Part shown: positions 1-64,000 of the stretch, piece by piece
How positions within the stretch are numbered: position 1 is the first letter of the stretch
Layout: every line of letters begins with the position of its first letter
Origin: a bacterium
GTDB taxonomy: Bacteria > Arandabacterota > Arandabacteria > Arandabacterales > Arandabacteraceae
Assembly: GCA_029933125.1 (NCBI GenBank)
Contig: JAOZOU010000006.1
Location: forward strand, 62,001-126,000
DNA length: 64,000 nt
Reading direction: 5' to 3'
The notes under the pieces: generated by a model
What the model saw: only the letters and a program-made list of their open reading frames with translations
The model's database searches: none
What the model was told of the DNA's origin: nothing
Translations under genes and position numbers: made by a program

Positions 1-1966
1 GTATAGAGCTGTTGGTGCAGTGCGCCAGGCCTGCTACCGCTATATAGGTGCGGATGGGAGTTGTTCGGAAGACACCTGTGATTTCATTGCAAAGATCGAT
101 AGCTGGGAATACATCGACACAACTGTTGTCAGCATAAAAACGCATCTAATGAGCAATGGGCCCATAGCTGTTGGAATGACAGTTTACAACGACTTTAGCT
201 ACTACACGGGTGGCTGCTATGAGCATGGGGGCACAGGAGCAATCAACCATGGCGTTCTCATCGTGGGTTGGGATGATTCAAAGTGTGGTGGTGCTGGAGC
301 GTGGCACATAAAAAATAGTTGGGGGGTCAGCTGGGGTGAGGGTGGCTATGCCTGGCTGAAGTATGGAACCTGCGGCATAGGCACAGGAGCTGCTATCATC
401 CACTACACGCCCCGCAATCCAGCGAAGCTCGTCTTTGATTCCTATATCGTGGATGATTCCGCAGGTGATGGTGATGGCAAGGCGGACCCAGGCGAGATGC
501 TTACCCTTCCTATATCAGTCGTCAATAAGGGTTGGGAAACTGCAACCAATTTAACAGCAACGATTGCGGCACTGGATAGCGGGGTAACAATTGTTACGAG
601 TTCTGCAACGTTTCCTGACATAGATCCAGATGCAACGGCTCAATCCAACTCACCTCACTTTGCCATTTCAATTGACCCAGATCTGCTCTGCGGCAGAAGG
701 ATACACTTTTTGATTTCGCTTGAGTGCGATCAAGGAACCTCCACAGATAATTTCGATATGGTAATTGGCGACGCTGTGACTATATTTTCAGATGACGTTG
801 AAGAGGATCAGGGTTGGACACTTGGTGCCCCTGATGATGAAGCAACCTCAGGACGCTGGAAAAGGAGAAACCCGGTCGGAAGCTTGCTTGATAGCGTTCT
901 TGTGCAGCCAGAGCTGGATCACACAGGTGGCAATCGTGTGAAGTGTTTTGTCACTGCAAACATCACACGCAATTTTGCGCCTGATGCTGCTGATGTTGAT
1001 GGTGGCAAGACCACACTCATCAGTCCAGTTCTTGATCTTTCGGCATATGCAGCTGCTAACCTCAAGTACTGGAGGTGGTATACCAATGATGCCTCTGGCT
1101 CGGTTGATGATATCTGGAGCGTTGATGCATCTGGCGATTCGGGTGCAACCTGGGTAAACCTCGAATCCGACTCTGTGAGTGCGAGGGAGTGGCTTCCACA
1201 CGAATTCGACCTTGGCAACTTCATTCCACTAACTGACAGAGTGCTCTTACGCTTTGTTGCGAGTGACTACGGGGAAGAGTCAATAGTCGAGGCTGCAGTT
1301 GATGACATAGAGATCGTTGGAAGCCCAGCCTCTGTCGATGTCGAAGCTCCTTTTGTTGAGGTGCTTTATCCCAACGGTGGCGAAGAGCTAACTGAGGGTG
1401 CCGATGTTGAAGTTAGGTGGCAGGCAAGTGATGACTATGGAGTTCGGCAGTTCATAGTTCTTGCTTCCTATGACGATGGTGCTACCTATGCTGACACAAT
1501 AGGTTATGCAGATGGCTTTGACTCAACGCTAACCTGGTCAGTTCCTCTTGGGGAGCATGCCACTTGTCGTATTGGTGTTGCAGCAATTGATCGCGGTTAC
1601 AACGAGAGCTTTGATGAAAGCGATTCCCATTTTTCAATTGTTCGTGATATATCTGGAACGACTCCGGATGTCTCGATCGAGCTTCCGAGCGAGCCGACTC
1701 TATTGGGAAGCCAAAGCAATCCTTTCTCCCATTCAACTCATATCTTCTTTGGTTTGCCGAGCAGGATGGCAATAGCGATCAGGATATACGATGCAAGCGG
1801 TCGTTGTGTGAGAGAGCTTCTCAATTCGACTCTACCTCGTGGCTATCATTCAATGGTCTGGGATGGGAGATCGTCTGATGGGAATGCTGTCTCATCGGGG
1901 GTTTATTTCATAAGGCTTGAGACCGCTGGAGCCAACACGACTGCGAAGGTTGTCGTGGCACGCTGA
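1..1966 (+). CDS. Secreted C1A papain-like cysteine protease, 5'-truncated by window edge, with C-terminal FlgD-like/sorting-type tail
   Basis: Frame open to base 2; NHGVLIVGWDD and WHIKNSWGVSWGEGGYAW (His/Asn active-site motifs); C-terminus GRCVRELLNSTLPRGYHSMVWDGRSSDGNAVSSGVYFIRLE..KVVVAR. Confidence 0.88.
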   Translation, partial: YRAVGAVRQACYRYIGADGSCSEDTCDFIAKIDSWEYIDTTVVSIKTHLMSNGPIAVGMTVYNDFSYYTGGCYEHGGTGAINHGVLIVGWDDSKCGGAGAWHIKNSWGVSWGEGGYAWLKYGTCGIGTGAAIIHYTPRNPAKLVFDSYIVDDSAGDGDGKADPGEMLTLPISVVNKGWETATNLTATIAALDSGVTIVTSSATFPDIDPDATAQSNSPHFAISIDPDLLCGRRIHFLISLECDQGTSTDNFDMVIGDAVTIFSDDVEEDQGWTLGAPDDEATSGRWKRRNPVGSLLDSVLVQPELDHTGGNRVKCFVTANITRNFAPDAADVDGGKTTLISPVLDLSAYAAANLKYWRWYTNDASGSVDDIWSVDASGDSGATWVNLESDSVSAREWLPHEFDLGNFIPLTDRVLLRFVASDYGEESIVEAAVDDIEIVGSPASVDVEAPFVEVLYPNGGEELTEGADVEVRWQASDDYGVRQFIVLASYDDGATYADTIGYADGFDSTLTWSVPLGEHATCRIGVAAIDRGYNESFDESDSHFSIVRDISGTTPDVSIELPSEPTLLGSQSNPFSHSTHIFFGLPSRMAIAIRIYDASGRCVRELLNSTLPRGYHSMVWDGRSSDGNAVSSGVYFIRLETAGANTTAKVVVAR

Positions 1967-2164
1967 AATGGATCAGGATAGCCTAAAGACCGGGAGCGAA
2001 TTCTGCTCTACCTGCCACCCAGCAGGCGATCGGATGTGAGGCCTATCCCATCTACCTAGTGGGGCTTGGCATCTAGGCTTAGTGCCTTTGCAAATCCACA
2101 TGGTCGAGGCATGATCAAAGGCATCTCTCTTGATGCTTACGGTCGCAGAAGTCAAATCACAGAC

Positions 2165-2341
2165 TCACTCGTCCTTGATTGCTGCCTTGACCTTCTCCAT
2201 GAGATCAGGTGTGATCTCAGTAATGCCGTGTGCAGTCTTGCCATGCTCAGCAATCTGCTTCATGAGCTCTTCTTCTGTCTCTGCTTGAGCTTCGAAAGGG
2301 CAATCCATGCCAACATCTTTGCATAGAAACTTCTTAGCCAT
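2165..2341 (-). CDS. DUF1059-like small protein (58 aa), missing from the ORF track because it is short
   Basis: Reverse-complement translation MAKKFLCKDVGMDCPFEAQAETEEELMKQIAEHGKTAHGITEITPDLMEKVKAAIKDE*, matching the DUF1059 pattern (C-x-DVGxDCxFEA..HxKxxHG). Confidence 0.85.
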   Translation of the reverse strand: MAKKFLCKDVGMDCPFEAQAETEEELMKQIAEHGKTAHGITEITPDLMEKVKAAIKDE

Positions 2342-2485
2342 TCTTCTTCGCCTCCCTCCTTTGGGATCATCTCTTACTCTTTGGACTCTGCTGTCATCAA
2401 TGGGTCACATCATATTCTTCTAAGATTGGAGCGACATGCCGAAGAAGGGTTCGAGATTGCTTGCCCTATCCACATCGCAAATCTC

Positions 2486-4648
2486 CTACTCCAACGGCAT
2501 GCCAAGCTGCCAGGCCAAGAAGAGAAGGTATTCAGTCACATCATCGATATATTTTGAAGTTGGTTTTCCGCCAGAATGTCCTGCCCTGGTATCGTAATGA
2601 AGAAGTATGGGATTCGTAGAAGCAGTTGATGCCTGAAGCAGAGCAGTCATCTTGCGGGCATGAAGAGGATCAACACGTGTATCAGCATCACCCGTAACGA
2701 AAAGCACTGCAGGATAATACTCACCTGGTCTCACATTGTGATAGGGAGAATACGAGAGAAGGTACCTGAATTGGTCCGCATCCTCAGATGAGCCATATTC
2801 AGGAATCCAGAATTTCGCAACAAGGAACTTATGGTAGCGGATCATGTCGAGAAGCGGATAGGAACAGATGACAGCCTTGAATAGATCAGGTCTCTGGGTC
2901 AGAGCCGCTCCGACAAGCAAACCCCCATTGCTTCCGCCCATGATGGCAAGCTTCTCGGGATTGGTGTAGCCATTGTCTATAAGCCACTGGGCTGCAGCGA
3001 TGAAATCGTCAAAGGTATTTTGTTTCTTATATCCCATACCATCACGATGCCACCTCTCACCGAGCTCCCCACCACCTCGGAGATTTGCAAGCGCACATAC
3101 GCCTCCAAGCTTAAGCCAGGCGGCAGGTACTATGCCAAAGTAGGGTTTGAGACTTACGCGGAAACCGCCATAGCCAGAAAGAAGCGTGGGCCTCGAACCG
3201 TCAAGCTTAAGACCTCGCTTGTGAGCCACGAACATCGAGACCCTTGTTCCATCTTTTGAAGTATACCAAACCTGCTTGAGCTCGAAATCCTCACTCTTAA
3301 TAGGTGCATCAACTTTCGCCCAGACAGATTTTGTGAAATCCTTAAGATCGTAGCGATAAATGACGGTAGGGATGTGAAATGAGGAATAGGTGAAGAAGGC
3401 TTCCTTGTCCGTCCATCTTCCTCGAGGCAAACTCACATATCCAGGCGCTGGGACCTCAATTCTACGTACAAGTTCACCATCAGGCTTGAACACTTTTATA
3501 GAGGGAACCACATTGTCGAGAGTCCTAACGAGGAGATACCCGTCCGCCAATGCAAAGTCCTCAATAACCTCCTCCGTCTCGGGAACCACTTCGCGCCATG
3601 CTGAGCGTACTGGATTCTCAAGATCGACGACTATGATGCGCCCATTTGGAGAATTCCAGTCGGTCTTGAGGTACAGGCAAGTCCCACCTACCTCGCCAAC
3701 GAAGCTGGCATCTATGTCATTGACAACTGTTCGGATGCCGCCACCTTTCTCAAGATCTATGAAATAAACTTCCGTCTTGCGAGCGGCAGAGCCGTGGTAA
3801 ACAGTGAAGAGCAGGAACCTCCCATCATCACTCAAGTCAACATCAATACCTATTCCGGGTCCAAAGCCTTCTCCGAAGACAAGCTTATCCCCCTCGGCAC
3901 TTGTGCCAATCCTGTGGTATTTAACGCGTTCACCCTCGTCGGAATAGATTGAATAGTAAAAACCCCCTGCATCAGGTGTAATATTTATGCTTGAGTAACG
4001 AGCCTTGGGGAAGGAATCTCCCAGATCGTGGCGCCTCTCCACATCAAAAATCTTCATAGCGATCTCATCCTCACCACCCTCACGGATGCCATAGACCAGG
4101 AGTGATCCGTCGTCGGCGACATCAAGAAGATGAACGCTTGTAGTATGGTCGGGGCTCAAGGGATGAGGATCGATGAGGACGATGTCTTCACCTTGAAGCC
4201 CCTTACGCATACACATTGTACTCAGCTCTTGATCAGCCTTCCTCCTTGCGAAGAAATAGCGGTCGTCTCGGTGCAGTGGCATGCTATAGGTATCGTGGCG
4301 CGCAAGTTGTGACACGAGTTGCCTTATCCTGGCTCTGCCCTTTACCTTTCCAAGGACTTCCAACCTATAGTTGTTCTGGGCTTGGATCCATGCTTCTGTC
4401 TCCGGACTGTTGCGATCCTCAAGCCAGCGATAGGGATCGACTATCTTGACTCCATGGATTACCTCTTCCACCTCATGGCGAGGAGTAGGCGGGGGTGTAA
4501 GAGCCACGGAGCTCGATGAAAGAGCTAATGCCAAAAGCAAGGCAAGACAGGCGTGGACTGGCCGCACGCGAGTTACCTCGAGGCTTGCACCTCTTAGCGA
4601 GTTCCCTCTCCCAAGCTTCTGCTTCCTAAAGACATCGATATCAGACAT
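2486..4648 (-). CDS. Prolyl oligopeptidase (S9A)
   Basis: N-terminal DPYRWLEDRNSPETEAWIQAQN; catalytic GGSNGGLLVGA, GDADTRVDPLHA, AGHSGG. Confidence 0.95.
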   Translation of the reverse strand: MSDIDVFRKQKLGRGNSLRGASLEVTRVRPVHACLALLLALALSSSSVALTPPPTPRHEVEEVIHGVKIVDPYRWLEDRNSPETEAWIQAQNNYRLEVLGKVKGRARIRQLVSQLARHDTYSMPLHRDDRYFFARRKADQELSTMCMRKGLQGEDIVLIDPHPLSPDHTTSVHLLDVADDGSLLVYGIREGGEDEIAMKIFDVERRHDLGDSFPKARYSSINITPDAGGFYYSIYSDEGERVKYHRIGTSAEGDKLVFGEGFGPGIGIDVDLSDDGRFLLFTVYHGSAARKTEVYFIDLEKGGGIRTVVNDIDASFVGEVGGTCLYLKTDWNSPNGRIIVVDLENPVRSAWREVVPETEEVIEDFALADGYLLVRTLDNVVPSIKVFKPDGELVRRIEVPAPGYVSLPRGRWTDKEAFFTYSSFHIPTVIYRYDLKDFTKSVWAKVDAPIKSEDFELKQVWYTSKDGTRVSMFVAHKRGLKLDGSRPTLLSGYGGFRVSLKPYFGIVPAAWLKLGGVCALANLRGGGELGERWHRDGMGYKKQNTFDDFIAAAQWLIDNGYTNPEKLAIMGGSNGGLLVGAALTQRPDLFKAVICSYPLLDMIRYHKFLVAKFWIPEYGSSEDADQFRYLLSYSPYHNVRPGEYYPAVLFVTGDADTRVDPLHARKMTALLQASTASTNPILLHYDTRAGHSGGKPTSKYIDDVTEYLLFLAWQLGMPLE

Positions 4649-4670
4649 TTTCAGCCTCCGCTAGAGAGCC

Positions 4671-6287
4671 TTATGGCAGATACGAGACTTCAAGATAGGG
4701 GACGAAATCACCTTCCCGCACAACAGTGCGGTCTTGTTCGGAATCAACCTTTATAGGGGCAGCGATGATCTGATACTTGTTGCTTGGCCAGAAGGTTGCC
4801 TCAACCTTTATAACATAGCTGCCCTCCGGAACCCTCTCGCCATTGGCATCGGTGAGATCCCAGGTGTAGGTGTGCTCGCCGAGATCTATGCTTGCGCCGG
4901 TTACGGCGTCAGCATCAATGAATTTCGAGGTTGCAGCCCAGACAGGTAGTACAACTTGAACCTCTCTGGCATATCCGCTGAAGCCTGAAACATAGATTGT
5001 ACGGACAAAATCACCAGCCTCAGTTTCGACCCATACCGCAATCTGAGGGGCAAGTTCATCTTTGAATCCAATGATGAAGTCTATGAAGACAAACGGGCGG
5101 GTGTAGGTGGAAAGCTCTGGCTTCTCAATTCGTGGTCGCATCGCTTCAAGAACCATTTTGGAGATTGGCAAATCACCATAGTTTGAGATTACCTTGCGCC
5201 AGTAAGTCATTGCCTTTCGCTGGTAACCAATACCCAGGTAATAGGCAGCCTGTGCCTTGAGTTCGGGTGGGCTCTCTCCCTCATATACGCTTTCAAGATC
5301 AGCAATACCCTGTTCCAGCTTCCCCACGAAGAAAGGAAGGTTTACACCCATAACACCACGGAGAAAGCGTACCTCAACATCATCGGGTGAAAGCTCAACG
5401 GCCTTATCTAACACTCTCATTATCTCAAAAGCCCTTTTCGCAGCCCAATCGGTATCCTGGTGTATTCTTTCATCATAGATCTGCTCGCGCATAGAAAGTG
5501 AAAGAACGCTCCCAAGATACTTGTAGGTAGGCGCATATGTGCTATCTATTGATATTGCACGACGCAAGATCTCCTCAGCATGTGCATAATTTCCGCTATC
5601 GGAATAGGCTTTGCCCAGGTCTGTTAGCAATTGAACATTCTGAGGGTCATCTTTGACCTTTTCTTCAAGCTCGGAGATCGATAGCTCCTCTGTTTGGACC
5701 GGGGACTCACCCTTCGCAGGTTGCCCTTGAGCGGTGCCTTCTTCGCCAGAGCTAAGTGCGAGCGATTTTGCCTCCATCTCCGAGGCAAGATCTGAGTCAC
5801 CTTTCTTCCTATAGGCTTCTGCAAGCATTTGGTATGCCTGGATTGCGAGGTCCTTTCTTGTCTCATTCGGGGAGCTCTCATAGGCTTTGACCACGAATTC
5901 AAGATCGCTTATTCCTTCATCAAGCTTTCCTAGGAAGGAAGGTACCTTAATACCCATGATGCCTCTGAAAAGATGTGCCATGAGATTGTTGGGATCAAGC
6001 TCGATAGCCTTGTCGAGAAAGTGGAAGGATTCTGTGCTCAATGCTCCAGCTTTCAAGAAATTCTCTGTACTTCCTGCTTGCCTACCCTTGTATATTCCCA
6101 TGTAGGCATAAGCTGTCGAACTATCAGGATACTCGGCCAAGGCTTTCCCCATTATCTCAACAGCCTTATCGAGATCTCCTGCCATCGATGCCTTCTCGGC
6201 TTCTTTGATGTAGGCATCGAGGCTCCTGGACAATACAGGCATTGCCGTTGTGACGATGAGCGATAAGGCAAGTAAGAGACGTACCAT
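4671..6287 (-). CDS. TPR-repeat protein with signal peptide and C-terminal FlgD-like region
   Basis: Multiple TPR-like repeats, two copies of a RGxMGxxxPxFxGKLxxGIxDLE module, C-terminal YTWDLTDANGERVPEGSYVIKVEA. Confidence 0.8.
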   Translation of the reverse strand: MVRLLLALSLIVTTAMPVLSRSLDAYIKEAEKASMAGDLDKAVEIMGKALAEYPDSSTAYAYMGIYKGRQAGSTENFLKAGALSTESFHFLDKAIELDPNNLMAHLFRGIMGIKVPSFLGKLDEGISDLEFVVKAYESSPNETRKDLAIQAYQMLAEAYRKKGDSDLASEMEAKSLALSSGEEGTAQGQPAKGESPVQTEELSISELEEKVKDDPQNVQLLTDLGKAYSDSGNYAHAEEILRRAISIDSTYAPTYKYLGSVLSLSMREQIYDERIHQDTDWAAKRAFEIMRVLDKAVELSPDDVEVRFLRGVMGVNLPFFVGKLEQGIADLESVYEGESPPELKAQAAYYLGIGYQRKAMTYWRKVISNYGDLPISKMVLEAMRPRIEKPELSTYTRPFVFIDFIIGFKDELAPQIAVWVETEAGDFVRTIYVSGFSGYAREVQVVLPVWAATSKFIDADAVTGASIDLGEHTYTWDLTDANGERVPEGSYVIKVEATFWPSNKYQIIAAPIKVDSEQDRTVVREGDFVPYLEVSYLP

Positions 6288-6309
6288 GGCTACACTCCTT
6301 TCCTATGCG

Positions 6310-8109
6310 TTACTGGATATAGCCAAGCGAGCGCAACTCCCGCTTTGTCTCCTCATCAAGAATGAAATGAGTTTGCTCGCTATAGGGACTCGGATCGTAC
6401 CAGATTAAGAAATAAGGTGCCTCGATGTCTCCCTCGGGTCTGCCTTCCGAGATGACCCTGGGCTTGGCTGGCTTGAGAGTAAGGGGTATCTCATTAGCTG
6501 GCAGGTGTGAGGAACCGATGTAAGTCCGACCCGAGGCTTTCTTGTCATCGATAGATAGATTGAAAGTGATGGGGATATTCGAGGGTTTCGTTTTGAATGC
6601 GAGCAGGAGAGTATCTGAAGTCTTAATGGGCTTGAACTTGAGGGTTTCGCCAAAGGGTTGGCTCGCCAGAAGGTGGGTTACCTCAAACTCTTTGCCGTCG
6701 TTACCCGTCATCCGATAAGCCCATATTGTTCCAGCCATGGGATCCCTCCTCGCCACAACCTCGATATCGAATGAGTTCTTACCAGAACTGCCAAGCTCAA
6801 GATACCAGGTGTCTGAAATCCCAAAGAGTGTGGAGAAAAGGTAGTCTTTAAGGATGGATTCTTGAGGAGGATTCTCTGAGTCAAGATTAATCATCTCATC
6901 TCTATCGTGCTCGAGATTGAAGATCTCATACTTCCCATTGAGTGTGCTGTAGATGAGCTTCCATGGATAGGATGTGATGCTCTTCTTCTCCGCGCCATGC
7001 CGCATTGCCTCAGCATAGGAGACATTTTGAGGGAGAAGAGCATTGGGTTTCGTTTTTGGTATCCCATTGCCTCTAAGAAGTGGAACAAGGCTAGATCCCT
7101 CGAAATGGGGTGGGCAGTCAATACCGAGAAGATCAAGTATGGTGGGGGCAACATCAAGAAGGCGAACCTGCGTTCCGACATGCCTGCCCTCAGGCAGATG
7201 TCCTGGGAAGGAAAATAGGAGGGGTACCCATAAGAGGTCATCGTAGAGCGTATGGCCGTGTTCAAAACCACCATGTTCGAAGAATTCCTCACCATGATCG
7301 CTTAGAAAGACAATGAGGGTATTGCCACGCAGTCCTCTTTGCTCAAGGCCTCGTAAGAGCTCCCCTATGGCGCTATCAGTGAAAGCTATCTCGCCGTCAT
7401 AGAGCGCAACTATGTGGCGCCAGTCAGCATCTGAAAGGCTTTTCATTTGAACAAACATCGAATCACGCACAAGCGAGAATCCCTCAAGGTTGAAGGAATC
7501 TCCAATTCTTCCGTGATAGTCGGGATCAAAGAGCTTGCTGTAGGGATGGGGTGGAGAATAGGGCAGATGAGGATCGAAGTAGTGGACGAATATGAAAAAC
7601 GAGCTGTCACCCACTGAGTCGATCCAGTGGAGTGCATCACGAGTGGTTCCCTCAGCAACACGACCTGTAGGAGGCGTCATGTAGTAGAAGTCGAATCCTC
7701 TTGAGACACGATATGCAGGTTTGAGAGCCGCTGCATTGACAATCGCACCCGTTGCATACCCATGCTCCTTAAGAATCGAGGCGAGTGTGGGGAAAGATGA
7801 TCGCATACGGCTGTTGACATTATTTGCGCCATGCTGTGATGGATAAAGGGATGTGAAAACAGTGGAGAAAGAGGGGAGTGTCCAGGGTGCCTGACTCAGC
7901 GCATAATCAAAGCGAACGCCTGATGCAGCGAGGTTGTCTATATGAGGGCTTGTTTCTTGATGGTAACCATAGCACCCAAGATGATCAGGCCGAAGTGTAT
8001 CAACAGCAATTATCATCACGTTGTAAGGTTGCTTACCCTTACCGCATGCGAGAATCCCAAAGAACATTATGACGGCGATCTTAAGAGTGGCTCTTACCAT
8101 AGGCTCCAA
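6310..8109 (-). CDS. Alkaline phosphatase superfamily / sulfatase-like lipoprotein hydrolase
   Basis: VDTLRPDHLGCYGYHQETSPHIDNLAASGVRFDYALSQAPWTLPSFSTVFTSLYPSQHG, FLSDHGEEFFEHGGFEHGHTLYDD; lipobox-like ILAC near N-terminus. Confidence 0.9.
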   Translation of the reverse strand: MEPMVRATLKIAVIMFFGILACGKGKQPYNVMIIAVDTLRPDHLGCYGYHQETSPHIDNLAASGVRFDYALSQAPWTLPSFSTVFTSLYPSQHGANNVNSRMRSSFPTLASILKEHGYATGAIVNAAALKPAYRVSRGFDFYYMTPPTGRVAEGTTRDALHWIDSVGDSSFFIFVHYFDPHLPYSPPHPYSKLFDPDYHGRIGDSFNLEGFSLVRDSMFVQMKSLSDADWRHIVALYDGEIAFTDSAIGELLRGLEQRGLRGNTLIVFLSDHGEEFFEHGGFEHGHTLYDDLLWVPLLFSFPGHLPEGRHVGTQVRLLDVAPTILDLLGIDCPPHFEGSSLVPLLRGNGIPKTKPNALLPQNVSYAEAMRHGAEKKSITSYPWKLIYSTLNGKYEIFNLEHDRDEMINLDSENPPQESILKDYLFSTLFGISDTWYLELGSSGKNSFDIEVVARRDPMAGTIWAYRMTGNDGKEFEVTHLLASQPFGETLKFKPIKTSDTLLLAFKTKPSNIPITFNLSIDDKKASGRTYIGSSHLPANEIPLTLKPAKPRVISEGRPEGDIEAPYFLIWYDPSPYSEQTHFILDEETKRELRSLGYIQ

Positions 8110-8420
8110 ATTAGGGGATCAGTTCGGTCAGGATCGAGTATATACTATAGCTTCATAAAAAGCATCCAAAAAAGTCAAATCTAGTGAGGCACCGGCCGTA
8201 TCGGAAGTGAGGTACCCCGAACCTTACCTCAGCAGATCTCAAACACGATCACAAATAACGGTCAGCACGTTTGGGCTACTCACTTTAAGCGTGTTGTACT
8301 AACCACCCAACGCGAATTGCGTCTGGAGGGATAGCTTCGGCAGATTGATAGCCTCTTCCGGGACGTGCAAGACAATCCCTGAGGGTGGTACTTTTGCCTT
8401 GGCAGGAGTTGGTCTTAGGA

Positions 8421-9305
8421 TTATTGCTGTGGGTGCTGTGAGCTTTTCCAGAGCTCGCGTCGCCTTGCTTCGAGGAGCTGCTCGGGCTGGCTACTGAATT
8501 GGCTCGCAGAGAGAATGCGATGGTTGTAGCGTGCACCCTCTTCACGCGGTCGAGCCAGGAAGTTTCCATAGTCAGTACTTCGCATGAGATGATGGTCGAT
8601 GACAATTGTTGGAATCTTGTATGTGAGCTCTATAAGATGCTTCTCAGCAGCCTCAATCGCATGCCTTGAGAGTTTGCTGAGGTAGATGGGTGGTCCTGAG
8701 ACAATGACAAGGTCAGGTCTTCGGGCGAGAATCCACCTTATTGCCTCAGGTTCAATGAGCTGGATATCGGATGCAAAGACCATGGTTTCATCGCTATCTT
8801 TAATGGCGACCATCGTGAGATAGCCCTGGGGTGATCTCCTTTCCCCATGCTTAACAGGAGGAGAAAAGACGAGATCACCCAAAGCCTTCCCGTCGGCAAC
8901 CCTAACCTTTCTGCCTAAGTTTCTCAGGAATTTAAGTGCCCTCTGGCGCTGGGCATGATTGAGTTGCTTTGACCACGATTTGGCATAGATAGGTGTTTGA
9001 CCATAGATCTTGTTAGCGGTTTCAGCATCTGTCAAATCAAGCTCACGCTCCTCAAAGGACGTGAAGTGATCATGGTGATAGTGGGTAATGATGATAACGT
9101 CCGCTTGGTGGGCTCTTTCGACGATTAGAGTTCGCACCTTCTTGAGAGCCTCAAGTTCGAGTTCGTGAGGAGGAAGTCCGAAGCGCTTAGGACAGACAGA
9201 GACACCTGGATCAATTAGAATACGCCTGGATTTCGTCGTCACAAATGTTGCAAGTGAGCGTACACCAAGTGAATCAGCTCCCAATATCTCAACCTTCATG
9301 CCCAC
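8421..9305 (-). CDS. Metallo-beta-lactamase fold protein, UPF0282-like
   Basis: THYHHDHFTSFEE metal motif; overall pattern (DSLGVRSLATFV.., IDPGVSVCPKRFGLPPHELE, IDHHLMRS) recalls UPF0282. Confidence 0.8.
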   Translation of the reverse strand: MGMKVEILGADSLGVRSLATFVTTKSRRILIDPGVSVCPKRFGLPPHELELEALKKVRTLIVERAHQADVIIITHYHHDHFTSFEERELDLTDAETANKIYGQTPIYAKSWSKQLNHAQRQRALKFLRNLGRKVRVADGKALGDLVFSPPVKHGERRSPQGYLTMVAIKDSDETMVFASDIQLIEPEAIRWILARRPDLVIVSGPPIYLSKLSRHAIEAAEKHLIELTYKIPTIVIDHHLMRSTDYGNFLARPREEGARYNHRILSASQFSSQPEQLLEARRRELWKSSQHPQQ

Positions 9306-9660
9306 CTCCCAGTATCTCGACTTTCGGAAACTTCGACAATCGCATTATATACCTAGGACGGCTACCGATGCGAGTGCGGAATCGTTTGATGCGAGCGTCG
9401 AATCATGGCCGAGTTTCTCCGTCACCTTAAGAAGATATGAGATGTCGCGGAGATATCTGGTGTCTTAGCACTCACCGCTAGATTTGTCTCTAGCGCGGGT
9501 CGATGCTCTGGATCCCGAGGAAGCTTCACTCGATTACCTTCATTCGTAAACACATTCATCAAGAAGACAGTATTGGATGAAATTTCGTCCGGGTTTGGCT
9601 TGAGCTCATGAGGATGGTATTTCCCAATGTGGACGCTGGGCTTCTGGCCAGATGACTCAT

Positions 9661-10755
9661 CTAAAGGCGCTTGGTGAATGTAAGCGAAGCGGAGGTAAAG
9701 ATTATGATGCCGAAGATGATCATGGCTATTATTTCGGGATAGAGATCAGTCGCTCCGGCTCCTTTCATCATTATTCCCCGAACGATCTTCATGAAATAGC
9801 GCAGGGGGTTGGCGAGGGTTATATGCTGAACAATGCGTGGCATGTTTTCAATGGGTGTGACAAAGCCTGAGGTGAGGATTGCAAAGAGTGTGAAGAACCA
9901 GCCAAAGAACATCGCCTGCTGTTGAGTTCTGCATAAGGTCGATATGAACAAGCCGACACCGAGAGTTGTGAGGAGATATATCATTGCAAGGCCATAGAGT
10001 AAAGCCTTCGAGCCAACAAATGGGATTTTGAACCAGACAGTCCCGAGGGCAAGTGCAACTGAGATCTCAGCAAATCCCAATATGGCAAAGGGGATTGTTT
10101 TCCCAAGGATAAATGCCTGTGTTGATATTGGACTCACCATGACTTGCTCGAGGGTTCCAGCCTCACGCTCACGCACGATTGCCATTGATGTGAGCATCAC
10201 CGTTATGGTTGTAAGAAGGGTTGCAACGATGCCGGGTACCATAAAGTAAATCGTTTTGCCTTCTGGGTTGTAGAGCACCTTCTGGCGCATCTCCACAGGT
10301 ACTTCTAATGGAAGGTGGCTTTCGTTGAAGCCTTGAATGATATTGCCAGCATAGCCAATTGCGATACCGGCTGAGTTGGCATTTGTTCCGTCGACCCAGA
10401 AACCAACAGCGCTTTGCTCTCCGCTTTCAATTTTGGAGCTAAAATCCTCAGGGATGACGAGAGCAACGCGGTAGCGATCCCGTCTGAAGCCATCCTCGAT
10501 TCGCTGAAGTGGTAGCATTGGCTTCTCAACAACGAAGTATTCCCCAATTGAGAATGCGCGTGCCAATTCTCTTGAGAGTTGAGAGTGATCGAAGTCGTAG
10601 AGGGCTGTTGGGATGAGTTTAACATCGAAATTTACGGCATAGCCAAGTATGAAGAGCTGAATGAGGGGGGCTACAAAAATCAGTCTAAGCATCACAGGAT
10701 CTCGAAAGACCTGAATGAATTCTTTCCTGACAAGTGCCCATATGCTTCGCATCAC
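9661..10755 (-). CDS. ABC-2 type transporter permease
   Basis: WALVRKEFIQVFRDPVMLRLIFVAPLIQLFILGYAVNFDV; VREREAGTLEQVMVSPI. Confidence 0.92.
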   Translation of the reverse strand: MMRSIWALVRKEFIQVFRDPVMLRLIFVAPLIQLFILGYAVNFDVKLIPTALYDFDHSQLSRELARAFSIGEYFVVEKPMLPLQRIEDGFRRDRYRVALVIPEDFSSKIESGEQSAVGFWVDGTNANSAGIAIGYAGNIIQGFNESHLPLEVPVEMRQKVLYNPEGKTIYFMVPGIVATLLTTITVMLTSMAIVREREAGTLEQVMVSPISTQAFILGKTIPFAILGFAEISVALALGTVWFKIPFVGSKALLYGLAMIYLLTTLGVGLFISTLCRTQQQAMFFGWFFTLFAILTSGFVTPIENMPRIVQHITLANPLRYFMKIVRGIMMKGAGATDLYPEIIAMIIFGIIIFTSASLTFTKRL

Positions 10756-11855
10756 GTCACCTTTATTTCAAACTTCTTTATTGCAAGCGTAAGCAGGACA
10801 AGAGATATAACGCCGAGACCGAGAGCTTGATGCCAGAGCACGCCTATGCCGGATCCCTTCAGCATTATGCTGCGTATCGTGCTGACGAAGTAGCGAGCTG
10901 GTACAGCATAGGTTATGATCTGAAGGAATTTTGGCATATTGCGAATCTCAAAGGCAAAGCCTGAAAGTAGCACCGATGGCATCATCGTTGTAACGAATGT
11001 CGTCAGCATTGCAACCTGCTGGGTCTTGACAAGCGTTGAGACCAGGATGCCAATGGATAGAGCTGCAATCACATAGATCACCCCAAATGCTGAAAGGAGT
11101 GCAATCGAACCATTCATTGGAATTCCAAAGTGGAAGATCCCAAATCCCCACACAAGAAATCCATCAAGTGCAGCAAGTGCGATGTAGGGGATTACCTTGC
11201 CAATGATTATTTCATAAGGTCTTACGGGTGTTGTCAGGAGTTGCTCCATGGTTCCGGTTTCCTTCTCCCTTGCAATTGTGAGGGAGGTAAGGAGTGCAGA
11301 AATCAACATGAGAATAACTGCTATGATCCCAAGGACAAAGAAGTGGGATGACTTGAGATCTGGATTGTAAAGCACGAGTTGGGAAAGATTGACAAAGGGC
11401 ATGTTCTCATGGGGCAGAGTCTCCTCAAGAAGCCGATGAAGGATGATTCGTGAATAGCTGGTGGTTGCTGCTGCGAGATTGGCATCGGCACCATCTACAA
11501 GCAATCCAATCTCAAAAGGCTTGGCGCTTTGAAGAGCTTCTTCGAAGCCTGGAAGGATTGTAAGGATTGCATGGGCTTTACCCTGCTTAAAAACGGTTTC
11601 GGGGCTGGAAAGAGAAGGCTGGGCATCAGCTCTCACAAAATAGCCAGAGTTGTAGAAGCTCTCTGCCAGTTGACGACTTGCCCGTGTGTGGTCGAAATCG
11701 AAGATGGCAAGTTTTATGTTTTTTATGTCGAGATTTATGGCATATCCGTAGAGAAAAGTCATGAGGATGGGCATGAGGATGGCAATTATGAGTGAGCGTG
11801 TATCTCTTAAGATGTGTCTTATTTCCTTAAGTGCAATTTGACCAATTCGATTCAT
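10752..11855 (-). CDS. ABC-2 type transporter permease
   Basis: LKEIRHILRDTRSLIIAILMPILMTFLYGYAINLDIK; AREKETGTMEQLLTTPVRPYEIIIGK. Confidence 0.92.
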   Translation of the reverse strand: MNRIGQIALKEIRHILRDTRSLIIAILMPILMTFLYGYAINLDIKNIKLAIFDFDHTRASRQLAESFYNSGYFVRADAQPSLSSPETVFKQGKAHAILTILPGFEEALQSAKPFEIGLLVDGADANLAAATTSYSRIILHRLLEETLPHENMPFVNLSQLVLYNPDLKSSHFFVLGIIAVILMLISALLTSLTIAREKETGTMEQLLTTPVRPYEIIIGKVIPYIALAALDGFLVWGFGIFHFGIPMNGSIALLSAFGVIYVIAALSIGILVSTLVKTQQVAMLTTFVTTMMPSVLLSGFAFEIRNMPKFLQIITYAVPARYFVSTIRSIMLKGSGIGVLWHQALGLGVISLVLLTLAIKKFEIKVT

Positions 11856-11862
11856 TCTCTAC

Positions 11863-12600
11863 CTAACCGGTACGATTGCTTGTTGCTATGAGCTTGATGA
11901 AAGTAGCTTCGAGGTCAGTCTCACCATGTTTTTCAATGAGCTCACGGGGTGGACCCATTGCTATTGTTCTTCCCTGATGCATAATGCAAATACGCTTACA
12001 GAATTCTGCTTCGTCCATATAATGAGTCGTTACGAGAAGGGTTGTTCCCTTATCAGCGAGTTCATAAAGAAGCTCCCAAAAGGTGCGGCGGTATGCCGGA
12101 TCAACTCCAGCCGTTGGCTCATCTAGAAAGACTATTTGTGGCCGATGAAGAATAGCAGCCGCAAGTGCTAGCCTTTGGCGCCACCCTATCGGCAGGCTAC
12201 CTGTCAGGCGATCGATGAACCCCCCAAGATCAAGCTCACTTGTAACCTCATCAATTCTTGCCCTGAGCTCTTTTGATGACAAGCCGTAGACACTTCCATA
12301 GAAGACAAGGTTCTGCCTGCCCGTAAGATCCCTATAGAGAGAGAACCTCTGGGACATATAGCCAATAGTTCGTTTTATCTTTTCTGGCTGGCTAGTGATA
12401 TCGAAACCATTGACTTTGCCACTGCCAGCAGTTGGCGTGAGAAGACCACAAAGCATGCGAATAAGGGTGGTCTTGCCTGCTCCATTTGGCCCAATGAATC
12501 CGAAGATTTCACTATAATCAACTGTGAGATTTACATCGTTAACAGCTATGAAGTCACCAAAAGCACGTGTAAGATTATGGGTTTCGATTGCCTTAGGCAT
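11863..12600 (-). CDS. ABC transporter ATP-binding protein
   Basis: Walker A GPNGAGKTT, Walker B IVFLDEPTAGVDP, H-loop TTHYMDEAEFC. Confidence 0.95.
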   Translation of the reverse strand: MPKAIETHNLTRAFGDFIAVNDVNLTVDYSEIFGFIGPNGAGKTTLIRMLCGLLTPTAGSGKVNGFDITSQPEKIKRTIGYMSQRFSLYRDLTGRQNLVFYGSVYGLSSKELRARIDEVTSELDLGGFIDRLTGSLPIGWRQRLALAAAILHRPQIVFLDEPTAGVDPAYRRTFWELLYELADKGTTLLVTTHYMDEAEFCKRICIMHQGRTIAMGPPRELIEKHGETDLEATFIKLIATSNRTG

Positions 12601-13525
12601 TTGCGCTCACCCCGGGTTCCTGCGAGATCAGGTCAACGAAGACATCTTCAAGATCAGGACTCACCTGCTTGAGATCAGTTGGCTCGAGCCCTGCCTCAAG
12701 GAGTTGCCCTGAAAGGTCGTCAAGTGAAGTTCCCTGAGGTGCTCTGATGCGCAGGGCGCCTCCAATGCGCTGAAAGTTGAGATTAGGAAGCTTGGCAAGT
12801 TTGTCAATTGTTTGCGCAGGGGGTAGCCATGGGAGGATGAAGACTGTACCCTTGTAGGAAGCTATGAGTTCCTCAGCAGTCCCTTCTGCGAGCTTTCTAC
12901 CACCGCTCATGAGGATTGTTCTCCGGGCATGGCGAAGCTCGTCCATGTAGGGGGTGGCAACAAGAATAGCAGTTCCACCTTTGCAGAGTTGCTTGAGGAT
13001 TTCCCAGAATTGTCTTCTGGAAAGTGGATCCACTCCTCGTGTCGGTTCATCAAGCAATAGCACCCTCGGTTGATGAACAAGATTGCAACAAAGGGCGAGC
13101 TTTTGCTTCATACCTCCGGAAAGATGCTGGGCTCTGCGCTTGGCGAAAGGAGCCAAACCTGAAAACTCATAGAGGTAACGTTTACGTTCCTCAAGTTCCT
13201 CACGCTTTACACCGAAGATTCCAGCGAAGAAGTTGAGATTCTCCTCGACAGACAGATCAGGATAGAGGGAAAAAGTTTCGGGCATATATCCCATTACCTG
13301 TTTGATGCTTTCAAACTCGGATTGCAAGTCGTGTCCCATGATGCGAACCTCACCGCAATCGAAATCTATGAGTCCGCATATGGAGCGATAAAGCGTGGTT
13401 TTGCCAGCACCATCAGGACCAGCGAGTGCAACAATCTCACCAGATTCCACTGACAGGCTAAAATCTTTTACTGCCTTTATTTCTCCATAGCTCTTGGTGA
13501 GCCCAATGACTTCAATTGCTCTCAT
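12593..13525 (-). CDS. ABC transporter ATP-binding protein
   Basis: Walker A GPDGAGKTTLYR, LSGGMKQKLALCCNLVHQPRVLLLDEPTRGVDP. Confidence 0.95.
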   Translation of the reverse strand: MRAIEVIGLTKSYGEIKAVKDFSLSVESGEIVALAGPDGAGKTTLYRSICGLIDFDCGEVRIMGHDLQSEFESIKQVMGYMPETFSLYPDLSVEENLNFFAGIFGVKREELEERKRYLYEFSGLAPFAKRRAQHLSGGMKQKLALCCNLVHQPRVLLLDEPTRGVDPLSRRQFWEILKQLCKGGTAILVATPYMDELRHARRTILMSGGRKLAEGTAEELIASYKGTVFILPWLPPAQTIDKLAKLPNLNFQRIGGALRIRAPQGTSLDDLSGQLLEAGLEPTDLKQVSPDLEDVFVDLISQEPGVSANA

Positions 13526-13535
13526 TGCCTCGTCG

Positions 13536-14432
13536 TCACTGGATCCTTACCATCACTGGCATACCTATTTTGAGTTTGCGCTCAGGGTTTGGGATTGTCA
13601 CTTTAACAGCATAGACAAGATCCGCCCTTGCCTCCTTTGTCTGCACGTTCTTGGGAGTGAACTCCGCCTTGGGTGATATCCAGGTCACCTTACCCATCAG
13701 GGGTTTTGTTTCCGGAATCTCCGCATCCACTTCCGCCTTTGCTCCGAGTTTGACCTTTCCAAGATCATCAGGGTTGAGATAGAACTTGACCCAGACAGTG
13801 TCAAGGTTGGCAATCCGTACCAGAGGTTTGCCAGGTGTTACGAGTTCACCTCTTTGAACATATCGCGTTACCACCGTTCCCGTCATCGGTGAGCGAGGCT
13901 TGCAATCGGAAAGGCGTTCGCGGATGAGATCTATCTGTGATCTCATACGCTCAAGATCCGCTCTTGCCGCAGCGAGTGCTGCACGTGCAGCAGCTGTTGA
14001 AAGACTCACCTGACGATAGTGGGTCTTAACCTCGTCATACTGCTGCTCCCTTACAGATCCTGAGGCTATGAGGTTGCTTATCCTCGTGAACTCCTTAGCT
14101 GCCAGACTACTATCGAGAATTGCTTGCTTGAGTTTTATCTCAGCAGATTGGATGTGTGTTCGGATTGCAGCCTGTTCGGCGCGAGCTTGCTCAAGCTCAA
14201 GTGCAAGAGCGGTTGTATCTATGAGAACGATAGGCTGACCAACGGCAATTTCATCACCCTCTTCAACATAGATTTCCTCGATTGTGCCAGCGACTTCAGC
14301 GGAGATGGTTACTTCAGTGGCTTCAATAAAGCCCGAACCGAGAGGTACGTTTTCATGCTTGCTGCATGAGGTTCCCAAGAAGCTTACTGCGGCAAGGGCT
14401 GCTACCATACAATATGACCGAGTCTTTCCCAT
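13536..14432 (-). CDS. HlyD-family membrane fusion lipoprotein
   Basis: MGKTRSYCMVAALAAVSFLGTSCSK lipobox; VTISAEVAGTIEEIYVEEGDEIAVGQPIVLID; start trimmed from ORF track start 14498. Confidence 0.9.
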   Translation of the reverse strand: MGKTRSYCMVAALAAVSFLGTSCSKHENVPLGSGFIEATEVTISAEVAGTIEEIYVEEGDEIAVGQPIVLIDTTALALELEQARAEQAAIRTHIQSAEIKLKQAILDSSLAAKEFTRISNLIASGSVREQQYDEVKTHYRQVSLSTAAARAALAAARADLERMRSQIDLIRERLSDCKPRSPMTGTVVTRYVQRGELVTPGKPLVRIANLDTVWVKFYLNPDDLGKVKLGAKAEVDAEIPETKPLMGKVTWISPKAEFTPKNVQTKEARADLVYAVKVTIPNPERKLKIGMPVMVRIQ

Positions 14433-14509
14433 TAGCATCCTCCGAGCATGATGTTTTGCCTTACCTTGCGAGCGCCATCTTACCTCACTCAAACCCAATC
14501 GAAAATCCT

Positions 14510-15109
14510 TTAACGGCTCTTTAGCCCGTTTATGAAGAGGTCAACAATGTGACCTGGTCTCTGTAATCGAAAAAGCTTCTCATCTTTGATATCCCAGATC
14601 TCGTTTATGACGGGAGCCATAAGGAGGTAAAACAGATTCATCCCTACAAAGGAGACCATTGCATGACGACAGTCTATGTTTCTGTATAAGCCCTTGCGCT
14701 TGCCCTCCTCAATTACCCCAGTAAGCGTTTTCCTGAAGTCAACTTCAGTAGCAATCACGTGTGATAAGATATCTTTGACATGTTTTCCTCCGGTTGCCAT
14801 CTCCCTAAGGAGCATGGGAATGAAGCTGCTATCCGCTTTGAGAGCCTCGTGGTATTTGGTAGCAAGAGCTAGGAGGATATCTTCAAGGCAGTGGGTTTCT
14901 TTAATCCTGGCTTTGAGATAACTGATAACATCTCTTACCTGCTCCTTAAGTACTCTGTGATAGAGGCGCTGCTTTGAACCGAAATGGTAGTAGATAAGTG
15001 CCTTATTCACCCTGGCTCGTCTGGCAATCCGATCCATGCGAGCACCTTCAAAACCATTCTTCGCAAATTCGGTTGTTGCAGCCTTAAGGATTCTCTTACT
15101 TGAGTCCAT
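14510..15109 (-). CDS. TetR-family transcriptional regulator
   Basis: RILKAATTEFAKNGFEGARMDRIARRARVNKALIYYHFGSKQRLYHRVL. Confidence 0.95.
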   Translation of the reverse strand: MDSSKRILKAATTEFAKNGFEGARMDRIARRARVNKALIYYHFGSKQRLYHRVLKEQVRDVISYLKARIKETHCLEDILLALATKYHEALKADSSFIPMLLREMATGGKHVKDILSHVIATEVDFRKTLTGVIEEGKRKGLYRNIDCRHAMVSFVGMNLFYLLMAPVINEIWDIKDEKLFRLQRPGHIVDLFINGLKSR

Positions 15110-15119
15110 TGCCTTGGTT

Positions 15120-15139
15120 TTGACTAACTGGTTAGTTAA
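15120..15139. promoter_or_regulatory. Candidate TetR operator upstream of the efflux operon
   Basis: Near-perfect inverted repeat TTGACTAAC-TG-GTTAGTTAA, 10 bp upstream of the TetR start codon. Confidence 0.6.
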
Positions 15140-15261
15140 CCCTTGTTATGTTATCGACATCTCTTGGGGCTGTCAATAGCCTTCGATCGACTTGGGGATT
15201 CCGGCGTGGTTGTAACCGAAGCGTAGAATGCTCAGCACCAGAAAAGTGTTGCTTGTAGATC

Positions 15262-18200
15262 TTATGGCGATGGGCGGAAAACCAGCACCTGATCTTGCTC
15301 GCGCATTGCCTTTTCAATGAAATTCTTGAAATCTGGATAGGCGTCAGGAGGTACTAGCTTTCCAACGATACGAATTCTTCTGTGTGCTATTAGTGTGTGA
15401 CCTTTGAGATCGTATTCAATTATGAAGAATCCAAATGGGGACTTGAGATTATAAGAGGAGGGGAGGCTTTGAAGTTTCCAGCCTGCAGGAATCTCAACCC
15501 TCATTTGCTCCTCTTCATCGAGCTGCAAAGCATAAAGTCTGAGCGGATACTTGCGTGTTGGGTTTGCTACCACCATTGAGTAATCGTCGTCAAGCCTAGT
15601 GCGCCATGGGAGCTTAACAAGGCGAAGCGCGCCGCTTGAAGAGACCCAGTTGCGAAGCATCAGCTCGTAGGAAAGTGAAACGCTATCAGCCTCGACATCA
15701 AGCCCCTGCCAGGAATAATTGCGAAGCTCAAGCCCAACATACTGTCGGCCAAGCTTGCTACTCAGCCTTTTCCTGCGTTTCTCATCATCTGCAGTTGCGT
15801 AAGCGAGTCGGATAGCAGCAATCTCGTCAGCTGTTCTAATGGTCTCGCTGCGACTTAACTCAATCTCTCCAGTCGCACCGACAGAAGCATGCGTCTCAAT
15901 GCTGTGAAAGGGAACGTCAGGACTCTGAAGGGGAATCTCCACAAGATGAGTCGTTCCAGGGTGGATTATGAGGGCTTCCGCACCCTGCAATGACTCTGAG
16001 ATATACCTTGCTGGGGCTGCCTTCGTTGTTGGGTCGATGAACCAGTAGGTTGCGGAGTCTCTCGGAATGGCAAGTATGAGATGTGTAAAGCGTGGAGATG
16101 GCAGATAGGAAACCGTTCGCGTCGTTATAGGGGTCACAAGTGCAAAATAGCTTTCAACTCCAATGCTTCTAAGCATGGAGCGTAAGAGACAGGCTTTATC
16201 CTTGCAATCTCCATACATTGCCTTAAGGACTTTGTGTGCGTCTTCCGGGACATAACTGCTATAACGGAAGCTTAGATCTTCATAGGCAACCTTGTTTGCG
16301 ACGAAGTTGAAGAGCTTTCGTATCTTCGCCTCGAGTTGCGACTGATCCAAAGCGAGGGTATCAGCTTGACTTGATGAGTCCGTGCATGCAAGGACTCGCG
16401 TTACACATGCTTCTACCTGCGGGTCTTTATCAGACGGTTTCTCCGATATGTCCCAGTACCACTCTGCGATTCGACCCCAATCTTTGATTGTAGATATATC
16501 AAGCCACGGTGAAACCGTTCTCATATCTGGCATTTGAACTTCGGATTCGAGAGGAGGGACGTCAGTCATTTCCCATTTATAGACAAGAAAATCCTCTTGC
16601 TGCTCTATGGTCATGATGGAATCCGGTGAAGGAAAGTTGTGCATTTTCCACTCGAAGTCCTTCTCAGGTGGAGCGAGCAGGATATAGCGTGAAACCAGGC
16701 AGGGCACAAGCCACTGGAAAATATGGGAATCCCAGTACTCTTGGTTAAGTTTGCCAATTGACCAGGTGTTAGTGTGATACCGGAGCTTTATGAAATCACC
16801 GGGGCCAACATTCTGAAACGCTATTTTGCCCAACATTTGCTCAGCCTCAATCTCTCGACCATCGGCTTTCACGGTCTGGGCATCCTCGATTGTCAGATCT
16901 GAAAAGAGGGGATTGATGCCGGTCTCAATTGTTCCATAGTTCTCTGCCCCCTTATCGGTGAAGATCTTTATGACAAGCGCTCGTGAGCCGTAGTTCGTCC
17001 CATCCTCAAAGAGTATGCGTCGGCGTTCATCGAGTAGGACACATGCGTCGCGACCTGGGTAGTCAGAGGCACTTGGAGCATTCCGAATGTAATCGTCGAG
17101 ATCGGCAGCTGGAATGATTTCACTCACGGGTTCGAGACCCATGAGTACGCGCAACTTATCCCGAGTTTCAAAATCGCCTGGACGAAGCTCAAGAGCCCTC
17201 TTGTAGTGCTCAATTGCAACCTGTTTCTGCTCAGGGGAATAAGGGATCTCTAGCTCGGCTATAGCTGCACGTGTGAGCTGAGCCGTATAAGAATAGGGAA
17301 ATTCCTGAGCGATTTCTTCGATGCTCTCTTTCGCGGTTTCATCTCCATTTCTGAGCCGCAGCATAGCGAGTTGAATAGCAGAGCCAGGATCATCGGGAAA
17401 GAGCTCGTGGAGCTTCTTGAGCTGTTTAATGGCGCTGCCAAGATCTTCTTCAGATAATGCCTCTTGGTAACGCACCGCGGCTCCGGCCAGTTCAGGAAAC
17501 CGATCAAGCGATTTATGGAGATATTTCCTGTGTTTTGTCTCATCAACGCCTGCATAAAGGCTTGAGAGATGGAGATATGGCGTGCCATAATCAGGGTATT
17601 GGTCAATAATTGACTGAGCGAGGGGCATGATTTTTTCATTAAGTTGCTGTGTGTCATAAGAGTTGAGGAGCTTCAGTTTTGCTGCAACGAAATCCGGGTG
17701 GTTCCCAAGGATGTTCTCAAGAAGAGAGTCTGCCTGAGCATAAAGCCCACGACTTGCTAGTTGTTCTGCCTGCCACAGACCAACCATAGCGTCAGTCGAA
17801 TCCTGATGGAATGCCTGGCGCAGTAGGGTTGCCGGTGCATCTTCATCATCGGTAATCGAAAGGGCCGAAGCAGCGGCATAAAGGATCGGTATGGAGTTTG
17901 AGAATCTTCTCGCAGCAATTGGAGCGAATTCACGGGCTTCGTCCACAAGTTCGAAGTGGTGAATTGTAATAAGCCAAAGGTATGTGACTGTGGCATCTGT
18001 GGTGTCCTTTGTGACTCTGTCGCGAAGCTCCCTCACAAAGGGAATTTCGTGGCGCGAGTATTCAATATCGCGAACGAGAGTGCTACCAGGTACCAGGGGG
18101 TAGAATGAGACGCCCTGGGGTTTGCTGCCGTCGGGCATCGAAAGTGAGGCTGCAACCTCCGGGGCTTCCTCTTCACCTGATACCTTGAGAAGGAGCGTGT

Positions 18201-19080
18201 GTGATCCTTCGGCCAGGGTGGCGTCAAAGTGGTAAAGCTCCAGCTGGCCAGTTTCGTCCTCGCAGTTTAAGATTTCATGGCCGTCGAGTTCAACGCTCAA
18301 CTGCCCAGCTTTCGTTAATGACAGGAGATATGTGCCCGGATTTTCGATTACCAACCTTGTACCGCTATATGCTGTGACTCCTTCACTTCGCGCAAGGAAG
18401 TTTTCAAAGCAGATATAGCCAGTGACATCAAGAACCTCAGGATTGTACCACTTGATAGGCTGTCCAGCCTTGCCGACGTAAGTCTTCGAAGCCATATGCT
18501 TGCGATCGCCAAGATGATCCTTTTGATGACCACTGCCCGACGTGTTGTCAAAAGGACCCAATATTGACCACGTCGTTATGCGGTGAAGTTTTTTGGTAAG
18601 CTCGCGTGCTCCATCGACGTCAAGATTGCTTTGGGCAAAATGTTGAGCACGCGCCAGGATCACACGGCGTTCAACCGGGTCGATGCTTTTTCGCTTAGCC
18701 AAATCTTCCAATGCCCGCTGAAATCTCTTTTCATCCTTCCCAGTAGTGACTGTGTTGCCATAGATCCACTGCATGAGTACAGCGTCTAAGCCATTGACAC
18801 CGTCGAGCTTGGCAAATCTAAGTGCTGATTCAATTGCTGACCGATCATCGCCTGAGTGGAGTTGGGCGATAGCTATCCCCCTCCAGGCAGAAAGATTGTT
18901 TTCATCCTCAGCGAGCTTGCGGGCGAAGGCATCTACGGCCTCCGATGGGTGGTTTGTCCAAATGAGATTCCATGCTGCATCAACATTATTCTCAGAAGAA
19001 GCTTGCTCACCAGACTTCCCCACTGCTGTTAATGCCAGTGCGAGGGCAAGAGTCCAGCATGCGATGATTTTTCGGGTCAT
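15262..19080 (-). CDS. DUF3857/transglutaminase-like domain protein with N-terminal TPR region
   Basis: TPR-like helices in N-terminal half; YGDCKDKACLLRSMLRSIGVESYFALV transglutaminase-like Cys motif; signal peptide; start trimmed from 19101. Confidence 0.8.
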   Translation of the reverse strand: MTRKIIACWTLALALALTAVGKSGEQASSENNVDAAWNLIWTNHPSEAVDAFARKLAEDENNLSAWRGIAIAQLHSGDDRSAIESALRFAKLDGVNGLDAVLMQWIYGNTVTTGKDEKRFQRALEDLAKRKSIDPVERRVILARAQHFAQSNLDVDGARELTKKLHRITTWSILGPFDNTSGSGHQKDHLGDRKHMASKTYVGKAGQPIKWYNPEVLDVTGYICFENFLARSEGVTAYSGTRLVIENPGTYLLSLTKAGQLSVELDGHEILNCEDETGQLELYHFDATLAEGSHTLLLKVSGEEEAPEVAASLSMPDGSKPQGVSFYPLVPGSTLVRDIEYSRHEIPFVRELRDRVTKDTTDATVTYLWLITIHHFELVDEAREFAPIAARRFSNSIPILYAAASALSITDDEDAPATLLRQAFHQDSTDAMVGLWQAEQLASRGLYAQADSLLENILGNHPDFVAAKLKLLNSYDTQQLNEKIMPLAQSIIDQYPDYGTPYLHLSSLYAGVDETKHRKYLHKSLDRFPELAGAAVRYQEALSEEDLGSAIKQLKKLHELFPDDPGSAIQLAMLRLRNGDETAKESIEEIAQEFPYSYTAQLTRAAIAELEIPYSPEQKQVAIEHYKRALELRPGDFETRDKLRVLMGLEPVSEIIPAADLDDYIRNAPSASDYPGRDACVLLDERRRILFEDGTNYGSRALVIKIFTDKGAENYGTIETGINPLFSDLTIEDAQTVKADGREIEAEQMLGKIAFQNVGPGDFIKLRYHTNTWSIGKLNQEYWDSHIFQWLVPCLVSRYILLAPPEKDFEWKMHNFPSPDSIMTIEQQEDFLVYKWEMTDVPPLESEVQMPDMRTVSPWLDISTIKDWGRIAEWYWDISEKPSDKDPQVEACVTRVLACTDSSSQADTLALDQSQLEAKIRKLFNFVANKVAYEDLSFRYSSYVPEDAHKVLKAMYGDCKDKACLLRSMLRSIGVESYFALVTPITTRTVSYLPSPRFTHLILAIPRDSATYWFIDPTTKAAPARYISESLQGAEALIIHPGTTHLVEIPLQSPDVPFHSIETHASVGATGEIELSRSETIRTADEIAAIRLAYATADDEKRRKRLSSKLGRQYVGLELRNYSWQGLDVEADSVSLSYELMLRNWVSSSGALRLVKLPWRTRLDDDYSMVVANPTRKYPLRLYALQLDEEEQMRVEIPAGWKLQSLPSSYNLKSPFGFFIIEYDLKGHTLIAHRRIRIVGKLVPPDAYPDFKNFIEKAMREQDQVLVFRPSP

Positions 19081-19595
19081 GACTGCCTCCATGCTTTCCA
19101 CTTATAGATTTCCCGTTTTCTCAGGCTGGGTTCCAGGTTTTGTGCGCCTCCGGAAGTGCTCGCAGCACATAGGCCTCTCCTCACGGGTGGTCATCTGCAT
19201 TTGAGTGTAAATCTGTGGACCTAGTGTGTCAAGGCCGATCAAGGTCAGGCTGTAACGCTAAGCAATCCAGAGATTGGGCGTGGGCATATAGCAGGATAGT
19301 GACATCGGCAAGATGGCAGAGTGCGCATCTGGTGTCTTGGCGAGCACCTGCTAAGTCGAAGATGGTGAAAAACGGTGGCTCCGTGCCTGGGTGTAAGGAG
19401 AAAGAGGAAAATGGCTCGAGCACGGAATTGGTGTGCCCTTCCTCCTGCGGGAAAGCATCCTTGAGGTGAGAGAAACTGCCCCACGACCAGCAAAGCTTGG
19501 CCCTTTGTATTGTTTCCTTTTATGTGGGAAACATTTATTTCATTCTTGACAAAACGCATACGGATCTATCTATTCTTAATAGGGGGTTTTGAAAT

Positions 19596-19979
19596 ATGAA
19601 GAATTCAAGACAAGTTGGAGTCTGTCCTGTTTGTGGAGACAGGCTCATGATAAGCGAGCTTAGGTGTCCCTCATGCAGGGCGAAGGTTGTTGCAGAGTTG
19701 CCCACGTGTGAGTTCTGCAATCTTGAGCCGGAGCTTCTCACATTGCTCAAATCATTCTTGAGAGCAAGGGGTAACTTCAAGGAAGTGGAGAAGGAGCTTG
19801 GCATTTCATATCCCACTATAAGAAGAAGGCTTGATGAGCTCCTTTCAGCCCTCGGCTTGGAATCCCATAGGCAACTCTCAAAGGAAGAGCGTCTCGAGAT
19901 ACTTGAGCGCCTCGAGAAGGGAGAGATAACCACTGAAGAAGCCCTGCGTCTATTGGGTGAAGGTGCAAGGGGGGTATAG
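19596..19979 (+). CDS. DUF2089-like zinc-ribbon/HTH regulator
   Basis: CPVCGDRLMISELRCPSCRAK zinc ribbon, FKEVEKELGISYPTIRRRLDELLSALG helix-turn-helix. Confidence 0.85.
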   Translation: MKNSRQVGVCPVCGDRLMISELRCPSCRAKVVAELPTCEFCNLEPELLTLLKSFLRARGNFKEVEKELGISYPTIRRRLDELLSALGLESHRQLSKEERLEILERLEKGEITTEEALRLLGEGARGV

Positions 19980-19982
19980 AAG

Positions 19983-20339
19983 ATGGATGAGGAGAAGATG
20001 AAGATACTCAAGATGCTCGAGGAAGGTAAAATAAATGCTGAGGATGCGATGAAGCTCCTTGCAGCTCTTGAGCAAGGGGGAGAGGAGCCGAGGAAGGGTA
20101 AGAAACTTCGCATAAGGGTGACGGACAGACAGACAAGTAAACCTGAGGTTAACCTCACCATTCCCTTGGGACTCGCCAAGGTTGTAGCTAAGCTTATTCC
20201 TCCGAAGACTAAGGCTAAGCTTCTTCGGGAGGAGGGACTCGACGTCAATACGCTAATCTCTCAGCTTACTTCAGAAAATATTGGCAAGGTGATCGATGTT
20301 GAAAGCGAAGACAAACATGTCGAGATTTCCATCGAGTAG
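19983..20339 (+). CDS. SHOCT-like/YvlB-type small protein
   Basis: N-terminal MDEEKMKILKMLEEGKINAEDAMKLLAALE; 3 bp downstream of the DUF2089 gene. Confidence 0.65.
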   Translation: MDEEKMKILKMLEEGKINAEDAMKLLAALEQGGEEPRKGKKLRIRVTDRQTSKPEVNLTIPLGLAKVVAKLIPPKTKAKLLREEGLDVNTLISQLTSENIGKVIDVESEDKHVEISIE

Positions 20340-20641
20340 GTGATGGCTTTAGGGAGCCCGTGAACCCGTCGAACACAATTGACTTCTCTCTTGAATCTGG
20401 AATCAACTATTTCCGACCCAACAGCTTGACGCACTGCTATGACCACCGCGGTACTCCGTCGGGCTGGATAGCGTCTTCTTTGGTTTCCCGGGGTTGTGCA
20501 AAATGCTTCTGCTCATGGGCTACTGTTGGAAGGGTCGCTTTGGGACTTTCCCTAAGCCGTGGAGCAAAGATTTAGCCAGTCCTTGCTGCATTTCATAAGC
20601 ACCAAGTCTTTATTCCTTGTCCTCCAAAGTCAGACCACTTC

Positions 20642-20708
20642 CAAGGCTAAAGCCACAACCCGCTGTGCCATATTTCGGAGGGGAGCCACGCGCAAGGTTT
20701 TAGCCTTG
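20642..20708. other. Long-stem inverted repeat in intergenic region (possible structured RNA)
   Basis: CAAGGCTAAAGCC (20642-20654) pairs with GGTTTTAGCCTTG (20696-20708): 12 Watson-Crick pairs plus 1 G-U, 41-nt loop. Confidence 0.5.
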
Positions 20709-20806
20709 AGAGAGTTTCAGGGTAATATGAAAAAGAGGTGTAGATCGGATGAATAAAGGCATGTATCGTGTATGCTTCAAGAGCTCCAGTAGGATGAAAG
20801 AAAAAG

Positions 20807-20835
20807 TTGACTTCTCTGGCTGCGGGTGGTGTAAT
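20807..20835 (+). promoter_or_regulatory. Candidate sigma70-type promoter upstream of Ser/Thr kinase
   Basis: TTGACT-N17-TGTAAT. Confidence 0.4.
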
Positions 20836-20931
20836 TGTAGCGTGCGATAAGGCTCATGCTAACCCGGGCATCACACTGAAACCACTCACAGGTATTGTTC
20901 GCATCCGTATTGTCTTCTTGGGGTATGTCTT

Positions 20932-23910
20932 GTGATTACTGATGGGCATGATGGAATACCCGATGAAACTATGTCCTTCAAGCCACTTGCCCCTGGCGCG
21001 CTAATTTCCCACTACAGGATCATTAACAAAATTGGTGAGGGAGGGATGGGGGTGGTGTATAAAGCTGAAGATATAAGGCTTGGTCGCATTGTAGCCCTTA
21101 AGTTCCTGCCGCTCCGCCAGATCACCGATCCCCAGGCTAAGGCACGTTTCCAACATGAAGCCCGAGCAGCCTCAGCCCTCAATCACCCTAACATAACTAC
21201 TATACACGAGATCGATGAAGCTCACGGACGCTGTTTCATAGCAATGGAATTCGTGGAGGGTTGCTCTATCAGGGATCTTATCAAGCGGGGATCGCTCTCA
21301 CTTGATGAAATCGTGGACATAGCGCTTCAGATAGCCGAGGGGCTGGATGCAGCCCATAAGGGGGGCGTGGTCCACCGTGACATAAAGCCCGACAACGTCC
21401 TCATAAGCAGGGATGGCATTGCCAAGATAATGGATTTTGGACTGGCAAAACTCAGGGGAAGTACCCGGCTTAGCAGCAGTGGAACGACACTTGGCACACT
21501 TCACTATATGTCACCCGAGCAGGTGCAGGGGAAGCAAATCGACAGGAGGAGTGATATCTTCTCCTTTGGGGTCATGCTCTATGAGATGATAACCGGCAAT
21601 CTGCCCTTCACAGGCGAAGACACTGCTGGTGTTATGAACTCGATTCTAAATGCTTCTCCAGAACCACTGGCAAGATACAAGGCGGATATCCCTGAGGGCT
21701 TTCAGAGGATTCTCGATAAGATGCTGTCGAAGGACAGAGAGGAGCGTTACCAGCATGCAGATGAGGTGGCTGCTGATCTTAAGCGCGAGCGGCATAGCTC
21801 TCGATATACTCAATCACATGCTCCGACGCAGACCCTCACGCCTCCCAGATCGAGGAGACGAATGTTTCGCCTGGCAGCTATCGTTGGCTTTTCGGTTGTC
21901 GCAGTGGTGCTCTATGTCATACTCCAACCATTCCGCATCGCGATGGGTCCCGATCGTGCCGCGATTGCACAGGAGAAGTCGCTTGCAGTGATGTATTTTG
22001 AAAATATGGTTGATCCTGAGGACACGGACCGCACGGCCGAGATGATAACAGCTCTTGTCATAACTGACCTTTCCGACTCCAAGCATATGCATGTCCTGAG
22101 TCGCCAGCGGCTCTATGACATCCTCGCTCGCCTCGGTAAGGCGGACCAAAAGATAATCGACAGATCCGTGGCATCCCGGGTTGCAAGAGAGGCGGGTGTA
22201 AAATGGATCCTGACAGGGAGCGTACTTCGGATTGAGCCCCATATTGTCGTGGTCTCGGAGATCTCGCGGGCTGAGACCGGTGAAATCCTGGCAAGCCAAC
22301 GTGTCACAGGCCAAGTCGATGAAGATCTTTTTGCCGTGGTAGACAGACTTACAAGTGAGATACGCAAGGACATGTCACTTCCCAAGGAAGCAAGGGAGGG
22401 GGATAGACCAGTAGCCGATGTTACTACCCATTCGGAGGCAGCGTACAGATACTACCTCGAAGGTGTCACTCTTTACGATCAGTTTTACTGGAATGAGGCT
22501 GAGGCAGCTTTCCGCAAGGCTGTGGAGCTTGATTCTACTTTTGCCATGGCACTGTACTCCCTGTCTACGCTTAGCAGAGGGGAAGAAAGGCGACGTTTCG
22601 CTGATAAGGCACTTAGGTATTCCGAAAATGCCAGTGACCTCGAACGCAGTTACATAGAAGCTTATGGTGCATTTGTAGATGGGGACTACGATGAGTGCAT
22701 TCGCAGGTTAGAGTGTACAGCCGATCGCTGGCCCGATGATAAGATGACCCACTTCACAATGGCTTTGATTTACACCAGGTTTCTTGGAGACTATGAACGA
22801 GCAATCCACCAGTGTAAACTGACGCTTGAGATAGATCCCCTCTTCAAGCGGGCATATAACCAGATGGCTTATGCATATGAAAGGCTTGGGGAGGGAGATA
22901 GCTCTCTTCTGGCGATCAACAAATACATCTCGCTTGCGCCTGATGAGGCCAATCCCTATGACACCCGTGGTGATCTCTATGCCTATGCTGGCAAACTGGA
23001 TAGAGCCATTGATTCCTACAGGAAAGCGAACAATCTTAAGCCCGGTTTCTCAACCCTGAAGACTGGGAATATGTATCTATTCCAACGCAGGTATGCAGAG
23101 GCGGAGAGTTGCTACAAGCTCGTCGCCTCGGGAAGTGACAAGTGGAACCGCTCAGAGGCGCGCTTGCTCCTGGCAATCGTACCTTTATATCAGGGTAAGT
23201 TCAACGAAGCTCTCAAGGTACTTGATCAGGGAATAGCTGCAGACGAGATGGATCAGACGCTAGGACGCTACTATGCTGAAAAGTATCGGCTTACTGCCAA
23301 GATTTATCTGGAACTTGGAGATTATGATCGAGCAGTCGAAGAGGCACTACGTTCGAGGGATGTTTTCCTCAAAGCCTATCCTGAGAATATGCTCCTTGCA
23401 TTGCACTTCTATGTCCATATGCTTGCGCGTGTTGGCAGGATAAATGAAGCGGAGGAAGCTATAAAGCAGATGGAGACCCAAATCGATAGCGACATACTGA
23501 GCAAATCAGAAGCCTATTGGGCTGTCAAAGGCAGTATAGCCAGTGCTAAGGGCAGGCTCGGCGAAGCCATAAAGCTTTTTGAGAAGTCATTGGCCTCAGC
23601 TCCCGATCCAGTATTCTATGTAAGGGCGAGGCTAGGGGAGGCATATCTGGAGGCAGGAAGACTTGAGCAGGCAGTGACGGTTATGAGTGAGGCGCTCTCG
23701 AGGTATGATCGACTAAGAGTGGGAACACCAGTATGGTCAGTCAAGGCGCATTATCTTCTTGGGCAGGCATATGAGCGATCTGGTTGGACGGATAAGGCGA
23801 TCGAGGAATATGAGGAGTTCTTGGAGATTTGGAAGAATGCTGATCCTGGGATTCCTGAGGTCGAGAATGCTCGCCAGCGCCTTGCAAGTCTGAGAAGCGA
23901 ATCTTCATGA
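20932..23910 (+). CDS. Serine/threonine protein kinase with TM helix, FlgO/TolB-like region and TPR repeats
   Basis: IGEGGMGVVYKAEDIRLGR, VVHRDIKPDNVLISRDGIAKIMDFGLAKL; TM VVAVVLYVILQ; C-terminal TPRs. Confidence 0.93.
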   Translation: MITDGHDGIPDETMSFKPLAPGALISHYRIINKIGEGGMGVVYKAEDIRLGRIVALKFLPLRQITDPQAKARFQHEARAASALNHPNITTIHEIDEAHGRCFIAMEFVEGCSIRDLIKRGSLSLDEIVDIALQIAEGLDAAHKGGVVHRDIKPDNVLISRDGIAKIMDFGLAKLRGSTRLSSSGTTLGTLHYMSPEQVQGKQIDRRSDIFSFGVMLYEMITGNLPFTGEDTAGVMNSILNASPEPLARYKADIPEGFQRILDKMLSKDREERYQHADEVAADLKRERHSSRYTQSHAPTQTLTPPRSRRRMFRLAAIVGFSVVAVVLYVILQPFRIAMGPDRAAIAQEKSLAVMYFENMVDPEDTDRTAEMITALVITDLSDSKHMHVLSRQRLYDILARLGKADQKIIDRSVASRVAREAGVKWILTGSVLRIEPHIVVVSEISRAETGEILASQRVTGQVDEDLFAVVDRLTSEIRKDMSLPKEAREGDRPVADVTTHSEAAYRYYLEGVTLYDQFYWNEAEAAFRKAVELDSTFAMALYSLSTLSRGEERRRFADKALRYSENASDLERSYIEAYGAFVDGDYDECIRRLECTADRWPDDKMTHFTMALIYTRFLGDYERAIHQCKLTLEIDPLFKRAYNQMAYAYERLGEGDSSLLAINKYISLAPDEANPYDTRGDLYAYAGKLDRAIDSYRKANNLKPGFSTLKTGNMYLFQRRYAEAESCYKLVASGSDKWNRSEARLLLAIVPLYQGKFNEALKVLDQGIAADEMDQTLGRYYAEKYRLTAKIYLELGDYDRAVEEALRSRDVFLKAYPENMLLALHFYVHMLARVGRINEAEEAIKQMETQIDSDILSKSEAYWAVKGSIASAKGRLGEAIKLFEKSLASAPDPVFYVRARLGEAYLEAGRLEQAVTVMSEALSRYDRLRVGTPVWSVKAHYLLGQAYERSGWTDKAIEEYEEFLEIWKNADPGIPEVENARQRLASLRSESS

Positions 23911-24042
23911 GCTCTGCGTCGAGGGGAAATGATTACTTGCTTCTTTGCACAAAGTTACACAGCAATTGAGCAAACTCAGAAGTGAAACCGTCTCGTCAGA
24001 GAAGGATGGATAAAGGGATGTCAGACGGTCAGCGTGATGAAG

Positions 24043-24987
24043 CTACCCTGATTCTGCCCCGCCTGTTGGTACAGCAGATGTGCGGCGGCGTTTCTCAATT
24101 TCCATGAAGACCTTGCCGCGGCTAAAGATTCGGACATCGCCAGTGGATTCACTTATTACAATTGCCAACGCATTGGTTAAAGCCGTAATCCCAGCTGCTG
24201 CTCGGTGGCGCGCTCCGAGTCCCTGAGGTAGATCCATCTCCTCAGCTGATGCCTTAAGATGGCGACCTGCAGCAAGGATCACGCCATCGTCGCTTATGAT
24301 GAAGGCACCATCGAGGGTTGCAAATTCCCTTATGGTTTCCTTGAGCTCAGGTGAGAGAATGTTGCGCTTCTCCTCAGGAACCCCCGCAAAGGGATTGATA
24401 ATCATCTGTGAAGAGAACTCGAGAACCTTTTCATGGTCGCCAAGAACGAAAATCGTGCCCACAGGTTTGCCTTCCTTCCCTTCCTCTGCCAGTTCCATTG
24501 CAATTGTGAGAAGGCGATCGAAAACATGGGGTGAGGGCATCTGCTTAGTGATATCGAGACCTTTTGAAGAGAAAATCTCAAACTCGCGGTTTACCTCCAC
24601 AACCCGGAGATTGTCGAGTATCCCGTAGGCTGTCGAGCCAGAAAGGCAAATCAGACGATCATCCGTTGTAATCAGTCCATTGGAGAGAGCAAGCATTATG
24701 GCGACCTTTATCTGGCTCATTCGCGAAAGCTCCATATAAGGCACCCTGATAACGCACTTTTTTGCCCCTTCCATCTTGCTAAGCTCATCTATCACTTCCT
24801 CATTGCGCGCTGCCAGGATACAATTCCCTTTCCTCACAAGGGCTTCAAGGTTCTCTCTTGACTTTATTACGTCAACATAAACGAGAACTGAGGTGGCACC
24901 AATTTCCTCCGCAATACTCCTTGCATGATTTATCATGGCAGCATTTATCTTTTCCATCGACTCAGCCGATCTGGGCATCTCTTCCAT
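24043..24987 (-). CDS. Diadenylate cyclase, DacZ-like (N-terminal pyruvate-kinase-C-like domain plus DAC domain)
   Basis: LDGAFIISDDGVILAAGRHL and LPQGLGARHRAAAGIT (DGA and RHR motifs of DAC domain). Confidence 0.85.
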   Translation of the reverse strand: MEEMPRSAESMEKINAAMINHARSIAEEIGATSVLVYVDVIKSRENLEALVRKGNCILAARNEEVIDELSKMEGAKKCVIRVPYMELSRMSQIKVAIMLALSNGLITTDDRLICLSGSTAYGILDNLRVVEVNREFEIFSSKGLDITKQMPSPHVFDRLLTIAMELAEEGKEGKPVGTIFVLGDHEKVLEFSSQMIINPFAGVPEEKRNILSPELKETIREFATLDGAFIISDDGVILAAGRHLKASAEEMDLPQGLGARHRAAAGITALTNALAIVISESTGDVRIFSRGKVFMEIEKRRRTSAVPTGGAESG

Positions 24988-25058
24988 TAGTCGACCTCTG
25001 CAAGGAAATGGCTACTGCCTATTTTTAACCCAAACCTATTGTGTGTCCAGTTGATTTT

Positions 25059-25874
25059 TCACTGATGCATATCTCTTCTTTTCGGTGAGAGAATGTTGCA
25101 TACAATGAGAATCAGGCCGGATGTAAGAATGATAACGGCCCCTGTCGGGAGATCGAAAACGTAGGATAGCCAAAGTCCCACGAGACATGATGTGACTCCA
25201 AAGAGGGCCGACAGCAAGAGCATACGAACAAGGCTGTAGGTTAACTGGTAGGCAGCAAGAGGAGGATTTATTATGAGGCTAAAGATGAGTAAGCCACCGA
25301 TTGTTTTGAGATTGAGGGTTATGGTTGCACCGGCTATGAGGAGCGTTGAATAGAAGAGAACCTTGTCAGGTATACCACTCACACGTGCGATTATACGGTT
25401 GAAAATTATAGCCCTCAGCTGACGGTAGAAAAGGGCTGTGAAAATAAGAACCACACCTGTCGCAATAGCAAGGAGCAACAAATCATTTGGGGCTAGGGTA
25501 AGGATATTTCCCCAAAGGAGATTGAGAGCTTCAGTCTTAGGACCTTTCATCAGTCCAATTCCGAGGAAAGCAACTCCAACAAGCATTGAGAAAACCATTC
25601 CCATCGAGAGATTGACATCGAGCTTAACCCTGTCACTTAAGGGTCCAATAACCGCGGCCGCAACGATCGCAGCTGCGAGGGCAAGCATAAGTGGGTTCAA
25701 GCCCACAAGCAAAGCAACTATTGCTCCAGCGAAGGCAGCATGTGACATAGCCACTCCAATGAATGGAATGCGTAGCATGACAACCCAGACCCCAATTATT
25801 CCGCATCCCAAGCCACCGAGAATTGCGGCTACTAGGGCATGCTGCATAAACTCATAAGAAAACATAGGTCCCAC
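25059..25874 (-). CDS. Metal ABC transporter permease (ZnuB/MntB type)
   Basis: FMQHALVAAILGGLGCGIIGVWVVMLRIPFIGVAMSHAAFAGAI. Confidence 0.92.
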   Translation of the reverse strand: MGPMFSYEFMQHALVAAILGGLGCGIIGVWVVMLRIPFIGVAMSHAAFAGAIVALLVGLNPLMLALAAAIVAAAVIGPLSDRVKLDVNLSMGMVFSMLVGVAFLGIGLMKGPKTEALNLLWGNILTLAPNDLLLLAIATGVVLIFTALFYRQLRAIIFNRIIARVSGIPDKVLFYSTLLIAGATITLNLKTIGGLLIFSLIINPPLAAYQLTYSLVRMLLLSALFGVTSCLVGLWLSYVFDLPTGAVIILTSGLILIVCNILSPKRRDMHQ

Positions 25875-25878
25875 AACC

Positions 25879-26658
25879 TCACCTCAGATGGTCTGGCTCA
25901 GGTGTTGCTCCCGATTCCGTCGGGCTTCTGTATGTGTATGAGGAGGGTTTGATTTCCCCAACGATTCTTCCTTTCTCCATCCTGAGCATGGTTGAACAGG
26001 ACTGTGGGATTTTCTCTATGAGGTGGGTCACAAGCAAGATCGTCACACGTTGTGATTCGTATATCCTGTCTATGGCTTTGCAGATATCCTCCTGAGCTTG
26101 AGGGTCAAGATTACTCAGGGGCTCGTCCAGAAGCATTATGCTTGCATCCTGAGCAAGCGCTCTTGCGAGAGCAACTCTCTGTTTCTGACCAGCCGAGAGC
26201 AAACCGAAGGGTTTCCTTCTGAGATCCACTATTCCGGTAACTTCCATCGCCCGCTCAATTACTCTTATGTCATCAGGTGACTTACGAGCGAACCAGGCTT
26301 TACCGAACCGTCCAATCTCAACCACCTCCTCAACACTTATGGGCATTCTTGGATCGATGTTTACATCCTGCGGCAGAAAGGCAAGGCGGCGCTGAAGTAA
26401 TGTTGTCTTACCCTCAAGGGATTTCCCAAGGATTTGCACTTTTCCTCGTGTTGGCCTGATCAGGCCGCATATCAACTTGAGAAGGGTTGTCTTGCCAGCT
26501 CCGTTGTGTCCAATGATGGTGACGCATTCAGGTATGTCAACTTTGAGGGTAATGTCTTTGAGTATGGGGCTTCCCCTGTGAACAAGGCTCACATCCTCAA
26601 GCAGTATCGCTGGCTTTCTCTTTTGCTGGTTTGAGTTTGCTCTCAAGTTCATTGGCAT
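25879..26658 (-). CDS. Metal ABC transporter ATP-binding protein
   Basis: GHNGAGKTTLLKLICG, LLSAGQKQRVALARALAQDASIMLLDEPLSNLDP; start trimmed from 26691. Confidence 0.9.
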   Translation of the reverse strand: MPMNLRANSNQQKRKPAILLEDVSLVHRGSPILKDITLKVDIPECVTIIGHNGAGKTTLLKLICGLIRPTRGKVQILGKSLEGKTTLLQRRLAFLPQDVNIDPRMPISVEEVVEIGRFGKAWFARKSPDDIRVIERAMEVTGIVDLRRKPFGLLSAGQKQRVALARALAQDASIMLLDEPLSNLDPQAQEDICKAIDRIYESQRVTILLVTHLIEKIPQSCSTMLRMEKGRIVGEIKPSSYTYRSPTESGATPEPDHLR

Positions 26659-27451
26659 TTTCCTTGAGTGTCTCGAGATATGATCCTTCAAGCGGGAAAT
26701 TGGAGATTACAGCATGCTCAGCCCCGAGTTCACGGGCAATCTCCTCGCCAACTCGCCTTCCGCTTTGGAGATTGTCAACTACGAGATGTACCTTCTGGTT
26801 TCTTCCAAGTGCGATGAGGTCAGCGAGCTTGCGTGGCGTAAGATCTTCCTGGCGTTCAAATGTGCCAACCACATCAAAGCCAAGCCAGGCGAGGAAGTCA
26901 GCCTGGAGTTTAGAACACAGTACCTTAGTTCCAGCATAACTTGTGAACCTTTCCGTGATCTCGAGGGCTACCTTTGCAACGCTGTCAGCATAGCAAGCTG
27001 CATTTGCTTCATAAAGGGTGCTTCCATCGGGATCCATAGATACAAGGATTTCTTTTATACGCTCAACTGCCTTGATGTGAACGTCAGGAATAAGCCAGTT
27101 GCCTTGAATCCCAACCAATTTTGGTTCCGCAATATCAGTCTTTGATCGTATGAGGACCTTTACCCAATTTTCCCAGCCCTGATAGAGCATGGCGTCTGCT
27201 TGAGTGATTGTAGCCATCTGGCTGGGGCTAATATCAAAGTGCCCAGGGCACATTCCGCCAGGAACTATTGCTTCAACCTCTACTCGTGACCTACCCACTT
27301 GCTTGACGATTGCCTCAATCATCGTGGTTGACGCGGCAATCCTGATCCTATCACTGGTTTCCCTCTGGCAGCTCGCAGGCAATGTGACTAGAGTCAAGGC
27401 AATTAGCGCGGCTCCAAAGCGCAGGTGTCTGCTCAGGATCTCAATTTTCAT
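26597..27451 (-). CDS. Metal ABC transporter substrate-binding protein, divergent ZnuA-like
   Basis: IRIAASTTMIEAIVKQVGRSRVEVEAIVPGGMCPGHFDISPSQMATITQADAMLYQGWENW; start trimmed from 27478. Confidence 0.85.
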   Translation of the reverse strand: MKIEILSRHLRFGAALIALTLVTLPASCQRETSDRIRIAASTTMIEAIVKQVGRSRVEVEAIVPGGMCPGHFDISPSQMATITQADAMLYQGWENWVKVLIRSKTDIAEPKLVGIQGNWLIPDVHIKAVERIKEILVSMDPDGSTLYEANAACYADSVAKVALEITERFTSYAGTKVLCSKLQADFLAWLGFDVVGTFERQEDLTPRKLADLIALGRNQKVHLVVDNLQSGRRVGEEIARELGAEHAVISNFPLEGSYLETLKENANELESKLKPAKEKASDTA

Positions 27452-27455
27452 GTGA

Positions 27456-29291
27456 TTACCTTGACCTCGTCCATCCAAAACTTATCCCTGCTAGATATCT
27501 CCGGCCCGGCATCTCATAGAGGCCAGATTTACCACCGGGTATCTCGACATAAACCTCATATTCCTTGTCAAAAACATTCTTAACAGAAAAGAAAGCACCG
27601 ATACCCTTATGGACTTCCTTCGCGAGCTTGAGATCAACCACTGTATAGTTGGGGATTCTTTGAGCATGATTGTCTTCTGCATAGTACTTGCCTACATACT
27701 CGACATTAACGCTCAGGTTTGTCTTAAGTACCTGCGCAGCTAGATTGACATTGAGCTTATTTCCCGGTCTCCCTCTTGTTTTCTCTTTTGGATCAAGATA
27801 GGAATATGAAAATCTAGCCTCGAAAAGTGGTGAGGGCACAAGTGTTAGGGATGCCTCTACGCCTCGAAAGTCGATGGAGCCGGTGTTTTCGAACCTAAAC
27901 ATGGGTGGTGGATTGTCCTGGTGAACGAGTTCTATGAAATCTGAACCTTTAAGGACAAATCCCGTCAGCGAGGCTGTGGCAATTTCTGCAAGCTTCCTTT
28001 CGATGCCGACCTCATAGTTCCACACAACCTCTGGTGAAAGGTCTTCATTTGAACTGGGGAAAAGATAAAGCTCATTAAGTTGGGGCGAGCGGAATCCTTT
28101 AGAGGCGCTGAGCTTGAGCTGGGTTTGATAATCAGGTTTTACAATGATGCCCGCATGGGGGCTCACTGTCTGGCCTGATATCTCATCAGAATTGAGCCTC
28201 AGGCCAAACGTTGCACTTAGCCATCTCGTAAGATCGGTTCGCGAGAAGAGGTAGCTACCATATTCGGTCTTGCTCCAGCTTCCTTTCGGTTCGCTCAAGC
28301 GGTCACCACTCTGGCGTCTCAGATCTATACCGAAGTCGAGATCCATCCTGCTTCCCAGGTTCCACGCGCTATGAGCCATGACACCTCTTGAGTGATCCTT
28401 GGAATGCCACCCATCTGAGAATTGGTGCTCCCCAAACTCATCATAAAGTTTCAAGGAGAGATCTCCACTTGTGAGGCGATGCCTTACCTCAAGATCGAAA
28501 CTGCCCCTGTGGTAATCATTCCAGATGTCTGAGACGGTGCCCGGTGGATCTGTAGCAAGCGCAGGCTCCTCCTTGTGACCCTCAAAGTATTTGGCGAAGA
28601 AGGTGACCTTTGTTGGTAAGCCCTTGAGGGCTACCTTGGCAGAAACATCGGTCCCTTCGTAGGCTGAGTTGGGAAGATGACCATCACTCTGTCTTCTATC
28701 AATAGCAAGTGTGTAGCCAATGTGCCCGAGGGTTGCCCCATTGAAGAGATGATACTTGGCTGTGGAGAAGCTCCCGTAGGTTGCCTCAGTTTCGACTGTT
28801 GCCCTTGCCGGAGGTGGGGATGTGACTATATTGACAATTCCACCAAGTGCATCAGAGCCATAGAGGACCGAAGCTGGTGCACGGATGATCTCTATCCTTG
28901 AGACATTGCTCAGGGGGAGAGCATGTGTTATTGTGCATCCGAAAAGCCCCATCTTAACAGGATGGCCATCCATTAGGACTGAGAGTCTTCTCCCCATGTT
29001 ACCGAGTCCCCGAATTGAAACATCGGCTCTTCCAAAGTCGCCTGTCCGCTCGACAAAGACACCGGGTAATGATGCAATGGCATCGGTGGCAGAATTGGCA
29101 TCCGAAAGGTCAATCTCACCCCTTCTGATGACATCAATAGAGAGGGGCAGACTTCGATAACCGATTGGTAGCCTTGTTGCCGTGACGACTATCTCGTCCA
29201 GCTGATAGACCTTTAGGCTATCGGCTGCCAGAAGGCTTGTTGCAAGACCGAAGATTGTAAGCAGCGACAGAAAAGAGATTGCTCGTAGCAT
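27456..29291 (-). CDS. TonB-dependent outer membrane receptor
   Basis: LDEIVVTATRLP; plug DVSIRGLGNMGRRLSVLMDGHPVKMG, RIEIIRAPASVLYGSDALGGIVNIVT; barrel and C-terminal aromatic-rich end. Confidence 0.95.
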   Translation of the reverse strand: MLRAISFLSLLTIFGLATSLLAADSLKVYQLDEIVVTATRLPIGYRSLPLSIDVIRRGEIDLSDANSATDAIASLPGVFVERTGDFGRADVSIRGLGNMGRRLSVLMDGHPVKMGLFGCTITHALPLSNVSRIEIIRAPASVLYGSDALGGIVNIVTSPPPARATVETEATYGSFSTAKYHLFNGATLGHIGYTLAIDRRQSDGHLPNSAYEGTDVSAKVALKGLPTKVTFFAKYFEGHKEEPALATDPPGTVSDIWNDYHRGSFDLEVRHRLTSGDLSLKLYDEFGEHQFSDGWHSKDHSRGVMAHSAWNLGSRMDLDFGIDLRRQSGDRLSEPKGSWSKTEYGSYLFSRTDLTRWLSATFGLRLNSDEISGQTVSPHAGIIVKPDYQTQLKLSASKGFRSPQLNELYLFPSSNEDLSPEVVWNYEVGIERKLAEIATASLTGFVLKGSDFIELVHQDNPPPMFRFENTGSIDFRGVEASLTLVPSPLFEARFSYSYLDPKEKTRGRPGNKLNVNLAAQVLKTNLSVNVEYVGKYYAEDNHAQRIPNYTVVDLKLAKEVHKGIGAFFSVKNVFDKEYEVYVEIPGGKSGLYEMPGRRYLAGISFGWTRSR

Positions 29292-29329
29292 CGTTTGCTC
29301 CTTTCTTGGGTTGTCTGTGAGCTGCGTGG

Positions 29330-29356
29330 GTAATACTAATCTGAAAATCGTAATAC
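29330..29356. promoter_or_regulatory. Candidate regulator-binding direct repeat upstream of TonB receptor
   Basis: GTAATAC (29330-29336) and GTAATAC (29350-29356), 20-bp start-to-start spacing, 39-61 bp upstream of receptor start. Confidence 0.4.
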
Positions 29357-29391
29357 TGCAAGGGAAAAATTGGGATTGGTTTAGCAGGAAT

Positions 29392-29811
29392 CTACAGAAG
29401 TGCTTTGCCAGTTGAGGTTGTTATGAGGCGGCCGTGTTTCACTCCTGTTGTTGATATCAAGGAATTCGCTATCTTGGTTATCTTGCGGGAGCGCCCTCTG
29501 ACTATCACGACCTCAAGGCAGTTGTGATGATCAAGGTGGATATGGGTTGTTGATACTATTTCCTTAAGGAACTTGTGCTGGATATTAGTGAGTCTATCGG
29601 TGAGCTCGCGCCTGTGATGATCGTAAACAAGTGTGATGATGCCGACGACTTCAGCTTTTGGATCTTGCCATTCCTCTTCGACGATCTTGCCTCTTATAAG
29701 GTCTCTAATAGCTTCGGAACGTGTTTGGTAGCCCGTTTTTTGAAGGAACTTGTCAAATGCCTTAAGGAGTTGGGTTTCTATAGAAACGCTAAATCTTTCA
29801 ACCTTCTCCAT
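29392..29811 (-). CDS. nikR: Nickel-responsive regulator NikR
   Basis: RHH N-terminus VERFSVSIETQLLKAFDKFLQKTGYQTRSEAIRDLIR; metal site THIHLDHHNCLEVVIVRG; start trimmed from 29880. Confidence 0.93.
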   Translation of the reverse strand: MEKVERFSVSIETQLLKAFDKFLQKTGYQTRSEAIRDLIRGKIVEEEWQDPKAEVVGIITLVYDHHRRELTDRLTNIQHKFLKEIVSTTHIHLDHHNCLEVVIVRGRSRKITKIANSLISTTGVKHGRLITTSTGKALL

Positions 29812-30244
29812 AATCCCTCCCCACTTGCCGTTGCGGCGGTCTCTCAATGTCAATCTATCAAAGAGGGATCGTGAGTTCAATGCAAATGGCTTGTATTGGC
29901 ACAGATAGGATCTTTGCCCATCAGGGTGAGTGCTCGAAAAGCTTCCTGTGGCAGCACCAAGGATACGGAAACGTCTTGAACGCTTCGCTTATTGCTAAAA
30001 TATCCTCATCAGCAAGATATCCCCTCTCAGGGCTGAGCTAAGATATGTACCTGCTGATAGTGCCACTCAGTATTGCTGATGATGGCAAAAAAGGGTAGCA
30101 AGTGCCCTTGGAGTGAAGCGAACCCAATCGCTTCTGAATTTCCACAGTTGACCGCTCTCATATCCAATCTATATCATGTAAGCTGAAGGAAGCATACGGA
30201 ATCAGTGCCGCACGATTCTTGCCGCAGCTTCGCACTGAGGAGGC

Positions 30245-30271
30245 AAGATGCAGATTTCTGGCTCCGACCCC
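30245..30271 (-). repeat. REP-like dispersed repeat copy overlapping 5' end of phoB
   Basis: Reverse complement GGGGTCGGAGCCAGAAATCTGCATCTT. Confidence 0.7.
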
Positions 30272-30940
30272 AGGGTCGTGGCGGTGGTTGACGATGAGGC
30301 TGACATAGTCGAGCTTGTCTCGGTGAGCCTTAAGAAGGCAGGCTTCAGCGTTAGAGGATTCCCCGATGCCTCGAGTTTCCTTCGCTACATCAAGTCACAA
30401 CTGCCCGAGCTTGTGATTCTTGACCTCATGCTTCCAGATATGGACGGGCTTGAGATCTGCAGAATGCTGAGGGGTGGTCGAAGGACAGCAGCCTTGCCTA
30501 TCATAATGCTTACAGCAAGAGCTGAGGAGGCGGACAGAATTGTTGGCCTCGAACTTGGTGCAGACGATTACATAGTTAAGCCTTTCTCGCCACGCGAACT
30601 TGTTGCAAGGGTAAAAGCTGTCCTGCGTAGATACGCTCCTCAGGGTGAGAAGCCAACAATAACTTTTGGCACGCTTGAGATGCAGCTCAAGTCCTTTGAG
30701 GCTACATTGAACGGTAAGCCTCTTGATCTCACTCCAACAGAGTTTCGAATTCTTTGCCTTCTTGCTGGCAATCGGGGAAGGGTGTTTACACGAGGTGAAA
30801 TACTTGACCACCTCTGGGGTGACGAAAAAGCGGTGATTGATCGTACCATCGATGTTCACATAAGGCATCTGCGCAAGAAGCTTGGCAGGCTAGGCAGCCG
30901 CATCAGAAACGTAAGGGGCGTCGGCTACAAGATCGAATGA
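30248..30940 (+). CDS. phoB: PhoB-like OmpR-family response regulator
   Basis: VVAVVDDEADIVELV, VILDLMLPDMDGLE, winged-helix C-terminus; followed by HK and pst genes. Confidence 0.93.
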   Translation: MQISGSDPRVVAVVDDEADIVELVSVSLKKAGFSVRGFPDASSFLRYIKSQLPELVILDLMLPDMDGLEICRMLRGGRRTAALPIIMLTARAEEADRIVGLELGADDYIVKPFSPRELVARVKAVLRRYAPQGEKPTITFGTLEMQLKSFEATLNGKPLDLTPTEFRILCLLAGNRGRVFTRGEILDHLWGDEKAVIDRTIDVHIRHLRKKLGRLGSRIRNVRGVGYKIE

Positions 30941-32685
30941 TGAATCTGTCAACTTTCACAAGAATCTTCATTGGTTTTGTAATCCTTATTCTTATAGTTG
31001 TAGGATTGGTTACTATCTTTTCTCTAAAGATCGTAGAGGATCGCTATATAGGGGTGCTTACAAGCCATCTTGAGGATCTTGCCCTCGGAATCAAGCCTCT
31101 TGTTGTTCAGCACTTCGGTGGGGAACCAACAAGGATCGATTCAATCGTCAAAGAGATGAGTTCCGGCATAAGAGCAAGGCTTACACTTGTTGATGCTCAG
31201 GGCAACGTGCTTGCGGATTCAGATCAACCTCCTGAGAAAGTAGCTAATCAGGGGATGCGTCCCGAAATCATGAAAGCTCTATCCGGCCACGTTGGAATAG
31301 CAAAGAGCTATAATGGGACACTTGAGCAAGATATGCTTTATGTTGCAGTTCCTGTAAGAAAGGGTGGTATGGTTGCTGGAGCCATCAGAAGTGCAATGTC
31401 ATTTGAAGAGCTTGACGTGCTTCTGGGTGAGATAAGAGGGAGGGTAGCAGTAATAGCGATCTCGGTTGCAGCTATCGCAATTGGTGTGTCGTTCTTCATT
31501 TCACAAACACTCACCCGACCACTTAAAGATCTGAAGGCTGCAGCTACAAATATTAGTCTCGGTAATCTTGATACGCATGTTCTTCTCAAAGGGGGAACGG
31601 AGCTCAAAGCCCTTGCAGACAGTTTCAATTGCATGGTTGACGAGATAAGAAAGCTATTTGAAGATATGACAGCCCGGAGATCTGAGCTTGGCAGTGTTTT
31701 TGCATCAGTAGAGGATGGGATCGTTATCATCAGCGGTGACGGCAAGATACTTCGCTTCAACCCAGCCTTTGCAAAAATTGTCGACCGAGATGATATTGAA
31801 GGACGTTACTACTGGGAGGTCTTGCAATATCCTGATCTTGCAAGTCTTCTAAACGAGGCAAAGGCTACTGGAGCAATGGAAAGCCGCACCATCAAGCATA
31901 GCGGACGTGTCTATACTGTAAGCGCCAGATGGCTTGATGAGACCCAGGGTGCGCTTCTTGTTTTTCATGATGTGACCGATGCTCACAGGTTGGCTCGTCT
32001 AAAGAAGGAGCTTGTGGAGAACGTCTCGCATGAGCTTCGTACGCCTCTTACTGCCCTCAAAGGCTTTCTTGAGACTCTTGAGGATGAGGTCTCAGCCTCA
32101 GGGAAGCAGTATCTTGAGATTGCGCAGCGGCATGCTCAGAGGCTTACATCCCTGGTGAATGATCTCCTCACACTTTCTCATCTCGAAGATGCTTCTGCGA
32201 AGCTTAGGTGCGAGATTTTTGACTTACGCGATCTCATCGAGGAAGTGGCAAGGAGTTTTGAGGTAGGTGCCAAGGCCAAAGGGCTTAAGCTCTTGGTTGA
32301 GAAACCTGAGGATGCTGTTGTGATCAATGCCGATCGATTGAGGCTCGAGCAGCTCCTCGTTAATCTTCTTTCAAATGCTTTGCAATACACAGACGAAGGA
32401 AGTATCATGTTGAGACTCGAAGGAAGTCCTAACGAAGCTACACTCATAGTTTCGGATACCGGGATAGGCATTTCCGAAGAACATCTTCCCCACATCTTTG
32501 AGCGTTTCTACGTCGTAGATCGCTCCCGCTCAAGGATTGCTGGTGGTACTGGGCTTGGGCTTGCTATTGTCAAGCACATCGTGCTTCTGCACAATGGTAG
32601 AATTGATGTAGCAAGCAAGGTGGGGGAGGGTACGACCTTCAAAGTGGGATTACCGCTTGGCGAGAAGCCTTTAACAAGAAATTAA
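30937..32685 (+). CDS. phoR: PhoR-like sensor histidine kinase (HAMP, PAS)
   Basis: VENVSHELRTPLTALKGFLETL, GTGLGLAIVKHIVLLHNG. Confidence 0.93.
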   Translation: MMNLSTFTRIFIGFVILILIVVGLVTIFSLKIVEDRYIGVLTSHLEDLALGIKPLVVQHFGGEPTRIDSIVKEMSSGIRARLTLVDAQGNVLADSDQPPEKVANQGMRPEIMKALSGHVGIAKSYNGTLEQDMLYVAVPVRKGGMVAGAIRSAMSFEELDVLLGEIRGRVAVIAISVAAIAIGVSFFISQTLTRPLKDLKAAATNISLGNLDTHVLLKGGTELKALADSFNCMVDEIRKLFEDMTARRSELGSVFASVEDGIVIISGDGKILRFNPAFAKIVDRDDIEGRYYWEVLQYPDLASLLNEAKATGAMESRTIKHSGRVYTVSARWLDETQGALLVFHDVTDAHRLARLKKELVENVSHELRTPLTALKGFLETLEDEVSASGKQYLEIAQRHAQRLTSLVNDLLTLSHLEDASAKLRCEIFDLRDLIEEVARSFEVGAKAKGLKLLVEKPEDAVVINADRLRLEQLLVNLLSNALQYTDEGSIMLRLEGSPNEATLIVSDTGIGISEEHLPHIFERFYVVDRSRSRIAGGTGLGLAIVKHIVLLHNGRIDVASKVGEGTTFKVGLPLGEKPLTRN

Positions 32686-32698
32686 CACTCCGTTTATA
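32671..32698. promoter_or_regulatory. Candidate Pho box upstream of pstS
   Basis: TTAACA-N5-TTAACA-N5-TTTATA, 11-bp periodicity, between phoR stop and pstS. Confidence 0.5.
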
Positions 32699-32850
32699 CT
32701 GGCTTAGCTTTAAAGGAATAGGATGACGACGGGATACGGTGTTTCGCGCAATCGTTGGATGTGACTCAATGATAGGACTTCGACTTGGAGCGAGTTCTTG
32801 GGTATAGGTGAATGCTCTTTGATTCCATGTGATAGGGGAGGAGAGACACA

Positions 32851-33900
32851 ATGAAGTTTGTTCTCGGCGTGGCTTTAGGCGCTAGCTTGTTCGTAGCCGT
32901 TGGCATTGCACAGGTCTTTGCCTTTCAAGATGAGCTTGTCGGGGCAGGTGCAACTTTCCCTTATCCACTATATTCCAAGATGTTCGATGCCTATTATCAG
33001 CAATACGGCGTACGCATAAACTATCAGGCTATTGGCTCTGGAGGTGGTATCCGTCAGCTTATGGCAAGGACGGTGGACTTCGGTGCAACGGATGCAATCG
33101 TCAGCGATAAAGAGATGAAGTCGATGCCCGCAGAGATTGTCCACGTGCCTACGTGTGTCGGGGCAGTGGTCATTACATACAATCTTGCTGGCAAGGATAG
33201 TCTCAGGCTTGAACCAGATGTACTTGCAGATATTTTCATGGGAAAGATAACCAGCTGGAGTGATCCGAGAATCAAGGCAACGAACCCCAATCTGCACCTC
33301 CCTCAAATGCCTATAGTCGTTGTACACCGCTCCGATGGAAGTGGCACAACGGCGATATTCAGCGACTACCTCAGTAAGGTAAGTGACGCCTGGCGCAAGA
33401 AAGTTGGCAGAGGCAAATCACTTAGCTGGCCATGTGGCTTGGGTGCAAAGGGTAATGCAGGTGTTGCTGGCCTTATCGGACAGATACCCGGTTCCATTGG
33501 CTACGTGGAGCTCTCTTACGCTCGACAGAATAAAATGCCTGTGGCAGCTATAAGGAATAGCTCGGGCAGTTTCATATTTCCATCGATTGAATCCGTCAGT
33601 GTCGCTGCCAATATTGACTTACCTGACGATACTCGCATTTCAATAACAGATACCCCAGCCAAGTTGGGCTATCCCATAAGTGGATTTACGTGGCTCATTG
33701 TTTTCAGGGAGCAGGCATATGGTGATCGTCCAAGGGCAAGGGCATATAGGCTTGCAAGGCTTATCTGGTGGATGCTGCACGAGGGACAGCGTTTCTGTAC
33801 ACCTCTCGACTACGCTCCACTTCCTCAAGGGGCACTTGGAAAAGCTGAGAAAATTGTGAAGTCAATTGTATTCAAGGGCGAACCTTTGCTCAAGCAGTAG
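32851..33900 (+). CDS. pstS: Phosphate ABC transporter substrate-binding protein
   Basis: LVGAGATFPYPLYSKMFDAYYQQYGVRINYQAIGSGGGIRQL; RSDGSGTTAIFSDYLS. Confidence 0.95.
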   Translation: MKFVLGVALGASLFVAVGIAQVFAFQDELVGAGATFPYPLYSKMFDAYYQQYGVRINYQAIGSGGGIRQLMARTVDFGATDAIVSDKEMKSMPAEIVHVPTCVGAVVITYNLAGKDSLRLEPDVLADIFMGKITSWSDPRIKATNPNLHLPQMPIVVVHRSDGSGTTAIFSDYLSKVSDAWRKKVGRGKSLSWPCGLGAKGNAGVAGLIGQIPGSIGYVELSYARQNKMPVAAIRNSSGSFIFPSIESVSVAANIDLPDDTRISITDTPAKLGYPISGFTWLIVFREQAYGDRPRARAYRLARLIWWMLHEGQRFCTPLDYAPLPQGALGKAEKIVKSIVFKGEPLLKQ

Positions 33901-34151
33901 GTGCTCTGATTGTGAAGACCAAAACACTGGTGGTTCTTGTCTGCACAGACTTTTGGCAAGTTCACGGAGGCAGAGACCGTTGTGCCTTGACAGGTATACG
34001 AAACGATTTCGATTATAGTGTAAATCTTTGCGATCGCCCAAGAGTAGCGTTGCCGACTTCCCCTGTGCGAGAGCTTCATTCGCAAGAGCCTTGAAGATCG
34101 ACCTCCGTCAAAGTGGACTGGCCAGGGTCACTGCTTACAGAAGGCGAAGAG

Positions 34152-35111
34152 ATGGGACAAGCAAATGGCCTGAGCAGACATCTGGCTAATGCGTACCCAG
34201 GGGGGATCTTGCAATTCCTGAATCGCAACACACGAGCAATCGGTTTGGGTGATCGTGTCTTCACTAAGGCTATTCTTGTGTGTGGCATTGCAATTGTCGT
34301 ACTTCTGCTTGGCATCTTCGTGACTCTCATGATTGAATCTCTGCCAGCAATAAGAGCATTCGGGATAGGTTTCATTGGCAGTAAGAATTGGGACCCCGTT
34401 GCTGGCGCCTTTGGAGGTCTTCCCTTCCTTGTTGGCACCCTCATAACTTCGCTTCTGGCTCTGGGCCTTGCTGTTCCCTTTGCAGTATCGATTGCTATCC
34501 TTCTCGGTGAATACTGGAAACGCGGACCACATGCTGGTCTTCTGAGAAGTGCGGTGGATCTGCTGGCAGGAATTCCATCCGTCATCTATGGTTTCTGGGG
34601 GCTTATGGTGCTCGTTCCCCTAGTCAGAACATTTGAATTAAAGATCCATGTGGCCCCCTACGGGGTGGGCATTTTTACTGCATCAATTGTCCTGGCAGTG
34701 ATGATCATACCCTATGCCGCTGCTCTCGGACGTGAGGTTATTGAGCTCGTTCCGGCAGATCTCAAGGAGGCTGCCTATTCCATGGGAGCTACTCGCTCTG
34801 AGGTTGTACGGCGCGTTATACTCCCCCATGCCAGTTCTGGTATCCTTGCCGGAATATTGCTCGCACTCGGGAGGGCAGTTGGCGAGACGATGGCTGTGAC
34901 CATGGTCATAGGCAATTCCAACTTTCTTCCCAAAAGCATCTTTAGCCCAGCCAACACTATGGCGAGCGTTATAGCCAATGAATTCACTGAGGCAACCGAT
35001 GAAATACATCTTGCAAGCCTTGTGGAAATTGGTCTCCTTCTCTTTGCGGTCACTATTGTCATCAACATAGTCGGAAGGTACATAATTCATAGAGCTAGTG
35101 TAGAGGCATAA
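34152..35111 (+). CDS. pstC: Phosphate ABC transporter permease PstC
   Basis: GTLITSLLALGLAVPFAVSIAILLGEY; LPHASSGILAGILLALGRAVGETMAVTMVIGN; start trimmed from 34113. Confidence 0.95.
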   Translation: MGQANGLSRHLANAYPGGILQFLNRNTRAIGLGDRVFTKAILVCGIAIVVLLLGIFVTLMIESLPAIRAFGIGFIGSKNWDPVAGAFGGLPFLVGTLITSLLALGLAVPFAVSIAILLGEYWKRGPHAGLLRSAVDLLAGIPSVIYGFWGLMVLVPLVRTFELKIHVAPYGVGIFTASIVLAVMIIPYAAALGREVIELVPADLKEAAYSMGATRSEVVRRVILPHASSGILAGILLALGRAVGETMAVTMVIGNSNFLPKSIFSPANTMASVIANEFTEATDEIHLASLVEIGLLLFAVTIVINIVGRYIIHRASVEA

Positions 35112-35959
35112 TGAAAGAGAAGAGCTTAAGTGGCAGAATCATGAGTGACAAGATGTTTATCACTGGCATCAGTATACTCTCCTTCCTTGTTCTTGTGCCA
35201 CTCATATTGATACTCATCTACATCGTTCGCAACGGAATCTCCGTGGTAAACTGGAAGTTTCTCGTGAGTCTTCCCAGACCTGTTGGTGAGCCTGGTGGTG
35301 GCATATCGAACGCACTCGTTGGAACTGCCATTCTCATAGGCCTTGCCTGTGTGGTGTCTGTACCCCTCGGCATTGCCTCAGGCATTTTCCTGTCAGAGCA
35401 AAGGAGGTCGAAATTTGCGTATGTTGTCAGGCTTTTCACTGAGGTTCTTCAAGGCATACCATCAATCGTCATCGGTATTATTGCATATCTCTGGATTGTG
35501 AAACAGCTTGGAGGCTTCTCGGCACTTTCAGGTGGAATCGCTCTGGGTATTATGATGTTACCCGTTGTAATTCGTTCAACAGAGGAAACGCTCAAACTCA
35601 TTCCTCACAGTTTGAGGGAGGCATCACTTGCACTTGGAGTTCCTTACTATCGCACAGTTCTCAAGGTACTCCTGCCTGCAGCACTTGGAGGCATAACGAC
35701 TGGCATAATCCTGAGCATCGCTCGCATAGCCGGGGAAACAGCACCTCTGCTCTTTACGGTCTTTGGAAGTCCATTCATGGAGACTAACATATTCAAGCCG
35801 GTCAATTCACTTCCTCTCTTGATATTCAACTATGCGACAAGTCCCTATCCCGAGTGGCATTCACTTGCATGGGGAGCTTCATTTGTACTCGTTGTATTTG
35901 TGCTTGGGATGAATCTTCTTTCGAAGCTGGTGGCATCGAAATGGAAAGTGAGATATTAA
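35111..35959 (+). CDS. pstA: Phosphate ABC transporter permease PstA
   Basis: [65 protein letters not shown]. Confidence 0.95.
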
Positions 35960-36699
35960 AGATAGTTGAGCTTTCAGCTGCCTTCGATGAGCATACGGTG
36001 CTCAGGGGGATCAACCTTGGTATTCCTGGGGAAAAAGTCACAGCCATCATGGGACCTTCAGGTTGTGGCAAGACAACGCTAATTCGATGTATCAACAGAA
36101 TGCATGAGCTTGTTCCTGGTGCAAGAGTGAGTGGTAAGGTCTACCTTGCTGGTGAGGATATCTACCGCTTGAACCCGATCATCGTGAGACGGCGTGTAGG
36201 TATGGTTTTCCAGCGACCCAATCCTTTTCCAACTATGAGCATCTATGACAATGTCATTGCCGGCTACAAGCTCAACGGCATAAAGCTTAAGAAAAGTGAG
36301 GCTGACCGCATAGTTGAGGAATCTCTCACTAAAGCTGCTCTCTGGGATGAGGTTAAGGATTCAATATACAAACGGGGCACATTTCTTTCAGGTGGACAGC
36401 AGCAGCGCCTTTGCGTTGCCAGAGCGCTTGCAATGAAACCTCAGATTCTCCTTCTTGATGAACCGACCTCTGCACTTGACCCCAAGGCAACAGCGCGGAT
36501 AGAAGAGCTCATTGGTGAGCTCAAGCAGGACGTTACGATCATACTGGTAACGCACAATATCGGTCAGGCTGCAAGAGTTTCAGATTACACAGCCTTTCTT
36601 TACCTTGGGGAGCTCATAGAGTTTGGAACAACCGAGAAGCTCTTTACAGTTCCTGAGGATAAGCGAACTGAGGAGTATCTCACCGGCAAGTTTGGATAG
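35941..36699 (+). CDS. pstB: Phosphate ABC transporter ATP-binding protein PstB
   Basis: [72 protein letters not shown]; start trimmed from 35854. Confidence 0.95.
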
Positions 36700-36712
36700 G
36701 GGAGTGAATGTC

Positions 36713-37378
36713 ATGCTTGAGGAAAGAATGACAAAGCTTAAGGAGACACTAGTTGAATATGCGGCTCTTGTCGAGAGGATGCTGGAGAATTCGGTTGGAG
36801 GATTGATCAAGAAACACAAGGATCTTCTTGAGGCGACTATTGAAAAGGATGAGCCAGCAGCAAATGATTTCGAGATTCGAATTGATGAACTTTCAACTGA
36901 GCTGATAGCGCAATATGAGCCCAAGGCAAAGAACTTAAGAACCATCCTTATGGTTATGAAAATGGGTAATGACCTAGAGCGCATGGGAGATCACGCTGTA
37001 AACATCGCTGAAAGCGGTATCTATCTTATAGAACGTCCGATGGTGAAGCCTCTCATAGACATACCGAGGATGAGTGAAGTTGTTATCGGGATGCTAAAGG
37101 ATAGTGTAAAAGCTTTCATAGATGAGGATGCTGGGCTAGCGAGAAGTGTATGCGAACGCGATGAGACAGTTGATGGCTTGCGTGATCAGATACTGAGGGA
37201 ACTCGTAACCTTCATGGTTTCAGACCCGACAACAATCGAGAGATCCCTCCATCTTATCAGGGTGTCTTCCAATCTCGAAAGGGTTGCTGATCTTTCAACA
37301 AATATCTGTGAAGATGTGATCTTTATGGTGAAAGGCGAAGTGATAAAGCATCACTACGATGAAGAATCGGGAGATTGA
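36713..37378 (+). CDS. phoU: Phosphate transport regulator PhoU
   Basis: MLEERMTKLKETLVEYAALVERMLENSVGGL; GNDLERMGDHAVNIAE; SSNLERVADLSTNICEDVIFMVKGE. Confidence 0.93.
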   Translation: MLEERMTKLKETLVEYAALVERMLENSVGGLIKKHKDLLEATIEKDEPAANDFEIRIDELSTELIAQYEPKAKNLRTILMVMKMGNDLERMGDHAVNIAESGIYLIERPMVKPLIDIPRMSEVVIGMLKDSVKAFIDEDAGLARSVCERDETVDGLRDQILRELVTFMVSDPTTIERSLHLIRVSSNLERVADLSTNICEDVIFMVKGEVIKHHYDEESGD

Positions 37379-37636
37379 GTTGCTATGCCATCGGCTGTGC
37401 TCCGAGTCAGTGCCATGAGCTATCAAGCCTTCATGCCTAGCAGCCCTTTCTCGCCTCAAGAGCTAAATCCATTGCCTGTGCTTCTAAGTTTCTCCAGGCA
37501 GTCTCGGCCAGTGGATGTTGGTGTCGAATCGAAGAATGTTGATTTCACCAATAGCAAATGCGGAAGTGCCTTGAACGACGCTGCACCTAATGCGTTTGAT
37601 TAGGTGGAGTGTTGTTCAATCTCGTGGGAGAAGAGT

Positions 37637-38158
37637 ATGATACGGTGGGTTTCGTTGTTTTTGAGTTGTTTTGCAATCCTGTGTCTTGTGAGTTGCACGA
37701 AGGAATCAAATGAGATAGTTGAGCTAAAGAGATTCCCTATGGATGGCCTAGATGGCTTGATCACAAGGTCAGGTATAGCAGTTGATAAAGAGGTGACAAG
37801 CGATGGAGGTGGTTCGCTACGCGTCGAAGCGACTGATCCAACTGTCGTAAGGCTTTTTGAAATCACAGACATAAATGTGGACAATGCACGTCTTCTCTAT
37901 CAGGCAAGCCTTCGGTCCAACGGTTTGGATGGTAAGGCATATCTTGAAATGTGGTGTCGCCTTCCTGGAAAAGGTCAGTTCTTCTCGCGAGGACTGGAGA
38001 CACCCATAATGGGGACGACGGAATGGATAAGCGAGGAGATACCATTTGTGCTTGAGAAGGGTGAGAAGCCCGACAGGGTAAAGCTCAACCTTGTAATAGA
38101 TGGTAAAGGAATCGTCTGGATCGATGATGTACGTTTGCTCAAAGAGCCTCTCCGTTGA
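37637..38158 (+). CDS. Lipoprotein of unknown function
   Basis: MIRWVSLFLSCFAILCLVSCTKESNE lipoprotein signal; carbohydrate-binding-like beta-rich remainder. Confidence 0.6.
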   Translation: MIRWVSLFLSCFAILCLVSCTKESNEIVELKRFPMDGLDGLITRSGIAVDKEVTSDGGGSLRVEATDPTVVRLFEITDINVDNARLLYQASLRSNGLDGKAYLEMWCRLPGKGQFFSRGLETPIMGTTEWISEEIPFVLEKGEKPDRVKLNLVIDGKGIVWIDDVRLLKEPLR

Positions 38159-38242
38159 AATCATTCGTCTCGAAAAGACTGTGATGCCGTAATCCAAAGT
38201 TCAGCTGCGGCGTCGCCTACCTTGAGGGCGAACATGGTACAC

Positions 38243-39142
38243 CTAGAATCTGAAAGAAAGCATGAGGCCCATTCCATCCTCAAAGAAAGGCGTAATGTTT
38301 AGATTTGTTGTTTCTTTCGCATGGAGCTCAAAGACAGCTTTAGCCGTGAAGTGACCGAGAGCCGCGCCAATCACCACGTCCGAAATCCAATGCTTATTAT
38401 CGTTGAGGCGTGAAAGTGCGCAGAGTGTTGCAGCTGTATATGCTAGCGGTGGGACAAAGCCCCTATCACGATATTGGGAAGCTACAACAGTTGCAATAGC
38501 GAAGGAGTGGGCTGCGTGGCCAGATGGGAAGGAAAGGTTCTCCTTCTTGAAGCTGGGTCCATCCCAGCTGGCATCGTCAATATGTGTCGGGCCAGGACGA
38601 TGCTTGTGGGTAAGGTGTTTGATTGTTTCGGTGAAAAGGGCGGTTATGGCAGTACTCTCCAGTGCGATGAGAGATGTTGCTTTTGCATGATCATCGTTGA
38701 AGAGCTTTGCGTACGCATAGAGACCAGCTATGCTCCCGAGCATCACCGTCTTGTCACCTAAGGGCTTTACTGTCCTGGATATTCTATCTGTTGTCCGGGT
38801 GCGATTGCGTTGAATCCAGCGCTGAATGTCATCCTCCTCACTTGCCAGGGCAGTTGTTACAATCACAAGACCTGCAAATGTGAGCCAGGAGTTTTGCGAC
38901 CACGAGAGGGGCGAGGCGAGAATCGATCCAGTATGCGTGAGATAACCTTTGAGGTAATGGAGATTGAGCCCGATTCCGGTGACACCTTGCGTAGCATCTA
39001 ATTCCTGCTCATCACAAGCCTGTGCGAGGAGAGCCCAGAAGGTGGTAAGCACGAGTACAATTGTGAAAGCAATGAGAAGTTTGAGCTTGTCTAGCAGTGC
39101 GGCAGATTCTCTCTCGTGCCATCTCAACATTGCAATCGACAC
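38243..39142 (-). CDS. PAP2-family phosphatase, membrane protein
   Basis: KHLTHKHRPGP, FPSGHAAHSFAIATVVAS, SRLNDNKHWISDVVIGAALGHF. Confidence 0.9.
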   Translation of the reverse strand: MSIAMLRWHERESAALLDKLKLLIAFTIVLVLTTFWALLAQACDEQELDATQGVTGIGLNLHYLKGYLTHTGSILASPLSWSQNSWLTFAGLVIVTTALASEEDDIQRWIQRNRTRTTDRISRTVKPLGDKTVMLGSIAGLYAYAKLFNDDHAKATSLIALESTAITALFTETIKHLTHKHRPGPTHIDDASWDGPSFKKENLSFPSGHAAHSFAIATVVASQYRDRGFVPPLAYTAATLCALSRLNDNKHWISDVVIGAALGHFTAKAVFELHAKETTNLNITPFFEDGMGLMLSFRF

Positions 39143-39296
39143 CTTTTTCTTTAAACCCTAAGGGGCTATCACGGGCGGGTGATCCCTCATGTCCCTATGC
39201 TATTCCATCCTGACCTCATGGTCAACCTGTGCAATTGACAAAACTATGTCAGTAATGCTAGCCTAAGGAGATTCAAGTCACGAGGAGCACGAGTCC

Positions 39297-40076
39297 TTGC
39301 AAACCAATATCGTATATCTTCTACAAATGGGCGGCGCAACAGGCGGAACCGATATTCTTATGCGAATAGTTCAAGTAGTGATAGCTGTTGCGTTCTTGAG
39401 TTTCATCTTGCAGAAACTTTTACCCGTCTTTCGCCGAACAACAATCTTTAGCAAGTGTGCCAGCTTGCGCTACATCGCGTTCGCCCATCGCCTCGTAACA
39501 GCCAATCCCAAGTTCATACTCCTACCCCTCGGATTTTATCTGGCTTCACTGCCTCTCAGAATTGTCAGGGACGTACTGGTTTACATTGCATTGGCGGAGC
39601 TTCGTCATTACCTAAACATTACCCCCTTTTTTCCGCTATCCTATAGATGCAAGACTGCTCTTCTTAGACTTCTTGATGCTCCATTCGGTCTTTTCGCTGG
39701 TTACATCAATCCATTCATGGGTAACGGTCTGCTGATATTTGCACCTGTCTTAGTCGGCATCCTTAGAGCCAGGTATGCTGATAAACTGCGGTTATTTGTA
39801 GGTGAAAGGGGGCTTGGGGAGGTTAATAGGCCTCTTAAGTGGAATAAGATTTTCCTTGCTGCAGCTGGTACTCTATTTGTAGTGGCAGCTTCGGTCTGGC
39901 ATTACGACGAGCAGATTGGGCATCTTGTAGCCGATATAAGCCTTCTTGCTGTAATAGCCTCACTTCTGGTCGTTGCCTCATGCATCGTCGCCTACCTAAT
40001 CACGTGGAGTGGTTCCCTAACAAGGGGTCTCGGGCTGGCCAGTCATGACCTCTTCTCGAAATCTTTGGGTAGCTAA
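39297..40076 (+). CDS. Polytopic membrane protein of unknown function, N-terminal part of a split reading frame
   Basis: Several hydrophobic segments; ends at TAA created by 15-bp duplication; same frame as next ORF. Confidence 0.6.
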   Translation: MQTNIVYLLQMGGATGGTDILMRIVQVVIAVAFLSFILQKLLPVFRRTTIFSKCASLRYIAFAHRLVTANPKFILLPLGFYLASLPLRIVRDVLVYIALAELRHYLNITPFFPLSYRCKTALLRLLDAPFGLFAGYINPFMGNGLLIFAPVLVGILRARYADKLRLFVGERGLGEVNRPLKWNKIFLAAAGTLFVVAASVWHYDEQIGHLVADISLLAVIASLLVVASCIVAYLITWSGSLTRGLGLASHDLFSKSLGS

Positions 40077-40089
40077 TCTTTGGGTAGCT
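40060..40089 (+). repeat. Perfect 15-bp tandem duplication (AATCTTTGGGTAGCT x2)
   Basis: Read directly: CGA-AATCTTTGGGTAGCT-AATCTTTGGGTAGCT-ATAAGCGG. Confidence 0.97.
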
Positions 40090-40637
40090 ATAAGCGGATA
40101 GTCCCCTTCCTGATTTTGTGGGTGATCCTTGTTTCCGCAAACAATGCGACCAGAGTCATGCTCACACCTCATATGATCCTCACAGGTTTTGGCGAAACGG
40201 TTGGGTCCTTATCGATCCAGAGACACCTCTACTTAATACAGACGCATCAGTTTTCAGTTTCACGACATATTGTTTTGATGATGTTTGTTCTCCTCATTGG
40301 TGGTTTGCCGATTGTTGTTTTGGGCAGCGGTGGAGGTTTCCGCAGTGTCACCAAACGCTACCTTGCTTTTATTGCTTCTCGTGCTGGGGAATATCTCAGG
40401 CTCATCTTAGTGCTATGTGGCTACACAAGCATATCCATCATTCTTTATTCTTTCATTAGTTTTGAGGTTGGCTCTTTAGGTGCTAGGGCAACCGTTCTCG
40501 ATATCCTAGCAACTGGTCTATGGATTCTTACCGGTGTAGTCGCGTTCGTAGCGATACACAAGTTCTTTATCGATCATGAAGGCGAGTGGGCAACGCCTCG
40601 AGAGGATACACCCTCAGACGCTATCGAGTCAGGATAG
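40080..40637 (+). CDS. C-terminal part of the same split membrane protein
   Basis: In frame with 39297 ORF; hydrophobic segments; no convincing own start (TTG inside the repeat). Confidence 0.5.
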   Translation: MGSYKRIVPFLILWVILVSANNATRVMLTPHMILTGFGETVGSLSIQRHLYLIQTHQFSVSRHIVLMMFVLLIGGLPIVVLGSGGGFRSVTKRYLAFIASRAGEYLRLILVLCGYTSISIILYSFISFEVGSLGARATVLDILATGLWILTGVVAFVAIHKFFIDHEGEWATPREDTPSDAIESG

Positions 40638-40642
40638 ACGAT

Positions 40643-42445
40643 TCATGCTTGTGTGAACCTCAGGAACGTCTCGACATCTTCTAAGGCGTTCTCTACAGCT
40701 TCTGTCCAGAATCTCTCGCTGGAAATGTCAGCACCCAGATGCTTCTTTGCGAGATCCTCACATGTCATTGATCCAGTGTCATAAAGTAGGTCACGGTAAG
40801 CGCTGGCGAATTGCTTGCCTCTGTTTTTAGCAAGGCGATATATAGCTCCGGCAAATAGATGACCAAAGGTGTAAGGGAAATTGTAGAAGGGTACGCTGGT
40901 CTCGGAGAAGTGGAGTTTTGATGCCCAGAAAAGTGGGTGATAGCCGTCATCGGCGAGTATCTCGCCGTAAGCCTCCCTCTGCGCCTCAACCATGAGATCG
41001 TTGAGATTATCGATGGATAGCGGCCCCTTTTTGCGAGCCTCATAGAACTTGGTTTCAAAGAGATAGCGACAACGGATGTTGCAGAACATCTGAAGATGTT
41101 CCTGGAGCTTCTTATCCAGCAACGGGAGTTTGTCGTCAGATGAGGTCACAGATTGAAGTGCAGCATCAGTCACAAGCATCTCATTGAAGGTGGAGGCGGT
41201 CTCAGCGAGAGTCATTGGGTACTTACGAGCGTAATAGTCGCGATCGCGCAGAACCCAGCTATGGTAAGCATGCCCAAGTTCATGAGCGAGCGTCATCATC
41301 TCATTGTAGTTACCCGAATAGGTCATGAAGATGCGGGCTTCCTTAGTTAAAGGAAAACTTGTACAAAAGCCTCCGGGGACCTTCCCTGGACGATCCTCCG
41401 CCTCGATCCACCGCTTCTCGATTGCCATCTTCGAGAACTCGCCCATCTCGGGAGAGAATGAACCCAGATGTTCAACAATGAATCTGGCAGCCTCTGGGTA
41501 GGCGTATTTCTTCTCACTGGTCCCAATTGGTGCAAGTTGATCGTACCAGCGGAAGGAATCTATCCCAACAAGTCGCTTCTTGGCTTCGACATAGCGCGCC
41601 ATTGCCTCTCTTACGCTTGCGACAGCATTCCACATGGCATTGATTGTCTCTGGCTTGACCCTTGCCATGAGGAAGGCTTCAAAAGTAGGTGAATCCCACT
41701 TGCGTGCCTTGTAAAGACTAAGCCTGAAGCCTGCAAGAGCGTTTAACTCGATTGCAACAAGGTCCTGTATGGAACGCCATGCGTTTTCAAACTTCTCAAA
41801 GGCGGCTTGGCGTATCTCACGCTGAGGGGCAGCCATCTTGTTAGCGAGCTGACCAATAGAGACAAGCGACTTCTTACCATCCTCAATCCATTCTACACGA
41901 AGATCACCAGCAATCTTTGTGTAGAGGCGATTCCAGGCGTGATAGCCATTGACAGCAAGTTCAGTTGCCAGGCGCTCAAGTTTGGGCTCCATCTTGAGTC
42001 GGGCATTGCGCCGTCTCTCATTCCAGAAAAAAGCCATTCCAGCAAGCTGGGGCTCTGCCATGAAGCGATCCCAGTCATCATGAGAGACGTTGACGGCCAT
42101 CTCCTCAAGATCTGTCTTTATCTGCTCAAGGCGGGCATGGAGTACAGCGTTTTCCTCGACAAGGATTCTTGCTCGCTCATCGCTTATATCTTGTGACGCA
42201 AGACAATAGGCAAAGCTTGTTGCCTGGTGAAGGCGCATCTCGACATCCTGAACGAGGCGGAAGATCTCCAGCCAGGTTTGATAGGTGGTTGAATCAAGCT
42301 TGCGCGGCAACTGTGAAGATTGCCTCTCCACAAGCTCTATATCTGAAACAATCTTTGAGCGAAACTCGGCGAATTCACTCGACGATGATCCTCCAGGAAA
42401 GATGGATTCGAGATCCCACCTCGGACTTTTCTCAGGAATGGCCAT
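40643..42445 (-). CDS. M3-family oligoendopeptidase (PepF-like)
   Basis: MTLAHELGHAYHSWVLRDRDYYARKYPMTLAETASTFNE; start trimmed from 42484. Confidence 0.93.
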   Translation of the reverse strand: MAIPEKSPRWDLESIFPGGSSSSEFAEFRSKIVSDIELVERQSSQLPRKLDSTTYQTWLEIFRLVQDVEMRLHQATSFAYCLASQDISDERARILVEENAVLHARLEQIKTDLEEMAVNVSHDDWDRFMAEPQLAGMAFFWNERRRNARLKMEPKLERLATELAVNGYHAWNRLYTKIAGDLRVEWIEDGKKSLVSIGQLANKMAAPQREIRQAAFEKFENAWRSIQDLVAIELNALAGFRLSLYKARKWDSPTFEAFLMARVKPETINAMWNAVASVREAMARYVEAKKRLVGIDSFRWYDQLAPIGTSEKKYAYPEAARFIVEHLGSFSPEMGEFSKMAIEKRWIEAEDRPGKVPGGFCTSFPLTKEARIFMTYSGNYNEMMTLAHELGHAYHSWVLRDRDYYARKYPMTLAETASTFNEMLVTDAALQSVTSSDDKLPLLDKKLQEHLQMFCNIRCRYLFETKFYEARKKGPLSIDNLNDLMVEAQREAYGEILADDGYHPLFWASKLHFSETSVPFYNFPYTFGHLFAGAIYRLAKNRGKQFASAYRDLLYDTGSMTCEDLAKKHLGADISSERFWTEAVENALEDVETFLRFTQA

Positions 42446-42587
42446 TGGCGCACCTCCACCTTTGAACTTATTGTGTTGAAGCATAGCCTAAGGTGAGTCC
42501 GATTTCAAGCGATTGCTGAAATCTGGATGGAGTTTTAGAAAGGAGACTCTGGTGGATTGCTAAAGGCACAGGCAAGCATGGTCGGGG

Positions 42588-44252
42588 CTATAGAACATCG
42601 ACGAGGCGTTTCACTGTCTTGTTGCTATTGCCTCCAAGGTTAAAGCGAAGTACGCGGCGCGACCTTTCTTTGAGGGCAAGATAGTCCCCTATGGCCTGTG
42701 CACGGATCAGGTCGCCAAAGGTCATGCCTCGATCCGGGATAGGAATGTCCTGGCTTGGCTCGTCAACAAGCTGGACAAAAATGCCATTGTCAGGTCCACC
42801 TTTATGTAGCTGGCCAGTCGAGTGAAGGAAGCGAGGCCCAAAACCAAAGGTTGTCGCAAGCCTGAACTTCTTCCTCACCCTTTTCCGTAACTCCGCGATG
42901 GCTTCGTGGATTGCTTGACTCTGAGCAAGGTATGCCTGAATCGCGAAGTAATCCCCAGCCCTGGAAGAAGCTAGCAAATGGTTTGCTGCCTCTTTCACTT
43001 TGGTGTCATCAGCGGTAGCAAGGTTGATCTCATCATCGACCTTTGCCTCTCCAAGTCCGCCTTCAATGACCTTCTTGGCAAAAGCCTTTGCCAGCTGAAC
43101 ATCAGGCTGATCGAAGGCATTGACCCCCAAAGCCGAGCAAGCTGCAGCAATCGCAAATTCCCACACAAACATATGCCCACCAATATCCTGCTCATCTCCC
43201 AATGAGAAATGGCATGTTGGGAATCCCCTGCCTGCAAGTTCTTCAATATGCCTGAAAATCATTTCAGATTCATGCGTGTCGCTTCCATCTGTAATTGTGA
43301 CAAAGAATCTGTCGTTTGCATACTCGTCTGGTTGCCCTGGGGGCTCATTGGTTACCGGGACAATTCCTTTGCCATCCTTTCCTGTGCTCTCAGCAATTAG
43401 CTGTTCTATCCAATCAGGGAACATTTTGAGCTTCTGGCTGGTGATGAAAGTGACCTTATCTACGCCACCGAGTGCGAGCTCGCCAAGAACAGCACCCAGA
43501 TGAAGTCCTGGATTGTCCTTGCCGCTGGAGTCTGCTTTGCAGAGGGTGGCAATCCTTGAAGCCCTCTCGAGGACGGCTTTGACATCTGCGCCAGCGAGGG
43601 CTGCTGGCACGAGCCCAAAGTGGGAAAGCGCTGAATAACGTCCGCCAACATCTGACCGGGCAAGGAATATTCTGCCAAAGCCAAGATTATTTGCAGTTTC
43701 ATGAAGAGGAGTACCTCGATCGGTAATCGCAACAAAATGCTTTTGGTGATCAGGAATCTCGTGGCTCGCCCTTTCAAAAAAGTAGTGCAAGAGCGAAATT
43801 GTCTCCTGAGTCGTGCCAGACTTGCTTGCGACGATGAATATGGTGCGAGCGTAGTCAAGCGTGCTGTCAATGCGCCTTATCTCATCTGGATGAGTGCTGT
43901 CCAGGACTGTAAGCTTTGGCCACCCCTTAACCTCGCCAAATACTGAGTGAAAAACCTGTGGCGCAAGACTTGAACCTCCCATTCCAAGGAGGACAACATG
44001 TTGCATTCCTTCATGCAATGAGGATGCGGCAGCTTGAATATCCTCTATCTCTGACTTCATTTGTTCAGGAAGGTGAAGCCAGCCCAGGCGATCGGTGATT
44101 TCAGGCTTGGGATGAGGTGACCAGACTTTGAAATCCTTAGACCAGATCCTCCTGGTCAACTCTTGCGTCCGCCAGATATCAAGCCTTCTTGAGATGGCTT
44201 GCTCGAAAGCTCCAAGCCTAAAAACAGCCAGCTGAGAAGGCTTATCATTCAT
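42588..44252 (-). CDS. pgi: Glucose-6-phosphate isomerase
   Basis: VVLLGMGGSSLAPQVF, FIVASKSGTTQET, ATTFGFGPRFLHSTGQLHKGGPDNGIFVQL. Confidence 0.9.
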   Translation of the reverse strand: MNDKPSQLAVFRLGAFEQAISRRLDIWRTQELTRRIWSKDFKVWSPHPKPEITDRLGWLHLPEQMKSEIEDIQAAASSLHEGMQHVVLLGMGGSSLAPQVFHSVFGEVKGWPKLTVLDSTHPDEIRRIDSTLDYARTIFIVASKSGTTQETISLLHYFFERASHEIPDHQKHFVAITDRGTPLHETANNLGFGRIFLARSDVGGRYSALSHFGLVPAALAGADVKAVLERASRIATLCKADSSGKDNPGLHLGAVLGELALGGVDKVTFITSQKLKMFPDWIEQLIAESTGKDGKGIVPVTNEPPGQPDEYANDRFFVTITDGSDTHESEMIFRHIEELAGRGFPTCHFSLGDEQDIGGHMFVWEFAIAAACSALGVNAFDQPDVQLAKAFAKKVIEGGLGEAKVDDEINLATADDTKVKEAANHLLASSRAGDYFAIQAYLAQSQAIHEAIAELRKRVRKKFRLATTFGFGPRFLHSTGQLHKGGPDNGIFVQLVDEPSQDIPIPDRGMTFGDLIRAQAIGDYLALKERSRRVLRFNLGGNSNKTVKRLVDVL

Positions 44253-44258
44253 GGCAAC

Positions 44259-44723
44259 CTACTTGCCCCCAGACTTTGCGTAGCGCGCTTCGATTGCTTT
44301 TACCTTATTTAGTCGGCGAACGTGCCGTTCCTCTTCGCTAAAGCGTGCTCCGAGAAATGAGCGAACAATCTCTTTTGCAAGTTCAACACCTATGATTCTT
44401 GCACCTAAGACAAGTACATTTATGTCATCATGCTCAACGCCCTGGTGAGCTGAATAGGTATCGTGACAGATGCCAGCCCTGATACCTGGAACTTTATTGG
44501 CTGCAACTGATGCACCGACACCACTTCCGCATATGACTATGCCCCGCTCGACATTTCCTCCCACAACGGCATCTGCAACCTTTTCAGCGTAGTCTGGATA
44601 GTCAACGGGATCGGTGCTATTGGTTCCCAGATCCATCACCTCGTAGCCAGTCTGCTTAAGGTATGCAATGAGTTGTTGTTTAAGCTCAAAGCCAGCATGG
44701 TCGCTTCCTATTGCAATTCGCAT
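44259..44723 (-). CDS. rpiB: Ribose-5-phosphate isomerase B
   Basis: [66 protein letters not shown]. Confidence 0.95.
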
Positions 44724-44726
44724 AGC

Positions 44727-46712
44727 CTATCTCCTTAAAAGTTTCGAGACCCTTGAAATGATTTCACTGACATTAAAACCGAGCTTCTCGTAGACAATCC
44801 TTCCAGGAGCAGAGGCCCCAAAGCGATTCAAGCCGAGTGCATCTCCTCTTGGTGCAGTAAAGCGCTCCCAACCAAGTGTGATGCCTGCTTCAATTGATAA
44901 CTTGGGCACATGAGGGGGAAGTAAATCCTGCTGATAGCTTGGCGGTTGCTCGGCGAAAACTTCCCACGAAGGCATGGACACGACCCGGGCTGAGATCTTC
45001 TTCTGAGCGAGATTGCGACTCGCCTCAAGAGCAAGATGCACCTCAGAGCCAGTAGCAATGAGAATAATATCAGGCTTCCCGTCTGTATCACTGACCTCAT
45101 ACGCTCCTCGTCTTGCATCCTCCACCGGGTATCGCTTGGTATCAAGGACTGGGAGATTCTGGCGTGTGAGAATTAGAGCAACGGGGCCTTCACGCTGAAC
45201 TGCAATTTCCCAGCATACGGCAGCTTCGTTGGCATCTGCGGGTCTTAGGACGGTGAGTCCGGGTATGGCTCTCAGGCTCATGAGTTGCTCAACAGGCTGA
45301 TGGGTTGGCCCATCTTCACCAATTGCGATGCTATCATGGGAGAAGATGAAAATAGTGTGTGCCTTCTGCATAGCAGCCAATCTCAGAGCTGGTCGCATGT
45401 AATCTGAGAAGACAAGGAAAGTTGAACCATATGGAAGCAGACCACCATGCAGAGCCATTCCATTCAGAATTGCAGCCATTGCAAATTCCCTTACTCCGAA
45501 TCTCAGGTTGCGGCCGTTCGGACTTGCCCTGCTAAAATCTGGATAGTCCTTGAGCAGGGTTTTTGTTGAGGGTGCAAGATCGGCAGAGCCTCCGATAAGG
45601 TAGGGTAAGTGAATGGCGATTGCATTGAGTATTTTGCCTGAGGCTACGCGTGTGGCAATTGGACCATCAGCGGAAGCAAATCGGGGGATAGCTTCGCGCC
45701 AGCCTTTCGGAAGTATTCCGGAGATGATTTCGTCGAAGCGAGCCGAATTTTCGGGATATCTTTTCCTGTACCCTTCGAGTAGCCTCAGCCATTGTCCGTG
45801 AGCTTCTTTACCACGCATACAAGCTTTGGCGAAATGGGCTTTTGCTTCATCGGGCATATAGAAGGTAGGCTCCTCTGGCCAGCCGAGATTCCTCTTTGTC
45901 TCCCTTACAGCCTCTTGCCCAAGAGGAGCGCCGTGGGCATCTGCACTATCTTGCTTTGGGCTTCCATAGCCCAAGTGAGAGTGGATTATTAAGAGTGAAG
46001 GCTGGGCTGTCTTTTTGGCTTGGCTGATAGCCTTGTCAATTGCCTCAATATCGTTTGCATCCCTGACCTCAGCGACATACCAGTTGTAAGCTTCAAATCG
46101 TTCTCTAACGTTTTCAGTAAAGCATAGCTCGGTACTTCCCTCTATGGACACATCATTATCATCATAGAGACATATGAGCTTAGCAAGGCCAAGGGTTCCT
46201 GCAAGGGAAGCAGCTTCATGAGAGATCCCCTCCATAAGATCTCCATCTGAGACAAGAGCATAGGTGTAGTGATCTACTATTGGAAAACCAGGACGATTGA
46301 AGAGCGAACCAAGATAAGTTTCCGCAATGCTCATCCCAACAGCCATAGCAAAACCCTGACCGAGCGGACCAGTTGTGACTTCCACACCAGGTGTGAGCCC
46401 ATGCTCAGGGTGACCAGGTGTTCTGCTCCCCCACTGGCGAAAAGCTTTTAGATCCTCGAGGCCAAGATCGAAACCGAAGCAATGGAGCAGTGCATAGAGT
46501 AAGGCTGAGGCATGACCAGCCGAGAGGATGAAGCGATCGCGATTGAACCAGCTGGTCCCATCTGGATCGAATCTTAAGTGGCGATGCCAGAGTGTATATG
46601 CTGCAGGTGCGGCCCCTAAGGGCATACCGGGATGCCCTGAGTGTGCCTTCTCGATGGCATCGACCGCTAGAAATCTTAGGGTATTTACGCAAATCTCATC
46701 GATTCTTTTCAT
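44727..46712 (-). CDS. tkt: Transketolase
   Basis: KAHSGHPGMPLGAAPAAYTLWHRHLRFDP, TTGPLGQGFAMAVGMSIAE, HDSIAIGEDGPTHQPVEQLMSLRAIPGL. Confidence 0.96.
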   Translation of the reverse strand: MKRIDEICVNTLRFLAVDAIEKAHSGHPGMPLGAAPAAYTLWHRHLRFDPDGTSWFNRDRFILSAGHASALLYALLHCFGFDLGLEDLKAFRQWGSRTPGHPEHGLTPGVEVTTGPLGQGFAMAVGMSIAETYLGSLFNRPGFPIVDHYTYALVSDGDLMEGISHEAASLAGTLGLAKLICLYDDNDVSIEGSTELCFTENVRERFEAYNWYVAEVRDANDIEAIDKAISQAKKTAQPSLLIIHSHLGYGSPKQDSADAHGAPLGQEAVRETKRNLGWPEEPTFYMPDEAKAHFAKACMRGKEAHGQWLRLLEGYRKRYPENSARFDEIISGILPKGWREAIPRFASADGPIATRVASGKILNAIAIHLPYLIGGSADLAPSTKTLLKDYPDFSRASPNGRNLRFGVREFAMAAILNGMALHGGLLPYGSTFLVFSDYMRPALRLAAMQKAHTIFIFSHDSIAIGEDGPTHQPVEQLMSLRAIPGLTVLRPADANEAAVCWEIAVQREGPVALILTRQNLPVLDTKRYPVEDARRGAYEVSDTDGKPDIILIATGSEVHLALEASRNLAQKKISARVVSMPSWEVFAEQPPSYQQDLLPPHVPKLSIEAGITLGWERFTAPRGDALGLNRFGASAPGRIVYEKLGFNVSEIISRVSKLLRR

Positions 46713-46793
46713 ATCTATTCCGTCGATTTGTCAAACTACCACAAAGGGATTATGACCTGCAAGTGCTGAGAGCAATGCTGCTAAAGCCGATCG

Positions 46794-47330
46794 TCAAGTC
46801 GAAAGAATCATTGCGACTGCGAGGAAAATCAGAACGATACCGCCAGCTGCTTCTGTGAAATTGATATATCTTGCAAGCAGAAGCCCTGCAGCAAAACCTA
46901 TAAGACTCAGCAGGAGAGCAACACTGCCAATGATCAAAACAACGGTTAAAGAGAAGATACCTGCAAAACCCATGGCAATTCCAATCCCAAGAGCGTCGAG
47001 ACTCACGGCAAGCGATGCTGCAACTATGGTAACAATGCCATAGGTTGACAAGCTTCTATTGCTTGATCGTTGAGCCTTACCTATCATTGTAACCCCGATG
47101 AAAGCAAGGATCAGGGGTGAGACCAATTGGAGCCTGTTTCCGATCTGGCTGACAAGGAAGCTCCCACCGAGCATACCACCGAGAGCCATGGATGACTGGA
47201 AGATACCAAACAGGGTAGAGGTTAAGAAGACAACCGAGCGACCCGGCTTTGTTGATGCCATTATAGCTGCAACGCTCATACAATCAATTCCTAGTACACC
47301 TGCTACTGAAAGACTCTGCCAGAATGTCAC
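46794..47330 (-). CDS. MntP/YtaF-like (DUF204) membrane protein
   Basis: Two-fold repeat with DCMSVA.. and SLDALGIGIAMGFAG motifs, six hydrophobic segments. Confidence 0.75.
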   Translation of the reverse strand: MTFWQSLSVAGVLGIDCMSVAAIMASTKPGRSVVFLTSTLFGIFQSSMALGGMLGGSFLVSQIGNRLQLVSPLILAFIGVTMIGKAQRSSNRSLSTYGIVTIVAASLAVSLDALGIGIAMGFAGIFSLTVVLIIGSVALLLSLIGFAAGLLLARYINFTEAAGGIVLIFLAVAMILST

Positions 47331-47461
47331 ATTTTTACCTCAAGGTCAAAGATAGGGTAAGACTAAACCACGAAGAAGATTTCTTCAAGTCAAGGGCACA
47401 GGCGCAGCCAGATAGAAAACTGCGAGAGAAAACAGCTTGACAAGATGGGATAAAGATAGTA

Positions 47462-47484
47462 ATGATAATAGTAATCATTATCAT
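47462..47484. promoter_or_regulatory. Candidate Fur/PerR box between mntP-like and fur-family genes
   Basis: ATGATAAT-N7-ATTATCAT inverted repeat, 22 bp upstream of the fur-family start. Confidence 0.65.
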
Positions 47485-47506
47485 AAATCGAAGGCAAGGT
47501 TGACCC

Positions 47507-47911
47507 ATGAGAATGAAAATTACTAAAGCTCGCAGACTTATCCTTGAGGAGTTAAGGAAATGTCGGTCACATCCCACAGCTGATGAGCTCTTCAGGCGTC
47601 TCAGGTTGCAGCTTCCTCGAGTAAGCCTTGCAACAATCTATAGAAATCTTGAGTTGCTTGAGAGAAGAGGACTTATAAGAAGACTGGATCTTGGCTCTGG
47701 TCGAAGGCACTATGATGGCAATATTGCAGACCATGCCCACATTCGGTGTATAGAGTGTGGAGCTGTTGCTGATATTTGCTCGCCCGGGAGGAGGTGGTGG
47801 CACGAAATCCAGCAAGAGAGCGGGTACAGTCTCATAGGCAGCCAAATTGAGGTAATCGGACTGTGTCCGAGATGTCTGAAGAGGAAAAAGGGGAATGAAA
47901 GGAGGAGGTAG
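47507..47911 (+). CDS. Fur-family regulator (PerR-like)
   Basis: TKARRLILEELRKCRSHPTADELFRRLRLQLPRVSLATIYRNLELLERRGLIRRLDLGSGRRHYDGN..HAHIRCIECGAVADI. Confidence 0.92.
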   Translation: MRMKITKARRLILEELRKCRSHPTADELFRRLRLQLPRVSLATIYRNLELLERRGLIRRLDLGSGRRHYDGNIADHAHIRCIECGAVADICSPGRRWWHEIQQESGYSLIGSQIEVIGLCPRCLKRKKGNERRR

Positions 47912-47914
47912 TCA

Positions 47915-48496
47915 ATGGGAAGCGGAAAACTAAAAGGTACACAGACTGAAAAGAATCTTCTAACAGCCTTCGCTGGTGAATCCCAAGCGCGTAATCGTTA
48001 TACTTATTTTGCGAGTCAGGCACGCAAGGAAGGCTTCATGCAGATAAGCGCTATTTTCGAGGAAACCGCAAACCAGGAGAAAGAGCATGCGAAGCGGCTT
48101 TTTAAGTTCCTCGAGGGCGGAGAAGCCAAAGTTGAAGCCTCTTTTCCAGCGGGTGTAATTGGTAACACTCTTGAGAATCTTAAGGCTGCAGCCGCAGGTG
48201 AGCACTATGAACAGACCGAGATGTATCCTGGCTTTGCAAAGGTTGCATCCGAGGAAGGTTTTGATGAGATAGCAAAGGTTTTCACCAATATTGCAGTTGC
48301 GGAGCGATTTCATGAGAAGAGATACTTAGGCCTTGCAAGCAACATCGAAAAGGGGATTGTATTTAAGCGCGCGGATAAGGTCGTCTGGCGCTGTCGCAAT
48401 TGCGGCTACATACACGAGGGCACAGAGGCTCCAGATAAGTGTCCGGCCTGTGCTCATCCCCAAGCCTATTTTGAACTGGTATGTGAGAACTGGTAG
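47915..48496 (+). CDS. rbr: Rubrerythrin
   Basis: [50 protein letters not shown]-terminal [23 protein letters not shown] rubredoxin domain. Confidence 0.97.
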
Positions 48497-48506
48497 GGAA
48501 AGGGGG

Positions 48507-48887
48507 GTGACTTTGACACAGAGACTCCAGGTTTACAAATGTGAAATCTGTGGCAACATTGTCGAGGTTCTCCATGAGGGGCAGGGTCAGCTCGTTTGTT
48601 GTGGCCAGCCGATGAAGCTCATGGAGGAAAATACCGTTGATGCAGCGAAGGAAAAGCATGTGCCTGTTGTTGAGAAAACTGCTGAAGGGATATTGGTAAA
48701 GGTCGGAAGCGTTGCACATCCCATGGAAGAGAAGCATTACATCGAGTGGGTCCAGGTTTTCGCTGGCCCAAATGCCTATAGGATTTTCCTCAATCCTGGT
48801 GGTAGGCCAGAGGGTATCTTTAAGGCGGACATTGGGGAAGTCACTGCACGCGAATACTGTAATTTGCACGGCTTGTGGAGGTCATGA
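48507..48887 (+). CDS. dfx: Desulfoferrodoxin (superoxide reductase)
   Basis: [53 protein letters not shown]; start trimmed from 48333. Confidence 0.95.
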
Positions 48888-48899
48888 CTTTAAGCGGAT

Positions 48900-48935
48900 G
48901 GGGCCTGGGAGGATTTTCCTTCCTGCCCCTTCTTT
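48900..48935. terminator. Possible terminator hairpin after dfx
   Basis: GGGGC-CTGGGAGG-ATTTT-CCTTCCT-GCCCC followed by TTCTTT; stem has mismatches. Confidence 0.35.
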
Positions 48936-49034
48936 GGCGCTACCAGCTGGTCCGAACTCACTCCGCTATGTAGTGATATTGGCTCTCACCGAGGCGAAGT
49001 CACCGCACCCCTTGAGTCAATTTCCAAGGGGTTG

Positions 49035-49682
49035 CTAGCTCCAGAAGGTAGCCAATTGTGCCACTGCGAGGTGGCCATAGTTGGCGATATTTTGTAGACC
49101 GGCTTTTAGGAAGACCAGTCCAGCCGAGAATTCTCCCTGCGCAAACATAAATAGGAAGCCAAAGGTCACGATTCCAGCAAACGAACAGAAGATGAGTGAG
49201 AAGACAAGACCATAGCGCCTTACGTCTGCTTCACGTGGTGAGAATTCCGATATATTGGTGACAACATGATAGCCTGTTGTGAAACCAAGCAGCGGGAAGA
49301 AATACGGGTGTGCTTGAGGCTTTACAAGCGGATAAATGGCTATCAACACAAAGGCGAAGGTTGGGAAATAGTAGGGTGCAAGCCCATCTATGAAATTACC
49401 TCTGTCGCATGATACATGGCCTCTGAATCTTGATGCATAAAAGGAATGGGGTCGCTGAAACATGAGAATGCTAAAGATAAGGTGCGTGAGCTCGTGCTCA
49501 AAGATGCTGAAAAAGCTTAGGCGATGTCGCAGCGCAAGCCAGGTCACAAGTCCTGCTGCAAATCCTATTGACCAAAGTTGTAATGTTGGTGACCGCCACT
49601 GTGCAACTCTCACGAGGCCAATTAACGAAGTTCCATATCCCAGGGCGCCGATTGCAGATATTATGCCTATCAGGGTTTTCAT
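49035..49682 (-). CDS. M50-like membrane metallopeptidase family protein
   Basis: FEHELTHLIF (HExxH in a hydrophobic segment), GNFIDGLAPYYFPTF. Confidence 0.7.
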   Translation of the reverse strand: MKTLIGIISAIGALGYGTSLIGLVRVAQWRSPTLQLWSIGFAAGLVTWLALRHRLSFFSIFEHELTHLIFSILMFQRPHSFYASRFRGHVSCDRGNFIDGLAPYYFPTFAFVLIAIYPLVKPQAHPYFFPLLGFTTGYHVVTNISEFSPREADVRRYGLVFSLIFCSFAGIVTFGFLFMFAQGEFSAGLVFLKAGLQNIANYGHLAVAQLATFWS

Positions 49683-49888
49683 GGTTAAATATCATAAGCA
49701 CTGATCACAGTTTTCTTCCAGTTTGATTTTTGCCAGGGCTCAAATCATATTGCATGAGCCACCCGGCCGGGGTAGTATGAGAATACAAAGTCGAGGTTGC
49801 TTAAATGCGTGAAGGGAGCTCGAGGCAAGATAAGTGTAGATCAATACACGATCGGTAAAGCAAAGGTAGAGGAACCTGGAGGTAAAGC

Positions 49889-50680
49889 ATGGCGGTCGAA
49901 GATGTAAAAATCTCGGATGTAATCATAAAAACCTTTTCTGAGAAGCTTCGAGGTGTGCTCGAGACTGATGTTGCAATTGTTGGGGGAGGGCCTGCTGGGC
50001 TTTGCGCAGCCTACTATCTTGCAAAGCAAGATTATAGGGTTACACTTTTCGAGCGGAAGCTCTCGGTCGGTGGGGGAATGTGGGGTGGGGGTATCATGTT
50101 CAACCAGATCGTTGTGCAGAAGGAAGGAAACAAGGTATTAGAAGAATTTGGCGTGAGAACAGTCGAGGTTGAACCGGGCTATTACGCTGCAGATTCGGTT
50201 GAAACTGTCACAACGCTTGCTTCAACTGCATGCAAGGCTGGAGCAAGAATAATGAACCTGTTCAGCGTCGAGGACGTATTGACTAGGGATGAAGAGGTTG
50301 ATGGTCTTGTTATCAATTGGAGCGCAGTTGAGATTGCAGGGCTCCATGTTGATCCGGTCAGTATAAGTGCAAAGTTTATTGTCGATGCAACCGGGCATGC
50401 TGCCGAGATTGCGCGCATCATCGAACGCAAGGTTGGTCCCAAACTTCTTACTCCAACGGGTCGTGTCATTGGGGAAAGATCGATGTGGGCGGATGTTGCG
50501 GAGATGCTAACGCTTGAAAATACAAAGGAGATATATCCTCATGTCTTCGTTGCTGGAATGGCATGCAACGCTGTATTTGGCGGGCCACGGATGGGTCCCA
50601 TCTTTGGGGGCATGCTTTTGAGTGGTAGGAAAGTTGCGGAACTTATAGGGAATAGGCTCCAACGTCTGACCAAATCCTGA
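49889..50680 (+). CDS. thi4: Thiazole synthase Thi4, archaeal/sulfide-dependent type
   Basis: DVAIVGGGPAGLCAAYYLAK, GGGMWGGGIMFNQIVVQ, GLHVDPVSI, VDATGHAAE. Confidence 0.92.
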   Translation: MAVEDVKISDVIIKTFSEKLRGVLETDVAIVGGGPAGLCAAYYLAKQDYRVTLFERKLSVGGGMWGGGIMFNQIVVQKEGNKVLEEFGVRTVEVEPGYYAADSVETVTTLASTACKAGARIMNLFSVEDVLTRDEEVDGLVINWSAVEIAGLHVDPVSISAKFIVDATGHAAEIARIIERKVGPKLLTPTGRVIGERSMWADVAEMLTLENTKEIYPHVFVAGMACNAVFGGPRMGPIFGGMLLSGRKVAELIGNRLQRLTKS

Positions 50681-50690
50681 GAGGTCTGAG

Positions 50691-51914
50691 ATGAAAACTA
50701 CAACGATTGCGGTCTTTGTGGCTCTTCTTATGAGTGCTCTAAGCTGCACAGGCATAAAGGAAGCGGCTTTCGAGCGTGGTGTTGATCTTTTTCTTGCAGA
50801 TGAGCTTAAGGAAGCATCCAAACTGCTTGAGGCCTCTGTCACTTTGATGCCTGAGAATCCCGAGGCTTATGCCTGGTATGCAGAATGTCTGCGCCGCATG
50901 AAGGATTATGACAGGGCAGCGGAAGTAGCCTATGGAGCGCTCAGGATCGATCCTGACCATGCATTTGCGCACACAGTCCTCGCTGATCTTTTCAATCCCA
51001 TGTACACCACGTGGAGTCGAGTAAATGCGGATAGCAGCTGGATGCATATTCTAGCTGCAGTTGAGTCCGATCCCCACGATGGCAATGCATGGATATCGCT
51101 TTGGTCACAAGCGATCATGCGCGGTGAGAGAGATCTTGAGACGAGAGCTGATACCATGTTGATTGCCACGGGCTTTCTCACCGAGCCGGTGTTGGCTTAC
51201 AACCGCTGGATGCTGCGTGACCTTCCCGAGAATGCTATTCTCATAACCAATGGTGACTTTGACACTTTTCCTGCTGTCGCCCTCCAGAAGCGCGAGGGGT
51301 TGAGACAGGATGTGGCAGTCTTCAATCTCAACCTTCTAAATGTCGATTGGTATGCCCGTGCAATTGCAGAAAGGTATGGTGTTGAGCTGCCGTTTGACAA
51401 GGAGCAACTTCAAAACCTTCAATCCTATCGGGACAAAAGCGGTAAGGTAATAACGAAGGCTATACAGATAGTGCGTGGCTGGTTTGAGATGCTTGGTCGT
51501 GGTCAACTCACCAGACCGCTGTGTCTGGCGATTACAGTTGAACGAAAGGGGATAATACCCGACGTCGAAAAACATACTGTCCTTTGCGGTGCCTATTATG
51601 AGGTAACGGCAGGCGAAGGTGATCGGATTGACCTTGAACGCGTTGCCCGAAGCATTGAGGAGCTTGATGTCACCGATTTTGAAGGCTCCTTTTACAGCGA
51701 TATGGATCGAAGTCCCATAAGAAGAGCTACGGCTGACAATCTGGGTGCGAATCTCACCGGGCTCATGCTCATCTATGCTTCTGAGCTCCTCGATAGGGGA
51801 GAGAGTGAGGAGGCGCACCAGGTTCTCGAAAAGGCCCGAGCCTTTGATACTTCCATAGCAGCTCGAGGTCAATTTACCACCCAAATCGACTCACTCCTCC
51901 GGGATCGGAGCTAA
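50691..51914 (+). CDS. TPR lipoprotein
   Basis: MKTTTIAVFVALLMSALSCTGIK lipobox; TPR-like repeats; LPENAILITNGDFDTFPAVALQKREGLRQDVAVFN. Confidence 0.75.
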   Translation: MKTTTIAVFVALLMSALSCTGIKEAAFERGVDLFLADELKEASKLLEASVTLMPENPEAYAWYAECLRRMKDYDRAAEVAYGALRIDPDHAFAHTVLADLFNPMYTTWSRVNADSSWMHILAAVESDPHDGNAWISLWSQAIMRGERDLETRADTMLIATGFLTEPVLAYNRWMLRDLPENAILITNGDFDTFPAVALQKREGLRQDVAVFNLNLLNVDWYARAIAERYGVELPFDKEQLQNLQSYRDKSGKVITKAIQIVRGWFEMLGRGQLTRPLCLAITVERKGIIPDVEKHTVLCGAYYEVTAGEGDRIDLERVARSIEELDVTDFEGSFYSDMDRSPIRRATADNLGANLTGLMLIYASELLDRGESEEAHQVLEKARAFDTSIAARGQFTTQIDSLLRDRS

Positions 51915-51952
51915 AGAACCGCACTTCGGGTCGGAGCCAAAAGGTGCACACT
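51901..51952 (+). repeat. Two adjacent REP-like repeat copies at the 3' end of the TPR lipoprotein gene
   Basis: GGGATCGGAGCTAAAGAACCGCAC and CGGGTCGGAGCCAAAAGGTGCACACT. Confidence 0.75.
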
Positions 51953-52034
51953 CGATCTCCTGTACTTTCCGCGTCCTCCGAGAACTGTAAGATCACCCTG
52001 CTGCATGATCTACAAGAGAATAGCATCTGCTGAG

Positions 52035-53378
52035 TTATTCGCCCCGCTCAGGCGTTGCTGGCTTCTTGCCCTTAGCAAGTACCGTCCCACCGGTCACCAG
52101 ATGCACGTTTTTTGCTCCGACCCCAAAGGTTGCGATGCCGATGGCGATGAGGATTGTGCAGGGTTTGATCATTTCAACTGGGGTGAAGTTGCGCCAGACA
52201 GCACCTTCAATTGCGAGAATGGACCACTTGATTGGGCTTATGGTGCCGAGTGTGCGCATCCAGGTTGGCATGACGAAGAGGGGGATCATCGCGCCGCCGA
52301 ACATCGCCAGCATGATGAGGATGCCCCAAGAGACGCCACCGACGGATTGCTCCGTCTTGCCGAGAGTCGAAAGCAGCATCATGAGTCCAACGAAGGCAAT
52401 CCCACTTGAGACAATACCGGCAGCAAGCATCCACACCGAATTGGGGACGATACCGAAGGCGAAGTAGCCCAGAATGAAGAGCCCAGCCACGACACCTGTG
52501 GTTGCAACAAAACAGGCCAGGGCTTTGCCAGCGAGAATATCGAACGGGGTCATGGGTGTAGCAAGCAAGCGGAACAGCGTACCCCGCGTGCGCTCGTGCA
52601 CAATTGACACCGCGAAAGTGGCGCTGACAGCAAGGAATGCCCACACAGCTCCCTGTGGGAAAGAGATGGCATAGGCAGAGGGTGGGCCTGTTCGTTTGAT
52701 AGTTGTCTCACTGCGTGTGATGGAAAGGGGTTGGAAACCCCGAAAGCCCGTCTGCCCACTTGTGGTATCGCTTGCTTGAAATGCTTCGTTATCGAAGAGA
52801 CTATCGAGGCTTACAAAAAGGTTCTCGAGACTTCTCCTCAAGCCGGGAGGCATATCAGTGGATGTCCTGATCTGGTGCCTTGCCCTCTCAAGCTCCGTTC
52901 GCTGGTTGCTCTGGTCTCTGAAGAAGTCCTGAATCCGCCTTGACGCATACTTCATAAGGATTCCCTCAAGCATAGCTGCTTCAGGACTGCGTGTGGGATC
53001 AGCTCCAATCTCGACCTCGGGGGACTCACCCCAGAAGGGATTCTCACTGGCTTCACCAAATCCTTTCTTGAGGACGACAAAGGCAACTGCTTTAGCCCTT
53101 CGCACTCTTTCGATAGCCTCATCTCGGCTCGCCAGCATGACTGAAAGTTCATGAGTACTGCGAAGCGAATCAACGAAAGACTGGCTCGCCGGAGTCCCAT
53201 CTTCATCGACTATGACGATGGGAATCGATCGTGGACTTTCGCCGCGGTTGCCGCCGTACATTGTGCCGAAAAGAACTGCGAGCCCAAGGGGCCAGACAAG
53301 TGTGAAGAAGAAAGCAAGCCTGTCTCGAACCAGGAGTTTGAGATCTTTCCAGGCAAGGGCAACTATGCAATTCATCAC
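52035..53378 (-). CDS. ABC-2 type transporter permease
   Basis: ALAWKDLKLLVRDRLAFFFTLVWPLGLAVLFG; HERTRGTLFRLLATPMTPFDILAGK. Confidence 0.92.
   Translation of the reverse strand: MMNCIVALAWKDLKLLVRDRLAFFFTLVWPLGLAVLFGTMYGGNRGESPRSIPIVIVDEDGTPASQSFVDSLRSTHELSVMLASRDEAIERVRRAKAVAFVVLKKGFGEASENPFWGESPEVEIGADPTRSPEAAMLEGILMKYASRRIQDFFRDQSNQRTELERARHQIRTSTDMPPGLRRSLENLFVSLDSLFDNEAFQASDTTSGQTGFRGFQPLSITRSETTIKRTGPPSAYAISFPQGAVWAFLAVSATFAVSIVHERTRGTLFRLLATPMTPFDILAGKALACFVATTGVVAGLFILGYFAFGIVPNSVWMLAAGIVSSGIAFVGLMMLLSTLGKTEQSVGGVSWGILIMLAMFGGAMIPLFVMPTWMRTLGTISPIKWSILAIEGAVWRNFTPVEMIKPCTILIAIGIATFGVGAKNVHLVTGGTVLAKGKKPATPERGE
52099..52124 (-). repeat. REP-like repeat copy inside the 3' part of the ABC-2 permease gene
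   Basis: Reverse complement GGGGTCGGAGCAAAAAACGTGCATCT, coding GVGAKNVHL. Confidence 0.65.
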
Positions 53379-54223
53379 ATGTCCCTCAAATGCCTTCCAG
53401 TCAGGTTCAAAAAGACCTGCTCGAGGTCAGGATTCCTGATAGTGAGACTTGTGAGCTTGCCACGGGCATGAAGCCTGGCGAGCTCCCCAAGCGGATCAGT
53501 TGTCTCAACTTCGATTCTTCCCTCTGTTCCTTCAGCGACGATGGTGGTCTTGCCTCCGTAGGTAGTGATGAGGTTATCAACCCTATCGAGGGCCAGTAGC
53601 CTGCCGTGGTCGAGGATGCCCACGCGGTCGCAGAACCTCTGGGCTTCTTCCATATAGTGAGTCGTGTAGATGATTGTTTTTCCATTGTGTCGCAGCTCCT
53701 CAATTCGTTCAAGAATCGCATTGCGTGACTGAGCATCGACTCCAACCGTTGGTTCGTCAAGAAGGAGCAAAGGCGGATCGTGAACCAGTGCAGCTGCGAG
53801 ATTGAGCCTCCGCATCATGCCGCCACTGAAAGTTCTGACGGGTGAACGTCGTCGTTCGGCAAGCCCCACGAGTGCAAGGCACCAGTCAACCCTTTCCTTG
53901 AGATGCCTCCCGCGCAATCCATAGATTCTGCCAAAAAACTCAAGGTTCTCCTCTGCAGACAGGTTTTCATAGAGAGCGAGCAACTGAGGTGCAATACCTA
54001 TCTTGCTCCTTGCTTCAGGTTGAGATGGAGATCCGAAGCCTGCAATTTCAACATATCCACTATCTGGCTTGAGAATTCCAACTGCCATGTTAACGGTGGT
54101 TGTCTTACCCGCTCCATTCGGACCCAGAAGTCCGAAAATTTCACCTTCTCGTACCTCGATCGAGAGATCATCAACAGCGATGACTTCGCCAAACCGTTTT
54201 GTAAGGTTCCTGAGTTTAAGCAT
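53375..54223 (-). CDS. ABC transporter ATP-binding protein
   Basis: GPNGAGKTTTVNMAVG, FSGGMMRRLNLAAALVHDPPLLLLDEPTVGVDAQSR. Confidence 0.96.
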   Translation of the reverse strand: MLKLRNLTKRFGEVIAVDDLSIEVREGEIFGLLGPNGAGKTTTVNMAVGILKPDSGYVEIAGFGSPSQPEARSKIGIAPQLLALYENLSAEENLEFFGRIYGLRGRHLKERVDWCLALVGLAERRRSPVRTFSGGMMRRLNLAAALVHDPPLLLLDEPTVGVDAQSRNAILERIEELRHNGKTIIYTTHYMEEAQRFCDRVGILDHGRLLALDRVDNLITTYGGKTTIVAEGTEGRIEVETTDPLGELARLHARGKLTSLTIRNPDLEQVFLNLTGRHLRDM

Positions 54224-54264
54224 CCACCTTCACCATGAAGAGGTTCGTGGCAGGGGTTACAACT

Positions 54265-54309
54265 TTTGTAAACCCAAATGAGCTGTTTGTCAACGTGATT
54301 CCTCACGTT
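54265..54309 (-). promoter_or_regulatory. Candidate minus-strand promoter with overlapping palindrome upstream of ABC operon
   Basis: Minus strand: AACGTGA-GGAA-TCACGTT palindrome overlapping TTGACA, then N17, TACAAA. Confidence 0.55.
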
Positions 54310-54412
54310 ACAGGTAACCCCGGAGGCCGCGGAGCGCGTTACACTATCCACGTGACCTTGCCCTTGACATCGGAATAAATGCAGAATATGATCGAATTGG
54401 ATTAAGCGGAGC

Positions 54413-55515
54413 TTGCCAAAGATGGCATCTCTAAGGCTGCAGAAGACTTTGAACCGAGGCTACTGGTTTGCGTTTGCTGCGCTGTCGGGTCTTGCCTTCC
54501 TACTTGCTCTGGCGTGGGGTGGCTGCACTCTTAGCCCCGTCGTTTCGCCTGCCGATGAGATTGAGCAGGCTGTATCCCAGGTACCTCCCAAGTCCTTCAA
54601 GCTTGAGGAACCCCTTTTCGTCTTTGCCACCATAGCTGACTCGCACATCACATCGACATTCTTCGATGACCATCGCTATCTCAAAGCCTTGAGCATTTCA
54701 AGAAAACTCCTGGCAAACGTCGTTAGAGATATAAATGCCTATTGCCCGATGGTGGATTTTGTCGTCCACCTTGGAGATATCACCGATTTCGGAACAGCGA
54801 GCGAATTTGACAACGCCAGACGTATCCTCGATGAACTCAGGTGTCCCCTCTTTCCAGTTGTTGGAAATCACGACAATTTTTCAGCGACAACAAGCGTGGC
54901 TGGAAGAATTTTGCAGGGCGAGACTCAACAACGTATGCATTTGATTACAAGGGTTTCCACTTCATAGTAATTGACTGTACACCGGATCCTTATGACCCCA
55001 GCCAGATCGGCTGCGATGCCAGCCTCAGGGAGTGGGTGAGGCAAAATCTTGTGGCAAACCGTGAGAAGCCGACCATTTTGTTTTCCCATTACAACCTGAT
55101 AGAGCGATACTGGAATGCCATGTTTGATACGGTCTCACACTATCCTGAGTATGCTGGTATGGCTGATCTGAGAACGATCCTTGAACAGGCTGGCAATGTG
55201 ATTGCTGTCATCAACGGCCATGTCCATGCAAACCGAGTCGAGATAATAAATGGCATCTATTACATCGACATCGGGGCAACCCTGGTTGGCATCCCATCCA
55301 TAAGATATTTCCATGTCTACCCTTCGCGGATCGAGGTGACATACGAGTATATCTCCAATGCTCGTCTGTGTGAACGTGTAGCCAGTCTCTGTCCTCAATG
55401 CTGTTGTTGTTTTGATCGCGAGCGAGTCTGTGAATTCATCGATGGGTCTCCCGAGGACAAGGCATTTACCATCTGGCTGAATGGGACAACTTTGGGAGAA
55501 ACACTTACCAGATAG
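54413..55515 (+). pseudogene. Metallophosphoesterase (calcineurin-like), frameshifted near 54877-54881
   Basis: FATIADSHI, VHLGDITD, VVGNHDN in frame 2; FAGRDSTTYAFDYKGFHFIVIDC, FSHYN, INGHVHANR in frame 1. Confidence 0.85.
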
Positions 55516-55548
55516 CAAGCGGGACCTTCGTGAACGATCCTCCCCTAG

Positions 55549-55611
55549 AGTGTGCAGATTTTTAGCTCCGACCCCGAAACGGGCGATTTGAAGATTTTTA
55601 GCTCCGACCCC
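55549..55611 (-). repeat. Two adjacent REP-like repeat copies in intergenic region
   Basis: Reverse complement GGGGTCGGAGCTAAAAATCTTC...GGGGTCGGAGCTAAAAATCTGCACACT. Confidence 0.85.
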
Positions 55612-55672
55612 TTGACGGGGGGAGGTGGGGGCTGATAAGATGCGGTTGACACCTAAGCTAGGGGGCGAGTGA

Positions 55673-56116
55673 ATGCACACGAGTCTTATGTTCTGGATTT
55701 GGATTGGCCTTACAGCACTTTTCGTCATTGGCGAGATATTTACTGCTGGCTTCTTTCTCCTCCCCTTTGGCATAGGAGCCGGTGTTGCCGCGATAGTTAC
55801 AGTCCTGGGCGGTCCGGCTTGGCTACAGTGGGTCGGGTTTGTTGTCGTCTCGGGGATAATGGTTTTCTTCTCGAGAAAACTGGCTGACAGGCTGACGCGT
55901 GAACCACCCGAAAGGGTCGGAGTGGATAGATTGATTGGTGAAGTGGCAATTGTTCTTGAGACCATTGACCCTGCAACTGACTCGGGTATGGTGCGTGTAA
56001 AGAAGGATGAGTGGAGAGCGACAAGTGCGAGCGATGAGCGTATTGAAAAAGGGAACCGAGTCAGGATTTTGCGTGTGGAAGGGGCACATGTTGTTGTCGA
56101 AAAAATCAACACTTAA
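55673..56116 (+). CDS. NfeD-like membrane protein
   Basis: Short NfeD architecture: N-terminal TM helices then LIGEVAIVLETIDPATDSGMVRVKKDEWRATS OB-fold. Confidence 0.9.
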   Translation: MHTSLMFWIWIGLTALFVIGEIFTAGFFLLPFGIGAGVAAIVTVLGGPAWLQWVGFVVVSGIMVFFSRKLADRLTREPPERVGVDRLIGEVAIVLETIDPATDSGMVRVKKDEWRATSASDERIEKGNRVRILRVEGAHVVVEKINT

Positions 56117-56164
56117 GCGACCCAGCAAGGTAGTGCTACACCGGGCTTCGTAAGGAGGGAAGCT

Positions 56165-57130
56165 ATGCCGATTCTGGGTTTTATTGTTGCTGTAGTGATT
56201 TTTATCATTGCACTAACAGGGATAAGGATTGTCAGACCTTACGAGAAGGGACTTGTCGAAAGATTCGGTCGCTACCAGAAGACAGTCGATAGCGGTCTGC
56301 GCTTCATTGTCCCTTTCATTGAGAGAATGATCAAGGTTGATATGAGAGAACAGGTGGTAGATGTCCCGCCCCAAGAGGTGATCACCAAGGACAATGTAGT
56401 CGTTACCGTTGATGCAGTTGTCTATTATGAGGCGACCGATCCGGTCAAGCTCAAGTACAATGTTGCAAATTTCACAGTGGCGGCTGTCAAGCTTGCGCAG
56501 ACAAACCTGCGAAACGTAATTGGCGATATGGCACTCGATGAATCCTTGACCTCCAGGGAAAGCATAAATGTCAAACTCCGTCAGGTTCTTGATGATGCGA
56601 CAGACAAGTGGGGTGTGCGGGTAGTGCGCGTTGAAATACAGCGAATTGAACCTCCCGGAGATGTTACCGAGGCAATGCATCGCCAGATGAAGGCTGAGCG
56701 AACGAGGCGCGCAGTTATTCTTGAGGCTGAAGGTGAAAGGGAGGCTGCGATCAAGAAGGCAGATGGGCAACGGCAATCAGCTATTCTTCGAGCTGAGGGT
56801 GAGGCTGAGGCAATTCGGAAGGTGGCGGAGGCGAGGAAATTCCAGCTGACAACGGTTGCAGATGGTGAAGCCGAGGCAGTCACCAAAGTCTATAAAGCAA
56901 TCCATCAGGGAGATCCCACTCCTGATCTTATTGCGATAAAGTATCTTGAGACGCTTAAGGCGATAGCTGACGGACAGGCAACGAAAATCTTTCTGCCCTT
57001 CGAGACAACTGGAATCCTTGGAAGTCTTGCAGGCATTGCAGAAATATTCAAAGAAGCCAGGGAGCAACCCAAGCAGAAGCAGCAAGCGAAACCTGACAAG
57101 GAAGCTGGCGGTGAAACTACGGACGAGTGA
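56165..57130 (+). CDS. SPFH/band 7 (stomatin-like) protein
   Basis: [68 protein letters not shown]. Confidence 0.95.
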
Positions 57131-57332
57131 GCCAGCCCAATCCGGTAACTAAGCCAAGGGATCCAAGGAGCCTGTTTAGACAAGACGAAGACTTCTTCCT
57201 GTCTATCCCGAAGGTTGCCGCCTTTCCAGCTCCTGACTCCAGAGCCATAGGTTTTCACTAAAGCTTCGGGTAAAGCCTGCCGAAATCATCTTTAGAAGTT
57301 CTAGCCTGCCAGTTGGAGCTGGAGTTTCCGTG

Positions 57333-57354
57333 CCGACCCGTAGACGGGGGTCGG
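57333..57354. repeat. Hairpin related to the REP-like family, directly before a C1A protease start codon
   Basis: CCGACCC-GTAGACGG-GGGTCGG, perfect 7-bp stem ending 1 bp before ATG 57356. Confidence 0.6.
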
Positions 57355-57355
57355 G

Positions 57356-59467
57356 ATGCGTCAGCGGTTTGCAGTGCATCTGGCGGTGAGTTTCATAATT
57401 TCGCTCACCATATTGGCCTTCTCTGTTCCTATCTTGGCAGAATCTCAGCAACCTAAGATCGCTCCAAGTGTGCCGAGGCTACTTACAGGCGAAGGTTCGC
57501 CCTTCGGTTTTGTGCCTCCACCAATCGATCTTTCCCCAATAAAGCCACAGGAGGGAATCCTCAAACAGAGTTTCCCATCTAGGTTTGACTGGCGAGAACT
57601 CGGGAAAGTCACACCTGTCAAGCAGCAGGGCGGCTGTGGCTCATGTTATGCTTTTGCCTCCATTGGCAATTTCGAATCCAGAGTTCTTATCGACGCTGGT
57701 ATGGCGTTTGACTTCTCGGAAAATAATGTGAAGGAATGTGAGTGGTGGGATTCAAGCTGTAACGGTGGCAACTACTGGCGTGTCGCGAGCTATCTTGCAA
57801 TCAAAGGAACTGTGCTTGAGACATGCGATCCCTATGTCGCATCCGATGTTGAGTGCAAATCGACTTGCCCGTATGTGAAAACCCTGCTCGATTGGTGTGT
57901 GCTTTCGTCTGACGAGCCGCCGCCTGTTGACGTGATAAAGAGCTACCTCCAAACCTATGGTCCACTCTACACTGCAATGTATGCAGGCTATTATGATGAT
58001 TGGTATTACGAATTCCAAACCTACGACGGCTCCTATACGCTTCACTATGAGGGTCCTCAAAGTCCCAATCATGCTGTTCTGATTGTCGGCTGGGATGACA
58101 ATCTAACCTACGAGGGTGGACAGGGTGCTTGGATCGTCAAGAATAGCTGGGGGACTGGGTGGGGTGGGACTTGTGGCTATGGCTCAGAAAGGGGCTACTT
58201 CACGATTGCCTACGGTTCAGCCAGGATAGGCTCATACATCTCCTTCCTCAATGAGTGGCAAAACTACGATGCCAATGGAGCGGTACTTTACTATGATGAA
58301 GGTGGCTTCACCTCAGCCGTTGGCTACAGCAATCCCGCTGCATGGGGAATGTGCAGGTTCACACCGGCATACGATGCCGACATCTTGAGGGTTGAACTCT
58401 GGACACTGGATGCTGCAACCGTTGATGCCTATATCTATGATAACTTTACTGATGGCGCACCTGCGAATCTTCTTGGCGAAAGTCTCAACAATTACTTCAG
58501 TCTTCCAGGCTATCATTCTATCGAACTTCCAAGCCCGATAGCAATCGCTGCTGGCAATGACATATATGTTGTCGTCAAGGTGGCTGATGCTTCCTATGCC
58601 TATCCCCTTGCCTTTGATAACGTTGGACCTTTATCGTCGAAATGCTACATCAGCTCCAATGGATCCTACTTCTCGGCATTTACGAGTGGCGATCTCGGGA
58701 TACGGATTCGCATAGGACGCCGCATAGGCTGCGGCGAGCTCTACGAGCCTCCTGTTGTCGTGAGTGTCCATGATGTTCCTGAGGACAATGGTGGCTTCGT
58801 TGTGCTCACATGGACGAGAAGTTCCCATGATTACTTTGGTGCTGAGCCTCAAATTGAGCGTTACAAGATCTGGCGCAAGCGCAGGGCAGTTCTGCCAACT
58901 CTGCTGGGTTCTCCAGCAGTGGATGCAGACGTTGACGGTCCATTTGAGGCGAGCGAGGAAGGCTCGGCATGGGAGCTTATCGGCATGGTTGACGCAACTG
59001 GGGATTGCAACTATCAATTCATTGCTCCTACGCACTGTGACTCATGCGCTACGGATACATGTTGGACATATTTCCGTGTCACCGCGCATACAGGTGCTAT
59101 TGGAGAGTACTATGATTCAGGAGCTGTGAGAGGCTACTCAGTCAACAATGCCCAAACAACCAGCAATGGTAAGGAGGAAGAAGCTGATCTACCCATCTTG
59201 ACTTCACTGTCTATTGACCCCAATCCAGCGAGAAGTTCTTTTGGAATCGACTTCGAGATTGCCAAACCTGGCTGGATTCAGATCGAGGTCTACGACGTCT
59301 CTGGACGCTGCCTTGATGTCATTGCCGACAGATATGTTGCGACAGGTACACATCACGTCTCATGGAATAGTCTCGAATCAGGTGCAAAGCTTCCCCCGGG
59401 TATTTACTTTGTCCACATTGTTACACCTAACGAGACGCTAACGCGCAAAGTGACGTTGGTGAGATAA
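57356..59467 (+). CDS. Secreted C1A cysteine protease with C-terminal FlgD-like tail
   Basis: VKQQGGCGSCYAFASIGNFES, NHAVLIVGWDD, WIVKNSWGTGWGG; tail SIDPNPARSSFGIDFEI..GIYFVHIVTPNETLTRKVTLVR. Confidence 0.92.
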   Translation: MRQRFAVHLAVSFIISLTILAFSVPILAESQQPKIAPSVPRLLTGEGSPFGFVPPPIDLSPIKPQEGILKQSFPSRFDWRELGKVTPVKQQGGCGSCYAFASIGNFESRVLIDAGMAFDFSENNVKECEWWDSSCNGGNYWRVASYLAIKGTVLETCDPYVASDVECKSTCPYVKTLLDWCVLSSDEPPPVDVIKSYLQTYGPLYTAMYAGYYDDWYYEFQTYDGSYTLHYEGPQSPNHAVLIVGWDDNLTYEGGQGAWIVKNSWGTGWGGTCGYGSERGYFTIAYGSARIGSYISFLNEWQNYDANGAVLYYDEGGFTSAVGYSNPAAWGMCRFTPAYDADILRVELWTLDAATVDAYIYDNFTDGAPANLLGESLNNYFSLPGYHSIELPSPIAIAAGNDIYVVVKVADASYAYPLAFDNVGPLSSKCYISSNGSYFSAFTSGDLGIRIRIGRRIGCGELYEPPVVVSVHDVPEDNGGFVVLTWTRSSHDYFGAEPQIERYKIWRKRRAVLPTLLGSPAVDADVDGPFEASEEGSAWELIGMVDATGDCNYQFIAPTHCDSCATDTCWTYFRVTAHTGAIGEYYDSGAVRGYSVNNAQTTSNGKEEEADLPILTSLSIDPNPARSSFGIDFEIAKPGWIQIEVYDVSGRCLDVIADRYVATGTHHVSWNSLESGAKLPPGIYFVHIVTPNETLTRKVTLVR

Positions 59468-59602
59468 GCAACTCACAAGTTCTCTCGCGCCGTAAATCTT
59501 TCGGAGATTTACTTGTCCTCTAATTACACAATCGCTAAACTACGACATAAGCCTTGAAGGAATCACTATATTGTACTATTTAGGAGTTGAGGTTACATCT
59601 AT

Positions 59603-62512
59603 ATGAGAAGAGCCACATACTTGTTCTTAGTCTTCGTGCCTCTGCTTGTGCTCCCAACCTATACCGAGGCTAATTCGGGGAAACACATCGAGTACGGACT
59701 TGGACTCATCAGCCCCCCGTTCAAACCCTATCATGTGAATGTAAGGGTGCCCCGGAAAGCGATCTCGTATCCTGTGCGCTTTGACTGGCGAGAGCAAGGT
59801 AAGGTCACATCGGTAAAATATCAGGGTTCATGTGGGGCATGTTACGCTTTTGCATATCTTGGCGAGTTTGAATCCAAACTATTAATAGCTGGAGAGGGTG
59901 CATTTGACTTCTCAGAAAACAATCTCAAAGAATGTGAATGGTTTAACCGCAATGGTCTTTATCCTTCAGGTTGCAATGGTGGCACTGCGTGGCGAGTGGT
60001 CAATCTTCTGAGCCAGGCAGGAACTGTCCTTGAAACCTGCGATCCCTTCCAGTTCAGCGATGTTACATGTATTGATACATGCCAGTACATAAAGACGATT
60101 TACAACTGGCGCGTCTTCTCCCTTGAGGAAATTCCCCCCGTTGAGGTGACCAAGTACTATCTCATGACCTATGGACCGGTTTTTACAGCGATTGACGCCG
60201 GTGCCAATTCATCCTGGAAGCATGAATTCGAAAACTACGATGGATCCTACACTCTCTACTATGAGGGTCCAGCCTCCGTAAATCATGCTGTGTTGATAGT
60301 TGGCTGGGATGATACTCTGAGCCATGCTGGTGGGCAGGGTGCATGGATTGTTAAGAACAGCTGGGGAGCTGGATGGGGAGGAACATGTGGCTATGGCTCA
60401 GAACGTGGCTATTTCACGATTGCCTATGGTTCAGCCAAACTGGGATATTATTCGGCCTTTACAACCGAATGGCATGACTACGATCCCGCTAAAGTTGTTC
60501 TTCTCCATGACGAGTCAGGCTACTCTGCTTATCTTGGATATGGGACCACAACCGCATGGGGGATGAACAAGTTTGTTATCGAGAAGAGGGCTAGGCTTGA
60601 GCGAGTCGAACTGTGGACAACAGATGCTGTGAGTGATCTCGACATCTATGTCTACGATGATTTCGACGGAAGCAACCCATCCAACCTGCTTACCAGCCGC
60701 ACCAATTTAAGCTACGATGAGATGGGCTATGTTTCCGTACCTCTCCCGGTCAGCCTCAACCTCAAACCCGGAGACGATATCTATGTCGTTGTCAAGATAA
60801 CCAATGTCGGATTTAAGAGTCCTCTTGCATTCGATTCCAAGGATAACAGCCCATGGTCGGGCATGAGCTACATAAGCTACGATGGAGCCTCATGGACACT
60901 TCTTGAAGAAGGTGATCTTGGCATAAGGATAAGAGTGGGGGAGGATACCATGCCGCCAGGTAAGCCATCGTCTTTTGGGGCTGTCGCAGGCGATGCTTCT
61001 GTGGTGCTTTCATGGAAAAACCCACCGGATACTGATTTTGCCTATACGCTCATAAGGTATTCAACCGAATCTTACCCATCTTCGCCGGATGCTGGCACGC
61101 CTGTAGAAAATGGTAACGATGGTATTTTTGGCGGCATGCCCCTGGAGAATGCTGCTTTCGAACACACAGGTCTTCAGAATGGCATCAAATATTACTACAG
61201 CGCATTTGCAGCAGATAGCTCTGAGAACTATTCTTTGCCAGCTCATGCCATTGCCACTCCAACTGACACTTTGCCACCCTTAGCCGTAGCCGAGTTTGAG
61301 GCGGAGGGAAGGGATGAGGCTGTCATGCTTCGCTGGACAACGCCACCTGATTCCGACATTGCCCATGTTCTCATTGTCTATTCGACATCGCCCCCGCCCT
61401 GGGAGTCTGGAGTATCACATCCTGTCGAGAATGGAGAGGATGGGTATTTCGATGCTCAACCTGCCATGAGTGATAGTTTCCTCCACACCCCACTCGAAAA
61501 CGACACAACTTACTACTACTGTATTCGCAGCGCTGATGAGATGCTCAATATGTCTGCATGCACATACGCAAGTGCAACGCCCCAGGATACATTCCCTCCA
61601 GTGATAACAGTTTCCGTCCTTCAGAATCCCTACATCTCCAATCATCTCGATATTTACTTCTCATCCTCTGAGGCTCTCCTCGATACGAGTATTTCGGTGA
61701 ATGTTGGGGGCGATGCCAAGGTCCCTACTTCGCTGGATAGCGACCGCAATCTTTATGGGCTTGACTACGATATCTATACAAGTGGGAGGCTTGACATCGA
61801 AGTTTGTGCCCGGGATCTTGTCCTCAATCGCCGATGTGTGAAGCGCAGTTTTGGGGTATTTGAGGTGGCACAATCGGGCTGTTTTATGGTTAGTCCTGAT
61901 GGGAATTTTGAAGTCTCTATCCCTCCTCGTCTAATTGAAACCCAAGGTTATATGCTTATCGGGGCTTCCAACGAAGGAAGGCTACCGGGTAAAGCTTATG
62001 AGATTCTTCCTCAAGGGCTAGAGCTTTCACGCCGAATTCGCATTGGAATTAGATACGAATCCCAAGGCGCTGATCTTCACCATCTTGCGATTGCGAGATA
62101 TGAGAATGGCAAGGTGGAGCCTCTTGAGTCTTTTGTTGATGCGGAGCAAAGCAAAATATATGCATATACGACTTGCCTCGGAACATTTGGGCTCATAAGG
62201 GATGAAAGCATTTCAAGTGATGAATACGACGATTCGATTATAAGAGCCATCTCGAGCAGTCCCAATCCCTTCCTTAACTCAAGCAAGATAAGTTTCGAGG
62301 TTACCTCGATTGTCGAACTCGATGTCGCTATTGTTACAATTGATGGCAGACATGTGGTGACTCTCTATCATGGTGAGGCTTATCCCGGGCTTTACAGCTT
62401 TGATTGGGATGGCAGAAATGAGGCAGGCAGGAAGGTTGCAAGTGGCGCCTATTTCTGCAGAATCAAAGGTAGCAACGTAAGCCGAGATCATAAGATCATT
62501 TTGCTGAGATGA
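59603..62512 (+). CDS. Secreted C1A cysteine protease with fibronectin-III-like repeats and C-terminal FlgD-like tail
   Basis: VKYQGSCGACYAFAYLGEFES, NHAVLIVGWDD, WIVKNSWGAGWGG; two PPxxVxxF..VVLSWxxPPDxD modules; tail SSPNPFLNSSKISFEV..GAYFCRIKGSNVSRDHKIILLR. Confidence 0.92.
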   Translation: MRRATYLFLVFVPLLVLPTYTEANSGKHIEYGLGLISPPFKPYHVNVRVPRKAISYPVRFDWREQGKVTSVKYQGSCGACYAFAYLGEFESKLLIAGEGAFDFSENNLKECEWFNRNGLYPSGCNGGTAWRVVNLLSQAGTVLETCDPFQFSDVTCIDTCQYIKTIYNWRVFSLEEIPPVEVTKYYLMTYGPVFTAIDAGANSSWKHEFENYDGSYTLYYEGPASVNHAVLIVGWDDTLSHAGGQGAWIVKNSWGAGWGGTCGYGSERGYFTIAYGSAKLGYYSAFTTEWHDYDPAKVVLLHDESGYSAYLGYGTTTAWGMNKFVIEKRARLERVELWTTDAVSDLDIYVYDDFDGSNPSNLLTSRTNLSYDEMGYVSVPLPVSLNLKPGDDIYVVVKITNVGFKSPLAFDSKDNSPWSGMSYISYDGASWTLLEEGDLGIRIRVGEDTMPPGKPSSFGAVAGDASVVLSWKNPPDTDFAYTLIRYSTESYPSSPDAGTPVENGNDGIFGGMPLENAAFEHTGLQNGIKYYYSAFAADSSENYSLPAHAIATPTDTLPPLAVAEFEAEGRDEAVMLRWTTPPDSDIAHVLIVYSTSPPPWESGVSHPVENGEDGYFDAQPAMSDSFLHTPLENDTTYYYCIRSADEMLNMSACTYASATPQDTFPPVITVSVLQNPYISNHLDIYFSSSEALLDTSISVNVGGDAKVPTSLDSDRNLYGLDYDIYTSGRLDIEVCARDLVLNRRCVKRSFGVFEVAQSGCFMVSPDGNFEVSIPPRLIETQGYMLIGASNEGRLPGKAYEILPQGLELSRRIRIGIRYESQGADLHHLAIARYENGKVEPLESFVDAEQSKIYAYTTCLGTFGLIRDESISSDEYDDSIIRAISSSPNPFLNSSKISFEVTSIVELDVAIVTIDGRHVVTLYHGEAYPGLYSFDWDGRNEAGRKVASGAYFCRIKGSNVSRDHKIILLR

Positions 62513-62610
62513 AAAGTTGCTGGTTGTGAAGCGAGCGCCTTGCTTTCACGTATTGTAAGGTCTCGATCGATTGTAAGGGTTGCTTTGGCGAGATAAGGAT
62601 GTGAGGGCAG

Positions 62611-63861
62611 ATGCGAAAGACTCACTCACTTGTGGCACTTTGCGTTGTCGCGGTCACGATAGTTGTGATAGTGAGCCTAAAGGTTAACAAGAATGGCTCA
62701 GCCGAGCCTGAAGCAGCTCAGGTTAACCCGGGCAACTACTATCGCGTTGTAACAGATACGCTTACGAGGGGTGAGTCGCTTTATGAATCCATGATCGCAA
62801 ACAGGATCCCTGCATCGAGAGCTTTAGAAGTTCTCAAGGCACTTTCCTCAGAGCTTGATCCACGATTTTGCAAGCCTGGAGACAGCTACTCCGCTTGCAT
62901 CGACACCGGTGGCTCCATCATCTCGCTAACATTTCAGCGTGGGCTGACGGAGATCTACGTTGCTGAGCGCGATAGCAATGACTATCGAGTAAGTAGGGAG
63001 CATAGGGCTCTCACGCATCTAACAAGGCGAATCTCAGGAACGATCACAACATCTCTCTGGGAAGCATTTCTTGAGATGGGGGAGGATCCTGAAATTGCTC
63101 TCAAGCTTGCTGATGTCTTCGCCTGGGAGATTGACTTCCTCACCGATCCTCGCAAGGGTGACACTTTTGTCATAATCTTTGATGAGATCTATTGTGATGG
63201 TCGCAAGATCGGCCTGGGGGATATTCTGGGTGCCCGCTATGTCAATCGAGGCAAAGAATTTCTCGCATTTGGTTTTCCTGATGAAGACGGCAAGATGGAA
63301 TACTTTGATGCAGAAGGGAATTCGCTCGAGCGCGTCTTTCTCAAGTCGCCTCTGAGTTACCGCCGCATCTCATCCTATTTCTCGCGCAGGCGCTTCCATC
63401 CAATTCTAAGAATCTATCGTCCCCACTACGGTGTTGACTATGCCGCTCCGACTGGCACACCCGTTGTCTCAATAGGTGACGGGCGCGTCGTCTATGCTGG
63501 TTGGAAGGGGGGATTTGGGAAATACATTGAGATCAGACACAACAATGTCTATACCACATCCTATGGCCACCTTTCTCGATTCGCCCGAGGCATACGCAAG
63601 GGAATGAAAGTCAAGCAAGGACAGGTGATCGGCTATGTTGGGGCGACAGGTTTGGCAACAGGACCTCACCTTGATTTTCGCGTCAAACGCTTCGGTTCAT
63701 ATGTCAATCCTCTAACAGTCAACTATCCAAGAGCAAAACCCTTGCCTGAGCAGAAGAAGACAGAATTCTTTGCAAGAAGAGATATGATACTTTCAGGGCT
63801 TAAGCCCCAACAGGTAGCCTCATTAAGTGATAGCCCCCATGTCTCCTCAAGCAATCAATAG
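62611..63861 (+). CDS. M23/LytM-like peptidase
   Basis: HYGVDYAAPTGTPVVSIGDGRVVYAGWKGGFGKYIEIRHNNVYTTSYGHLSRFARGIRKGMKVKQGQVIGYVGATGLATGPHLDFRV. Confidence 0.93.
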   Translation: MRKTHSLVALCVVAVTIVVIVSLKVNKNGSAEPEAAQVNPGNYYRVVTDTLTRGESLYESMIANRIPASRALEVLKALSSELDPRFCKPGDSYSACIDTGGSIISLTFQRGLTEIYVAERDSNDYRVSREHRALTHLTRRISGTITTSLWEAFLEMGEDPEIALKLADVFAWEIDFLTDPRKGDTFVIIFDEIYCDGRKIGLGDILGARYVNRGKEFLAFGFPDEDGKMEYFDAEGNSLERVFLKSPLSYRRISSYFSRRRFHPILRIYRPHYGVDYAAPTGTPVVSIGDGRVVYAGWKGGFGKYIEIRHNNVYTTSYGHLSRFARGIRKGMKVKQGQVIGYVGATGLATGPHLDFRVKRFGSYVNPLTVNYPRAKPLPEQKKTEFFARRDMILSGLKPQQVASLSDSPHVSSSNQ

Positions 63862-64000
63862 CAGTCGCAGCAATCACAACAGTCGCAACAATCGCAGCAC
63901 TTCTGGCAGCAATCGTCGCAACATTCGTCGCATGCGGTAATCCAGCAGCAACCTGAGAAGAGGCTGGCTAAGATCAGAAGCATTGCAAGTGCCTTTTTCA
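63855..64000 (-). CDS. Cysteine-rich mini-lipoprotein with CCD repeats (start codon probably at 64001 or internal ATG at 63983)
   Basis: Minus-strand translation (M)KKALAMLLILASLFSGCCWITACDECCDDCCQKCCDCCDCCDCCDCY*: signal peptide, lipobox LFSGC, 16 Cys. Confidence 0.6.
   Translation of the reverse strand, partial: KKALAMLLILASLFSGCCWITACDECCDDCCQKCCDCCDCCDCCDCY

Follow-up and report, generated by a model that had tools for sequence, protein, structure and literature searches.

Two open frames joined across a single stop codon

We examined a 64-kb window, the whole stretch of DNA that was analysed, in which the open reading frames 39297-40076 (259 aa) and 40080-40637 (185 aa) lie in one common frame. 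The genes on either side are both on the opposite strand: a PAP2-family gene upstream and an M3-family oligopeptidase gene downstream. The joined span of ~446 codons contains one stop, located exactly at the junction of a short tandem duplication (Table 1). A random run of 445 codons would hold about 22 stops, with a probability of ~2e-10 of holding none; the frame on either side of the TAA is therefore very probably that of a real gene with one lesion. The likely start of this gene is TTG 39297, with GAGGAG nine bases ahead of it, and no Shine-Dalgarno sequence was found ahead of TTG 40080, the first start past the TAA. A hydropathy scan places ~9 membrane segments in the read-through protein, five ahead of the stop and four beyond. 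The arrangement of the sequence supports 39297-40637 being one interrupted gene for an orphan multi-pass membrane protein.

Codon models were applied to both parts of the gene. The overall model scores the annotated frame highest for each part, and a synonymous-only model places it clearly on top for the 5′ part, with a second frame drawing level in the 3′ part. Codon usage is low for the genome in the 5′ and 3′ parts alike (rank 18 of 233 genes for the former and rank 6 for the latter), making the gene model less certain than those of its neighbours. An AlphaFold prediction of the read-through protein, run with no alignment, was too poor for use (pLDDT 44, pTM 0.27). Recoding or readthrough at the TAA was judged unlikely, as the sequence carries no sign of it.

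Table 1. Features of the interrupted gene and other short duplications in the assembly
Feature	Position	Strand	Remarks
5′ part of orphan membrane-protein gene	39297..40076	+	Ends at junction TAA; ~5 predicted TM segments
3′ part, same frame	40077..40637	+	TTG 40080 is the candidate start; ~4 TM segments predicted
Possible ribosome-binding site GAGGAG	39282..39287	+	Before TTG 39297; proposed from sequence
AATCTTTGGGTAGCT, copy 1, 15 bp	40060..40074	+	Sequence and self-match
AATCTTTGGGTAGCT, copy 2, 15 bp	40075..40089	+	Extra matching base A at 40090
TAA stop made by the repeat junction	40074..40076	+	Sequence and frame
12-bp perfect in-frame duplication	L105:4169		ORF stays open
16-bp perfect tandem duplication ATCATATCGAAACCTG	L108:13266-13297 = C176:139266-139297		On the window's contig but outside the window, at a distance of ~37 kb

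A perfect 15-bp tandem duplication at the junction

Reading the sequence directly, we found AATCTTTGGGTAGCT twice back to back at 40060-40090, and a self-match at an offset of 15 gives a run of 16 bases there, confirming the perfect 15-bp tandem duplication described in a first-pass annotation of this DNA. The frame across the junction reads TCG AAA TCT TTG GGT AGC TAA TCT TTG GGT AGC TAT AAG CGG, in which the junction alone gives rise to the TAA that ends the upstream ORF, as that annotation had also proposed. Its estimate of a joined protein of ~441 aa agrees with our count, since the product has 446 residues on read-through and 441 once the five repeated codons are subtracted. The repeat consists of two 15-bp copies spanning 31 bp in total, with no array of many short units. 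Its ends have one common base beyond the unit, which gives no sign of microhomology-driven duplication.

No second perfect tandem duplication in the window has a unit that reaches 10 bp. Twelve simulated windows that kept the trinucleotide make-up of the real one yielded two chance duplications; each had a period of 10, and no period reached 12. The 16-mer at 40060-40090 has no second site genome-wide with up to one mismatch allowed, and a search of the assembly for a one-copy allele recovered the two-copy allele alone.

Homologues and gene neighbourhood

Searches of family and structure libraries (Pfam, NCBIfam, PHROGs, PDB sequences) returned sub-threshold matches or none for the orphan protein, and no homologue was found in 385 other genomes, including seven of the same class, one of which belongs to the same genus. 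The same was true of plasmids, viral contigs and genome contigs queried with the 5′ part, and of phages queried with the 3′ part. No uninterrupted form of the protein came to light. Among the collections searched, there was no related gene with a variable repeat copy number. Two family relatives (G004 and G002) keep the M3 peptidase and have other genes in the adjacent slot, and the contig of the same-genus genome G001 ends inside the M3 peptidase. The nearest named relatives of this peptidase come from draft genomes that bear the label Candidatus Zixiibacteriota, a hint, short of proof, as to where the organism broadly belongs. The interrupted membrane protein thus lacks a detectable homologue even within its genus and family and has codon usage that is odd for the genome; because of these two features, the gene may be recently acquired or fast-evolving.

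Short duplications elsewhere in the assembly

We surveyed a 652-kb sample of the same assembly, comprising contigs C176 and C120 nearly whole and smaller contigs. With one low-complexity stretch and one contig end set aside, only three perfect duplications in it had a unit that reached 12 bp. The ATCATATCGAAACCTG duplication, on the same contig (C176) as the window, breaks a CsoR-type metal repressor gene, the open span of which would be continuous were the duplication collapsed. The first part of this CsoR-like gene matches PF02583 (Trns_repr_metal; E-value 9.6e-21), the match running as far as profile position 56 of 78, and the 16-bp unit, not being a multiple of 3, causes a frameshift. A scan of the 356-kb contig C120 in 20-kb pieces brought up no short perfect duplication of this length.

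Perfect two-copy duplications of 12-16 bp were also present in 1.47 Mb of other genomes, with a few in each Mb. None of the clear cases there breaks an ORF that could be reopened by collapsing the repeat; two loci, L091 and L029, are ambiguous. The genome is thus not clearly enriched in short duplications, yet two on one contig break genes, and gene-breaking microduplications are not special to the orphan membrane-protein gene. Close to the CsoR-like gene and likewise outside the window, the ORF L108:13401-14237 on C176 is a fusion in which N-terminal sequence of an outer-membrane efflux protein (PF02321) runs on into the C-terminal end of an RND pump (PF00873). It looks like an in-frame loss of several kb of an efflux operon, either by real decay or by misassembly.

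Origin of the interruption

We lean towards a recent, ordinary and non-programmed 15-bp tandem duplication that disables a lineage-specific orphan membrane-protein gene. A replication-slippage-type event would have duplicated 15 bp inside the gene and so lengthened it by five codons, among them, by accident, the TAA at the junction. Starting at TTG 39297, translation would then stop after 259 residues and leave a fragment of ~5 helices, so that the gene would probably be inactive in the assembled genome and its product non-functional. As in a pseudogene, a single disabling lesion sits in an otherwise open frame, and the absence of other lesions in that frame suggests that the duplication is recent; slippage is its presumed origin. 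Since other genomes carry a few duplications of 12-16 bp in every Mb, nothing out of the ordinary is required for a natural origin. Only ~1-2% of the possible 15-bp duplications in these frames yield a stop, so the junction TAA is a result that a random event would seldom give, though at a locus that was picked for being striking.

The main rival to a recent lesion is an assembly or consensus artefact, in which an overlap of ~15-16 bp was left untrimmed at the join of two pieces and the true chromosome carries the unit once, in an undamaged gene. The window belongs to a draft genome of 176 contigs, and the two clearest short perfect duplications of the 652 kb, both with 16-base identical runs, are on C176 and cut otherwise continuous frames. 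The odd efflux/RND fusion ORF close by could be a further assembly fault, and together with the second broken gene it raises the odds of untrimmed overlaps at both sites. Against this, the sequence on either side of 40060-40090 is continuous in frame, the uniqueness of the 16-mer means that there is no repeat to break the assembly graph at this point, independently assembled genomes show a similar rate of short perfect duplications, and C120 shows none. We regard an artefact as a real possibility, though less likely than a recent lesion. It is improbable, in turn, that there are two proteins, the first ending normally at the TAA and the second made from TTG 40080, either independently or by coupling. 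Each of the two parts is an open frame with several TM helices, and this TTG starts three bases past the stop, a spacing compatible with translational coupling; however, it has no Shine-Dalgarno sequence and is located within the second repeat copy, and the perfection of the repeat implies a young junction.

A reversible switch, with the membrane protein turned on and off in the population through gain or loss of one 15-bp unit and its junction stop, appears very improbable. The unit is tandem and a multiple of 3, so that losing one copy reopens the frame, and pneumococcal capsule genes that switch by spontaneous in-ORF duplications provide a precedent; from that precedent it follows that a switch is possible, not that it is used. 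The repeat at 40060-40090 has two copies and no array, however, the assembly holds one allele, no relative with a variable repeat was found, and the orphan gene has no known surface-antigen, contingency-gene or regulatory context. Moreover, the similar duplication elsewhere in the assembly strikes a cytoplasmic regulator, and because the CsoR-like gene is broken in the same manner, random lesions or an assembly-join artefact are favoured over an evolved switch. Of the three readings offered by the first-pass annotation (switch, recent lesion or assembly artefact), what finds support is the interruption of a single gene, given the common frame, a 3′ half without a ribosome-binding site and no other lesion; the switch finds none, in view of the two copies, the one allele, the missing variable relative and the 16-bp CsoR-like case. 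A programmed switch at 40060-40090 is unsupported, and the simplest reading, a recent disabling duplication, is unrelated to regulation. Copy loss by ordinary mutation could still reopen the frame, and its use as a switch is not indicated.

Comparison with known systems

Simple-sequence contingency loci, which are phase-variable microsatellites, consist of numerous short units that slip at a high rate. As in those loci, repeat copy number sets whether the frame of the orphan gene is open, and a change in copy number alters what is read at 40060-40090; in contrast to their arrays of several short units with a high slippage rate, the orphan gene has two 15-bp copies. The CsoR-like gene offers a likeness within the assembly, as it too is cut in an otherwise continuous frame by a perfect two-copy duplication of near-equal length. 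The two differ in that a 16-bp unit shifts the frame of a conserved cytoplasmic repressor in one case, whereas a 15-bp unit interrupts a membrane protein in the other.

In pneumococcus, phase variation of the capsule genes cap3A, cap8E/wchA and tts by spontaneous tandem duplications within the ORF is described by Waite et al. (2001, 2003; cited in PMC4292784 and PMC4022640), and a serotype 8 case is mentioned in PMC4022640. There, as here, an in-ORF tandem duplication inactivates the gene and precise loss of a copy can restore it. Phase variation of the pneumococcal capsule genes was observed in cultures, whereas the orphan gene is represented by one assembled allele known from sequence alone. 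Apart from the pneumococcal cases, our literature search returned nothing directly on short two-copy duplications acting as switches. A switch at 40060-40090, if true, would be an example from an uncultured bacterium of duplication-based phase variation, the mechanism of which is known from pneumococcus. If the repeat is instead a lesion or an artefact, its value lies mainly in annotation, in that 39297-40076 and 40080-40637 are to be treated as one interrupted gene.

Two places on contig C176, 40060-40090 and the CsoR-like gene, call for caution. Further repeats were seen on it. The contig start (L105:1-287), outside the window, carries a 120-bp tandem repeat with a matching run of 167 bases; contigs often end within repeats. 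Inside the window, positions 63850-63896 hold an imperfect tandem array with 9/18-bp units resembling AGCAATCAACAACAGTCGC.
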